48,807 nt of DNA from Acidisphaera sp. (GTDB lineage: Bacteria; Pseudomonadota; Alphaproteobacteria; Acetobacterales; Acetobacteraceae): the NCBI GenBank assembly GCA_019240635.1, contig JAFAYA010000084.1, positions 1-48,807 on the forward strand. The letters run 5' to 3'. Of the stretch, positions 1 through 48,807 are shown piece after piece. Below the pieces are notes generated by a model. It was not told the DNA's origin. It saw only the letters and a program-made list of their open reading frames with translations, and did no database searches. The translations under genes and the position numbers were made by a program. How positions within the stretch are numbered: the first letter of the stretch is position 1; each line of letters opens with the position of its first letter.

Positions 1-1055
1 CGCCCGCCGCCCAGGCGGCGGCGAATCCGCTGCTCGGACCGCTCGAGCCGACTGGCGGCGGCAGCGAAGCCAATCCCGAGACGATGCGCATCATCCCCAA
101 CCAGCAGAACAACGCCGTTCTCGTCTACGCGACGGCGCGGGAGGAAGACACGGTCGAGGCGATGCTGCGCAAGATCGACATCCTGCCGCTGCAGGTGCGC
201 ATCGACGCCACCATCGCCGAAGTGACGCTGAACGACCAGCTGCAGTTCGGCACGCAGTACTTCTTCAAGCGCGGCGGGCTGAACGCGGTGCTCAGCAGCG
301 CCAGCGCATCGCTGCCAACCTTCGCGAATGCGGCCCTCGGCACCACCTTGCCGGGATTCGTGATCGGCGGCAGCAACGCCGGCGCGCAGATCGCGATCTC
401 GGCGCTGCAGGCCGTCACCACGGTGCACGTGCTGTCCTCGCCGGAGATACTGGTGCTCGACAACCAGCCGGCGCGGCTGCAAGTGGGCGATCTCGTCCCG
501 TATCTCAGCCAGAGCTCGCAGAGCACGCTGGCGGCCGGCGCGCCGGTGGTGAACTCGGTCGAGTATCAGCCGACCGGCGTGATCATGCAGGTGACGCCGC
601 GCGTGAACAGCGGCGGGCTGGTGACGCTCGACGTCGATCAGGAGGTGAGCGACGTCGACACGACCGTCAACACCAACGGCATCCAGTCGCCGGCCTTCCT
701 GACGCGCAACGTCTCCTCGCGGGTGGTGGTGCAGGACGGCCAGACGCTCGGCCTCGCCGGGCTGATCCGCGAGAACATCACGCGCGGCAATACCGGCATC
801 CCCTTCCTGAAGGACATCCCGCTGCTCAGCTTGCTGGCCGGCCAGCAGGGCAATACGCGCTCCCGGACCGAACTGCTGGTGCTGATCACGCCGCACGTCA
901 TCCACGACCAGCGCGACGCCCGGGCGTTGACCGAGGATCTGCGCGAGCAGCTGATCAACGCCGCTCTGGTGCCCGCGGAATCCCGGGCGCTGGCTCCGTC
1001 CGGCTCGGCCGACCCGACGCTGAATGCGCGCCGCCGGCTCGGCTTGCCGCAATGA
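1..1055 (+). CDS. gspD: Type II secretion secretin GspD, C-terminal part
   Basis: The gene enters from the left edge; the frame is open from base 3 and ends at a TGA at 1053-1055. GspD forms the outer-membrane secretin ring through which folded exoproteins leave the cell. The visible part carries the end of the periplasmic N domains (a segment reading AEVTLNDQLQFG) and then the secretin beta-barrel domain. Landmarks are VLSSPEILVLDNQPARLQVG near bases 430-490 and GLAGLIRENITRGNTGIPFL followed by KDIPLL near 750-830, both typical of the secretin family. The C-terminal tail of about 50 residues is Ala/Arg/Pro-rich and could be where a pilotin binds, but that is a guess. It is followed 13 bp later by gspK. 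Internal ATGs such as 84 are not starts. Confidence 0.95.
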   Translation, partial: PAAQAAANPLLGPLEPTGGGSEANPETMRIIPNQQNNAVLVYATAREEDTVEAMLRKIDILPLQVRIDATIAEVTLNDQLQFGTQYFFKRGGLNAVLSSASASLPTFANAALGTTLPGFVIGGSNAGAQIAISALQAVTTVHVLSSPEILVLDNQPARLQVGDLVPYLSQSSQSTLAAGAPVVNSVEYQPTGVIMQVTPRVNSGGLVTLDVDQEVSDVDTTVNTNGIQSPAFLTRNVSSRVVVQDGQTLGLAGLIRENITRGNTGIPFLKDIPLLSLLAGQQGNTRSRTELLVLITPHVIHDQRDARALTEDLREQLINAALVPAESRALAPSGSADPTLNARRRLGLPQ

Positions 1056-1068
1056 GCCGACGCGCGCG

Positions 1069-1878
1069 ATGAGCCGGGGGGAGCGCGGCTTCGCGCTGCT
1101 GATCGTCCTGTGGTCGCTCGGGCTGCTGGCGCTGCTCGGCAGCCAGCTCGGCGCGAGGGCGCGCACGGAGGGGCGTATCGCCTTCAACCTGCGGGCGGAC
1201 GCGCAGGCCGAGGCGGCGGCCGACGGGGCGGTGCACGAGGCGATCTTCCACCTGCTGGAGCCGCCGGGCCGGCGATGGCACGCCGGCGGTCCGGCCTACC
1301 GCCTGGCGCTGGCGCACGGGACGGCCGAGATCAGCATCAGCAACGAGGGCGGCAAGATCAATCCGAACCTCGCCTCGGACGCGATGCTGCGCAGCCTGAT
1401 CGGGCAGGTGGCGCCCGCCGCGGACCCGGCCACGCTGGCCGCGGCGATCGAGGATTGGCGGTCGCGGCCGTCGCGCACGCCGCGCCCCGGCGGGGCCACG
1501 GCACCGCAGTACAAGGCCGCCGGGCGGGACTACGGTCCTCCCGGAACCGCCTTCGAGAGCCTGGACGAGGTCGGCGAGGTGCTCGGCGTCACCCCGGACA
1601 TCCTGGCGGCGATGCGGCCGCATCTTTCGATCTACACGCAGGACGACCCGATGCGCTCGGAAGACCCGGTCGTGGCCCGCGCGATCGCCGAGACCATGGC
1701 CGACCAACTCGACCTCAGCGCTGCGGCGGTGGACGACAGCTCGCCCGTGCTGGCGATCACCGCCTCCGTCCTCGAGGCGGACGGAAGCCGCTTCAGCCGC
1801 CGGGCGGTCGTGGAATTCGTTCCGGACGTCTCCGGACGGCCCTTCCGCATCCTCGCATGGGAGACGCCGGGGCCGTGA
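1069..1878 (+). CDS. gspK: Type II secretion minor pseudopilin GspK
   Basis: This encodes a 269-residue inner-membrane-anchored minor pseudopilin that, with GspI and GspJ, caps the pseudopilus tip. The ATG at 1069 is chosen because it puts a short basic leader (MSRGERG) directly before the prepilin cleavage point, followed by FALLIVLWSLGLLALLG. As usual for GspK, the residue at +5 is not glutamate. The length is near that of GspK (about 300) and much larger than other pseudopilins. A segment with GGKINPN, a conserved GspK feature, lies near residues 95-105. The open frame extends upstream to 1024 but that would bury the leader. The gene sits between gspD and the oppositely oriented gspG, whose stop lies 3 bp away. 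Confidence 0.93.
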   Translation: MSRGERGFALLIVLWSLGLLALLGSQLGARARTEGRIAFNLRADAQAEAAADGAVHEAIFHLLEPPGRRWHAGGPAYRLALAHGTAEISISNEGGKINPNLASDAMLRSLIGQVAPAADPATLAAAIEDWRSRPSRTPRPGGATAPQYKAAGRDYGPPGTAFESLDEVGEVLGVTPDILAAMRPHLSIYTQDDPMRSEDPVVARAIAETMADQLDLSAAAVDDSSPVLAITASVLEADGSRFSRRAVVEFVPDVSGRPFRILAWETPGP

Positions 1879-1881
1879 CGC

Positions 1882-2319
1882 TCAGGGATTGCAGATCATG
1901 TCCTGCTGGCTCGCCCGGCCGCTCGGACCGAGCGAACAGAGGTCGTAGTCGTGGCCGCTGCGCTCGGAAGGATTGCGATAGACATAGGCGTGGTTCCACG
2001 GATCGAGCGGCACCCGGTCGCCGCGGACATAGGGGCCGTTCCAGCTCGCCGCGTCCGTCGGTCGCTCGACCAGCGCCTGGAGCCCTTCCTCGCTGGTCGG
2101 ATAGCTGCCGACGTCGAGCCTGTACATGTCGAGCACCGAGCCGATGCGCTCAATGGACTGATGGGCGATGGAGATGCGGGCGCCGCCGAGCTGACGCAGC
2201 GCCGCCGGCGCGACCAGGCCGATCAGCAGGCCGAGGATGACGATGACGACGAGGATTTCCAGCAATGTGAACCCGGCGTCGCGCGTCGCGCGACGGGGTT
2301 GCGAGGCTGCCTGGCGCAT
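1882..2319 (-). CDS. gspG: Type II secretion major pseudopilin GspG (inverted relative to the cluster)
   Basis: The protein is 145 residues long, typical for GspG, the main subunit of the T2SS pseudopilus. The leader ends at Gly16, followed by FTLLEILVVIVILGLLIGLV with Glu at +5. The family pattern follows: a Y/D-rich helix, then PTSEEGLQALVERP, a WNGPYV-like segment, DPWNHAYVYRNP, and a C-terminal loop with GHDYDL that matches the GspG calcium site. It ends in MICNP. What is odd is the orientation: it is on the minus strand, convergent with gspK (3-bp gap) and divergent from the transglycosylase gene, while all other gsp genes are on the plus strand. The frame stays open far upstream through gspE/gspF, but that part is antisense shadow; the ATG at 2317-2319 gives the expected leader. 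Confidence 0.93.
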   Translation of the reverse strand: MRQAASQPRRATRDAGFTLLEILVVIVILGLLIGLVAPAALRQLGGARISIAHQSIERIGSVLDMYRLDVGSYPTSEEGLQALVERPTDAASWNGPYVRGDRVPLDPWNHAYVYRNPSERSGHDYDLCSLGPSGRASQQDMICNP

Positions 2320-2361
2320 CCGGTTCCGTCCCCCTGCGCGCCAGTCTAGGGGCGCGGGTGC

Positions 2362-2823
2362 GTGGCGCCAAGCAACTCCCGCGGCGGCGGCGGGCGCGCC
2401 GGCGACACGCTGATGCCGATCCCGTACGTCTCCTGCATGCTGCTGGTGGCGTCGCTGTACGGCCTGCCCCCGCGCGTGCTGCCGTCGATCCAGGCGGTGG
2501 AGGGCGGAGCGGTCGGGACCGTGCATCCCGACCGCGACGGCTCGGAGGATCTGGGCCTGATGCAGGTCAACACTCGCTGGCTGCTGCCGCTGGCGCGCTA
2601 CACCCGGCAGGATGCGGCGACCGTGCGCGCGCGGCTGACCCTGGAGCCCTGCTACAACATCGCCGCGGCGGGAGCCATCCTGCGCACCTATCTCGCCGAA
2701 GCGCATGGCGACCTGATGACGGCGATCGGCTGGTATCACTCCCACACCCCCACGCTCGGCGCGCTCTACGGGCGGGAGGTGAAGGGAGCGGCCGCGCTGA
2801 TGTTCGGGCAGATGCGGCCCTGA
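2362..2823 (+). CDS. Soluble-lytic-transglycosylase-like (SLT) protein in the T2SS cluster
   Basis: This is a small lysozyme-like domain protein, 153 residues from the GTG at 2362 or 136 from the ATG at 2413. The core reads IQAVEGG (candidate catalytic Glu), then DLGLMQVNTRWL, the Gly-Leu-Met-Gln signature of family-1 lytic transglycosylases, and later ILRTYL and IGWYHSHTP. Such enzymes cut peptidoglycan glycan strands; one inside a gsp cluster probably makes room for the envelope-spanning apparatus, as seen with pilus and conjugation systems. An AGGGG stretch about 8 bp before the GTG supports 2362, although the first 17 residues look non-conserved. A hydrophobic stretch near MPIPYVSCMLLVASLYG could act as an export signal from the later start. 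The gap to gspE is 42 bp. Confidence 0.8.
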   Translation: MAPSNSRGGGGRAGDTLMPIPYVSCMLLVASLYGLPPRVLPSIQAVEGGAVGTVHPDRDGSEDLGLMQVNTRWLLPLARYTRQDAATVRARLTLEPCYNIAAAGAILRTYLAEAHGDLMTAIGWYHSHTPTLGALYGREVKGAAALMFGQMRP

Positions 2824-2865
2824 GCGGCGGCGTGTGCTAGGCTCCCTCCGCAAGGGAGCGACGCT

Positions 2866-4608
2866 TTGGACACCAACGTCACCGCCGCGGTGCTCGCGCC
2901 GGCCGAGCCCGGCTCCGTCATGGACCGGCTCGCCGCGCTGCTGATGGCGCGCGGCTGCTGCGACGCCAAGACGATCGAGCGCGCCCGCCGCGTTTCGGCC
3001 GAGACCGGCCAGCGGCTGGACGTCGTGCTGACCCAGCTCGGCCTGGTCGGCGAGCGGGCGCTGGCCGAGGCGCTCGCCGCGCTTCTCGCGCTGCCGCTGG
3101 CGACCGCCGCGCGCTATCCGGAGCTGCCGCCGCCCTGTGCGAGTTCGCTGTCCGTCAAGTTCCTGCGCAGCGCGCGCGCGGTGCCCGTCGCGCTGGAGGA
3201 TGGCGCGCTGGTGCTCGCCGCCGCCGATCCGCTCGACCCCTTCGCCCCCGCCGCCGTCGCCGCCGCGACCGGCCATCGGGTGGCGCTGGAGGTCGCCGTG
3301 CCGATCGAGCTGGATGCCGCGTTCGACCGGCTCTATCCCGCCGACGGCGCGAAGGCGGCCGAGGATCCGGACGCCGTGCAGGCCGCCGCCGGCGAGCCGC
3401 TCGAGGAGGACGCCGAGCGGCTGAAGGACCTGGCGAGCGAGGCGCCGGTGATCCGGCTGGTCAACCAGATCATTGCCCGCGCGGTAGAGACCAAGGCCTC
3501 GGACATCCACATCGAGCCGTTCGAGGACCGGCTGCGCGTCCGCTACCGCTATGACGGCGTGCTGCACGAGATGGAGAGCCCGCCGGTCGCCCTGACCGCC
3601 GCGATCACCTCGCGCATAAAGATCATGGCGAAGCTCGACATCGCCGAGCGCCGGCTGCCGCAGGACGGACGCATCAAGCTCGCGGTGCGCGGGCACGAGA
3701 TCGACTTCCGCGTCTCCTGCGTCCCCGCGCTGCACGGCGAGACGGTCGTGCTGCGCGTGCTCGACCGCACCGCGGTCGCCTTCGACTACGCGCAGCTCGG
3801 CCTGCCGCCGGCCGTGGTGGCGCGGCTCGGCGCGGCGCTCGATCTGCCGAACGGCATCGTGCTGGTCACCGGCCCGACCGGCAGCGGCAAGACGACGACG
3901 CTCTACACCGGCCTGCTGGCGCTGAACGCGGTGACCCGGAAAATCATCACCGTCGAGGACCCGATCGAGTTCCAGCTGCGCGGCATCAACCAGATCCAGG
4001 TCAAGCCGCAGATCGGTCTCGATTTCGCCGGCCTGCTGCGCTCCATCCTGCGCCAGGACCCGGACGTCATCATGGTCGGCGAAATCCGCGACCTCGAGAC
4101 GGCGCAGATCGCCGTGCAGGCGGCGCTGACCGGCCATCTCGTGCTGTCGACGGTGCACACCAACTCCGCGGCGGCGACCATCACGCGGCTGCGCGACATG
4201 GGGCTGGAGGACTACCTGCTGACCGCCGTGCTGCGCGGCGTACTCGGCCAGCGCCTGGTGCGTCGGCTCTGCACGGCATGCCGCCGGCAGGCGGAGGCGC
4301 CGCCGGAGCTGGTGCGCCGCTTCCGCCTGGACGCGCGCAGCGACGGGCAGACGCCGCTGCTGTGGCACCCCGTGGGCTGCCCCCAGTGCCGCGGCACCGG
4401 CTATCGCGGCCGTCAGGCGGTGGCGGAGTTCCTGGTGCCCGACGAGGCGATCGAGCGGCTGATCTTCGCCCGCGCCGACCACGTCGAGATCGAGCGCGCC
4501 GCGGTCGCCACCGGCATGGTGACGATGTTCGAGGCCGGGCTGGCCGCGGCGCTCGCCGGCACGACGACCATCGAGGAGGTCGTGCGCAGCATCCGGGCCG
4601 AAGCGTAG
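2866..4608 (+). CDS. gspE: Type II secretion ATPase GspE
   Basis: This 580-residue cytoplasmic hexameric ATPase drives pseudopilus assembly. The start is a TTG at 2866, supported by AAGGGAG about 7 bp upstream. Visible parts are an N-terminal MshEN/GspE-N type domain (about residues 40-160); the N2 region (ASDIHIEPFEDRLRVRYRYDG); Walker A GPTGSGKT at residues 336-343; Asp box ITVEDPIEF; Walker B-like DPDVIMVGEIRD; and His box GHLVLSTVHTN. A zinc-binding pair of CxxC motifs (Cys469/472 and Cys505/508), typical of GspE/PilB, is also present. All catalytic motifs are intact. The stop codon directly abuts the gspF start, so the two are almost certainly translationally linked. It is distinguished from PilB by its gsp neighbours. 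Confidence 0.96.
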   Translation: MDTNVTAAVLAPAEPGSVMDRLAALLMARGCCDAKTIERARRVSAETGQRLDVVLTQLGLVGERALAEALAALLALPLATAARYPELPPPCASSLSVKFLRSARAVPVALEDGALVLAAADPLDPFAPAAVAAATGHRVALEVAVPIELDAAFDRLYPADGAKAAEDPDAVQAAAGEPLEEDAERLKDLASEAPVIRLVNQIIARAVETKASDIHIEPFEDRLRVRYRYDGVLHEMESPPVALTAAITSRIKIMAKLDIAERRLPQDGRIKLAVRGHEIDFRVSCVPALHGETVVLRVLDRTAVAFDYAQLGLPPAVVARLGAALDLPNGIVLVTGPTGSGKTTTLYTGLLALNAVTRKIITVEDPIEFQLRGINQIQVKPQIGLDFAGLLRSILRQDPDVIMVGEIRDLETAQIAVQAALTGHLVLSTVHTNSAAATITRLRDMGLEDYLLTAVLRGVLGQRLVRRLCTACRRQAEAPPELVRRFRLDARSDGQTPLLWHPVGCPQCRGTGYRGRQAVAEFLVPDEAIERLIFARADHVEIERAAVATGMVTMFEAGLAAALAGTTTIEEVVRSIRAEA

Positions 4609-5832
4609 ATGGCCGAATTCCGCTATCTCGCGATCAGCCCGGCCGGCGACGTGCTGCGCGGCGTGATGGAGGCGCCGAGCGAGGCGGAGGTGGTCTCGCG
4701 GCTGCAGCAGCAGGGCAACGTCGCAATGCGGGCGGAGCCGGCCGCCGCCGCGTCGGGGTTCGCCCGCGCGCTCGGCCGCGAGTTCGGCCGCGGCGGCACG
4801 CTCACCCGGCAGGAAGTGGCGAACATCACGCGCGAGCTGGCGATCATGCTCGGCGCCGGACAGGACCTCGACCGGGCGCTGCGCTTCCTCGGGGAGACCG
4901 CGCCGAATGCGCGCATGCGCGGCGTGCTGGAGCAGATCCGCGGCGCGGTGCGCGACGGCAGTGCGTTGGCGGCCGCGCTGGCGCGCCATCCCCGCAGCTT
5001 CGGCCAGCTGTATCTCGGCCTGGTTCGCGCCGGGGAGGCCGGCGGGCAGCTCGCGCCGACGCTCGAGCGGATGGCGATGCTGCTCGAGCGCCAGCGCAGC
5101 CTGGCGGCGACGGTGCGCAGCGCAATGGTCTATCCGGCGCTGCTGATCCTCGTGGCTAGCGGCGCGATCGTCTTCATGCTCACCGGCGTGCTGCCGCAGT
5201 TCGTGCCGCTGTTCGAGCAGGCCGGCGCGAAGCTGCCGACCTCGACGCAGTTCCTGATCGACGCCGGCGGCCTCGCCTCCCGCTACGGCCTGTTCGCGGT
5301 GCTGGCGCTCGCCCTCGCCGCGCTCGCCGCCCGCATGGCGTACCGGCGTCCCGGCGTCCGGCTGCCCATCGATCGAGCCGTGCTGCTGCTGCCGGTCGCC
5401 GGCGGCCTGATGCGCGAAATCCTGGCGGCGCGCTTCACCCGCACGCTCGGCACGTTGATGGTCAACGGGGTGCCGCTGATCGCGGCACTCGACGTGGTCA
5501 GGGACGCGCTCGGCAACCGCGCCGCGATGCAGGCCGTGGAACGGGCGGCGGTCAGCGCCAAGGCGGGGGCCGGACTGGCGCGGCCGCTCGGCGAGGCCGG
5601 CGTCTTTCCGCTGCGCACGATCTACCTGCTGCGGCTCGGCGAGGAGAATGCGCAGCTCGGGCCGATGGCGCTGCGCACCGCCGAGATTCACGAGGAGAAG
5701 GCGCGGCTCGCGGTGCAGCGCCTTGTCGCGCTGCTGGTGCCGGCGATCACCATCGCGATGGGCGCGGCGGTCGCGTTCATCGTCTCCTCCCTGGTCGTCG
5801 CCATGCTCAGCCTCAACGACCTCGCGCAGTGA
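4609..5832 (+). CDS. gspF: Type II secretion inner-membrane platform protein GspF
   Basis: This 407-residue polytopic inner-membrane protein links the ATPase to the pseudopilus. It has the standard two-repeat T2SSF fold: an N-terminal domain (about residues 65-190, with GQDLDRALRFLGE), a membrane segment around MVYPALLILVASGAIVFML, a second domain (with ARFTRTLGTLMVNGVPLIAALDV), and C-terminal membrane segments ending FIVSSLVVAMLSLNDL. The length matches the family (about 400). The ATG immediately follows the gspE stop, and the end overlaps gspH by 4 bp, which marks a coupled operon. Confidence 0.95.
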   Translation: MAEFRYLAISPAGDVLRGVMEAPSEAEVVSRLQQQGNVAMRAEPAAAASGFARALGREFGRGGTLTRQEVANITRELAIMLGAGQDLDRALRFLGETAPNARMRGVLEQIRGAVRDGSALAAALARHPRSFGQLYLGLVRAGEAGGQLAPTLERMAMLLERQRSLAATVRSAMVYPALLILVASGAIVFMLTGVLPQFVPLFEQAGAKLPTSTQFLIDAGGLASRYGLFAVLALALAALAARMAYRRPGVRLPIDRAVLLLPVAGGLMREILAARFTRTLGTLMVNGVPLIAALDVVRDALGNRAAMQAVERAAVSAKAGAGLARPLGEAGVFPLRTIYLLRLGEENAQLGPMALRTAEIHEEKARLAVQRLVALLVPAITIAMGAAVAFIVSSLVVAMLSLNDLAQ

Positions 5833-6281
5833 ACGGGCCGGCACGGCGGCAGGCCGGCTTCAGCCTGCTCGAGATGATCGTCGTGCTGGTGGTGCTGGCA
5901 CTCGCGGTCTCGCTGGTCGTGGCGCGCGGTCCAGCGCGCAGCCCCACGCTGACGCTGCGCGCCGCCGCCGGCCAGGTCGCCGACCGCCTGCGGCTCGCCC
6001 GCGCCGACGCGATCGCCGCGAACCGGCCGGTGATGGTGGTGATCGACACGGCGCGCCGGCAGATCGAGATCGACCGGCGCCCGCTGCTCGCCCTGCCATC
6101 CGGCATCGCGGTGACCGCGCTCACCACCGCCGGCCAGGCGCTCGGCGCACGGGCCGGCATCACGTTCGCGCCGGACGGCAGCTCCACTGGCGGGCGCATC
6201 GACCTGCTGGGCCGGGAGCGGCGCATGCAGGTCGGTGTGGACTGGCTGACCGGCCGGGTCAGTATCGCCAATGCGCGCTGA
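5829..6281 (+). CDS. gspH: Type II secretion minor pseudopilin GspH
   Basis: This 150-residue prepilin-like protein starts at a GTG (5829) that overlaps the gspF stop by 4 bp. The leader ends at Gly10 and is followed by FSLLEMIVVLVVLALAVSLV with Glu at +5. Downstream it reads AAAGQVADRLRLARADAIAANRPVMVVID, the typical GspH pattern of a long helix followed by the first beta strands. GspH is a minor subunit near the pseudopilus tip. It overlaps gspI by 11 bp. Confidence 0.9.
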   Translation: MNGPARRQAGFSLLEMIVVLVVLALAVSLVVARGPARSPTLTLRAAAGQVADRLRLARADAIAANRPVMVVIDTARRQIEIDRRPLLALPSGIAVTALTTAGQALGARAGITFAPDGSSTGGRIDLLGRERRMQVGVDWLTGRVSIANAR

Positions 6282-6660
6282 ACGCGGCTTCACGCTGCTG
6301 GAAGTGATCATCGCGCTGGTCATCGCGGCGCTGGCGCTGGGCGCGCTGCTGCAAAGCGCGGTCAGCGGGCTGGCCGGCGTGCAGGCGGCGACGAGCTACG
6401 AGGAGGCGATCGCCCGGGCACGCTCCCGCCTGGCCGCGCTGGACGGCTCGCCGCTCGCAACGGGCGACCGCCAGGGCGATGACGGCGGCGGCTATCATTG
6501 GCACGAGCGGATCCTCCAGGTGGCGCAGGCCCCGGCCGGCGCCGGCACTGCGATGCCCGCGCTCTACGCCGTCAGCGTCGCGATCTCCTGGCAGAGCCGC
6601 GGAGGAAGCCGCTCCGTCCAGCTCGACACCGAGCGCACCGCGGCGGCGGGCGGGCGCTGA
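6271..6660 (+). CDS. gspI: Type II secretion minor pseudopilin GspI
   Basis: This is a 129-residue minor pseudopilin. The leader MRAERG is followed by FTLLEVIIALVIAALALGALL, and a GspI-like segment (ARARSRLAALDG) lies near residue 50. GspI is thought to nucleate the tip complex with GspJ and GspK. It begins inside the end of gspH and ends in an ATGA overlap with gspJ, so the H-I-J-K-type minor subunits are produced together, with gspK displaced upstream. Confidence 0.9.
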   Translation: MRAERGFTLLEVIIALVIAALALGALLQSAVSGLAGVQAATSYEEAIARARSRLAALDGSPLATGDRQGDDGGGYHWHERILQVAQAPAGAGTAMPALYAVSVAISWQSRGGSRSVQLDTERTAAAGGR

Positions 6661-7259
6661 TGCGCGGCGATCGCGGCTTCACCCTGCTCGAAGTCCTGGT
6701 CGTGCTGGTGATCGCCGGGTTGCTGTTCTTCGGCCTGGCGCAGGGCACGCATGTCGGCCTGCTGGCCTGGGGGATGCAGGCGCGGATGCTGAACGCGCGC
6801 GCCGGGCTCGACGAGGTCGACCTCGCGCTGCGGCGGATGATCGTGCAGATGGACCCCGGCGGCCAGAGCGTGGCGCACCCGCTCGACGGCAGCGCCTCGG
6901 CGGTCAGCTTCACGACCGAGCTGCCGCTCACCGCCGGGACGCTGGTCACGCGGCGCGCCGATGTGTGGCTCGGCCTGGACGGCACGCACCGCCTGGTGCT
7001 GCGCTGGACGCCGCACCTGCACGCCCAGCCGCTCGGCCCGGCGGCCGCGCCGAGCACGACCGTGCTGCTGGAGGGTGTGGACCGGCTGCAGATCGCCTAT
7101 TGGCTGCCGCCCGCGCCCGGCCAGGCGGCCGGCTGGCGCGACGCCTGGCAGGCCGACTCGCTGCCCGGGCTCGTGCGCATCCGGCTGGCGTTCTCCGAGC
7201 GCGACGGGCGGCGCTGGCCGCCGATCATCGTCGCACCGCCGCGGGAACGGCCGGAATGA
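6660..7259 (+). CDS. gspJ: Type II secretion minor pseudopilin GspJ
   Basis: This encodes 199 residues. The ATG at 6660 overlaps the gspI stop (ATGA). The leader MRGDRG is followed by FTLLEVLVVLVIAGLLFFGLA with Glu at +5. The body contains RRMIVQMDP and the later DRLQIAYWLPP and LPGLVRIRLAFSERDGRRWP segments that fit GspJ. The frame is open upstream of 6660, inside gspI, but the ATGA start gives the proper prepilin leader. It is followed 7 bp later by the prepilin peptidase that would process all five pseudopilins. Confidence 0.9.
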   Translation: MRGDRGFTLLEVLVVLVIAGLLFFGLAQGTHVGLLAWGMQARMLNARAGLDEVDLALRRMIVQMDPGGQSVAHPLDGSASAVSFTTELPLTAGTLVTRRADVWLGLDGTHRLVLRWTPHLHAQPLGPAAAPSTTVLLEGVDRLQIAYWLPPAPGQAAGWRDAWQADSLPGLVRIRLAFSERDGRRWPPIIVAPPRERPE

Positions 7260-7266
7260 CACGGGC

Positions 7267-8061
7267 GTGCTGACCCTGGGCGTGCTGGCCCCCGTGGTGC
7301 TCGCGCCGTTCGTCGGGAGCTACCTCGGCGTGCTGATCCGGCGGCTGCCGCGCGGGCTGCCCACCGCCTTCGCGCGATCGCGCTGCGAAAGCTGCGGCAG
7401 CGTGCTGGCGGCGCGCGACCTGGTGCCGCTCGGCAGCTACCTGGCGCTGCGCGGCCGCTGCCGTGCCTGCCGGGCGCCGATCGCGCCGTTCCACTGGGGC
7501 ATCGAACTGGCGGCGGTCGGCGTGCCGCTCGGCGCCGCGCTGGCCGGGGACGATGGCGCGCGGCTCTGGGCGGGATGCCTGCTGGGATGGACCCTGCTGG
7601 TGCTCGTCTGGATCGACTGGGAGCATTTGCGGCTGCCGGACGCACTGACCCTGCCGCTGCTGCTGGCCGGACTGGCGGTGACGGCCTGGCTGACACCCGA
7701 CGCGCTTACCGCGCACGCGGCCGCGGCCGCGCTGGGCTGGCTCGCGCTGCTGGGCCTCGGCGTGCTCTATCGCCGGCTGCGCGGTCGCGACGGCCTGGGC
7801 GAAGGCGACGCGAAGCTGCTCGGCGCGGCCGGCGCGTGGGTCGGGCCCGCCGGCTTGCCTTCGATCGTGCTGCTCGCCGCCGTGATCGGGCTCGCGGTGG
7901 CGCTGATCGCCTGGCTCGCGAAGCGCAACGTCTCGTCAGCCACCGCGATCCCGTTCGGTCCGTGCCTGGCGGCCGCGCTGTGGGCGGACTGGCTGCATGG
8001 CTCGCCCCTGCTCGGCGTCGCCGCATCGTGCTGTCTTTCCTTCAGCGGCGGATTTCCGTAG
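7267..8061 (+). CDS. gspO: Prepilin peptidase / N-methyltransferase GspO
   Basis: This integral-membrane bifunctional aspartic protease removes prepilin leaders and methylates the new N-terminal Phe. The GTG at 7267 gives 264 residues and starts directly with the first membrane helix (VLAPVVLAPFVGSYLGVLI). The N-terminal cytoplasmic domain has the two CxxC pairs (CESC and CRAC) usual for the full-length bifunctional enzyme. The catalytic aspartates are visible in LVWIDWEHLRLPD and in the GEGDAKLLGAAGAW segment (GxGD). Several further hydrophobic helices complete the A24 peptidase fold. The start is not strongly supported by a ribosome site. The 139 bp between this gene and gspL holds no convincing gene. 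Confidence 0.92.
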   Translation: MLTLGVLAPVVLAPFVGSYLGVLIRRLPRGLPTAFARSRCESCGSVLAARDLVPLGSYLALRGRCRACRAPIAPFHWGIELAAVGVPLGAALAGDDGARLWAGCLLGWTLLVLVWIDWEHLRLPDALTLPLLLAGLAVTAWLTPDALTAHAAAAALGWLALLGLGVLYRRLRGRDGLGEGDAKLLGAAGAWVGPAGLPSIVLLAAVIGLAVALIAWLAKRNVSSATAIPFGPCLAAALWADWLHGSPLLGVAASCCLSFSGGFP

Positions 8062-8200
8062 CGTCGGCGCCGAAGGGAGCGCCGCTCAAGCGTGATCGCC
8101 GGAGGTGGACTCGCCGGGGATGTTCGATCACGCGATCAAACAAGGGGATGGAGCGGGAGGGGTGAGCGCGAGCGAACGCATCCTGCTCTAGCGCATTCGC

Positions 8201-9235
8201 ATGTTGACGGATCTTCCGCTCTGGTGGTCTCGCCAGATGCTCGCGCTGGTTCCGGGGCGGCTGCTGCGTCGCGCCGAGGATGCGCCGAACACGCTGATCC
8301 TCGAACCCGATGCGGACGGCTTCATCGCGCGCTGGCGCGGCAAACGGCGGGAGGAGCCGCTCGGCCGGTTCATGGCGGACGCGGACGGCGCGCGTGCGCT
8401 GAAAACGGTTCTGGCGCGACGCGGACGGCCCTCTGCCTGCGTGCTGCGGCCGCTCCGCCCGATGCTGCTGGAGCGCGCGGTGACCCTGCCGTTGGCGGCG
8501 GAGCGCGATCCGGAGCGCGTGCTCGGCTACGAAATGGACCGGCTCACGCCGTTCGCCGCGGACCAGGTGTTCTGGACCTGGTCGATCATCGAGCGCGACC
8601 GTGTGCGCAACCGCCTGCAGCTCCGCCTGTCGCTGGTTCCCAAGGCGGAGCTGGCCGGCGCGATCGCCCTGCTGGAGCAGGTCGGGCAGGCGCCAACCGC
8701 GGTCGAGGCGCGATCGCCCGAGGGTGCGCCGCGGATCATCCGGCTGCACCGGGCGCCGACCCGGAGCCAGCAGTGGCAGCGCCGGAGCGTGATGGTGCTC
8801 GGCGGCGCCTGCGCCGTGCTTGCGGTGGTCGCGGCGATCCTGCCGTTCCTGCTGCAATCGCTGGCGCGACAGCGGGTTGAGGCGGAGATCGCCGCATTGC
8901 GGCCGGCGGTGCAGCAGGCCGAGGCGCTGCGGCGCCAGATCGCGGCGCGCGCCGCCGACACCGACGTCGTCGCCGCCGAAAGCGCACGGACCGGCGATCC
9001 GCTGGCCGTGCTGGCCGCGGTCACCGAGATCCTGCCGGACGACACCTATCTCACCGAACTGACCCTCAGCCAACGCCGGCTCGGTCTCAACGGACAATCG
9101 GCCGCCGCCGCGCGACTCATCGCCGCCCTCGCGGCCGATCCGAGCATCCGCAACCCGGCCTTCAGCGCACCGGTGACGCACAGCGATATCGGCCACGGCG
9201 ATCTCTTCGCCATCAGTGCGGAAATCGCGCCGTGA
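8201..9235 (+). CDS. gspL: Type II secretion inner-membrane protein GspL (GspL/PilN type)
   Basis: This 344-residue protein has a cytoplasmic N-terminal part (about residues 1-190; segment LERAVTLPLAAERDPERVLG followed by YEMDRLTPF) that matches GspL family proteins which bind GspE. One membrane segment lies near residues 190-215 (VLGGACAVLAVVAAILPFLL). A coiled stretch follows (RVEAEIAALRPAVQQAEALR), and then a periplasmic PilN/GspL-like domain with LPDDTYLTELTLSQRRLGLN. The length is shorter than classical GspL (about 400) but normal for alphaproteobacterial forms. The ATG at 8201 has no clear Shine-Dalgarno, and the gene may depend on its own signals since a 139-bp gap precedes it. Confidence 0.85.
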   Translation: MLTDLPLWWSRQMLALVPGRLLRRAEDAPNTLILEPDADGFIARWRGKRREEPLGRFMADADGARALKTVLARRGRPSACVLRPLRPMLLERAVTLPLAAERDPERVLGYEMDRLTPFAADQVFWTWSIIERDRVRNRLQLRLSLVPKAELAGAIALLEQVGQAPTAVEARSPEGAPRIIRLHRAPTRSQQWQRRSVMVLGGACAVLAVVAAILPFLLQSLARQRVEAEIAALRPAVQQAEALRRQIAARAADTDVVAAESARTGDPLAVLAAVTEILPDDTYLTELTLSQRRLGLNGQSAAAARLIAALAADPSIRNPAFSAPVTHSDIGHGDLFAISAEIAP

Positions 9236-9251
9236 CCCGCCGAGGCGCCCC

Positions 9252-9860
9252 GTGCCGTCCGGTGGACCGCCGACCGTGAGCCCCGGCCTGCCCACCGGCG
9301 TGCCGGGTCGCTTGCTGGCGCTCGCGCTGACCGCCGCCATGCTTGGGGTGATCTGGATCGGTGCGGTCGCCCCGTTGGCCGGCTGGTATGCGGCGCGGGC
9401 GGACGTGCTCGCGCAGCGCCACGCTCTGGCCCGCCGCATGGCCGAACTGGCGGCTTCGCTGCCCGCGCTGCGCGCGCAGGCAGGTGCCGCGGCGGCGCCC
9501 GGGCCGGGCCCGGCGACGATGCTGGAGGGCGAGAGCGACGCCATCGCGGGGGCGGCGCTGCAGGAGGCAGTCCAGAAGCTCGCGGCGAGTGCCGGAGCGA
9601 GCCTGTCCAGCATCGAAATGCTGCCGAGCCAGCCGGAAGGGGCCTATCGGCCGATCCGGCTGCACGTCTCGCTGAACGCCCAGTGGGCGAATCTCGTCCG
9701 TCTGCTGGCCGCCATCCGGGGCGCCACCCCATTGATGCTGGTGGACGACCTGCACGTGAATGGCGTTCGCCTGCTGGTCCAGCCCGCCGCGTTCCGGCTC
9801 GACGCGATGTTCACGGTGACCGCATTCCGCCCGGCGGGCGCGCCGCAGGCCCGGCCGTGA
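9252..9860 (+). CDS. gspM: Type II secretion protein GspM
   Basis: This encodes about 202 residues: one N-terminal membrane segment (GRLLALALTAAMLGVIWIGA) followed by a periplasmic helix-rich and ferredoxin-like domain (ALQEAVQKLAASAGASLSSI and LVRLLAAIRGATPLMLVDDL), the GspM layout. GspM pairs with GspL in the inner-membrane platform. The start is uncertain: GTG at 9216 (20-bp overlap with gspL), 9252 or 9276 are all in frame. I prefer 9252 because GAGG lies about 6 bp upstream. The 3' end overlaps the next gene by 4 bp (GTGA). Confidence 0.82.
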   Translation: MPSGGPPTVSPGLPTGVPGRLLALALTAAMLGVIWIGAVAPLAGWYAARADVLAQRHALARRMAELAASLPALRAQAGAAAAPGPGPATMLEGESDAIAGAALQEAVQKLAASAGASLSSIEMLPSQPEGAYRPIRLHVSLNAQWANLVRLLAAIRGATPLMLVDDLHVNGVRLLVQPAAFRLDAMFTVTAFRPAGAPQARP

Positions 9861-10411
9861 TCCGCGCTGCGCTCTCCGGCCTGGTCGTGGCGGCGGCGCT
9901 GGCCGGGGTGATCACGGTCGAACTGCGGAGTGGCGCGCCGGTGCACGGCGGCACGCCGGCCGTGCTCGCGACCTCGGCGCCCGCCATTGCGGGGACCCCT
10001 GCCCCGGCACAAGCGGCCTGGGACGCGCTGGTTGCGACGATCCTCGCGCGCCCGCTGTTCAGCGTGAGCCGGCGGCCCGCGCAGGAGTCGCCGGTCGCGG
10101 CCGACCAGACGGCGTCGGCCTTGCCGCGCGTCGCCGGCGTGCTGGTCGGACCGTCGCAGCGGATCGCGATCTTTGCCGCGGCGGACGGGCAGAACAAGCC
10201 GACCGTGGTCGCCGAAGGTGACCGGGTGGCCGGCTTCCTGGTGCGTTCGATCGCGCCGGGCGAAGTGACGCTGCTCGGTCCGCAAGGAACCCGCGTGCTG
10301 CGGCCGAGCTTCGCCGGCGGGTCCCCGGCGACGGATGAGGAGGCCGCCCTGCCGCGCCTTACCGGGCCGCGCGCGACGCCGCCCTCCGCCCCGACCGAGC
10401 CGGGGCCATAG
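9857..10411 (+). CDS. GspC/GspN-like T2SS inner-membrane connector with HR-type domain
   Basis: This 184-residue protein starts at a GTG overlapping the gspM stop. It has one N-terminal membrane anchor (LSGLVVAAALAGVITVEL), an Ala/Pro linker, RPLFSVSRRP, and then a small beta domain (AGVLVGPSQRIAIF, VVAEGDRVAGFLVRSI, VTLLGPQGTRVL). That pattern resembles the homology region of GspC/PilP, which contacts the secretin. No PDZ domain or long C-terminal part is present, so it is a short form; annotation pipelines may call it GspN or GspC. It closes the plus-strand gsp cluster; a Pro-rich tail ends 22 bp before the convergent transporter operon. Confidence 0.75.
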   Translation: MIRAALSGLVVAAALAGVITVELRSGAPVHGGTPAVLATSAPAIAGTPAPAQAAWDALVATILARPLFSVSRRPAQESPVAADQTASALPRVAGVLVGPSQRIAIFAAADGQNKPTVVAEGDRVAGFLVRSIAPGEVTLLGPQGTRVLRPSFAGGSPATDEEAALPRLTGPRATPPSAPTEPGP

Positions 10412-10433
10412 AGCGATATCGGCTCCGTCCGGA

Positions 10434-11474
10434 TCAGCCGAGCATCCAGCTGTTGAACCGCTCGCCCGTCTTCTGGCCGTTCTGCGCCCACCAGTCGAAA
10501 TTCTGCAGCACGCCCTTCGGAAGGTTCTCATCCGAGGACGGCAGGAAGGCGAGGCGCGGCTTGTCGATCAGCGGCAGCGCCTTGCGATTGACGGGGCCGT
10601 ACGGAATCGCCTTGGCGAACTCCGCCTGCGGCCCGGATTGCAAGGTGAAGGCGATGAAGTCCATCGCCGCCTGCCGGTTCTTCGTGCCGCGCGGGATCAC
10701 CCACGCATCGGCGACGAACAGCGCCTGGTTGAAGCTGAAATCGACCGGCGCGCCGCCCTGCTTCGGGTCGAACACGCGGCCGTTCCACGACATGCCCGCG
10801 GCGATATCGCCGTCGATCAGGATTTGCGCGGACTGGCCGCCGCTGGTCCACCAGAAAATCTGCGGCTTGATCCGCTCGAGGCTGCGCAGCGCGCGCTCGA
10901 CGTCGATCGGGTAGAGCTGGTCCTTGGCAACGCCGTCCGCCATCAGTGCGATTTCCATGGTCTGGAACGGCTGCTTCCAGAAGCCGCGCTGGCCGCCGAA
11001 CCGCTTCGTGTCCCACAGCTCGGCCCAGCTTTGCGGCGCCGCCGCCGGCGCCACGTTCCTGGTGTTCCACGACATCACCGCGGCGGCGACATCGCATGGA
11101 ATGTACTCCTCGTGCGGCACGCCCTCGACCAGGTCGGTCCGGTCGATCACCGCGTAGTCCAGCTTCTCCAGCAGCCCGAGCTTCGCGCTGTTCGCCGCCG
11201 CTGCGGCGTCCATCTGCGCGACATCCCACTCGACGGCCCCGGCATCCACCGTGGCCTTCAGCTTGGAGTAGGTGTTGACGGCGGTGATGATCTGGATGCC
11301 GGTCTTCGCCGTGAACGGCTTGTAGTACGCGGCGGTGAACGCCTCCTCGAGCTTGCCGCCGCTGGAGGCGACGACGATGCTCGCCGGCTTGGCGCCGACG
11401 ATGGCCGGGGCCGCGAGCGTGGCGGCGGCGGCGCCGAGCACGGCACGGCGGGGAAAACGGCGCGGTTCGGTCAT
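10434..11474 (-). CDS. ABC transporter periplasmic substrate-binding protein (PotD/extracellular family 1 type)
   Basis: This is a 346-residue binding protein and the last gene of a six-gene minus-strand operon. The N-terminus has a twin-arginine-like signal (EPRRFPRRAVLGAAAATLAA, cut near AIVGA). The body matches spermidine/putrescine-type binding proteins: IVVASSGGKLEEAFTAAYYK, WDVAQMDAAAA, SWAELWDTKRFGGQRGFWK, and the C-terminal NFDWWAQNG. The ATG at 11474 is chosen over the ATG at 11483 because AGAAGGA lies about 9 bp upstream. The ligand cannot be read from the sequence; this family also takes up aminoethylphosphonate, iron complexes and opines. Confidence 0.85.
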   Translation of the reverse strand: MTEPRRFPRRAVLGAAAATLAAPAIVGAKPASIVVASSGGKLEEAFTAAYYKPFTAKTGIQIITAVNTYSKLKATVDAGAVEWDVAQMDAAAAANSAKLGLLEKLDYAVIDRTDLVEGVPHEEYIPCDVAAAVMSWNTRNVAPAAAPQSWAELWDTKRFGGQRGFWKQPFQTMEIALMADGVAKDQLYPIDVERALRSLERIKPQIFWWTSGGQSAQILIDGDIAAGMSWNGRVFDPKQGGAPVDFSFNQALFVADAWVIPRGTKNRQAAMDFIAFTLQSGPQAEFAKAIPYGPVNRKALPLIDKPRLAFLPSSDENLPKGVLQNFDWWAQNGQKTGERFNSWMLG

Positions 11475-11518
11475 GTCCGGCATCCTTCTGCGTTGGCATC
11501 CTCGGCGGACCTTTGGAT

Positions 11519-12589
11519 TCACGACGGCAGCACCAGAGCGTCCTGTGCATCCCAGCCGACATGCACGGCGGCATCCATCGGCAGCACCGCCGTGCGTCGG
11601 TCCGATCGCACCCGCACGCTGAGCGTGCAGTTCGCGGCGATCGCGACGCTGTAGCGGATGCTGCCGGCGACATGGACGATATCGACGATGCGTCCGCGAA
11701 AGCAATTCTCGCGCTCGATCGGGGCTTCGGCGATCGCAATATCCTCCGGCCGGATGCAGGCAATCCCCGCGGGTGGCGAGCCGCAGGCGAGCAGTGCCGG
11801 TCCTTCCTCCGTCCGGAGATGTAGCCGTCCGGCGGCGACCGGATCGGCCGCCACCACCCGCAAGACGTTTGCCTCCCCGAGAAAACGCGCGACGAAGCTG
11901 TTTTCGGGCCTCGCGTAGAGGTCGCGGGGCGGCCCGGCCTGTTCGACCGCGCCGTGGTTCATGATCGCCATGCGATCCGCCATGGCCGCCGCTTCCTGCT
12001 GGTCGTGCGTGACGTAGAGGATCGTCGCCCCGACGACGCGATGGAATTGCCGCAACTCCTCCTGCATCTCCTCGCGCAGCGTCTTGTCCAGCGCGCCGAG
12101 CGGTTCGTCCATCAGCAGCAGCGGCGGGTCGTAGACGGCGGCGCGGGCGAGTGCGACGCGCTGCTGCTGGCCGCCCGAGAGCTGCGCCGGCATGCGCCCG
12201 CCGAAATCGCCGAGCCGCACCATTTCGAGCGCCCGGTCCACGCGTCGCGCGATCTCGCCCCGCGGCAGGCGGCGCATGCGCAGCGGGAAGGCGATGTTCT
12301 GGGCGACCGTCAGATACGGGAACAGCGCGTAGTTCTGGAACACCATGCCGATGTTGCGCCGATGCGGCGGCATCGCCGTGACGTCGCTGCCCTCGATCAG
12401 CACCCTGCCCTCGCTGGGCGGGATGAAGCCGGCGACCGTGCCGAGCAGGGTCGACTTGCCGGAGCCGGACGGCCCGAGAAAGGCGAAGAACTCGCCCTGC
12501 GCGATGACCAGGCTGGTCGGGCGCAGCGCGGTGACCAGCCCGTACTGCTTGCTGACGCCGGCGAATTCCACGCTCGCGCCGCGCGTCAT
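11519..12589 (-). CDS. ABC transporter ATPase (PotA type)
   Basis: This is a 356-residue cytoplasmic ATPase. Walker A is GPSGSGKST, the Q-loop is in MVFQNYALFPYLTV, the signature is LSGGQQQRVALARA, Walker B is LLLMDEPLGALD, and the switch His is in ILYVTHDQ. A C-terminal TOBE-like beta domain (about residues 270-356) is typical of the polyamine/maltose importer subfamily. The start ATG overlaps the end of the upstream permease gene by 4 bp. The frame is open much further upstream but that part is shadow of the permease. Confidence 0.93.
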   Translation of the reverse strand: MTRGASVEFAGVSKQYGLVTALRPTSLVIAQGEFFAFLGPSGSGKSTLLGTVAGFIPPSEGRVLIEGSDVTAMPPHRRNIGMVFQNYALFPYLTVAQNIAFPLRMRRLPRGEIARRVDRALEMVRLGDFGGRMPAQLSGGQQQRVALARAAVYDPPLLLMDEPLGALDKTLREEMQEELRQFHRVVGATILYVTHDQQEAAAMADRMAIMNHGAVEQAGPPRDLYARPENSFVARFLGEANVLRVVAADPVAAGRLHLRTEEGPALLACGSPPAGIACIRPEDIAIAEAPIERENCFRGRIVDIVHVAGSIRYSVAIAANCTLSVRVRSDRRTAVLPMDAAVHVGWDAQDALVLPS

Positions 12590-13404
12590 GGCGGCGGCTC
12601 CACGGCCTTGCGCCGCCGCAGCGTCTCCGCCGCGACGAGCAGCAGCAGCGTGAACGCCAGGATCAGCGTGGCGACCGCGGCGATGGTCGGCGTCACGCTC
12701 TGCGCGAGGTGCTCCCACAGCAGCCGGGGCAGCGTCTCGGTGCGCGGGCCGGCCAGGAACAGCGCCAGCATCAGCTCGTCGAACGACACGGCGAAGGCGA
12801 AGATGCCGCCGATCAGCAGCCCGCCGGCGATCATCGGCAGCGTTACGAAGCGAAAGGTCCGCCAGCCATTGGCGCCGAGCGTCCTGGCCGCGAGTTCGAG
12901 CGCATGATCGTAGCCGCGCAGCGCCGCCGCGACGGTGGTGAAGACCAGCGGCGTCGCCACCACGGTGTGGCCGATCACCACCGCCGCGTAGGAGCCGGAC
13001 AGCCCGAGATCGAGCATCGTCGGATAGAGCCCGATCGCGATGATGACGTGCGGCAGCATCATCGGCGCGACCACGAGCGAGCCGAACGGCAGCAGCCACC
13101 GCCGGCCGCCGCGCGTCACCGCGAGCGCGCTCAACGTGCCCAGCGCGACCGAGGCCAGCGCCGTCGCCGTGCCGATCTGGATGCTGTTCCATGCCGCGCG
13201 CAGCCAGCGCGACTGCTCCCACGCCGACGCGTACCAGCGCAGCGCGAACCGGGTCGGCGGAAACGTCAGGTAGAGCTGGTCGGTGAAGGACATCAGCACG
13301 ATCACCACGACCGGGGCGACCAGGAACAGCACGAAGGCGGCCAGCAGCACCGCCGCGCCGATGCGCCCGGCAACACCCAGCACGGCGTCCGCGCGCCCCA
13401 TCAT
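12586..13404 (-). CDS. ABC transporter permease (PotC type)
   Basis: This 272-residue inner-membrane permease has about six hydrophobic helices. It carries the EAA-type coupling motif in LELAARTLGANGWRTFRFVTLP, which docks on the ATPase. The length and the last-helix pattern match the second permease of spermidine/putrescine-like importers. The ATG at 13404 (followed by a second ATG) overlaps the stop of the first permease as ATGA, implying coupled translation. Confidence 0.9.
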   Translation of the reverse strand: MMGRADAVLGVAGRIGAAVLLAAFVLFLVAPVVVIVLMSFTDQLYLTFPPTRFALRWYASAWEQSRWLRAAWNSIQIGTATALASVALGTLSALAVTRGGRRWLLPFGSLVVAPMMLPHVIIAIGLYPTMLDLGLSGSYAAVVIGHTVVATPLVFTTVAAALRGYDHALELAARTLGANGWRTFRFVTLPMIAGGLLIGGIFAFAVSFDELMLALFLAGPRTETLPRLLWEHLAQSVTPTIAAVATLILAFTLLLLVAAETLRRRKAVEPPP

Positions 13405-14261
13405 CGCAGGCTTCGCGTGACCTCGACGCGCGCCAGCCTTCCGTACGCCAGGTAGATCACCACGGTCAGCGCCAGCAGGATGGTGGCGATCGCCGAAGCG
13501 AGCGGCCAGTCGAGATAGGTATCGGCCTCCTCCTCGATGATCATCGCCGCCATGGTCGTCCGCCCGCCGCCGAGCAGCGACGGCGTGATGAAGAACCCCA
13601 GCGAGGTGATGAACACCAGGGCGACGCCGGCATTCACGCCGGGCAGCGACAGCGGCAGATAGACGCGCAGGAACAGCCGCACCGGTGCGGCGCCGAGGAT
13701 GCGCCCGGCGCGCAGCAGGGTCGGGTCGATGCGGCGCATCGTCGCGATCAGCGGCAGCAGCATGAACGGCAGCAGCACGTGCACCATGCCGATCGCCACC
13801 GCCGTCGTGGTCTGCAGGATGCGCACCGGCGCCCCGGCCAGCCCCAGTGCGATCAGCGCCTGGTTCACCACGCCATAACGCTGGAACAGGATCAGCCACG
13901 CGTAGCTGCGGATCACCGCGCTGGTCCACAGCGACGCGACGATCAGCCCCGTCATCACCTGCAGCGCCCCGCCGCGCATGCGCGCGGTGAGCGCCGCCAC
14001 GGGATAGGCGAGCAGCAGGCAGATGGCGGTCACCAGCGCGGCGATCTCGATCGTATAGAGCAGGATGTGCGCGTACGGCCCGGCGCCCAGCACCTTCGCG
14101 TAGTTGGAAAAGTTCGGCCGCGGGTCCAGCACGCTGCGCAGCACGACCCGCAGCAGCGGCCAGACGAAGAACACCGCGAGGAAGCCGCAGGGAAGCGGCA
14201 GCAGCAGCAGGTAGCCGCGCCCCAGCGTCCAGGGTTTCGCCGCTCGCCCGATGCCCGCCAT
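13401..14261 (-). CDS. ABC transporter permease (PotB type)
   Basis: This 286-residue membrane protein is the first permease of the importer. Hydrophobic segments begin at YLLLLPLPCGFLAVFFVWPL, and the EAA loop (LRAGRILGAAPVRLFLRVYL) precedes the final helices. It sits 14 bp downstream of a dehydrogenase gene and overlaps the next permease by 4 bp, so importer and dehydrogenases are one transcription unit. Confidence 0.9.
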   Translation of the reverse strand: MAGIGRAAKPWTLGRGYLLLLPLPCGFLAVFFVWPLLRVVLRSVLDPRPNFSNYAKVLGAGPYAHILLYTIEIAALVTAICLLLAYPVAALTARMRGGALQVMTGLIVASLWTSAVIRSYAWLILFQRYGVVNQALIALGLAGAPVRILQTTTAVAIGMVHVLLPFMLLPLIATMRRIDPTLLRAGRILGAAPVRLFLRVYLPLSLPGVNAGVALVFITSLGFFITPSLLGGGRTTMAAMIIEEEADTYLDWPLASAIATILLALTVVIYLAYGRLARVEVTRSLR

Positions 14262-14275
14262 CGGGTTTTGCCCGC

Positions 14276-15040
14276 TCAGATGCCGACGATGGTGTCGCCG
14301 CCGTTCAGGCTGAGCACCTGCCCGGTGATGAAGCCGGCCTGCGGCGAGACGAGGTAGAGCACGGCGTGGGCGATCTCCTCCGGCTCCGCCCAGCGGCCGA
14401 GCGGCACGCGCGCCATGCGCTCGCGCACCGCGTCGATGCCGTCCTTCTCGATCGCCATCGGGCTGGTGACGCCGCCGGGGGCGATCGCGTTGACGGTGAT
14501 GCGGTGCGGCGCCAGCTCCTTCGCCCAGGACTTGGTGAAGCCGAGAACGGCCGCCTTCGCCGCGCAGTAGGTCGACCCGAAATGATGCCCGACCATGCCC
14601 CAGATCGACGAGATGTTGACGATCGCCCCGCCGCCGAGCGACTTCATGCCCGGCAGCACCGACCGCGTCGTGAAGAACGTGCCCTTCACGTGCACGTCGA
14701 ACATGCGGTCGAACATCGCCTCGTCGATCGCTTCGGTGACGGCGCGGTCGGCGCCGATGCCGGCATTGTTTACGAGGATGGCGATCGGGCCGAGCTCCGC
14801 TTCCACCCGCGCGACCAGCGCTGCCATTGCCGCCGGGTCGGCGACGTTCTCGACCGCTTCCATCACGCGCCTGCCGTGCTGGCGCACGATCGCCGCGGAC
14901 TCCGCCACGCGCTCGGGCACGATGTCGTGCACGACCACGTCCGCACCGTGCTGCGCCAGCAGTGCCGCGTGGGCGCGGCCCATGCCGCGGCCCGAGCCGG
15001 TGATCAGGGCAACCCGGCCCTGCAGGAGCGCGCCGTCCAT
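14276..15040 (-). CDS. Short-chain dehydrogenase/reductase (SDR) 1
   Basis: This is a 254-residue classical SDR. It has the cofactor motif GSGRGMG (residues 16-22), NNAG near residue 90, a catalytic Ser in VNISSIWG, and the YxxxK pair in STYCAAKAAVLGFTKSWAKE. The C-terminal ITGQVLSLNGGDT segment is common in 3-oxoacyl reductase-like and sugar/steroid alcohol dehydrogenases. The substrate is unknown. Its position between a second SDR and an importer suggests that both enzymes oxidise the imported compound, which is inference. Confidence 0.88.
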   Translation of the reverse strand: MDGALLQGRVALITGSGRGMGRAHAALLAQHGADVVVHDIVPERVAESAAIVRQHGRRVMEAVENVADPAAMAALVARVEAELGPIAILVNNAGIGADRAVTEAIDEAMFDRMFDVHVKGTFFTTRSVLPGMKSLGGGAIVNISSIWGMVGHHFGSTYCAAKAAVLGFTKSWAKELAPHRITVNAIAPGGVTSPMAIEKDGIDAVRERMARVPLGRWAEPEEIAHAVLYLVSPQAGFITGQVLSLNGGDTIVGI

Positions 15041-15053
15041 CGTTCCTCCCCGG

Positions 15054-15794
15054 TCAGGCCATCAGCGCGCCGCCGCTGGCGAGCACGCTTTCGCCGACCA
15101 CGTAGCGGTTGCGGCTGGAAGCCAGGAAGGCCACCAGCTCGGCGATCTCCTCCGGCTCGGCGGCACGCCGCACCGGAATGGTCAGGATGCGCTGCGCGAG
15201 CCAGGCCTGCGACTTCGCCGTCTCGGTCGCCATCGCCCCGGGACTGACCGCGTTCACCAGGACCTCGTGCGGCGCCAGCTCCTCGGCGAAGGTGCGGGTC
15301 AGGCTGACCAGCGCCGCCTTCGCCGCGGCGTATGCCGGCAGCGTCGTCTTCGGCTGGTAGGCGTCGACGGACGCGATGTTGACGATGCGCCCGTAGCGCC
15401 GCGCGATCATCATGTCCATGCAGGCCCGCGAGGCGATGAACGCGCTCGACAGGTTGACCCGGAACGTCCAGTCCCAGTTCGCCGCGGTCACCTCGCGGAT
15501 GGTCTCGTAGCGCCAGCCGCCGGCGTTGTTGATCAACGCGTCGAGCCGGCCGGCCTCGGCGGCGATGCGGTCGCGCAACGCGAGCACCGCCGGCTCTTCG
15601 GCCATGTCGGTGCAGCTCGCCTGGGCGGTCAGGCCCTGCGCGCGCAGGGCGGCGGCCGCCGCCTCCACGCCGGGTCCGTTGAGGTCCGCGAGATAGACGG
15701 TCGCGCCGCGCTGCGCGAGCAGTGTGGCAATGGCTCGCCCGAGCCCCTGGGCGGCGCCGGTCACCAGCGCGACCTGCCCGTCAAACTCGCCCAT
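15054..15794 (-). CDS. Short-chain dehydrogenase/reductase (SDR) 2
   Basis: This is a 246-residue classical SDR and the first gene of the transporter operon. Motifs are GAAQGLG, NNAGGW, IVNIASVDAY with the catalytic Ser, and YAAAKAALVSLTRTFAEELA with Tyr and Lys. The start is the ATG at 15794, which places MGEFDGQVALVTG in register; the open frame upstream adds a basic stretch that looks non-coding. It is related to but clearly different from SDR 1, whose start lies 13 bp downstream of this stop. Confidence 0.87.
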   Translation of the reverse strand: MGEFDGQVALVTGAAQGLGRAIATLLAQRGATVYLADLNGPGVEAAAAALRAQGLTAQASCTDMAEEPAVLALRDRIAAEAGRLDALINNAGGWRYETIREVTAANWDWTFRVNLSSAFIASRACMDMMIARRYGRIVNIASVDAYQPKTTLPAYAAAKAALVSLTRTFAEELAPHEVLVNAVSPGAMATETAKSQAWLAQRILTIPVRRAAEPEEIAELVAFLASSRNRYVVGESVLASGGALMA

Positions 15795-15862
15795 TGCTCG
15801 GCTAATCCATCGCTTTCCACGGCGAGCGTGGCCGCGCATCCTGTGGGCGTCAAGGCACGCCG

Positions 15863-15882
15863 CCGGCCTCAGACGAGGCCGG
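15863..15882. terminator. Strong hairpin between the MoaD and SDR genes
   Basis: CCGGCCTC-AGAC-GAGGCCGG is a perfect 8-bp stem with a 4-nt loop. It lies in the 245-bp intergenic region (15795-16039), downstream of the BNR-MoaD pair and upstream of the SDR operon. No T-run follows on either strand, so it may be a pause or 3'-end protection hairpin rather than a full intrinsic terminator. Nothing else convincing was found in this interval. Confidence 0.45.
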
Positions 15883-16039
15883 ATAATCCGCGCAGATGTC
15901 GGCTATTGCGCGGGCGTCGGCCCGGTCGAACTCAGCTTTCGCGCTTGCGTGCGCGAGCAATCGGGGTCGCTCGATTGCCGGATTTGCTGGGGTTTGCGGG
16001 CATGACACACGCCGCGGGCGCGCGTGCCGGCACTGAACG

Positions 16040-16339
16040 CTATCCGCCGCTGATCGCCGTCATCACCCAGACCTCGACGCCCGGGGCGAGCGGGGTGGTC
16101 AGGGTCGCGCGTCGGCCGTCCACGAACACGTTGATATGGCGGCGGATGCGCGGCGCGGCATCGCAGAGCCGGTCGCGCATGCCTGGCCATCGCGCATCCA
16201 GCGCGTCGATCATCTCGCCCACGGTCCTCGCCGGAACGCTCGGCGCGCGCTCGCATCCCGGGAACAGCGCCGCGAGTGCGGCGGGCAGCGACACCGTTAC
16301 CGCGCACGCGATGGGCTCGGCGGCGGCGGATCCCTCCAT
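16040..16339 (-). CDS. MoaD/ThiS-family sulfur-carrier-like protein
   Basis: This is a 99-residue protein with a beta-grasp layout: VTVSLPAALAALFPG, then TVGEMIDALDARWPGMRDRL, then NVFVDGRRATLTTPLAPGVE and a C-terminal ISGG ending in di-glycine. The terminal GG is the tail that is adenylated and thiocarboxylated in MoaD and ThiS. The ATG at 16339 lies 5 bp downstream of the BNR-repeat gene stop, so the two are cotranscribed. No molybdopterin or thiamine genes are near, so the role is probably a dedicated sulfur donor or a protein modifier rather than general cofactor synthesis; this is inference. Confidence 0.82.
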   Translation of the reverse strand: MEGSAAAEPIACAVTVSLPAALAALFPGCERAPSVPARTVGEMIDALDARWPGMRDRLCDAAPRIRRHINVFVDGRRATLTTPLAPGVEVWVMTAISGG

Positions 16340-16344
16340 GTCGG

Positions 16345-17427
16345 CTATCCGTCGGTGATCAGCGTCTCCACCGAATAGATCGGCGGGAGATGCTCGGCGA
16401 TGCAGGTCCAGCGCTCCCCCTCGTCCGCGCTGGCGTAGAGCGCGCCGGTGTTGCTGCCGGCATACACGCCGGCCGGCTCGAGCGCGTCGGTCGCCATCGC
16501 CTGGCGCAGCACGCCGAAGAACACGTTCTGCTGCGGCAGGCCCTCGCGCAGCGCCTCCCAGCGCGCGCCGCCGTCGCGCGTCCGCCACACCGCGGCCTTC
16601 CCGTCCGGCACGTAGCGGCCGGCGGTGTCGCCGTTCAGCGGCAGCAGGAACAGGGTGGCGGGATCGCGCGGATGCGCGGCGGCGGGGAAGCCGAAGCTCG
16701 AGGGCAGCCCGGACTCGATGCTCTGCCAGTGCTTGCCGCCATCCTCGCTGCGGTACATGCCGCAATGGTTCTGCTGGTAGAGCCGGTCGGGGCGGCCCGG
16801 CGCGATGACCAGGCAGTGCACGCACTGGCCGAACTCCGGATAGCGCTGTCCCTCCGGCAGGAAGTCGCAGCGCGTGCCGCTGTTGCGCGGCGCCCAGGTG
16901 GCGCCGCCATCCGCGGTGTGGAACACGCCGGCGGCCGAGATGCCGACCCAGATCTGCCCCGCGTCCTGCGGATGCGGCACGATCGAGTGCAGGATCAGCC
17001 CGCCGCCGCCGGGCTGCCAGTGCGGCCTTGAGGGGTGCTCGCGCAGCCCGGCCACGTGCCGCCAGCTCGCGCCGCCGTCATCGCTGGAAAACAGCCCGGC
17101 CGGCTGCACGCCGGCATAGAGCCGGCCGTCGCGCGACGCGAGGCTCCAGACGGATTTTACCGGCTCCTCGCCGGCGGCGTAGGCGAGGCCGGCGCTGGAA
17201 TGCGTCCAGCTCGCGCCGAAATCGGCCGACTTCCACACGGCGGGGCCGAACCACTCGTTGCCGCCGCCGGCGAGAATGGTGCCGCTCGCCGGCTCGGCGA
17301 TCACGTGGTTCATCGGCCAGGCTTCGCAGAACGGGCCGCGCAGCGACCATTCGCGCCGTGCCGCGTCGCTCTCCAGGATGAAGGCGCCCTTCTTGGTTCC
17401 CAGCAGCAGCAGCACCCGCGTGGCCAT
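16345..17427 (-). CDS. BNR/sialidase-like beta-propeller protein
   Basis: This is a 360-residue protein with repeated Asp-box motifs: SADFGASW, SSDDGGASW, TADGGATW, SEDGGKHW, TRDGGARW and ASADEGERW, spaced as blades of a beta-propeller. It starts at MATRVLLLLGTKKGAF with no signal peptide, so it is probably cytoplasmic. This group is often annotated as exo-alpha-sialidase or VPS10/YVTN-like, but no sialidase catalytic arginine triad is evident, so enzymatic activity should not be assumed. It lies directly upstream of the MoaD/ThiS-like gene in the same operon. Confidence 0.85.
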   Translation of the reverse strand: MATRVLLLLGTKKGAFILESDAARREWSLRGPFCEAWPMNHVIAEPASGTILAGGGNEWFGPAVWKSADFGASWTHSSAGLAYAAGEEPVKSVWSLASRDGRLYAGVQPAGLFSSDDGGASWRHVAGLREHPSRPHWQPGGGGLILHSIVPHPQDAGQIWVGISAAGVFHTADGGATWAPRNSGTRCDFLPEGQRYPEFGQCVHCLVIAPGRPDRLYQQNHCGMYRSEDGGKHWQSIESGLPSSFGFPAAAHPRDPATLFLLPLNGDTAGRYVPDGKAAVWRTRDGGARWEALREGLPQQNVFFGVLRQAMATDALEPAGVYAGSNTGALYASADEGERWTCIAEHLPPIYSVETLITDG

Positions 17428-17587
17428 CGCCGTCCTCTCCCGACCCCAGGCGGCAGGATTCCCCGCCGATCCCGTCCATTCAACAGGATCCCCGCGTCCG
17501 GCCCGGCGCTCGCTCCTGAGCGGCTTGAACGCCGGGATCGCACAGGACCACACTGCGCGCGCTGCCGCGGAGGGAGACGCCGGCTTG

Positions 17588-17755
17588 GTGTTCGCGATCT
17601 GGTGCACGGACCGGCCGGCGAGCCTCGATTTGCGCCTGGCCACGCGTCCGGCACGCCTGGCCGATCCGCGCACCTGCCGGGGCCGCATCGAACTGGGCGG
17701 CCCGCCGCTCGATCCGGACGGCCAGCCCTGCCGCGGCTTGCCGGTGCGCCGATGA
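17588..17755 (+). pseudogene. Truncated YciI-family gene
   Basis: From the GTG at 17588 the frame reads VFAIWCTDRPASLDLRLATR, then PARLADPRTCRGRIELGGPP and LDPDGQPCRGLPVRR, and stops at 17755. This matches the N-terminal half of YciI-like proteins of alphaproteobacteria (FAIICTDKP..LRLATRPAHL..GPFLDDDG), which are usually about 95-100 residues. Here only 55 remain, the loop after ARLADP is altered, and the C-terminal helix/strand is missing. It overlaps the EVE gene start (ATGA), as the intact pair would. It is most likely a decayed gene, although a short product may still couple translation to the EVE gene. Confidence 0.6.
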
Positions 17756-18198
17756 GCGGGCCGAGCCCCAGTCCGGTGCGGCGCGGCCACTGGCTCGTGA
17801 AATCCGAGCCGGACTCCTTCAGCTGGCAGCAGCAGGTTGCCGTCGGCGTGGAGCCCTGGACCGGCGTGCGCAACCACACCGCGAAGAACCATCTGAAGGC
17901 CATGCGCCGGGGGGATCGCGCCTTTTTCTATCACTCCAATACCGGCAAGGAGGTGGTGGGCGTCGTCGAGGTGGTGCGCGAGGCCTATCCCGACCCGACG
18001 GCCGAGAGTGGTGGCTGGGTGTGCGTGGACATGCGCGCGGTCGGGCCGATGCCGCACCCGGTGAGCCTCGCTGCAATCCGCGCCGACCGGCACTTCGCCG
18101 AGATGCTGCTGGTGCGCCAGGGCCGGCTCTCGGTGATGCCGGTCGCGCAGGCGCACTGGAACCGCATCTGCCGGATGGGCGGGTGGCGGGAGGAGTGA
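17752..18198 (+). CDS. EVE-domain protein
   Basis: This 148-residue protein has a near-complete EVE (PUA-like) domain. HWLVKSEPDSFSW opens the domain, followed by WTGVRNHTAKNHLKAMRRGD, AFFYHSNTGKEVVGVVEVVR and a C-terminal LLVRQGRLSVMPVAQAHW. EVE domains bind modified bases in DNA or RNA; stand-alone bacterial forms like this one have no settled function. The ATG at 17752 overlaps the end of the truncated YciI frame. No restriction or toxin module is fused or adjacent. Confidence 0.9.
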   Translation: MSGPSPSPVRRGHWLVKSEPDSFSWQQQVAVGVEPWTGVRNHTAKNHLKAMRRGDRAFFYHSNTGKEVVGVVEVVREAYPDPTAESGGWVCVDMRAVGPMPHPVSLAAIRADRHFAEMLLVRQGRLSVMPVAQAHWNRICRMGGWREE

Positions 18199-18279
18199 TG
18201 ATCGGCCGCGCCCCTCCGGCGGGGCCGTCCAGGTCGCCGCGGCGATTCCTCTCGTTGCCGTCCAGCCGTATGACGGCCA

Positions 18280-18673
18280 CCCACGCCAGCATCATCCCCG
18301 CCGTCGAGCGCCAGAACGGCAGCACGCGGACACGCATCGTCGCGGATGCCGGGTATTGCGGCCACAATGCGCCACCCGGGGCGCGGCCGCAGGGTCTACA
18401 CCGCTCAGCAGAAGGGGGGCATCACCGCTGCGGCCAAGCGCGCTCAACCGTCGAGCGGCGGTCGAACCCGCTATCGGCCACCTGAAGGACGACCACCGGA
18501 TGAGCCGCAATCACCTGATCGGCAGCGCCAACGACGCCGTCAAAGCTGTCCTGGCGGTGGTCGGCAATAACTTCCGCCACCCGCTCGCCTGGCTCGCGGC
18601 GCTCTTGTGTGCCCGTCTGACCCTATCTCTCCACCCACCAGCGAGCCCGACCAACCACGCTCACGCAGGCTGA
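18280..18673 (+). pseudogene. IS5-family transposase remnant (C-terminal part, frameshifted)
   Basis: Three plus-strand frames in succession give one IS5-type transposase tail. They are SIIPAVERQNG then RIVADAGYCGHNAPPG (about 18283-18380), RRVYTAQQKGGITAAAKR (about 18390-18440), and AVEPAIGHLKDDHRMSRNHL followed by AVLAVVGNNFRHPLAWLAAL (about 18455-18610). An intact protein would carry these in one frame, so at least two frameshifts have occurred. The N-terminal two thirds and the terminal inverted repeats are not seen. The remnant sits at the right edge of the normal-GC region, just before the AT-richer glycan genes. Confidence 0.75.
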
Positions 18674-18821
18674 ACAGCGTTCCTCACAGGCGACTGGTTA
18701 CATTCCGACGCGCAAAATCCCGTGCCATGCCGCATCGCTGGCCATTAGGGCACCTCGGCTCAGCCATCCCGAGGCGTCTAAAAGCCCGACCCGCAAGGCG
18801 TTCGATGCCCTCGCACCGGCC

Positions 18822-19712
18822 CTACCGCAAATCGAGCACGTTCGCGAGGCACTGAGGATCCGCAGCGATCTTTCTGGAATCGAGCATCGGAAACATTTGG
18901 TAAAGCGAGCTCAGACCAAACGAGGAAAGGCTAATAGCAGAGTATCTTGACACGATTGTATCGAAGTTCCTCAATAGAGCCGTAGAATACGGGTTAAGTC
19001 TCGAACAGAGAACAAGTCCCGTGGGCGGGCAATCAATCAAGAAAATCCGAAGATCGGGCCGAAGTTCCTTCAGGATAGGCAGAATCCGCCACACATCGCC
19101 CGTCCAGTGGAATTTTGTCCAGGGTGCTTCGGTTTCATCCATCCGAAAATCTTTTTCGGCCATTCTCTCATTTAATGGCAAGCAGTCGTGCAATATCATA
19201 AGCGAATTTCGATGGCAGCATCGTTCGGTGCCGATGAAATCATGGAGTAATTCCTCAAAACGATGCAATCCATCTTGAAAAGCTACGTCGACTCCCCCGT
19301 GAAATAACAGCCTCGGGTCATAATGTGCGAAAAATTCTCTCGAGGTCATTTGGAAAAGAAAGGTGCGTCTGCGCCGCCCGGTAGGATCTTGTCCAAAACG
19401 GAAATTTGGATCGACGCATATGGCATCACATTCCCATCGCGAAAGTGACTCACCAACGTCTGTGCCGATCTCCAGGTATGTGCGAGGCAACAGCTGGCCG
19501 TTCAAAATCGAAAAAAAATCCTTGTAGTCGATTCCGCCGTGCGCCACTTCCCCCTTATAATCATCTTTCTCATACAGACGTCCCTGGTCAGACCTGCTCA
19601 CCATTTCCTCCCCCGGAGTACGCAACCACCAAAAATACCTTGGAGGGTAATGAGCGACGGTCTGGGCAGCAAAATCAGCATCCTGGGGGACATAATCCAA
19701 AATATTCTGCAA
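18822..19712 (-). CDS. SAM-dependent methyltransferase-like protein of the glycan cluster
   Basis: This is a 296-residue protein. RTYLEIGTDVGESLSRW near residue 78 is a class I methyltransferase motif I (LEIGT.xG), and VDVAFQDGLHRFEELLHDF with the later SLMILHDCLPL resembles the Methyltransf_24 pattern in which a DG.H/D pair binds the substrate or a metal. The acceptor is unknown; a sugar or peptide linked to the surface glycan is a guess. Base composition is AT-rich compared with the window. It overlaps the upstream gene by 38 bp and is the last gene of the minus-strand cluster. Confidence 0.65.
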   Translation of the reverse strand: MQNILDYVPQDADFAAQTVAHYPPRYFWWLRTPGEEMVSRSDQGRLYEKDDYKGEVAHGGIDYKDFFSILNGQLLPRTYLEIGTDVGESLSRWECDAICVDPNFRFGQDPTGRRRRTFLFQMTSREFFAHYDPRLLFHGGVDVAFQDGLHRFEELLHDFIGTERCCHRNSLMILHDCLPLNERMAEKDFRMDETEAPWTKFHWTGDVWRILPILKELRPDLRIFLIDCPPTGLVLCSRLNPYSTALLRNFDTIVSRYSAISLSSFGLSSLYQMFPMLDSRKIAADPQCLANVLDLR

Positions 19713-20361
19713 ATCTGTCGCCCACTATATTCTTTTCCACATTAGTAAACGGAAGGATTAGCTCAATTGGAACTCCGTTTAAACCGTCTCTAGTGTAATC
19801 CGATCGGCAGAACCGAAAGAACGCCTCCAATTCTTTTCCAGCGATAATTTGAATGCCGCTTTCCGGAATTGCGTGGTGCGGGCACCACAGGGCGGTCCAG
19901 CCGTCCTGGCGCTGGTTGCAATAATTAATTGCTCGTTCAGATATGAGGAAGGCATCAGATTCAATGTGGATTATCTTCGCAAATTTGTGTCTTTCAGCAT
20001 AATTTGCGGCCAAGGCAAAAGAACGATACCAGCCAGGATAGTCAAATCCTGATCGTCTTCCTAAATTCTCCGAAAAATGATAAATAACAATCTGCTCGTG
20101 ACAAAGAGAACTTTTGCTATCAAAATCATGATCGTGTTCCGAAACAACAGTCACGTCTGGCCAGTCAGGCAGGACCTTAGAACCATCATCTATTAACAAC
20201 AATTGGTCGAACCATAGGCCTGAGGATACGACGGCGTCGACCCAACGGCGATATCGAATGGACCAAGCATTTTGGTCTGCTGCAAACGCGGTGCAGAATA
20301 CAAGGGTAGAGCTCGCCTTAGGAGGCCTGGCGCGACACGTTAGCGACTCTGATACATCCAT
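19675..20361 (-). CDS. Putative glycosyltransferase-like protein
   Basis: This 228-residue protein has no firm family match by eye. A GT-A-like pattern can be argued: STLVFCTAFAADQNAW, then QLLLIDDGSKVLPDWPDVTV, and KIIHIESDAFLISERAINY, where the acidic cluster could act as the DxD metal site. Upstream it is 2 bp from a GT61 gene and downstream it overlaps a methyltransferase-like gene, so a role in glycan assembly is likely. The codons are AT-rich and unlike the flanking regions, suggesting transfer. Confidence 0.55.
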   Translation of the reverse strand: MDVSESLTCRARPPKASSTLVFCTAFAADQNAWSIRYRRWVDAVVSSGLWFDQLLLIDDGSKVLPDWPDVTVVSEHDHDFDSKSSLCHEQIVIYHFSENLGRRSGFDYPGWYRSFALAANYAERHKFAKIIHIESDAFLISERAINYCNQRQDGWTALWCPHHAIPESGIQIIAGKELEAFFRFCRSDYTRDGLNGVPIELILPFTNVEKNIVGDRFAEYFGLCPPGC

Positions 20362-20363
20362 CT

Positions 20364-21431
20364 CTATACACCCAATGCCGACAATGCCGCTCTAATAACG
20401 GTAATTGGCAGATAGAAAGCTGAATCACGGTAAAACTGGGCCTCGTCGCCTACTACTGGACCGCGCGCTTCTGCCCAGGCAACTCCCGGTTTGGCTTGGA
20501 AAAGATTATAGAAAAAGCGATCACCGAATTGCTCCGGGGCGGCCGCTATCACACGGGTTCCTGGGGGAGAATAGATTAGCCCGGAGAGAGTAGATCCAAG
20601 TACAGAGAAAATCGTCCTTGCCGAACGGAAGATTTGAAGTTGAGTCAGGAATGGCTTTAGGCCAACGTCAATCAGACGAAAGCGCTCCTGCACTAAATAA
20701 TTGTTAACCTCGTCGGCATTTGCAACCGCTCGGCGGCTGTCGCTTCGAAGAAGCGCAACGCGACGCGGGCCCTCGTTTGATCTGGGAACAACAGCTTCGA
20801 CCACCCCGGCAACATCTGGATGGAAAAAAAAATTCGTCAAGACAGAGGTCAGGCCGTAGAGGCTCTGAAACTGGTAGGTGCGTCCGCTGTGAAGCGCTAC
20901 CAGCCGATCTATTTCGACTCCGTACGCTGAGAATGCTTCGCTAAGGCGCAGCCGCAGTGTCCCGTCCTCGAAGACCCATCCGGGTACGGCAAACCGAAAG
21001 CGGCCTGGCCAGGTTCGTTCGGCGACCGCGACCTTCGGCAGTAATTCGACCAGCCAGTGGCCCCACGTGCCTTCGCCATAGCGCGCAACCAGAAAAACTT
21101 CGCCATCGACCTCCTCAAATGGCTGCCTATTTGCTGCCTCAAGGAGTGAGGCCAAACTGCCGGCGAGACCCGGGTTGAGCTGCTCGGAGATAAGGACATC
21201 GCCTATGATGGCCTCGAAACCTGATCCTGACACCTGCGTGCCTGCCGGCAGGTGCTCGAGAGATATCGGCTCCGCATATCCACTTCGGGCTGCATAAGCG
21301 GGACTCCAGGCCGAGCGTAGCTCGGACGGCGCGTTCGAAAATGCGAGGATGTCGGGAGCCGACAAATGCCTCGCCGGGAACACCAGTTCCGATGAGCGCG
21401 ACACGCTGGTTAGAGACGCGACCTTGGGCAC
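20364..21431 (-). CDS. Glycosyltransferase family 61 (DUF563) protein
   Basis: This 355-residue protein starts at a GTG. The family signature GTWGHWLVELLPKVAVAE lies near residue 120. Later come RRVALLRSDSRRAVANADEV, FRSARTIFSVLGSTLSGLIY and SPPGTRVIAAAPEQFGDRF, which fit the C-terminal nucleotide-sugar part of GT61 enzymes. These transfer pentoses or hexosamines to surface polymers. Its composition is intermediate between the AT-rich downstream genes and the GC-rich upstream ones. The 148 bp upstream (21432-21579) shows no gene. Confidence 0.78.
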   Translation of the reverse strand: MPKVASLTSVSRSSELVFPARHLSAPDILAFSNAPSELRSAWSPAYAARSGYAEPISLEHLPAGTQVSGSGFEAIIGDVLISEQLNPGLAGSLASLLEAANRQPFEEVDGEVFLVARYGEGTWGHWLVELLPKVAVAERTWPGRFRFAVPGWVFEDGTLRLRLSEAFSAYGVEIDRLVALHSGRTYQFQSLYGLTSVLTNFFFHPDVAGVVEAVVPRSNEGPRRVALLRSDSRRAVANADEVNNYLVQERFRLIDVGLKPFLTQLQIFRSARTIFSVLGSTLSGLIYSPPGTRVIAAAPEQFGDRFFYNLFQAKPGVAWAEARGPVVGDEAQFYRDSAFYLPITVIRAALSALGV

Positions 21432-21579
21432 TCAGTTCACCCGCTTCAAGGACTGTTATCGCGCCCTCTCCTGTTGGCGTACGCGAAGCAGAGTGCAGCG
21501 GAAGCTGCCTATTGCCTATCCCCGCGCGATAGCTCCTCACCGCCGCGCTGAAAGAGCATCGACACGGCAGGTCCGGTGT

Positions 21580-21978
21580 CTACCACATCTCCGCGGGCGC
21601 GCGCCCCTCCTGATACCCGAACTTCAGGAAATGCTCCTGCGCGGAGGCGAAGTCGCCGTTGCGCAGGCCTTCCGCGACATCCTGATTCTGCCGGATATAC
21701 CAACGCTCGTCGATCTGCTGCGCCGCCGGAAGGCGGCCTTCGAAATAGCCTTCCTCCACAAAATGGTGTTTGGCCGAGCGATACATCCCCGCCTTGATCG
21801 CCGCCGCCACATCTTCATAGCGGCCCCTGTACCAGGCCTCATCTACCGGAACGGAGCGCAGCAGCAGGCGGATTACCTCCTTGATCGCGTCGACGCTGAC
21901 GGCCCGAGGCGGCCCACCGTTCCGCGGCGTGCCGCCGATCATCTTCTGAATGGTGCTGAAGGGAACGATATAGGACAT
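21580..21978 (-). CDS. Small protein with two tandem WY..Y.DV...HF..GY.EGR repeats
   Basis: This is a 132-residue protein. After a short head (MSYIVPFSTIQKMIGG) it has two copies of a helical unit of about 45 residues: VDEAWYRGRYEDVAAAIKAG then HHFVEEGYFEGR, and IDERWYIRQNQDVAEGLRNG then EHFLKFGYQEGR. Similar units occur as appendages of glycosyltransferases and rhamnan-type synthesis proteins, where their role is not established. Here they are a stand-alone gene between two glycosyltransferase genes on the same strand. No signal peptide is present. The start ATG at 21978 is the first Met ahead of the conserved part. Confidence 0.72.
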   Translation of the reverse strand: MSYIVPFSTIQKMIGGTPRNGGPPRAVSVDAIKEVIRLLLRSVPVDEAWYRGRYEDVAAAIKAGMYRSAKHHFVEEGYFEGRLPAAQQIDERWYIRQNQDVAEGLRNGDFASAQEHFLKFGYQEGRAPAEMW

Positions 21979-22051
21979 GTCGCTGGCGTACCCTCCAGTC
22001 CGGCTCCCAAGACATCTTTGCTGCGTACAACTGTACTTGTCATCCCGTGCG

Positions 22052-25000
22052 TCACGAGCCGGTGTGTGCGCCTGTTCCGTTCGACGCGTCATTGCCAAGC
22101 CGCAGCATCCGCCTGCAGGCGCGATACACCTCCCCCGGTGAAATCCCGTGCAGGCAGGCGAGCCCGCGATGGCAGTCCTCAGGACGGGCGATGTAGCAGG
22201 GGCTGCACAGCACCTTGCGTCGTACCGCGATCGCCCGATCGCCGACCGGCGCCCACTCCGTCGCGTCCACGTTGCCGGAGTGGACACCCACTGTCGGCAC
22301 ACCGACTGCCGCCGCCACGTGCTGCGGGCCGCTGTTGTTGCCGACATAGAGCGCGCACGCGCGCAAGACCTGCGGCAGCTCCGCCAGTCCGACCCGGCCC
22401 ACCAGCGACACTACCCGCGACCGGTCGGGGAGATGCGCAATCACCTCCTCCGCGATCGCCGCCTCCTCGCCGACCCCGATCAGCAGCACGTGCACGTCCT
22501 CCTCGCGGACCAGCAGCTCGATCAGCGCGGCGTAGGAAGCCGGCGGCCACTGCCGCATCTCCGTTCCCACCCCCGGATGCACGCAAACCAGCTGCTTGCG
22601 CAGGAAACCTCGGGGCAGCGCACGGCCGGCGAGGCGGCGCAGCAGCCCGGGGTCGCGCTGGGCCGCTGCCTGCGGCAGCGTCGGGCGGTCCGGCTCACAG
22701 GCGATCGCCATCGTTTCGGCCAGGCGCAGCAGCCGGTCCGAGACATGCGCCCGCTTGGCCGCGAAGGCAGTGTCGCCCTCCCACTCCAGCACGACGTCGA
22801 GCCACGGAAAGCGCCCGCCGTGCTCGAACCCGGCCAGCAGTCCGGCGCCCGTGTATTGCAGGACGTGCCGCGTCTCCGGCTGCACGCGCAGGTCAATCGC
22901 GATGTCGAACCGGCGAGGCGCCAGCCGCGCCCGCAAATCGGCCAGCTCCGCCTCGCCGACGTCGAGGCCGCCCAGGGCGGAGCGGACATGGAAGAAGTTG
23001 AACTCGATGAACTCGTCGATGCAGGGCTCCAGCGCCGCCAGCGTCTTCGAGGCCTTCGCCCCGAGCACGCACAGCCGCGCCGCCGGGAAGCGCTGCTTCA
23101 GGCGCCGCAGCGCCGGAAAGGCGAGCACGAAGTCCCCGATATGGTCGAGCTTCAGCGCCAGGATGCTGCGCACGCGCTCGGCGGACACGATGGGATGGCC
23201 GGCGTGCAGCACTTCCACCGGCTCGGTATCCGGCGCGTAGTCGTCGAAGCCCGGGAGAAGGCGGGGGCTGAAGAACGGGTCGCCCTTGAGGAAGAGGTGG
23301 CGCCAGGCGTCGGAGAACTGCTGCGCGTCGTGCATGTCGCTGATCGCCGCCCGGCTCGCCAGCTCGTGATGCGTCAGCGCGGCGTAGGGCGTGAACACGA
23401 CACGGCGGCCGGCGCGCCATGCCCGCAGGCAGAAATCGAGGTCGTTGTTGATGACGCTGTGCGCCTCGTCGAAGCCGCCCAGCGTGTCGAAGACGTCGCG
23501 CCGCACCATCATGCAGGCGCCGGTGACGGCGATCGCGTTGCGCTGCGCGAGCGCCAGGCCGAACGGGCCGGGATCCTCGGCCGGCGCGAAGCGGAAGGCA
23601 TGCCGCCCGACCGAGCCCGACAGAAACATGCCGGCGTGCTGCACCCGGCCGTTGGGATAGAGCAGCAGCGGCCCGACCACACCCACCTCCGGGCGCTCCG
23701 CGTGCTCGAGCAAAGCGTGCAGCCAGTCGGGGCTCAGCACCTCGACGTCGTCGTTGAGGAACAGCAGGAACGCGCCGCGCGCCGCCGAGGCGGCGGCGTT
23801 GTTGAAGCGCGACCAGTTGAACGGGCCGGAGAGCTCGATCACCTGGTCGGCGTTCTCGCGCAGCCACGGCTTCCATCCGGCCTCGTCTGGCTCGGGGATG
23901 GTGTCGACGCAGACGATCTCGACGTTCGGGTAGGCGGTGCGCTCGTGGATCGAGCGCAGCGCGTCGCCCACCAGGCCGCGCGAGGCGCAGGTGGGGATGA
24001 TGATGGAGACCAGCGCCTCCGTCCCCACCACGCGACGGGCGCGGTACACGCCGGCGGCGGCGCCGGGCAGGATTTCCGCGCGCTCGCCGCGCCGCGCGAA
24101 CGCCTCGGCGAGCGCCCGCCGCTCGCTCTCCGCCGGCTCGGCGGCGTCGGACGCGCGCTCGCACAGGATCTTTCGGACGTGGCGAATGGCGCGGGCACGG
24201 TCGGTCAGCCGCAGCACCGCATCATACTCGCCCGCCGCCGGCGACGCGCCGTCGCCGAGGCCGCTCGCCGCCAGAAGGTCGCGGGAGGCGCACCACAGCC
24301 GGCCGACGTAGTTGGTGCTGAGCAGCAGGTCGGGCGACCAGTCCGGCTTGAAAAACGGCCGCATCGCCTGCAGCACCGGGTCATAGCGGCGCTCGTCGCT
24401 GTAGATGAAATCGGCGTCGGGGTTGAATGCCGACTCGATGGCCAGTTCGAGCAGCGCATCGGCGCCGAGCCGGTCGCCGGCCGACAGCCGGATCAGGAAG
24501 CGCGGGCCCGGTCCGGCCGCCCAGGGCAGCGCTTCGGCGGCGGCCCTGATTTCGATGCGGGGATCGTCTGATGTGGAACGCTCAGGTGCAGCGGGCAGGA
24601 TGGCCCGCCACGCGCCATAAGCCTGCCGGCGCAGCGTCTCCAGCGTCTCTTCCAGGCGTCCGGACGCATCCGCCGGCCCGGGGTCGATCAGCACGGAAAA
24701 CTGCGGCCGGCTGCCCAGCCGCTCCAGCAAAGCCAGGCCGAGATCGGCTTCCGCCTGCGTCACCCGGGCGCGGATCGTCAGATGCGCGGTGCTCTGCTCG
24801 GCGGATTCCGCGACGACCTGAAAGCTGCGCTCGGCAGCCTGCCCGGACTGGCCGCGCGCCGCCACCCGGACCGCGTGCGCGCCGGTCAGGCGCTGCGGCA
24901 CGGTCAGCGCGAAGCCAGACAGCAGGGCGCCGGGGATTTCCGGGAACAGCGCGGCGATGTCCTCGCGGCGGATGCCGAGATGCGCCACGCCGGCGCTGCG

Positions 25001-26302
25001 CTCGTCGATGAAGACCTCGACCGCCTCGATCCCTTCGGCCGCGACCGCCCAGCCGCTGATGGTCAGCAGGCCGCGTACCGGCTCGGCCGCCTCATCGCCG
25101 TTCAGCGCCGGCCGGTCGATGTCGAATCGCAAATCCGCCGCCGCTGCCCGGATCAGGTCCTCGACCGACGGTTCGGCGCGCCTCCGGTCCTCCACCAGCA
25201 GCGAGAGCGGCACCTCACGCTGCTCGCCCGCACCGTTCTGCACCCGGACCAGCACGCGGTGCTCGCCCTCGAGCCGCCGCTCGACCGAGCGGGAAAAGCG
25301 GAAGCCGGCGCGCCGCGCGCTCGGGATACGCGGAAACCGGTTGCCGACATCGGGCCGGCTCCGCCCGATCTCCGCTTCGCCCACCGGCGTGCCGTCCAGC
25401 TCGACGGTGAGCGCGGTGATGCCGGACTCCGACACCGCCCAGCCGGCGACGGCCATCGCGCCGTCCGGGCGGAGGCTGAAGCTGTCGCAGCACACATGGA
25501 TGCTGCCGTCGCCGGCATGGACCTCCTGCGAGGTGACGGGTACCTCGAGCGGCCGGATGATCTGCCGGGTGACGCCGCCCTCGCACACCGCCTTCACGCG
25601 CACGGCGCATTGCGCCGCTTCCAGGCCGCCGACGTGCTGCGCCAGCCGGAAGCCGGAGACGCCGGCGTTCGGATACTGCGGATAGTTCGCCGCCACATCC
25701 GGCCGGCTGATGCCGAGTTCGGGCGCTTCGAGCGGCTCCTGGCCCAGGAACAGCGCCACCTCGCGCAGCGGCGTGAGGGCGGCGATCCAGCCGGCCAGGC
25801 GCAGGACGCCGCCGGCGTCGACGCGGGCGGTCTCGAGTGTGATGCGTAGCGGCCAAAGCTCCGGCGCTGAGCGGGCTGGCGCCGGCTGTCCGGCGGAGAC
25901 AGCGTCGGGGGTGGCAGGGGCGAGAGCGACGCTGCGCCGCGTCGACGCACCGCCTGGCGTGCGGACCGTCACGTGCAGGTGTCGGCGTGGCGCCTCGGCG
26001 ACCTCTTCGGTGAACCTGGCCGTGAAGGAGAAGCCGGAGTGGTCGGCGTGCGGGTAGTGCGGGAAACGCGCCGCGATGTCGGGCCGCGGCAGGCCATAGG
26101 TCGCGTAGCAGAGGAACGCATCATCCAGATGAACCGTGATCTCGGCGATCTCCTCATCGGCGATCACCCAGCCGCGGCCGCCAAGGACCGGACCGCGCGG
26201 CGCATCGGCCGCGTTCGGCTCCTCCACTTCCATCAGGATGAAGTCACCGCGCGGCAAGCGCGGTCCGGGGGGCGACCCAGCGAGGGGCCGGATCTCGTTC
26301 AT
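22052..26302 (-). CDS. Multidomain glycan-assembly protein: four beta-sandwich-like repeats, GT2 module and GT9 module
   Basis: This is a 1416-residue fusion. Residues 43-115, 170-240, 286-355 and 416-485 are four diverged repeats of the form GWA...I..V.V.LDG....A.LG..RPDVA..FP..P....SGF, which look like extracellular-type beta-sandwich modules. Residues 530-720 resemble the degenerate first half of O-antigen GT2 proteins (DADFIYSDERRYDPVLQAMR). Residues 765-1000 are a GT2 domain: VSIIIPT, FLLFLNDDVEV and GGFDEAHSVINNDLDFCLRA. Residues 1045-1400 are a GT9 heptosyltransferase-like domain: LALKLDHIGDFVLAFPALRR, VCVHPGVGTEMRQWP and GNNSGPQHVAAAVGVPTVGV. The ATG at 26302 overlaps the upstream stop (ATGA). 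The frame is open further upstream, but that part is shadow. No membrane anchor is seen, so it is probably cytoplasmic at the membrane. Confidence 0.85.
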   Translation of the reverse strand: MNEIRPLAGSPPGPRLPRGDFILMEVEEPNAADAPRGPVLGGRGWVIADEEIAEITVHLDDAFLCYATYGLPRPDIAARFPHYPHADHSGFSFTARFTEEVAEAPRRHLHVTVRTPGGASTRRSVALAPATPDAVSAGQPAPARSAPELWPLRITLETARVDAGGVLRLAGWIAALTPLREVALFLGQEPLEAPELGISRPDVAANYPQYPNAGVSGFRLAQHVGGLEAAQCAVRVKAVCEGGVTRQIIRPLEVPVTSQEVHAGDGSIHVCCDSFSLRPDGAMAVAGWAVSESGITALTVELDGTPVGEAEIGRSRPDVGNRFPRIPSARRAGFRFSRSVERRLEGEHRVLVRVQNGAGEQREVPLSLLVEDRRRAEPSVEDLIRAAAADLRFDIDRPALNGDEAAEPVRGLLTISGWAVAAEGIEAVEVFIDERSAGVAHLGIRREDIAALFPEIPGALLSGFALTVPQRLTGAHAVRVAARGQSGQAAERSFQVVAESAEQSTAHLTIRARVTQAEADLGLALLERLGSRPQFSVLIDPGPADASGRLEETLETLRRQAYGAWRAILPAAPERSTSDDPRIEIRAAAEALPWAAGPGPRFLIRLSAGDRLGADALLELAIESAFNPDADFIYSDERRYDPVLQAMRPFFKPDWSPDLLLSTNYVGRLWCASRDLLAASGLGDGASPAAGEYDAVLRLTDRARAIRHVRKILCERASDAAEPAESERRALAEAFARRGERAEILPGAAAGVYRARRVVGTEALVSIIIPTCASRGLVGDALRSIHERTAYPNVEIVCVDTIPEPDEAGWKPWLRENADQVIELSGPFNWSRFNNAAASAARGAFLLFLNDDVEVLSPDWLHALLEHAERPEVGVVGPLLLYPNGRVQHAGMFLSGSVGRHAFRFAPAEDPGPFGLALAQRNAIAVTGACMMVRRDVFDTLGGFDEAHSVINNDLDFCLRAWRAGRRVVFTPYAALTHHELASRAAISDMHDAQQFSDAWRHLFLKGDPFFSPRLLPGFDDYAPDTEPVEVLHAGHPIVSAERVRSILALKLDHIGDFVLAFPALRRLKQRFPAARLCVLGAKASKTLAALEPCIDEFIEFNFFHVRSALGGLDVGEAELADLRARLAPRRFDIAIDLRVQPETRHVLQYTGAGLLAGFEHGGRFPWLDVVLEWEGDTAFAAKRAHVSDRLLRLAETMAIACEPDRPTLPQAAAQRDPGLLRRLAGRALPRGFLRKQLVCVHPGVGTEMRQWPPASYAALIELLVREEDVHVLLIGVGEEAAIAEEVIAHLPDRSRVVSLVGRVGLAELPQVLRACALYVGNNSGPQHVAAAVGVPTVGVHSGNVDATEWAPVGDRAIAVRRKVLCSPCYIARPEDCHRGLACLHGISPGEVYRACRRMLRLGNDASNGTGAHTGS

Positions 26303-27060
26303 GTCAGCCGCCCCGGCCGGACCCCCTTGGCGGATCGTGCCGAGCGGGCCCGCGCCTTGGGCACAGGCGGGGCCGAAGGCCCGGCTGCGCCGGCGTTGGT
26401 GTAGGGCTGCACGACGTCGCGCACCGACGCCCACTGGCGAATCAGCTCCTCGAGCAGGCCCTCGATGCGAGCGATCCGCTCGTGCAGTTCGACCGGCGCG
26501 GCGGCCGGTGCATCGGCCGCCGCTGCGGTGGCCGCGGCCGAAATCGCCGAGAATGATGCGAGTTCCGCGTCTTCCAGTTCCGCCTCCGCCTCGGCCGGCG
26601 CGGCGGCGCCGTTCTCGGCGGTGCCGAACTGCGAAAGGAACCCGACCAGTCCATCCCAGCTCGTCACTCCCTGCAGCACGGCTTCCTGCGCCTCGTCCAG
26701 GACGAGCTGGCCCGCGAGCCAGGCGAGTTGGGGCGCGGACGGCGCCGGCGACAGCGCGGCATGCCGCAACGTCTCGCCGGCTCCGAGCGGGCGGGCGACC
26801 GCGTCCGCGAACTCCCGACTGCCCAGGAACGAGCGGATCATCGTCTCGATCGACTGGGTCTTGGCCTCCGCGATGACGAAGGAGTTCTCGGGGTTGCGGC
26901 CCAGGAACACCTGGTAGCACATCAGGACGTCGTAATCGTCGGCGGGCCGGGCCGCGCGGACGTGGAACGCAGGCGCGCTCCGCCGCTCATCCTCCGCGGT
27001 GCGTTTCCCGCTTGGCGACGGCGTCACCGGCCCGCGCGACCGGAGCGGCGATTTTCGCAC
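26299..27060 (-). CDS. Hypothetical protein with DUF4214-like segment, first gene of the glycan operon
   Basis: This is a 253-residue protein. Near residues 40-90 it reads DDYDVLMCYQVFLGRNPENS, later MIRSFLGSREFADAVARPLG, which recalls the YR.LLGR.Pd...fl.S.EF pattern of DUF4214-like modules often joined to glycosyltransferases or surface proteins. The middle is Ala/Glu-rich and probably disordered. A likely short coiled coil (ELHERIARIEGLLEELIRQW) follows near residue 205, and the tail is basic. It overlaps the giant fusion gene by 4 bp. The function is unknown; a scaffold for the downstream transferases is a guess. The start could be as late as the Met in VLMCYQ, but the extension has normal codon use. 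Confidence 0.65.
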   Translation of the reverse strand: MRKSPLRSRGPVTPSPSGKRTAEDERRSAPAFHVRAARPADDYDVLMCYQVFLGRNPENSFVIAEAKTQSIETMIRSFLGSREFADAVARPLGAGETLRHAALSPAPSAPQLAWLAGQLVLDEAQEAVLQGVTSWDGLVGFLSQFGTAENGAAAPAEAEAELEDAELASFSAISAAATAAAADAPAAAPVELHERIARIEGLLEELIRQWASVRDVVQPYTNAGAAGPSAPPVPKARARSARSAKGVRPGRLT

Positions 27061-27166
27061 CCGGATGTCCTCTGCAAGTCACGCCGCCAGTCATGCGGCG
27101 CAGAAAGGCAACTCGGATGCCTCCTGATCACATGGCACAAGCGCCCGCTTTCCCCCGCGTTTTGGT

Positions 27167-27205
27167 CGGTCATGCCGTCCTATATTGGACGGCCGGCCAT
27201 GACCG
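27167..27205. promoter_or_regulatory. Complex inverted repeat in the 357-bp intergenic region
   Basis: CCGTCC-TATATT-GGACGG (27175-27192) is a perfect 6-bp inverted repeat around an AT-rich centre. It is nested in CGGTCATG (27167-27174) and CATGACCG (27198-27205), an 8-bp outer pair with a 5-nt asymmetry. A further ATTGGAC (27184) pairs with GTCCAAT (27214). The region 27061-27417 lies between the glycan operon start and the lipoprotein operon end, both on the minus strand. It is therefore the place for the glycan promoter and the lipoprotein terminator. No gene is convincing there. Confidence 0.45.
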
Positions 27206-27417
27206 GTTCGAGTGTCCAATCCAAGTGGTCTGAAGATTCAGAGGTTACTATCTCGCCGCCGCCGGTGGAACCCCATGTATGCAGACCGTTCCGCCGATGC
27301 GCGCGGCGGGCGAGCGGCCGCACAGCATCCTCCTGTCCGAAGGGCGCCGCCGCTCGGAGCGGCGCAGGCGGCGTTCGATCGTTCTTCAGAATATCGTGAG
27401 CCGGGCGCCCGTGGCGG

Positions 27418-27945
27418 TCAGCGGCTGATGTGCTGGAAATACCCCCAGCGTTCCGTCGCCGGTTCTGCCTCCGCCCACTTCCAGCCCCGCGTGTCGCGGC
27501 ACGCGTCGGTGACGTAGGGCGTGCGGCGCAGATGGGCCGGCCGCCCCTCGTCAACCGTAAACAAAACTTCCTTGCACTGCGTCAGCGGCGTCTCGATCAG
27601 CCGCACGACCTGCATCTGTCCGTGCTCGTTGTCGAATTCCGGGATGTCGTGCACGATCTGCCAGGAGCGGGTCTCGCCGAGCTGCATCTGACCGACGGCT
27701 TTGGCGATCTCGTCCTGCTCGGCGTTCTGGCGGACGCGGGCGATGTAGTTCTGCAGCTCATCGATGCCGGCGTTCACCCCGACGGCGATGGCGAAGCCGA
27801 CGACCGGGTTGGTCGTGGCGGTTCCGGCGGCCGCCCCGGCCGCGGCCCCGGCGATCGCGCCGACGGCGCGGCAGGCCCCGAGAGCCAGGGGCAGAAGGAG
27901 CAGCAGCGGCATGGCCCGGCGCACGGCCACGGCGCCGGCGGTCAC
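27418..27945 (-). CDS. Lipoprotein, tandem paralog 2
   Basis: This encodes a 175-residue predicted lipoprotein. The GTG at 27945 overlaps the upstream paralog stop (GTGA) and yields a basic n-region, a hydrophobic core and the lipobox LGAC (Cys25). An internal ATG at 27912 would give a weaker signal. A Gly/Ala-rich stretch (AIAGAAAGAAAGTATTNPVV) follows, resembling glycine-zipper membrane-inserting segments. The C-terminal domain shares a clear pattern with its neighbour: EQDEIA, W.I.HDIP, NEHG, CKEVLFTVD and a final AEPATERWG. The function is unknown; the residue before the lipidated Cys suggests outer-membrane sorting only weakly. Confidence 0.75.
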   Translation of the reverse strand: MTAGAVAVRRAMPLLLLLPLALGACRAVGAIAGAAAGAAAGTATTNPVVGFAIAVGVNAGIDELQNYIARVRQNAEQDEIAKAVGQMQLGETRSWQIVHDIPEFDNEHGQMQVVRLIETPLTQCKEVLFTVDEGRPAHLRRTPYVTDACRDTRGWKWAEAEPATERWGYFQHISR

Positions 27946-28478
27946 TGCAGGGTTCCCCACCGCGATGTGGCGGGCTCCGCGGTCGCCCAGCGCCAGACGG
28001 CGCCGTCCCGGCAGACCGCGGCGACGTAGAAGGCGCGCTGCACCCCGGCCCGGCGCGGGTGGTCGACCGAGAAGACGATCTCCTTGCACTCGAGCTCGGC
28101 GCCCCCGATCGCCCGGCTGACCGCGACCTCGCCGTGCTCGTTCGCCTCGATCGGGATGTCGTGTGAGACTCGCCAGGGGGCGACGCCGCCGACCGGCAGC
28201 GGCCCGGCCGCCGCGGCGATCTGGTCCTGCTCGGCCCGGTGGACGCGCCGCTCGACATAGCTGAGGCCCGTGGATGCGAGGGACTGCACGCCGAGCCCGA
28301 TCGCCGCGGTGACGGTGCCATTGCGGGTAATCCCGCTCGAGATCCCGGCGCCGGCCAATCCCGCCGCGTCGGACGTTCCCTCCGTCAGCACAGCGCCGCA
28401 ACCGCTCAGGCCGAGCAGCAGGAGGACGGGGACGAGCGCGCCGAGGGCGCGGAGCGGTTGCGGCATTCGGGACGTCAT
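27942..28478 (-). CDS. Lipoprotein, tandem paralog 1
   Basis: This encodes a 178-residue predicted lipoprotein with signal peptide MTSRMPQPLRALGALVPVLL and lipobox LSGC (Cys27). The mature part begins with a Gly/Ser/Ala-rich segment. The conserved domain follows: HRAEQDQIAAAAG, APWRVSHDIPIEANEHGEV, ECKEIVFSVD, and CRDGAVWRWATAEPATSRWG. It is clearly a diverged duplicate of the downstream gene, and the two are translationally coupled. The ATG at 28478 is preferred; 28466 is a possible alternative, and the open frame extends to 28616 without adding a sensible signal. I do not recognise the family. The divergent pseudogene starts 152 bp upstream. Confidence 0.75.
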   Translation of the reverse strand: MTSRMPQPLRALGALVPVLLLLGLSGCGAVLTEGTSDAAGLAGAGISSGITRNGTVTAAIGLGVQSLASTGLSYVERRVHRAEQDQIAAAAGPLPVGGVAPWRVSHDIPIEANEHGEVAVSRAIGGAELECKEIVFSVDHPRRAGVQRAFYVAAVCRDGAVWRWATAEPATSRWGTLQ

Positions 28479-28630
28479 CCTCACCCGGCGATCCCCGGAC
28501 CATACGGAGTCCGACCGAGTCCTTCCAGAGCGGGGGTAAAAGCGCCTTGCCGACCTCGCATTCCGCCGACCGGCTTCGCCTCGACGCCGCGCAGCCGTAA
28601 GCTGGCCCGCCCACAACGGAAGGGAGCGAG

Positions 28631-30195
28631 GTGAAGCCGCGCGACGCCATCACGCAGATCGCCAGGATGATCTCCCGCGAGATCGCATCCGGGTCTGGGC
28701 CAAGCGATGACGCAATGGCCGTCGGCACGAGGCTCGCCGGGGCCGGCCTCACCGTCGAGATCGCCCGCTGTCTGCTCGCCGAGGCCGGCCGCAAGCGCCC
28801 GGACGATCGCATGGTGACCGCATACGGCTTCCTGCTCTAGACGGCGCTCAACGAGCTGCGGCTCGAGCCCGGCGGCGGCGATGTCGCTGCCGGGCGGGCG
28901 ATCGGCGGGGTACGTTCGACGATCGGACGGTTACTCACCGAGAGCCCGGTCGGGCCGGCTGCGATCATGCTGGTGGCGCGCGCCTTCTCGCGAGCGGATC
29001 TCGAGCCTGGACCAGCGCTGCAGCGGGCGATGCTCGGGGCAGTGGAAGCCCAGGTCGCCGAGACGGCGGTGCCGGATATCGGGCAGCTCTTCGAGCAGTT
29101 CGCCGAACTCGCGGCAGCGCTGGACAACGATCCATTCGCGATCCACGCGGAGCGGTGCTTCCGGCGGAGCATCAGGCCGCCATGGCGGGGGCGCTTGCCG
29201 TGGCGGGCAGCGAAGCGATGCGCGAGGCCGCGCTCGGCTTCGCGCTGGCGGCCGACCCGGCGACTGGCGCAGCGGCGCTCGCCGCGCTGGCGCAGGCGGA
29301 AGCGCCGGTCTCCGGTGCCACGGTGGAGCGCCTGGTGAGGCTGCGGTCTTGGCCGTCGCCGGCCCGCCAGGGCCCGATCGACGCGGCGATCCGCGCGGTG
29401 CGCGCTCGATCCAAGCCGCCCCTCCCGGCGGGCCGGCCGGAAATCCGCCGCTTGCTGGCCTCGCTTTGCGACGGCGCCGGAGCGCAGAGCCTGTTCGCGC
29501 TGCTCAGGAAGGGCCGCCGCTACATCCTGGCCTCCGTGCTGCTGAAATCGGAGACCGGTGTCGCCGATGTCGTGTTGCAGCGCGACCTCCGCAAGGCCGA
29601 CGCGGACGGAATGGTCGGAACCATCGTCGCCGAGATCAAGGCGGTGCCGGTCAGCCTCGGCTTTGTCGAGCGGCGGCTGGCCGATGCCCTCGCCGGCAAC
29701 GTGGCCCGCGACGTGCCGCCGCCGTTCGGTTTGCTTGAGGTCGTCGAGGCGCTCGGCCTGGGACCGCTCGCGCCCGAAACCCATACGCCGGACGCGTTGG
29801 CCGAGACGCTGCTGCCGGAGCTGGCGCCGGAGCGGACCGACGCGGCGTGCCTGCTGGCCGCGCATCGCGCGTCGGCTGCCTGGCCACGCCGCTACGCGAC
29901 GCTCGCCTCCTGGTTCGAGGGCGGCGAGGCCGTCGAGGCGCTGCTGCGACCGCTGCGGACGCGACGACAGCGGCTGGAGGCGGTGACGATCCGATTGCTG
30001 CCGGAGCGGCGCCGCTTTTGGGCGGAGCGCTGCGCCTGGATGGCGGCGACCCTCAAGGAGGGCGCCGCGCCGGACGGGGCCTGGATCGAGTTCGCGCTCG
30101 TAGCCCGCGACCTCGCCGGAGAGCGGCCGCTCTCCGGGATGCCGCTGATGGCAATGATTGCGGCGGCGACGGTGGACAACTTCGCCCGGCGCTGA
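28631..30195 (+). pseudogene. Broken gene: in-frame TAG and a frameshift in one about 520-residue helical protein
   Basis: A GTG at 28631 with AAGGGAG upstream opens a 69-residue frame that stops at TAG 28838-28840. The same frame then continues as protein-like sequence (TALNELRLEPGGG, AAIMLVARAFSRADLEPG, LFEQFAELAAALDNDPF) to about 29150. It then loses sense exactly where another frame (PAEHQAAMAGALAVAGSEAM ... DGMVGTIVAEIKAVPVSLGF ...) takes over and runs to 30195. The simplest reading is one ancestral gene with a nonsense mutation and a single-base indel near 29145-29160. The deduced protein is Ala/Leu/Arg-rich and helical, possibly a solenoid; I do not recognise it. The last frame (29155-30195, 346 residues) could still be expressed from an internal start. 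Confidence 0.65.
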
Positions 30196-30272
30196 GGCTC
30201 GGTCCGCACCTCGCGATCGGGCCGACGCCGTGGTAAGCCGGTGCCGCGCGCGCCCCGGCCGGAGATGCCAGC

Positions 30273-30893
30273 ATGATGTCTGCCGAGCTCTATCTGGCCT
30301 TCGTTCTGGCGAGCAGCGTGCTCATGCTGATCCCCGGGCCGAACGTCGCCGTCATCGTCGCCAACAGCGTGGCGTACGGCACGCGCTACGGCCTGCTCAC
30401 CGTCGCCGGCACCAGCTCCGCTATGCTGCCGCAGCTGTGCCTGACGGCGCTCGGCATGACCGCGGTGCTCGGCGGGCTGGCGCAATGGTTCGGCTGGGTG
30501 CGCTGGGTCGGGGCCGCGTATCTGATCGTGCTCGGCGTACGGCAGTGGCGGCAGCGCCCGGTCGATCTGACGCTGGTCCGCGCCCAGCCGCGCTCGGTGC
30601 GGGCGATCTACTGGCGGGGGTTCCTGGTTTCGTTGAGCAATCCGAAGACGCTGCTGTTCTACAGCGCCTTTTTTCCGCAATTTTTGGACGCGAGGGCGGG
30701 CCTGCTGCCGCAAATGGCGCTGCTCGCCGCCACGTTCCTGGCCGTCGCCCTGATCTGGGACAGCGCCTGGGCGTTGCTGGCGGGTCGGGCGCGCGCCCTG
30801 CTGGCGGCGCACGGGCGGCTGCGCAACCGGCTGACCGGCGGCATCCTGATCGGCGCCGGCGCCGGCCTGGCGGCGGTGCGGCACGGCGGCTGA
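30273..30893 (+). CDS. LysE-family amino-acid exporter
   Basis: This is a 206-residue inner-membrane protein with about six hydrophobic helices. The family signature LMLIPGPNVAVIVANSVAYG lies at the start, and GFLVSLSNPKTLLFYSAFFP, the conserved Asn-Pro-Lys helix, near residue 120. It matches the RhtB/LysE translocators, which export amino acids such as homoserine, threonine or lysine; the substrate cannot be told from the sequence. A GGAG about 8 bp upstream supports the ATG at 30273 (ATGATG). It stands alone between the broken gene and the convergent priA. Confidence 0.9.
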   Translation: MMSAELYLAFVLASSVLMLIPGPNVAVIVANSVAYGTRYGLLTVAGTSSAMLPQLCLTALGMTAVLGGLAQWFGWVRWVGAAYLIVLGVRQWRQRPVDLTLVRAQPRSVRAIYWRGFLVSLSNPKTLLFYSAFFPQFLDARAGLLPQMALLAATFLAVALIWDSAWALLAGRARALLAAHGRLRNRLTGGILIGAGAGLAAVRHGG

Positions 30894-30951
30894 CCGTTCC
30901 ACCCGCCGAAGCGGGCAGGATGCGACGGCGCTCCCACTCGCCCGGCGGAAG

Positions 30952-33171
30952 TCACAGGAACGAGACGGGATCGACGTCGACGTCCACCCGCACGCCGCGC
31001 GGCACCGCCACCGCATCGAGCCAGCGTCGCAGCAGCGGCTGCACGGCGATGTCGCGGCGGGTCTTCAGCAGCAGCCGCCGGCGGTGCCGGCCGCGCAGAA
31101 TGGCAAGCGGCGCCGGCGCCGGGCCCAGCACCGTGACGCCCTCGGCGGACGGCGCGGCGCGACCGAGGTCATGGGCGGCGCGGTCGGCGTCCTCGGCGTG
31201 GTCGGCACTGACGATCAGCGCGGCGAGCCGGCCGAACGGCGGCCAGTGGCCGGGCCGGCGCATCTCTGCCTCCTCCGCCATGAAGGTGTCGAGACTGCCG
31301 CTCACCAGGGCGCGCATCACCGGGTGCTCGGGGGAAAACGTCTGCAGCAGCACGCGCCCCGGCGCCTCGGCCCGCCCGGCCCGCCCGGCGACCTGGTGCA
31401 GCAGCTGCACGGTCCGCTCGGCCGCGCGCAGATCGCCGCCCGCCAGGCCGAGATCGGCGTCGACCACGCCGACCAGCGTCAGATGCGGAAAGTGCCAGCC
31501 CTTGGCGACGATCTGCGTGCCGATGATCAGATCGACCTCGCGCGCCTCGATCGCGTGCGCCGCCTGCGCCGCGGCCTGCGGCCCCGGCACGGTGTCGCTC
31601 GCCATGACCAGGCGGCGCGCCGCGGGAAAGCGCTCGGCCGCCTCTTCGGTGATGCGCTCCACGCCCGGGCCGACCGGCGTCAGGCTATGCTCGGCGCCGC
31701 AGGCCGGGCAGGTCGGCGGGATCGGCTCGACATGGCCGCAATGGTGGCAGGCGAGCTGGCGGCGGGCGCGGTGCTCGACCAGCCAGGCCGTGCAGTTCGG
31801 ACACTGCATGCGGTGGCCGCAGGCGCGGCACAGCGTCAGCGGCGCGTAGCCGCGGCGATTGAGGAACAGCATCGCCTGCTCACCGCGGGCGAACGTGTCT
31901 TCGAGCGCCGCGAGCAGCGGCGGCGCCAGGAATTTCCCCCGCTCCGGCGGGTGCTCGCGCAGGTCGATAGCGGCGATCTCCGGCAGGCGGGCGCCGCCGT
32001 GCCGGTGCGGCAGAGTCAGGCGGCGGTAGCGTCCGGCCTCGACGTTGGCGACCGTCTCCAGGCTCGGGGTTGCCGAGACCAGCACCGCCGGCGCCTCGCA
32101 CAGCCGGGCCCGAACCACCGCCATGTCGCGGGCGTGATAGACGACGCCGTCCTCCTGCTTGAAGGCGGTCTCGTGCTCCTCGTCGACGACGATCAGGCCG
32201 GGATCGGGGAATGGCAGGAACAGCGCCGAGCGCGCGCCGACCACCACGGGCGCCTGCCCGGCCGCCACAGCGCGCCAGGTAAGCCGGCGCGTGCGCGAGG
32301 TCAGGTCGGAGTGCCAGACCGCCGGGGCGACCGCGAAGCGGCGCTCGAACCGCTCGAGCCACTGCGAGGAGAGCGCGATCTCCGGCAGCAGCACCAGCGC
32401 CTGCCGGCCCTGGCGCAGGCACTCGGCCACGGCCTCCAGATAGACCTCGGTCTTGCCCGAGCCGGTCACCCCGTCCAGCACGGTGACCGAGAAGCCGCGC
32501 GCCGCCACCGCCTCCCGCAGTGCGGCGGACGCGTTGCGCTGCTCGGCGGAGAGCGCCGGGCCCGGCTGGTCGGGGTCGGGTGCCGCGAAGCCGGGCAGCG
32601 GCAGGGCAGCCGGTGCCAGCAGGCCGGCATCGGCCATGCCGCGGATGACGCCGGCGCCGACACCGGCCGCGCGGGCGAGCGCTGCGGTGCTGCGTGGCTC
32701 AGCCTCGCCGAGGGCGGCAAGCACACGCCGGCGCGCTTCGGTCAGGCGGGTCTCCAGCATGGTCTCGGCCCGCCGCCAGCCGGTCGGTGGCGCGTCCGGC
32801 CGCAGCGCGTTGATGCGCAGCGCCATCGCCATCACCTCGCCTGGCGGCGCCAGCGTGTAGGCGGCGACCCAGTCGATGAAGCGCCGCATCGCCGGCTGCA
32901 TCGGCGGGGTCTCCAGCACCGCCGCAACCGGCTTGAGCTTGCGCTCCGGCACCGGGTCGCCGGCCGGCGCGTCCCACACGACGCCGACCTCCTCGCGCCG
33001 GTTCAGCGGCACCAGCACGAGGTCGCCGGGACGCGGATCGAGGCCCGCCGGCACCCGGTAGTCGAACGGGCCGGCGAAGGGATAGGGCAGCAGCACCGGG
33101 ATCCGCCCAGGGACATGCCCCGACACGCCCCCCGGGACGCGCCGGCCGCGCTTCCGGTCGGCTGGCCTCAT
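30952..33171 (-). CDS. priA: Primosomal replication protein N' (PriA helicase)
   Basis: This is a superfamily 2 DNA helicase that restarts stalled replication forks, about 739 residues (family about 730). The N-terminal DNA-binding domain begins [20 protein letters not shown]. Walker A is in [13 protein letters not shown], the DEEH box in [16 protein letters not shown]. Zinc-binding cysteines are in [17 protein letters not shown] and [19 protein letters not shown], and the C-terminal helicase motifs in [14 protein letters not shown] and [16 protein letters not shown]. The start is uncertain: ATG at 33171, TTG at 33189, or a later GTG before GRIPVLL. The basic head of about 30 residues is not part of the conserved fold. 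It is divergent from DUF484, with 101 bp between. Confidence 0.93.
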
Positions 33172-33272
33172 CCTGTATCGTCCGTCCAACCGATCCGGGA
33201 CCCGCGCATGCCGCCTACCGATACCGCCCCGCCGCAGCAGATCAAGGCGCCGGCCGTTCCGGCCCGCGCCTG

Positions 33273-33896
33273 ATGGAGCCGGCGGAGGTCACCGCCTTCC
33301 TGCGCGCGAACCCGTCCTGGCTCGCCGACAACCCCGATCTCTACCGGATGCTGGCCCCGCCGATCCGGCTGCACGGTGATCGGCTCGCCGATCACATGGC
33401 GGCGATGCTGCGTGCCGAGCGCGCGGCCGCCGCCCAGGTGGTCTCGGCCGGCCGCGCCGCCGCGGGGCTCGCCGCGCGGGTGCAGGAGGCGGTGCTCGCG
33501 CTGATGCGCGCCGACGACCCCGAGGAGTGCGTCGCCGCCGAATTCGCCGGCCTGCTGGCGGTGGACGCCGCGTCGTTGTGCCTCGAGCGACACCGCCGAG
33601 GCGCCCGCCTGCTGCCGCGCGGGCTCGTCGGCTGCCTGCTCGGCGGCCGGGACGTGGTGTTCCGCGAAACGCCGGATGACGCGCCGCTGCTGCACGCCGA
33701 GGCGGCGATGCTGGCGCGCCACGACGCGCTCGTGCGGGTGCCGCTGGCCGGCGAGCCGGCGCTGCTGGCGCTGGTCGCGCGCGACCGGCGGGTGCTGGAG
33801 CCCGGGCAGGGCACCGCGGCCCTCGCCTTCCTCGGCCGCGCCGTCGCTGCCGCGCTGGAGCGTGATCGCCCGAACCGGACTCGGCCGAGGGCGTGA
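33273..33896 (+). CDS. DUF484 family protein
   Basis: This 207-residue protein begins [20 protein letters not shown], the hallmark of DUF484, followed by a helix and a GAF-like C-terminal half ([20 protein letters not shown]). DUF484 genes commonly precede xerC (dapF-yigA-xerC in E. coli), and the same order is kept here with a 4-bp GTGA overlap into xerC. A role connected with chromosome dimer resolution is suggested only by this context. It follows a 21-codon frame whose TGA overlaps this ATG. Confidence 0.9.
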
Positions 33897-34816
33897 ATCG
33901 CGCGGCAAAACAGGGCGCGGTGAACCCCGCCGCTGCCGAGTTCCTGGACTGGATGGCGCGGGAGCGTCGGGCGGCGCCGCTGACCGTCGCCGCCTATGGC
34001 CGCGACCTCGCGGGATTTTTCGCGTTCCTCACCGGCCATTTCGGCCGCGAGCCGGCGTGCCAGGACCTCGCCGGGCTGCGGGCGGCGGATTTCCGCGCCT
34101 GGCTGGCGGCGGAAGCCACGGCAGGCGCGGGCAATGCGACGCGCAGCCGCCACGTCTCGACGCTGCGCAGCTTCTTCCGCTTCCTCGCCCGCCGGCACGG
34201 CATCGCCAACCCGCAGCTCGCCCTGCTGAGCGCGCCGCGCGCCCGCAAGCCGCTGCCGCGCGCGCTCAGCACCGAGCAGGCCCGTGCGGTCGCCGAGCGG
34301 ATCGGCGACACGGCAGCGCCGGCGATGCAGGCGCGCGACGTCGCGCTGTTCACGCTGCTGTACGGCTGCGGCCTGCGCATCGGGGAGGCGCTCGCGCTCG
34401 ACATCGCCGACCTGCCGGGCGCCGCGCCGACCTTGCGCGTCACCGGCAAGGGATCGAAGCAGCGCATCGTGCCGCTGCTGCCCGCGGTCCGCGCGGCGCT
34501 GGCCGACTGGCTTGGTCACCACCCGCGCCCCGCGCCGGATGCGCCGCTGTTCCTGGGCGCCCGCGGCGGGCGGCTCGACCCGGCGGTCGCCCAGCGCGTC
34601 CTGCGCGGCTTCCGCCGCCACCACGGCCTGCCCGAGCACGCGACGCCGCATGCGCTGCGCCACTCCTTCGCCACCCACCTGCTGGCCGGCGGCGCCGACC
34701 TGCGCTCGATTCAGGAATTGTTGGGCCACGCCAGCCTGTCGACGACGCAGCGCTACACCTCGGTGGACGCGGAGCGGCTGCTGGACGTCTGGCGGCGCGC
34801 GCATCCGCGTCCTTGA
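33893..34816 (+). CDS. xerC: Tyrosine recombinase XerC
   Basis: This 307-residue site-specific recombinase resolves chromosome dimers at dif with XerD. The N-terminal SAM-like DNA-binding domain (AEFLDWMARERRAAPLTVAA) is followed by the catalytic domain. Its residues are Arg in GCGLRIGEALALD, Lys in VTGKGSKQRIVPL, the His-x-x-Arg pair in TPHALRHSFATHLL, His in LLGHASLSTTQ, and the nucleophile Tyr in QRYTSVD. All are intact and the length is standard. The start GTG overlaps DUF484, which argues for the chromosomal XerC rather than a phage integrase. Confidence 0.92.
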   Translation: MNRAAKQGAVNPAAAEFLDWMARERRAAPLTVAAYGRDLAGFFAFLTGHFGREPACQDLAGLRAADFRAWLAAEATAGAGNATRSRHVSTLRSFFRFLARRHGIANPQLALLSAPRARKPLPRALSTEQARAVAERIGDTAAPAMQARDVALFTLLYGCGLRIGEALALDIADLPGAAPTLRVTGKGSKQRIVPLLPAVRAALADWLGHHPRPAPDAPLFLGARGGRLDPAVAQRVLRGFRRHHGLPEHATPHALRHSFATHLLAGGADLRSIQELLGHASLSTTQRYTSVDAERLLDVWRRAHPRP

Positions 34817-34830
34817 ACCAAGGCGCGCCG

Positions 34831-36141
34831 ATGAATCCCGCGCTGCGTGACGCCGCCAAGGAATACCTGGTCCGCTACGGCGGCGACGCCTTCCCCAACC
34901 TGTTCGTCGCCGCCAAGGGAACCGTGGTGCGCGACGACACCGGGCGCGAGATCCTCGATTTCACGTCCGGGCAAATGTGCGCGACGATCGGGCACAACCA
35001 TCCGGCGATCGTCGCCGCCGTCCACGCCGCCGGCACGAAAGCGTTCCACCTGTTCAGCGGCATGATCCCGCAGGTCGTGGCCGCGCTGGGGCAAACTCTG
35101 GCCCAGGACTGGATGCCGCGCGGCCTGTCGAAATCGCTGTTCGTCAACACCGGCGCGGAGAGCAACGAGGCGGCGCTGCGCATGGCAAAGCTGCACACCG
35201 GCGGATACGAGGTCCTGGCGGTCGGCGGCTCCTGGCACGGCGTGACCGGCGGGACCAGCGCCGTCTCCTTCGCCAGCGACCGCCGGGGCTACGGCGTACC
35301 CCTGCCGGGGGTGTTCGTGATGCCGGAGCCGAACGCCTACCGACCGTATATCGATGCCGGATCGGAGGAGGCGTCCGCGCTCGCCTGCCTCGAACTCGGG
35401 CTAAAAATGTTCGACATGCAGTCCTCCGGCCGGCCGGCCGCGATCATCATCGAGCCAGTCATCAGCGCCGGCGGCGTGCTGGTGCCGCCAAAAGCCTACA
35501 TGCAGGCGCTGCGCCGAGCGGCGGACGAGCGCGGCATGCTGCTGATCTTCGACGAGGCGCAGACCGCGTTCGGCCGCATCGGGCACAAGACCGGCGCGGC
35601 GTTCTTCGGCGTGACGCCGGACATCATGAGCGTGTCGAAGACCCTCGGCGGCGGCTTGCCGCTGGCCGGGACGGTCACCACCCCGGCGATCGAGGACAGC
35701 GTGCACCGGAAAGGGTTCAATTTCTACACGAGCCACGTCTCCGATCCCTTGCCCGCCGAGGTCGGGCTGGCGGTGCTGCGGGTGATCGCGGAGGAGAAAT
35801 TGATCGAACGGGCGCGGACCGTCGGCGCCTATCTGCGCGGGCGCCTGCAGGAATTGCAGCAGCGCTACGAGGCAATCGGCGACGTGCGCGGCGAGGGGCT
35901 GCTGCTGGGTGTCGAGCTGGTGCGGGACCGAAAGTCGCGCCAGCCGAACCACGAGCTCGGCGGGCGGACGACGAAGAAATGCTTTGCGCTGGGCTTGAGC
36001 ATGAATATCCGCCGGCGCCCGGAGCGGGGCTCGGTGTGGCGGATCGCCCCGCCGCTGACCGTGTCGACCGACGAGATCGATCGCGCCGTCGCCATCCTGG
36101 ACCGGGCGCTGCGCGAGAGCCTCGACGAGATGGCGGCCTGA
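34831..36141 (+). CDS. Class III aminotransferase, 2,2-dialkylglycine decarboxylase-like
   Basis: This 436-residue PLP enzyme starts at the ATG at 34831, 14 bp after xerC; the longer open frame is shadow. Its pattern resembles the Burkholderia 2,2-dialkylglycine decarboxylase (about 433 residues) along the length as I recall it: LVRYGG, ILDFTSGQM, HLFSGM, NTGAESNEAALRMAKL, GSWHGVTG, IIEPVISAGG, DEAQTAFGRIG, SKTLGGGLPLA with the Schiff-base Lys, YTSHVSDPLPAEVGL, GLSMNI, and WRIAPPLTVS. The FTSGQ and SWHG positions are those used for the decarboxylation-specific pocket. It would convert dialkylglycines such as 2-aminoisobutyrate to ketone, CO2 and L-amino acid. Another omega-type aminotransferase cannot be excluded. 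Confidence 0.8.
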   Translation: MNPALRDAAKEYLVRYGGDAFPNLFVAAKGTVVRDDTGREILDFTSGQMCATIGHNHPAIVAAVHAAGTKAFHLFSGMIPQVVAALGQTLAQDWMPRGLSKSLFVNTGAESNEAALRMAKLHTGGYEVLAVGGSWHGVTGGTSAVSFASDRRGYGVPLPGVFVMPEPNAYRPYIDAGSEEASALACLELGLKMFDMQSSGRPAAIIIEPVISAGGVLVPPKAYMQALRRAADERGMLLIFDEAQTAFGRIGHKTGAAFFGVTPDIMSVSKTLGGGLPLAGTVTTPAIEDSVHRKGFNFYTSHVSDPLPAEVGLAVLRVIAEEKLIERARTVGAYLRGRLQELQQRYEAIGDVRGEGLLLGVELVRDRKSRQPNHELGGRTTKKCFALGLSMNIRRRPERGSVWRIAPPLTVSTDEIDRAVAILDRALRESLDEMAA

Positions 36142-36156
36142 ACACTTCGTCCAGGT

Positions 36157-36207
36157 AAGGCCAGGGGGCTTTGCCCCCTGGACCCCCACCAAAGGCAGAG
36201 CCTTTGG
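36157..36207. repeat. Two-hairpin intergenic repeat, copy 1
   Basis: Two perfect hairpins lie in tandem. CCAGGGGGC-TTT-GCCCCCTGG is at 36161-36181 (9-bp stem) and CCAAAGGC-AGA-GCCTTTGG at 36189-36207 (8-bp stem). They are joined by an ACCCCCA linker and preceded by AAGG. The element sits between the convergent decarboxylase-like and MFS genes, where it can serve as a bidirectional terminator. An inverted second copy lies at 37683-37730. Elements of this type are scattered through Acetobacteraceae genomes as I recall. Confidence 0.85.
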
Positions 36208-36217
36208 AAACCTTCAC

Positions 36218-37588
36218 TCAGTCACCCTGCAGCTGGGAGCGGAGCGTGACGCGGCTGGGGACCAGGAGGCTGACCAGCAGGATCACCACCGCGAGGGCGG
36301 CGGCCAGCGCGAAGACCTGGTGCAGCGCTTGCGGCAGCGCGCCCGGCATCCCGGCGTTCAGCACGCCGCCGAAGGCCGCCGCACCCAACGCCTGACCGAC
36401 CAGCCGGCAAAAATAGAACAGCGAGGTCGCCCGGCCGCGGTCCTGCCACGCAACGCTCGACTGGATGCACACCGCGAAGGTGATGCTCAGCATCCCAAGC
36501 CCCGCCCCGACGATCGCGGCGGCGGCCAGGATCCAGCCCGGCGGCTGCAGCGGGGTCAGGCCCAGCGGGCCGGCGCTGCCCGCCAGCACCGCAAGCCCTC
36601 CGACCAGCGCGGTCGCGCGATAGGAGACGCGCGCCAGCAGCCGTCCGACGACCATGCTCGCAATCGTCCAGCTCACCGACATCGTGCCGAGCGTCAGTCC
36701 CGCATCGAGCGGGCTGCGACCCTGCACACCCTGGATGTACAGCGGCAGGAAGCCGGTCAGCCCGATCAGGAAGGCGCCGCACAGCAGGCCCGAGACATTG
36801 CCGATCAGGATGATCGGCTGACGCCAGAGGTGCAGCGGCAAGGTCGGCTCCGCCGCCGCCCGCTCGTGGCGCACCAGCACGACGCCGAGCCCGACGCCGA
36901 CGCCGAGCAGCGCCAGCGAGAGCAGCGGCGGCAAGCTCTGGTGCTGCACCAGCGCCGTCATCACCGCGCCGGCCGCCAGCATCAGCAGCGCCGAGCCCGC
37001 GAGGTCGAGCGGATGGCGCACCGTCTCCCGCTGCTCGCGCAGGAAGTGGCCGACCAGCGCGATCGTCGTCAGGCCGATCGGCAGGTTGATCCAGAACACC
37101 AGCGGCCAGCTCGCGTGGCTGACGCAGAACGCGCCGATGATCGGCCCGAGGATCGCCGAGATGCCCCAGATGGCGCTGATCTGGCCGAGCGCCTTCGGCC
37201 GTTCCGCAGGCGCCGCGGTGTCGCTGATGATGGTGGTGGCGATCGGCGCCAGTCCGCCGCTGCCGAAGCCCTGCACGGCGCGGAACAGGATCAGCGAGGG
37301 CATGCTCCAGGCCAGCCCGCACAGCAGCGAGCCGAGCAGGAACAGCGCCGTGCTGCCGATATAGACGCGCTTGCGGCCGTAGAGGTCGGCGAGTCTTCCG
37401 TACACCGGCGTGGTCACGGCCTGGGTCAGCAGGTAGACGCCGAACGCCCAGCTGAACAGCTCGAACCCGCCCAGCTGGTCGACGATGGTCGGCATCGCCG
37501 TGCTGATGACGGTCGACTCCATCGCCGCCATGAAGGTGGAGATCAGCATCGTGCCGACCAGCAGCCGCCGCCGCGCATTGCCCTGCAT
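36218..37588 (-). CDS. MFS drug-efflux-type transporter (DHA2, 14-helix)
   Basis: This is a 456-residue inner-membrane transporter. The N-terminus has FMAAMESTVISTAMPTIVDQ (DHA2 motif D1 type) and YGRLADLYGRKRVYIGS (motif A); motif C-like glycines appear in AIWGISAILGPIIGAF. About 14 hydrophobic segments are visible, as in EmrB/QacA proteins that exchange protons for drugs or metabolites. The specific substrate is unknown. The gene is bracketed by the two inverted hairpin repeats. Confidence 0.9.
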   Translation of the reverse strand: MQGNARRRLLVGTMLISTFMAAMESTVISTAMPTIVDQLGGFELFSWAFGVYLLTQAVTTPVYGRLADLYGRKRVYIGSTALFLLGSLLCGLAWSMPSLILFRAVQGFGSGGLAPIATTIISDTAAPAERPKALGQISAIWGISAILGPIIGAFCVSHASWPLVFWINLPIGLTTIALVGHFLREQRETVRHPLDLAGSALLMLAAGAVMTALVQHQSLPPLLSLALLGVGVGLGVVLVRHERAAAEPTLPLHLWRQPIILIGNVSGLLCGAFLIGLTGFLPLYIQGVQGRSPLDAGLTLGTMSVSWTIASMVVGRLLARVSYRATALVGGLAVLAGSAGPLGLTPLQPPGWILAAAAIVGAGLGMLSITFAVCIQSSVAWQDRGRATSLFYFCRLVGQALGAAAFGGVLNAGMPGALPQALHQVFALAAALAVVILLVSLLVPSRVTLRSQLQGD

Positions 37589-37682
37589 GCCTGCCGCTGA
37601 TCGCTACGTGAGCAGGATGCGGCGAAAAGGCAACCGCGCCGGGGCCTGGCCCCCCAGACGATCATCCCGAAAATGAAGGATT

Positions 37683-37730
37683 GCAAAGGCTCTGCCTTTG
37701 CCGGGGTCCAGGGGCAGAGCCCCTGGCCTT
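37683..37730. repeat. Two-hairpin intergenic repeat, copy 2 (inverted)
   Basis: GCAAAGGC-TCT-GCCTTTGC (37683-37701) and CCAGGGGC-AGA-GCCCCTGG (37708-37726) form the same two-hairpin element as at 36157-36207 but in the opposite orientation. The stems carry compensated changes: the first stem is one G/C pair shorter, and CC/GG is replaced by GC/GC. It lies in the 164-bp gap downstream of the AI-2E-type gene stop and upstream of the MFS start, so it can terminate the upstream transcript. Confidence 0.85.
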
Positions 37731-37752
37731 CGCTCGGGACGCAACGCCGTCG

Positions 37753-38970
37753 TCAGGATCGCGGCTCGATCCGCCCGGATGCGCCGGGCGGATCGAGATA
37801 GAGCGGGCTGATCAGGTAGCGCCGCAGCCAGAAGCGCGCGAGCACGCCGATCGTCGCGGCGATCGGCACCGCCAGCAGCACACCGAGAAAGCCGAACGCC
37901 GCACCTCCGGCGAACAGCGCGAAGATCACCCACACGGCGTGCAGCTCCACGCGGTCGCCGAGGAAGCGCGGATAGATCACGTAGCCCTCGAACAGGTTGC
38001 CGAGCACGAACACCGCACCGACCTCCAGCACGCCCTCCCAGGACGGGAACTGCGCCATCGCCAGCGCGAGCGAGGTGACCGCGCCGGTGATCGTGCCAAC
38101 ATACGGAATGAACGACAGCAGCCCGGCCGTCAGGCCGACGATCAGGCCGAGATCGAGCCCCACCAGCGACAGGCCGACCGCGTAGAACAGCGCCAGCGCG
38201 ACACAGCACAGCGCCTGGCCGCGCACCCAGGCGGAGAGGATGCGGTCCACCTCGCGCGCCTGCGCGCGCAGCACGCCGGCGTAGCGGCGCGGCAGCCAGC
38301 TGTCGATCCGCGCCACCATGCGCGGCCAGTCGCGCAGCAGGTAGAAGGCGACCACCGGCGTCACCACGGCCAGCGTCAGCACGTTGAACAACGCAAAACC
38401 GCCGCCGACGATCCGGCTCAGCGCGGACACGACGAAGCCCAGCATCGCTCCCGCTTGGCTGCCGACGAGGTCGCGCAGATGCTCGTCCACGAACTCCGGC
38501 CCGAGCCGCTCCTGCAGATGCGCCATCACCTCGTTGGCCCATTGCCGGAGCATGTTCGCATAGGCCGGGATGCGCGCGAGCAGGATGCCGAACTGGGCGA
38601 GGATCAGCGGATACAGCAGCAGCGCGAACAGCAGCACCGCGGCGATCAGGCTGACGATCAGCAGCAGCGAGGCCGCTCCGCGCGGCACGCCGGCGCGCGC
38701 CAAGCGCGTCGCAGGCGGGTCCAGGAAGTAGGCGATCCCCGAGGCGGCGACGAAGGGCAGCAGGATCGAGGCGAACAGCTCGAGCCCGAGCCACCCCACC
38801 ACCGCCAGCCCGACGAGCAGGGCGATGCGCTGGGCCCGCGTGGCGTGCGGCGCCGGGTCCGGCCGCGCCTCCGGCGGCGGCGGCGGGCGGGCGGAGCCGG
38901 CGAAGGTTCCACCGGCGGAGCCGGTGGAATGGCCGGCGGAGGGGAGGGAGGCGGTCTCCTCCTCGATCAT
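37753..38970 (-). CDS. AI-2E transporter (PerM/YdiK) family membrane protein
   Basis: This 405-residue protein has a Pro/Gly-rich cytoplasmic head of about 45 residues and then the PerM pattern: a pair of helices (IALLVGLAVVGWLGLELFAS), a central soluble part (LRQWANEVMAHLQERLGPEF) and a later helix block with GLIVGLTAGLLSFIPYVGTI, the family signature near the end. PerM proteins are putative permeases; AI-2 export is shown only for a few members. The ATG at 38970 is used; a GTG at 38976 is an alternative. It follows the CDP-alcohol phosphatidyltransferase gene by 8 bp in one operon. Confidence 0.88.
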   Translation of the reverse strand: MIEEETASLPSAGHSTGSAGGTFAGSARPPPPPEARPDPAPHATRAQRIALLVGLAVVGWLGLELFASILLPFVAASGIAYFLDPPATRLARAGVPRGAASLLLIVSLIAAVLLFALLLYPLILAQFGILLARIPAYANMLRQWANEVMAHLQERLGPEFVDEHLRDLVGSQAGAMLGFVVSALSRIVGGGFALFNVLTLAVVTPVVAFYLLRDWPRMVARIDSWLPRRYAGVLRAQAREVDRILSAWVRGQALCCVALALFYAVGLSLVGLDLGLIVGLTAGLLSFIPYVGTITGAVTSLALAMAQFPSWEGVLEVGAVFVLGNLFEGYVIYPRFLGDRVELHAVWVIFALFAGGAAFGFLGVLLAVPIAATIGVLARFWLRRYLISPLYLDPPGASGRIEPRS

Positions 38971-38978
38971 GCGCACGC

Positions 38979-39587
38979 CTATCCCCGCCGGGCGGCGTGC
39001 ACGACGTAGGCGGCGCCCGAGGCGAGCGTGCTGGCCGCAACCAGCCAGGTCAGCGCGCCGAGCAGGCTCGGCGCCAGCCAGTGCGGCGGCAGCGCATATT
39101 CAGCCGGGCAGAAGCCGGCGACCAGCAGCGCCGTCGCCACCAGCATGATCTGCAGGGCGGTGTTCAGCTTCGAGACATAGAGCGGGCGGATCGCCACCGG
39201 CTGGCCGAGCACGGCGAGGACGAGCACGCCGCCGACGATCACCACGTCGCGGAACACCACCAGGATCGCCAGCCAGTCCGCCAGCACGTGCACGGTCGCG
39301 AGTGTCACGTACATGCTGACCAGCAGCGCCTTGTCGGCCATCGGGTCGAGCACCGCGCCGACCGCGCTGGAATGGCCGCGCCGCGCCAGCCAGCCGTCGA
39401 CCGCATCGGACGCGCCAGCCGCCACGAACAGCCAGAAAGCGATCGCCAGGTCGTGGCGCAGCACCAGCCATACCGCCACCGGCACGACGCAGAGCCGGGC
39501 GAGGGTGATGGCGTTCGGCAGCGTGAGCAGGCCGGCATCCGCCGGCCGCGCCGGCGCGCCCTCGGTGAGGTGCGTGCCGTCAGGCAT
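38979..39587 (-). CDS. CDP-alcohol phosphatidyltransferase family protein
   Basis: This 202-residue membrane enzyme has the complete catalytic motif DxxDGxxAR...GxxxDxxxD as [12 protein letters not shown] then [11 protein letters not shown] (residues about 60-86). Several membrane helices follow. The family makes phosphatidylglycerophosphate, cardiolipin or related phospholipids. [19 protein letters not shown] at the N-terminus recalls PgsA and bacterial cardiolipin synthases of this class, but the exact acceptor cannot be assigned. It is divergent from purM (137 bp) and upstream of the AI-2E-type gene. Confidence 0.88.
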
Positions 39588-39724
39588 CCGCCGCGACCGG
39601 CGTTGCGCCGGTCGCCCCGCTATGGTTGTGTCGCCGGCGGGTTGACCGCCTTGCCGCCCGCCCCTCGCTGGGCATCACTCCAAACTCCCGCCGCGGCCAA
39701 GGCCTTACCGTATCGGGGGCCGTC

Positions 39725-40783
39725 ATGACCAGCCTGACCTACCGGGATGCAGGCGTGGACATCGCCGCCGGCGAGGCGCTGGTCGAGGCGATCGCGCCGC
39801 TCGCGCGCGCCACCGCGCGGCCGGGCGTGATGGGCCGGCTCGGCGGCTTCGGCGCATTGTTCGACCTACGTGCCGCCGGCTACGCCGACCCCGTGCTGGT
39901 CGCCACCACCGACGGCGTCGGTACCAAGCTGCGCGTCGCTGTCGAGACCGGGCTGCACGCGGGGGTCGGCACCGATCTCGTGGCGATGTGCGTCAACGAC
40001 CTCGTCGTGCAGGGCGCCGAGCCGCTGTTCTTCCTTGACTACTACGCGAGCGGCCGGTTGTCGGTCGCGGCGGCGCGGCAGGTAATCGCCGGCATCGCCG
40101 ACGCGTGTCGCGAGTCCGGCTGCGCGCTGGTCGGCGGCGAGACCGCGGAGATGCCGGGCATGTACGCGCCTGACGAGTACGACTTGGCGGGCTTCGCCGT
40201 GGGTGCGGCCGAGCGCGGCCGGCTGTTGCCGCAGGGTGTGGCGGCCGGCGACGCGGTGCTCGGGCTGGCGAGCGTCGGTGTGCACTCCAACGGCTTCTCG
40301 CTGGTGCGGCGGATCGTCGGCGATGCCGGTCTGGCCTGGGACGCGCCGGCCCCGTTCGCGGCCGCCGCCAGTCTGGCGCAGGCGCTGATGGCGCCGACGC
40401 GGCTCTATGTACGCCCGGTGCTGGCGCTGCACCGCGCCGGCCTGCTGCGCGCCGCCGCGCACATCACCGGCGGCGGCCTGCCCGGCAACCTGCCGCGCGT
40501 CCTGCCGGCCGGCACGCGGGCGATGCTGCGCGCCGACTGGCCGATCCCGCCGGTCTTCGCCTGGCTGGCCCGCCGCGGCCGCGTGCCGGCGGCCGAGATG
40601 CTGCGGGTGTTCAACTGCGGCATTGGCATGGCACTGGTGGTCAGCGACCTCGCGCGCGCGACCGCGCTGCTGGCCGAGCATGGCGAGACGGCGCTGCCGA
40701 TCGGCCGGATCGAGCAGGCCGACGGCCCGCCGGAGGTATGCCTCGACGTGCCGGAGGGATGGCCAGAGGGATGGCCGGCGTGA
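39725..40783 (+). CDS. purM: Phosphoribosylformylglycinamidine cyclo-ligase PurM
   Basis: This 352-residue AIR synthetase carries out the fifth step of purine synthesis, forming aminoimidazole ribonucleotide with ATP. Signatures are [98 protein letters not shown] and [11 protein letters not shown]. The ATG at 39725 gives the standard N-terminus, and 33 upstream codons in frame look non-coding. The usual partner purN does not follow; the next gene is convergent. Confidence 0.95.
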
Positions 40784-40790
40784 CGCGCCG

Positions 40791-41351
40791 CTACTCCAGC
40801 CGCAGCGCCGGCGGGATCGTCAGGCCGAGCCGCAGCGGCACGTCCCAGGTCTCGCGCACCTGGCGAACCGGGCGGAAGCCGGCGCGCAGATAGGTGGGCA
40901 TCGCGCGCGGATGGTCGGCCGTGCAGGTGTTCACCGTCATGCCGCGCGCGCCGTTCTGCCAGACCACGTCGATGGCATGGCGCAGGAACGGATAGCCAAG
41001 TCCCTGCCCGACCCGCGGCGGCATCAGGCCGAAATAGCTGAGATTGACGTCCGGCCAGTAGCGCGCATCCAGCTCATAGAACCCGGCCGGCTCGCCGCCC
41101 GAATAGAGCACGGTGATCGACACCCCCGGGGTGCGCAGCAGCGCCGCCAACTCCTCGTCCGGCGTCGCGCGGCGCAGCCACCAGACGTGCGGCGCGCCGA
41201 CGGTGTCGTAGAGGTAGCGGTAGAAGGCGACCGAGGGTGCCGCCAGCCGCACCGCCTGCGTGCCGGCCGGCAGCGGCGGCGAGCCCGGCTCGGGCGGGCG
41301 GTCCATGCGCAGGAACGTCACGGTCACCCCGACGCGGACCACCGGCTCCAT
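40791..41351 (-). CDS. GNAT-family N-acetyltransferase
   Basis: This 186-residue protein has the GNAT order: ELDARYWPDVNLSYFGLMPP (strand 4), then RVGQGLGYPFLRHAIDVVW, whose RxGQGLG is the acetyl-CoA pyrophosphate loop, then VNTCTADHPRAMPTYLRAGF, the Asn/Tyr C-terminal motif. The acceptor is unknown. It lies 20 bp downstream of rpoD on the same strand and may be the last gene of the yqeY-dnaG-rpoD unit. The ATG at 41351 is chosen; the open frame continues upstream antisense-like inside rpoD. Confidence 0.85.
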   Translation of the reverse strand: MEPVVRVGVTVTFLRMDRPPEPGSPPLPAGTQAVRLAAPSVAFYRYLYDTVGAPHVWWLRRATPDEELAALLRTPGVSITVLYSGGEPAGFYELDARYWPDVNLSYFGLMPPRVGQGLGYPFLRHAIDVVWQNGARGMTVNTCTADHPRAMPTYLRAGFRPVRQVRETWDVPLRLGLTIPPALRLE

Positions 41352-41371
41352 CGGGCGCGCCCCCGCGCCGC

Positions 41372-43417
<2,046 letters not shown>

Positions 43418-43465
43418 CGCTCGTCGGACTCCTATCGAGGTCTGCCGGGGCGGGGCATGGCCCAC

Positions 43466-45235
43466 TCAGGCCGCCTGGCCAACGCTGTCGGGTTCGCCGC
43501 TGCGGACCCTGCTGAGCGCACTGACGAGAACCAACAGACGGGCTTGCGTCCGTTCGTCGAGCTGTCGCCGGCACTCATCCTCGGCCGAGGCCACTTCCTG
43601 TTCCAGCCGATCGAGGCGCAGGAAGCCGAAAATGTGCCACCACCCTTCTTCCGCTTCCGCCGGCATCGCCTCAGGCGAGGCGCAGGCGGGCAGCGGCACC
43701 GGAACCGCCGAAAGGGCCTGCACGGCTTCCGCCGCCAAACCAGCCTCGGTCAGGTGGTTCATGAGCCCCGCCGAGTCAAGCGCGTGATCCGCCTCCGCGG
43801 CCGCGTGCATGGCCGCGCGCAGCCGGTCCAGCGCCGGCGGCAGATCGAGATCGCAATAGGCCTCCTCGACGTCGCGCAGCAGGTGCGGATGGCGCAGCAG
43901 GATGGCGGTCAGGATCCGCGCCCGTTCGGCGGCCACGTGCATCGGCGTGCGCGACGGCTTCGGGCCGGCCGGCGTCGGCCGGCCACGGCGGGCGGCAAAA
44001 AACCGCTCCAGCAGAGCACTCCGGTATTCGCTCGCCAGCCTACGGTCGCCGATCCGCGCCGCCGCCGCCTCCAGGCGTGCGCGGAACGCCGCGCGCTGTT
44101 CGGGAGCGCTGCCCGGCGTCGCCTCGTGCAGCAGATCGAACAGAACCTCGGCCAGCGGGCGAGCCTCGGCCAGGCATTGCTGGAACCGCGCGGCTCCCCT
44201 GCCGCGAACCAGCGTGTCGGGATCCTCCCCCTCCGGCAAGAGCGCGACCTGGAGCGTGCGCTCGGGCCCGAGCAAGGGCAGCGCGAGGTCGGCGGCCCGC
44301 AAGCTCGCCCGCCGGCCGGCGGCATCCCCATCGAAGCAGATGACCGGCGCCGGCGAGAGCCGCCACAATCCCTCGAGCTGCCCCTCGGTCACCGCCGTGC
44401 CGAGCGGGGCGACGGCGGCGTCGAATCCGGCCTGATGCAACGCGATCACGTCCATGTAGCCCTCGACCAGCACCACCGTCGCGCCGCGCCGCGCCGCCTC
44501 GCGCGCCCGGTCGATCGCGTAGAGGCTGCGGCGCTTGGCGAATACCGCGGTCTCCGGGCCGTTGAGGTATTTCGGCTGGCCGTCGCCGAGCGTGCGGCCG
44601 CCGAAGCTGATTACCCGGCCGCGGCGGTCGCGGATCGGGAAGATCACGCGCTCGAAGAACAGCTCGCGCGGGCCGTTTGCCCCTTCGGTCATCAAACCGG
44701 CTTCGACCAGCCGCTCGGCGCCGATCCCGTGGTGGGCGAATTCGGCGGCCAGCGCGCCGCGACCCTCGCCCGACCAGCCCAGGCCGAAGCCCCGGATCGT
44801 CGCCTCCGACAGGCCGCGCTCGCGCAGATAGGCCAGCGCCCGGCGTCCCTCCGGCAGCAGCAGGCGGCGCTGAAACCCGGCGGCGGCCTGTTCGAGCACA
44901 CCGAGCACGTCAAGCCGGCGGCGCTCGGCGGCCTCGGCCTCCGGCGTCGGCTTCGGTACCTCGAGCCCCGCCTCGGCGGCGAGCTGCTCCACGGCCTCCA
45001 TGAAGCCCGCACCCTGGCTCTGCATGACGAAGCTGACGGCATCGCCGTGGGCGCCGCAGCCGTAGCAGTGGAAATGGTCGTCATAGACGTAGAAGGAGGC
45101 GCTCTTCTCCTCGTGGAACGGGCAGCAGCCCCGCCAATTGCGCCCGGAGCGGGCGAGGCGGGCCCGCCGGCCGACCAGGGTCGCCAGCGGCGTGCGAACC
45201 CGCAGCTCGTCGAGGAAGCCGGCGGGAAGCGGCAT
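43466..45235 (-). CDS. dnaG: DNA primase DnaG
   Basis: This 589-residue primase makes RNA primers at the replication fork. The N-terminal zinc finger is visible as GCCPFHEEKSASFYVYDDHF followed by CYGCGAHGDAV. The core includes RVIFPIRDRRGRVISFGGRT and PKYLNGPETAVF. The TOPRIM motifs are VVLVEGYMDVIALHQAGF and [14 protein letters not shown] helical C-terminal domain for DnaB binding makes up the last about 150 residues. The start overlaps the yqeY stop (TGATG), and rpoD follows, so this is the classical macromolecular-synthesis operon with yqeY in place of rpsU. Confidence 0.96.
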   Translation of the reverse strand: MPLPAGFLDELRVRTPLATLVGRRARLARSGRNWRGCCPFHEEKSASFYVYDDHFHCYGCGAHGDAVSFVMQSQGAGFMEAVEQLAAEAGLEVPKPTPEAEAAERRRLDVLGVLEQAAAGFQRRLLLPEGRRALAYLRERGLSEATIRGFGLGWSGEGRGALAAEFAHHGIGAERLVEAGLMTEGANGPRELFFERVIFPIRDRRGRVISFGGRTLGDGQPKYLNGPETAVFAKRRSLYAIDRAREAARRGATVVLVEGYMDVIALHQAGFDAAVAPLGTAVTEGQLEGLWRLSPAPVICFDGDAAGRRASLRAADLALPLLGPERTLQVALLPEGEDPDTLVRGRGAARFQQCLAEARPLAEVLFDLLHEATPGSAPEQRAAFRARLEAAAARIGDRRLASEYRSALLERFFAARRGRPTPAGPKPSRTPMHVAAERARILTAILLRHPHLLRDVEEAYCDLDLPPALDRLRAAMHAAAEADHALDSAGLMNHLTEAGLAAEAVQALSAVPVPLPACASPEAMPAEAEEGWWHIFGFLRLDRLEQEVASAEDECRRQLDERTQARLLVLVSALSRVRSGEPDSVGQAA

Positions 45236-45708
45236 CAGCCCCCCTGCGCCGCGTCGGCGAGTGCGGCCCGCACCAGCGCTCCGGCGCGCGCCATGTCGAG
45301 CACCGCGCCATGCCTGGCCTTCAGCGCCGCCATGACCTTGCCCATGTCGCGCACCCCGCCGGCGCCGGTCGCGGCGATCGCCTCGGCGACCGCAGCGTGC
45401 ATCGCCGGCTCGTCCATCGCGCGCGGCAAGAAGCTCTCGATGACCGCGATCTCGGCCTCCTCCTTGGCGACCAGGTCGGGGCGTTTGCCCTGGCGGTAGA
45501 GATCCACCGACTCGCGGCGGGACTTCACCATGCCGCGCAGCATGGCCAGGACCTCCGCCTCCGGCACACCGTCCACGCCCTTCGGCCGGGCGGCGATGTC
45601 CACGTCCTTCAGCCGCGCGATGATCATGCGCAGTGTCGAGGTGCGCGGGGCGTCCCCGGCCTTCATCGAGGCGTGCATCTGCTCAGTGAACGACTCGCGC
45701 AGGCCCAT
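45235..45708 (-). CDS. yqeY: GatB/YqeY domain protein
   Basis: This is a 157-residue YqeY-type protein: LRESFTEQMHASMKAGDAPR, STLRMIIARLKDVDI, VLAMLRGMVKSRRESVDLYR, AVIESFLPRAM and GGVRDMGKVMAALKARHGAV. The fold resembles the tail of the GatB amidotransferase subunit and may bind tRNA; its physiological role is not settled. It begins the operon with dnaG and rpoD. The ATG at 45708 lies about 24 nt after the predicted transcription start. Confidence 0.9.
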   Translation of the reverse strand: MGLRESFTEQMHASMKAGDAPRTSTLRMIIARLKDVDIAARPKGVDGVPEAEVLAMLRGMVKSRRESVDLYRQGKRPDLVAKEEAEIAVIESFLPRAMDEPAMHAAVAEAIAATGAGGVRDMGKVMAALKARHGAVLDMARAGALVRAALADAAQGG

Positions 45709-45738
45709 CCGCCCGACCCCCGTCGAAAATGTCCCTCT

Positions 45739-45774
45739 ACTATAGGGGAGCGCGCATGAGGGAGACAATTTCCG
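45739..45774 (-). promoter_or_regulatory. Promoter of yqeY-dnaG-rpoD with overlapping operator-like site O2
   Basis: On the minus strand TTGTCT (45768-45763) and TATAGT (45744-45739) are separated by 18 bp, a good sigma-70 layout placing the start about 24 nt before yqeY. The -35 lies inside GGGAGACAATTTCCG (45760-45774, plus strand), which matches the inverted core of the carA palindrome at 13 of 15 positions. A regulator bound here would block the -35. This is a prediction from the sequence alone. Confidence 0.55.
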
Positions 45775-45791
45775 GCCTGAGCGAGAAGCCC

Positions 45792-45820
45792 TTGAGATGG
45801 GAAATTGTTTCCCATAGGAT
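45792..45820 (+). promoter_or_regulatory. carA promoter with perfect palindrome O1 in the spacer
   Basis: TTGAGA (45792-45797) and TAGGAT (45815-45820) are 17 bp apart. The spacer is filled by the perfect inverted repeat ATGGGAAATTGTTTCCCAT (45797-45815; 8-bp arms, 3-nt centre). The expected start, about 7 nt after the -10, is the A of the carA ATG at 45827, so the transcript may be leaderless; only GGCGGG separates the -10 from the ATG. The palindrome placement is that of a classical repressor site. Confidence 0.6.
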
Positions 45821-45826
45821 GGCGGG

Positions 45827-47185
45827 ATGACCGTGGACGAGATTATCGACCGCCTGGGCGGCGCTGAGGCGGCGGCACGGGCGCTGGGCGTCGGCACCGA
45901 GGCGGTTCGAAAATGGCGCCATTCCCGTACCTTCCCCGCCCGGCACTGGCCGGCGCTGCTGGCCGCCACCGGCCTGACGCTCGCCGAGCTTCCGGGCGCC
46001 CCGGGCGTCGAGGCCGCCGCTTCCGACCGGCCGCAAGGCGCCACCGCCGCACTGGTGCTGGCCGACGGGAGCGTGTTCTGGGGCCGCGGCCTCGGAGCCC
46101 CGACCGCCGAGGCGCCGGTCGCCGAGATCTGCTTCAACACCGGCATGACCGGCTATCAGGAGACGCTGACGGATCCCTCCTATGCCGGCCAGATCATCAC
46201 CTTCACCTTCCCCCATATCGGCAATGTCGGCGCCAACCCGCAGGACCTGGAGGCGCAGACCATCGCCGCGCGCGGCCTGGTGCTGAAGCAGGACGTGACG
46301 GAGGCCTCGAACTGGCGTGCGGCGCAGCGGCTCGACGCCTGGCTGCGCGCGCAGGGGGTGCCGGGGGTGGCCGGGGTCGACACGCGGGCGCTGACCTTGC
46401 GCATCCGCGACGGCGGCGCACCGAACGGCGTGCTGGCCTATCCCGCCGATGGCCGCTTCGATCTCGCGGCATTGCAGAATCAGGCGCGCGCCTGGCCGGG
46501 ACTCGAGGACATGGACCTCGCGAAGAGCGTCTCCTGCACACAGACCTATGAGTGGGATGAGATGGAATGGGCTTGGCCGGAGGGTTTTTCCCGGCAGCCG
46601 GCGCCAAAACACCACGTCGTCGCCGTCGACTACGGCGCCAAGCGCAACATCCTGCGCTGCCTCGCCTCCGCCGGCTGCCGGGTGACGGTGGTGCCGGCGA
46701 CCGCCAGCGCCGAGGACATTCTGCGTCATCGGCCGGACGGCGTGTTCCTCTCCAACGGCCCCGGCGATCCCGCGGCCACCGCCGAGTACGCCGTCCCGGC
46801 GATCCGCGGCGTTCTGCAATCCGGGGTGCCGCTGTTCGGCATCTGCCTCGGGCATCAGCTGCTGGCGCTGGCGCTGGGCGCGAAGACCTACAAGCTCGAC
46901 CGCGGGCATCGCGGCGCCAACCAGCCGGTCAAAGACCTGGCGACCGGCAGGGTCGAGATCACCAGCCAGAATCACGGTTTTGCGGTGGACGACGGGTCGC
47001 TGCCCGAGGGCGTGCGCATCACCCACACCAGCCTGTTCGACGGCAGCAACGAGGGGATCGCCTGCGACGACCGTCCGGCGTTCTCCGTCCAGTACCACCC
47101 GGAGGCAAGCCCGGGGCCGAGCGACAGCCACTATCTGTTCGAGAGATTCGTTGGCCTGCTCGATGTCCGGGCGCAGGCAGATTGA
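45827..47185 (+). CDS. carA: Carbamoyl-phosphate synthase small subunit CarA with N-terminal helix-turn-helix
   Basis: This 452-residue protein comprises CarA (usually about 375-390 residues) plus an extra N-terminal domain. Residues 1-57 (VDEIIDRLGGAEAAARALGV then GTEAVRKWRHSRTFPARHWP) form a Cro/YdaS-like helix-turn-helix. Residues 72-200 are the CPSase small-chain domain (FNTGMTGYQETLTDPSYAGQ, GVAGVDTRALT). Residues 263-445 are the class I glutaminase with FGICLGHQLLALALG (Cys340) and VQYHPEASPGP (His423, Glu425). It releases ammonia from glutamine for CarB, feeding pyrimidine and arginine synthesis. The ATG at 45827 is the only start that includes the helix-turn-helix, and it keeps perfect coding sense with the rest. 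I recall annotation pipelines naming this head the carph-isopro domain. Confidence 0.95.
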   Translation: MTVDEIIDRLGGAEAAARALGVGTEAVRKWRHSRTFPARHWPALLAATGLTLAELPGAPGVEAAASDRPQGATAALVLADGSVFWGRGLGAPTAEAPVAEICFNTGMTGYQETLTDPSYAGQIITFTFPHIGNVGANPQDLEAQTIAARGLVLKQDVTEASNWRAAQRLDAWLRAQGVPGVAGVDTRALTLRIRDGGAPNGVLAYPADGRFDLAALQNQARAWPGLEDMDLAKSVSCTQTYEWDEMEWAWPEGFSRQPAPKHHVVAVDYGAKRNILRCLASAGCRVTVVPATASAEDILRHRPDGVFLSNGPGDPAATAEYAVPAIRGVLQSGVPLFGICLGHQLLALALGAKTYKLDRGHRGANQPVKDLATGRVEITSQNHGFAVDDGSLPEGVRITHTSLFDGSNEGIACDDRPAFSVQYHPEASPGPSDSHYLFERFVGLLDVRAQAD

Positions 47186-47204
47186 CAGAAGTTATCCAGT
47201 TAGC

Positions 47205-47474
47205 TTGCATTTTCGGTATAACTCGCTCACGCTGCGGGAGAGGGATTATCTCCGCGCCATGGCCGAGCTCGGTGCGGGCCCGCATCGATCCGGCGACATC
47301 GCCGATGAGCTCGCCATGACGGTCCAGAGTGCCGGCCCGTTGCGCAGCGGGCTGATCGGGAAGGGCATGATCTACAGCCCCGCCCACGGCGATACGGCGT
47401 TCACCGTGCCGCTGTTCGACAAATTCCTGCGGCGCATCATGCCGGCCTGGCAATTGCGCCGCGCCAGGTCCTGA
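47205..47474 (+). pseudogene. Winged-helix C-terminal fragment of an AAA ATPase
   Basis: The frame reads LRERDYLRAMAELGAGPHRS, GDIADELAMTVQSAGPLRSG and LIGKGMIYSPAHGDTAFTVP, then LFDKFLRRIMP. This matches the very C-terminus (winged helix) of a family of bacterial ORC/Cdc6-like AAA ATPases whose tails read GPGPHRSGDIA and KGMIYSPAHGDTAFTVP. The ATPase part is missing: upstream is the end of carA. Candidate starts are TTG 47205 and ATG 47259, neither with a clear ribosome site. It separates carA from carB by 298 bp. It is probably a remnant, though a small DNA-binding protein is possible. Confidence 0.65.
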
Positions 47475-47483
47475 GCGTCCGGG

Positions 47484-48807
47484 ATGCCCAAGCGCACTGA
47501 CATTAAATCCATCCTGATCATCGGCGCCGGTCCGATCGTCATCGGGCAGGCATGCGAATTCGACTATTCCGGCGCCCAGGCCTGCAAGGCATTGCGCGCC
47601 GAAGGCTATCGGGTGGTGCTGGTGAACTCCAACCCCGCCACCATCATGACCGATCCCGGCCTGGCGGACGCGACGTACATCGAGCCGATCACGCCGGAAA
47701 TCGTCGAGAAGATCATCATCCGGGAAAAGCCGGACGCGCTGCTGCCGACCATGGGCGGGCAGACCGCGCTGAATACGGCGATGCGGCTGGCCGCCGCCGG
47801 CACTCTCGAGAAGCACGGGGTGGAGCTGATCGGCGCCAAGGCCGAGGTGATCGACCGGGCGGAAGACCGGCTGAAATTCCGCGAGGCGATGGCGGCGATC
47901 GGCATCGAGAGCCCCCATAGCGCCATCGCCCATTCGCTGGCCGAAGCGCGTGCCGCACTGGCCGAGGTCGGACTGCCGGCGGTGATCCGCCCGAGCTTCA
48001 CGCTCGGCGGCACCGGCGGCGGGATCGCCTACAACCGCGAAGAATTCGAGCAGATCGTCACCGGCGGACTCGCCGCCTCGCCCACCGAAGAAGTGCTGAT
48101 CGAGGAGAGCGTGCTCGGCTGGAAGGAGTACGAGATGGAGGTGGTCCGCGATCGCGCGGACAACTGCATCATCGTCTGCTCGATCGAGAACGTCGATCCG
48201 ATGGGCGTGCACACCGGCGATTCCGTCACCGTGGCCCCGGCGCTGACGCTCACCGACCGCGAATATCAGCGGATGCGTGACGCCTCCATCGCCTGCCTGC
48301 GGGCGATCGGCGTCGATACCGGCGGGTCGAACGTGCAGTTCGCCATCAATCCGGCCGACGGGCGGATGGTCATCATCGAGATGAACCCGCGCGTGTCGCG
48401 TTCTTCGGCCTTGGCGTCCAAGGCAACCGGGTTTCCGATTGCGAAGATCGCGGCAAAGCTGGCGGTCGGCTACACGCTCGACGAGCTGGCCAATGACATC
48501 ACGCGCGTGACCCCGGCGAGCTTCGAACCGACCATCGACTATGTCGTGGTGAAGATTCCGCGCTTCACGTTCGAAAAATTCCCGGGCACGCCGGCGCTGC
48601 TGACCACCAGCATGAAGTCGGTCGGCGAGGCGATGGCGATCGGCCGCAGTTTTGCCGAGGCGCTGCAAAAAGGCTTTCGCAGCACCGAAACCGGGCTTTT
48701 TGGCCTCGATCCCGTCGAAGCGCCCGGGGACGGCGGGCAGGACGCGTTCCGCGCGGCACTCTCCGCGCCGCGGCCGGACCGGCTGCTGGTCGCCGCGCAA
48801 GCGCTGC
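47484..48807 (+). CDS. carB: Carbamoyl-phosphate synthase large subunit CarB, N-terminal part
   Basis: From the ATG at 47484 the frame is open to the window edge (441 codons; full CarB is about 1080). It begins [20 protein letters not shown] then [18 protein letters not shown], followed by [31 protein letters not shown] (the ATP-grasp glycine loop), [20 protein letters not shown], and [20 protein letters not shown] followed by [11 protein letters not shown], the metal-binding end of the first ATP-grasp domain. It makes carbamoyl phosphate from bicarbonate, ATP and the ammonia delivered by CarA. Expression may depend on its own promoter, since about 300 bp separate it from carA. Confidence 0.97.

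Follow-up and report, generated by a model that had tools for sequence, protein, structure and literature searches.

ADP-heptose is best known as a precursor of the lipopolysaccharide (LPS) core and as an innate-immune signal (PMC10269868). The autotransporter heptosyltransferase TibC, a GT-B enzyme, uses ADP-D,D-heptose to modify exported proteins, and carries near its C-terminus four cysteines (339, 342, 358 and 370) that bind iron in BAHT (PMC4358343). LPS heptosyltransferases such as WaaF and WaaC belong to family GT9, while two consecutive GT-A domains are found in chondroitin polymerase K4CP (PDB 2z86), heparosan synthase 2 (PDB 8vh8) and bacterial tandem GT2 proteins. Here, in a 48,807-nucleotide window from Acidisphaera sp., we describe a fusion gene whose product, by sequence and structural model, is a single chain of four Ig-like modules, a pseudo-GT2, a GT2 and a GT9 domain, in that order (Table 1). 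We put at roughly 65% the probability that it is a soluble heptosyltransferase, combined with a second glycosyltransferase, and draws on ADP-heptose in making a surface glycoconjugate distinct from the LPS core. Anatomy, the lost DXD motif, conservation and the linkage to and co-occurrence with ADP-heptose genes were read from sequence and model; donor use and the activity of the centres we infer.

Table 1. Features of the fusion gene and its neighbours, in window coordinates.
Feature	Position	Strand	Basis or remark
GT61 family glycosyltransferase gene, downstream of fusion	20364..21431	-	PF04577; GC profile
f131, small partner gene with two WY..R..DVA..I repeats	21580..21978	-	neighbour families, recurrence
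Fusion gene (1416 aa)	22052..26302	-	ORF and translation, orthologues, codon-position divergence
Module 1, Ig-like beta-sandwich (residues about 22-128)	25919..26239	-	model, repeat scores
Module 2 (about 150-254)	25541..25855	-	model, repeat scores
Module 3 (about 268-372)	25187..25501	-	model, repeat scores
Module 4 (about 391-501)	24800..25132	-	model, repeat scores, structure match
GT2-A, degenerate first GT2-type domain (about 525-757)	24032..24730	-	alignment with tandem GT2 proteins, model
Lost-DXD site in GT2-A (606-610)	24473..24487	-	alignment; LSAGD versus LDHDD in intact relatives
GT2-B, second GT2 domain (about 763-1000)	23303..24016	-	Pfam, invariant columns, model
GT9 domain (about 1045-1403)	22094..23170	-	PF01075, NCBIfam heptosyltransferase models below cut-off, WaaF fold
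Asp1057	23132..23134	-	invariant in 42-row alignment
Four invariant cysteines (1366, 1369, 1377, 1383)	22154..22207	-	alignment
Upstream gene (up to 253 aa)	26299..27060	-	no family match; 4-nt overlap with fusion start

The frame of the fusion opens with ATG and runs for 1416 codons without a stop. Relatives align over nearly its full length at 40-70% identity, and substitutions relative to a same-genus copy number 309, 251 and 541 at codon positions 1, 2 and 3, the third-position excess expected of a true coding frame; the fusion is thus a real, conserved gene, more than a chance open reading frame of GC-rich DNA. An 807-aa frame on the opposite strand (22148-24571, +) is an antisense shadow of it and was discarded by codon-based gene calling. 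Because the contig that forms the window belongs to a metagenome-assembled genome (MAG) of 72% completeness, an assembly error that wrongly joined separate genes might be suspected, but dozens of independent assemblies carry this fused frame uninterrupted, those of strains Rhodobacter viridis JA737 and Gemmobacter lutimaris YJ-T1-11 among them; these relatives refute such an artefact and leave it a negligible probability. The proposal of an earlier note, that four repeats, a GT2 and a GT9 are joined in one chain, therefore stands, with no split in the frame.

By sequence, the fusion is a widespread family: in a sample of 299 genomes from the window's family, 43 have it (the window's own genome counted), and it also occurs in Rhodobacterales, Curvibacter, Nitrospirillum and Clostridia. 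One member, WP_215507948.1 from plasmid p5 of Gemmobacter fulvus, is about 49% identical across its GT2-GT9 part; it is annotated at 737 aa, without modules, with an IS6-family transposase gene directly upstream, and its cluster also holds gmhB-like, hldE and f131 genes. Since RefSeq lists it as a 'glycosyltransferase family 9 protein', the fusion already has a database entry, though one named after a single domain. In the literature, searched for GT2-GT9 fusions and for heptose together with a type I secretion system (T1SS) and RTX proteins and with few subscription papers covered, we met no description of this enzyme.

The repeats, previously described only as beta-sandwich-like, are confidently predicted as such by AlphaFold (mean pLDDT 86 over the region, about 90 within modules), with Ig/FnIII-like structural matches. 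Every pairwise local score among the four lies 18-25 SD above shuffled sequences, at 30-40% identity. The model of module 4 reached Z 11.2 against a sulfite dehydrogenase domain, and a sequence search of the PDB with the modules gave one weak match (E 0.02), an FnIII-like module. Foldseek placed generic Ig-like chains first, at low TM-scores, a ranking too unspecific to suggest a particular ligand. The number of modules differs among relatives and Clostridia members have none, which indicates that they are dispensable for the glycosyltransferase core; they would be optional arms, perhaps a docking site for the acceptor or for f131, the small partner. The earlier note had conjectured that the repeats bind the growing glycan or a carrier protein, and that the fusion could make a linkage unit and extend it in a single step.

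While the GT2 and GT9 domains named in the earlier note are both present, it had not listed a third, degenerate GT2-type domain, GT2-A. The GT2 pair aligns with, and matches in fold, the tandem GT2 enzymes; unlike in those enzymes, the first domain lacks the DXD motif and a GT9 domain follows. This metal-binding motif, expected of an active GT2, is missing from GT2-A in every fusion that covers the site, with LxxGD or a similar sequence in its place, and the domain is most likely a scaffold. Its retention across the family makes it well suited to studying the role of transferase domains that have lost catalysis. GT2-B belongs to GT2 (PF00535/PF13641) by profile score (PF13641 at residues 766-980, 7e-15, 56.1 bits against a cut-off of 27) and by its DXD-type motif: the acidic motifs N-D-D (850-852) and D-L-D (954-956) are invariant in 42 relatives. 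It would add another sugar from a nucleotide sugar, making it one of two probably active centres in a soluble, cytoplasmic enzyme.

The other would be the GT9 domain, a member of PF01075 (residues 1123-1369, 6e-23, 81.9 bits against a curated cut-off of 22). Its model has a GT-B fold, with WaaF (1psw) as top match (Z 24.1 across 305 residues, with an rmsd of 16.8 that stems from differing lobe placement) and WaaC (2h1h) at Z 19.0. Asp1057 occupies what we take to be the position of the WaaC catalytic residue Asp13. Family, fold, catalytic position and likely donor are thus shared with WaaF and WaaC, from which the domain differs in being part of a larger chain, in its C-terminal four-cysteine motif and in its presence in MAGs without an LpxC match. 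The motif (C-x2-C-x7-C-x5-C) is likely, judging from its sequence, to be a metal-binding finger. With TibC the fusion shares a GT-B domain and, probably, heptosyltransferase activity with ADP-D,D-heptose as donor, as well as a beta-rich N-terminal part and four cysteines near the C-terminus; the cysteine spacing differs, however, such cysteines are also found in other GT9s, and the fusion carries GT2 domains in addition. No autotransporter was found among the recurring neighbour families of fusion loci.

Linkage and co-occurrence with ADP-heptose genes make ADP-heptose the likely donor (the D,D form where HldD is absent). Of 57 loci, 26 have hldE close to the fusion and five have hldD, in several different gene orders, and three Clostridia MAGs share the order gmhA-fusion-hldE-gmhB. 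Six genomes (these three, Rhodobacter viridis, Gemmobacter lutimaris and Paracoccus ravus) have the fusion GT9 as their only GT9, and in all but the last the single strong hldE match is on the fusion's contig. In a sample of 198 genomes of the family to which Rhodobacter viridis belongs, hldE and the fusion occur once each, in the same genome. The earlier suggestion to look beside flagellin, S-layer or O-antigen genes did not lead there: the neighbours are ADP-heptose synthesis genes instead of flagellin or O-antigen genes, joined in some lineages by T1SS and RTX genes.

These observations also bear on whether the fusion acts in LPS-core or O-antigen synthesis, as a fused form of ordinary heptosyltransferases. 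GT9 is the LPS heptosyltransferase family, and the window's genome has further GT9 genes and HldD, so this copy may have an LPS role; hldE was not found in this incomplete genome, but a same-genus relative has it. With hldE matched in 294 of 299 sampled genomes of the window's family, co-occurrence is uninformative there. Elsewhere, the three Clostridia MAGs with gmhA, hldE and gmhB yielded no LpxC match, a weak indication since their completeness is not known, and sampled Rhodobacterales are without hldE except alongside the fusion. The GT9 domain also scores below every NCBIfam equivalog cut-off for LPS heptosyltransferases I, II and III and RfaQ (best TIGR02195, 89.5 against 134.6 bits), and in a GT9 tree it is separate from those stand-alone GT9s that lack the four cysteines; in this tree the fusions do not form one strict clade (two changes, with one origin still possible), and the Nitrospirillum branches are long. 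We therefore regard an LPS role for the family as quite improbable. A fusion with its own ADP-heptose genes in Clostridia MAGs and, within the sample, in otherwise hldE-free Rhodobacterales points instead to heptose glycans outside LPS, and the idea is testable: as the fusion GT9 and hldE are the sole ones found in, for example, Rhodobacter viridis, single deletions should abolish such heptose transfer.

If the product is, as we favour, a heptose-containing surface glycoconjugate, a narrower form would have the enzyme attach a heptose-containing oligosaccharide directly to secreted RTX proteins, or to other proteins of the surface, before these leave the cytoplasm, in the way that TibC modifies autotransporters. 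Three Rhodobacterales share the order ABC-HlyD-x-RTX-GT2-GT2-methyltransferase-fusion, and T1SS genes are linked to the fusion in Curvibacter, whose sole HlyD above cut-off belongs to this linked set, as well as in the MAG of locus L092; an ABC match beside a Clostridia locus (L108) is, by its neighbours, a phosphate-transporter ATPase and was left out of the count. Such genes beside several members suggest a secreted-protein acceptor there, at the level of a guess, and glycosylated RTX proteins, SwmA and oscillin, are on record (PMC3034196). T1SS and/or RTX genes lie in the available flanks of only seven of 60 fusion loci, however, and most Acetobacteraceae loci have none nearby. They may also accompany polysaccharide clusters, as with rhizobial galactoglucan, and we hold direct protein glycosylation to be possible but doubtful.

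The same tentative standing is given to a heptose-containing exopolysaccharide, capsule or glycolipid, to which the fusion would add two neighbouring sugars of the repeat unit. Polysaccharide clusters commonly contain tandem GT2 proteins, the Gemmobacter fusion has rfbABCD, an AlgX-like protein and a pyruvyl transferase nearby, and the window has its GT61 gene, but no Wzx, Wzy or export genes recur among the neighbour families, which were drawn from loci that are often short.

More speculatively, the fusion, its own ADP-heptose genes and, outside Clostridia, f131 could form a horizontally spread, self-contained heptosylation system, decorating exported RTX proteins in Alphaproteobacteria and, in Clostridia, molecules of the cell surface, and independent of LPS even in monoderms. 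The f131 gene closely accompanies the fusion at 32 of 57 loci. One fusion (L051) has N-terminal repeats that look like those of f131 by eye, but the f131 profile missed them and they were set aside. In the window, the GT61 gene lies within a low-GC stretch, and its membership of the fusion's cluster is uncertain; the upstream gene is also present in a same-genus locus (L037).

The 1416-residue fusion protein combines four N-terminal Ig-like modules with three transferase domains, a description that we consider firm. It is encoded on contig 43 of a 2.39 Mb MAG with a completeness of 72%, which its named relatives assign to the Acetobacteraceae-like Alphaproteobacteria. Compared with the copy from a same-genus relative (69% amino-acid identity), substitutions at the three codon positions number 309, 251 and 541 over 1412 codons; because third positions take most of them, the frame is under selection at the protein level. 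Residues 22–501 consist of one module repeated four times, with pairwise scores exceeding those of shuffled sequences by 18–25 SD. AlphaFold, using 36 aligned sequences, predicted four β-sandwiches in this part (mean pLDDT 86), in agreement with the four sandwich-like repeats that the earlier note had read from the sequence. Among solved structures, the top single-domain match of the modules came from the sulfite dehydrogenase of Starkeya (Z 11.2; 24% identical across 95 residues), and generic Ig-like chains ranked next. The number of modules differs among relatives.

Features at the fusion locus
Feature	Positions	Strand	Remarks
Upstream gene	26299–27060		Last four bases contain the fusion start
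Fusion gene	22052–26302	minus	ATG start, 1416 codons
f131 gene (small partner)	21580–21978	minus	132 aa; comes after the fusion, same strand
Low-GC stretch	18501–21500		GC 47–63% versus about 70–78% around; directly downstream of f131

The same note listed one GT2 and one GT9 domain; both are present in the chain, but alignment and modelling add a third transferase domain, GT2-A, which it had missed. In a model of residues 506–1416 built from 42 sequences (pLDDT 91, pTM 0.91), the three domains pack as a single unit. The last is a GT9 (PF01075; WaaF Z 24.1 for the predicted model), and the middle one, GT2-B, is a GT2 by profile and fold with conserved acidic motifs. In alignments GT2-A corresponds to the N-terminal domain of tandem GT2 proteins from bacteria, but every fusion covering its motif site has LxxGD or similar in place of the LDHDD of intact tandem proteins. 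The DXD site has also been lost from some tandem GT2 proteins that do not belong to the family (L118, L120, L121 and L123); the loss is thus not unique to the fusions, yet within the family it looks fixed. From these parts we infer a mechanism in which the GT9 domain would move heptose from ADP-heptose and GT2-B a second sugar, GT2-A would serve as a scaffold, and the Ig-like modules and f131 may aid binding of an acceptor or partner.

ADP-heptose as the likely donor is well supported by genomic context. A codon-usage script was used to predict the genes around 57 fusion loci, and clustering of these genes put f131 close to the fusion at 32 loci, an HldE-type protein at 26 and HldD, over its cut-off, at 5. 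The HldE-type representative scored below the full-length equivalog cut-off (471.9 versus 521 bits), with 344.8 bits for the kinase domain (cut-off 345) and 191.5 for the adenylyltransferase domain (cut-off 181.5). Gene order is not constant across lineages: Acetobacteraceae have a divergent hldE with f131-fusion-cysQ-coaX, other loci hldE-fusion-hldD-f131-fkbH-acp, Gemmobacter the order fusion, AlgX-like, AGE epimerase, gmhB-like, hldE, f131, and three Clostridia MAGs gmhA-fusion-hldE-gmhB. In these MAGs and two Rhodobacterales (Rhodobacter viridis and Gemmobacter lutimaris), a single strong hldE lies on the same contig as the fusion and no HldD exceeded its cut-off, while such an HldD is present in the window's genome and in its relative from the same genus. 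In genome searches, neither these five genomes nor Paracoccus ravus yielded any GT9 other than that of the fusion. LpxC had no match in the three Clostridia MAGs and was matched in both Rhodobacterales. Among 198 genomes sampled as a control from the R. viridis family, hldE and the fusion each occurred in one, R. viridis itself; another genome matched the GT2-GT2 part only. Co-occurrence with hldE is uninformative in the window's family, since 294 of 299 genomes match. At six loci (L044, L045, L048, L057, L061 and L078), the fusion has beside it a gene pair encoding a small acyl-carrier protein and a protein with an FkbH domain, which suggests that the same glycan may also carry an acyl or glyceryl group.

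A profile built from eight orthologues matched fusions, at E ≤ 1e-150, in 43 of the 299 genomes that represent the window's family in the sample, its own included. A search against named records showed the architecture to be present in numerous Acetobacteraceae and Rhodospirillales MAGs, as well as in P. ravus, R. viridis, G. lutimaris, Curvibacter, Defluviicoccus and Nitrospirillum; the three Clostridia MAGs carry the transferase core without modules. In a GT9 tree, the two Clostridia sequences fall among the bulk of the fusions (support 96), and the fusions lie close to other GT9s with a four-cysteine motif, at a distance from stand-alone GT9s that lack the motif. The branches of the two Nitrospirillum fusions are long, and this tree did not recover the fusions as a strict single clade. 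The C-x2-C...C...C motif is common to other Acetobacteraceae-like GT9s (L004 (G000:C98), L157, L158, L159, L160 and L166), which form a separate subgroup; ordinary stand-alone GT9s do not carry it. One fusion (genome G015, L040:7642-13644) extends further at its C-terminus, by a Pro/Ala/Glu-rich tail of almost 400 residues.

Genes for type I secretion, RTX proteins or both occur in the available flanking sequence of 7 of 60 loci: three Rhodobacterales with a common gene order, Curvibacter and three MAGs (L051, L081, L082, L085, L087, L092 and L097), with Pfam confirming the RTX repeats for L097 and L085. One to six HlyD genes exceeded the cut-off in five of the six such genomes searched, and none did in that of L051; from these counts we estimate that the probability of chance adjacency does not exceed a few percent in any one genome. 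This suggests that the acceptor may be a secreted protein in lineages with such neighbours. Other fusion loci have polysaccharide-type neighbours. In the window, the low-GC stretch holds genes for a GT61 protein, a methyltransferase and a 228-aa protein assigned to no family, and was probably acquired from elsewhere.

The individual domains of the fusion are already known, and the GT2-GT9 combination is present in RefSeq as ‘glycosyltransferase family 9 protein’; in the literature searched, we found no published description of this fusion family. TibC, which performs heptosylation outside LPS, provides a precedent for such a reaction (PMC4358343). On a Gemmobacter fulvus plasmid (L154, NZ_CP076366.1 112329-114542), a fusion annotated without modules directly follows an IS6-family transposase gene, with hldE and rfbABCD nearby, and was possibly truncated by the insertion.
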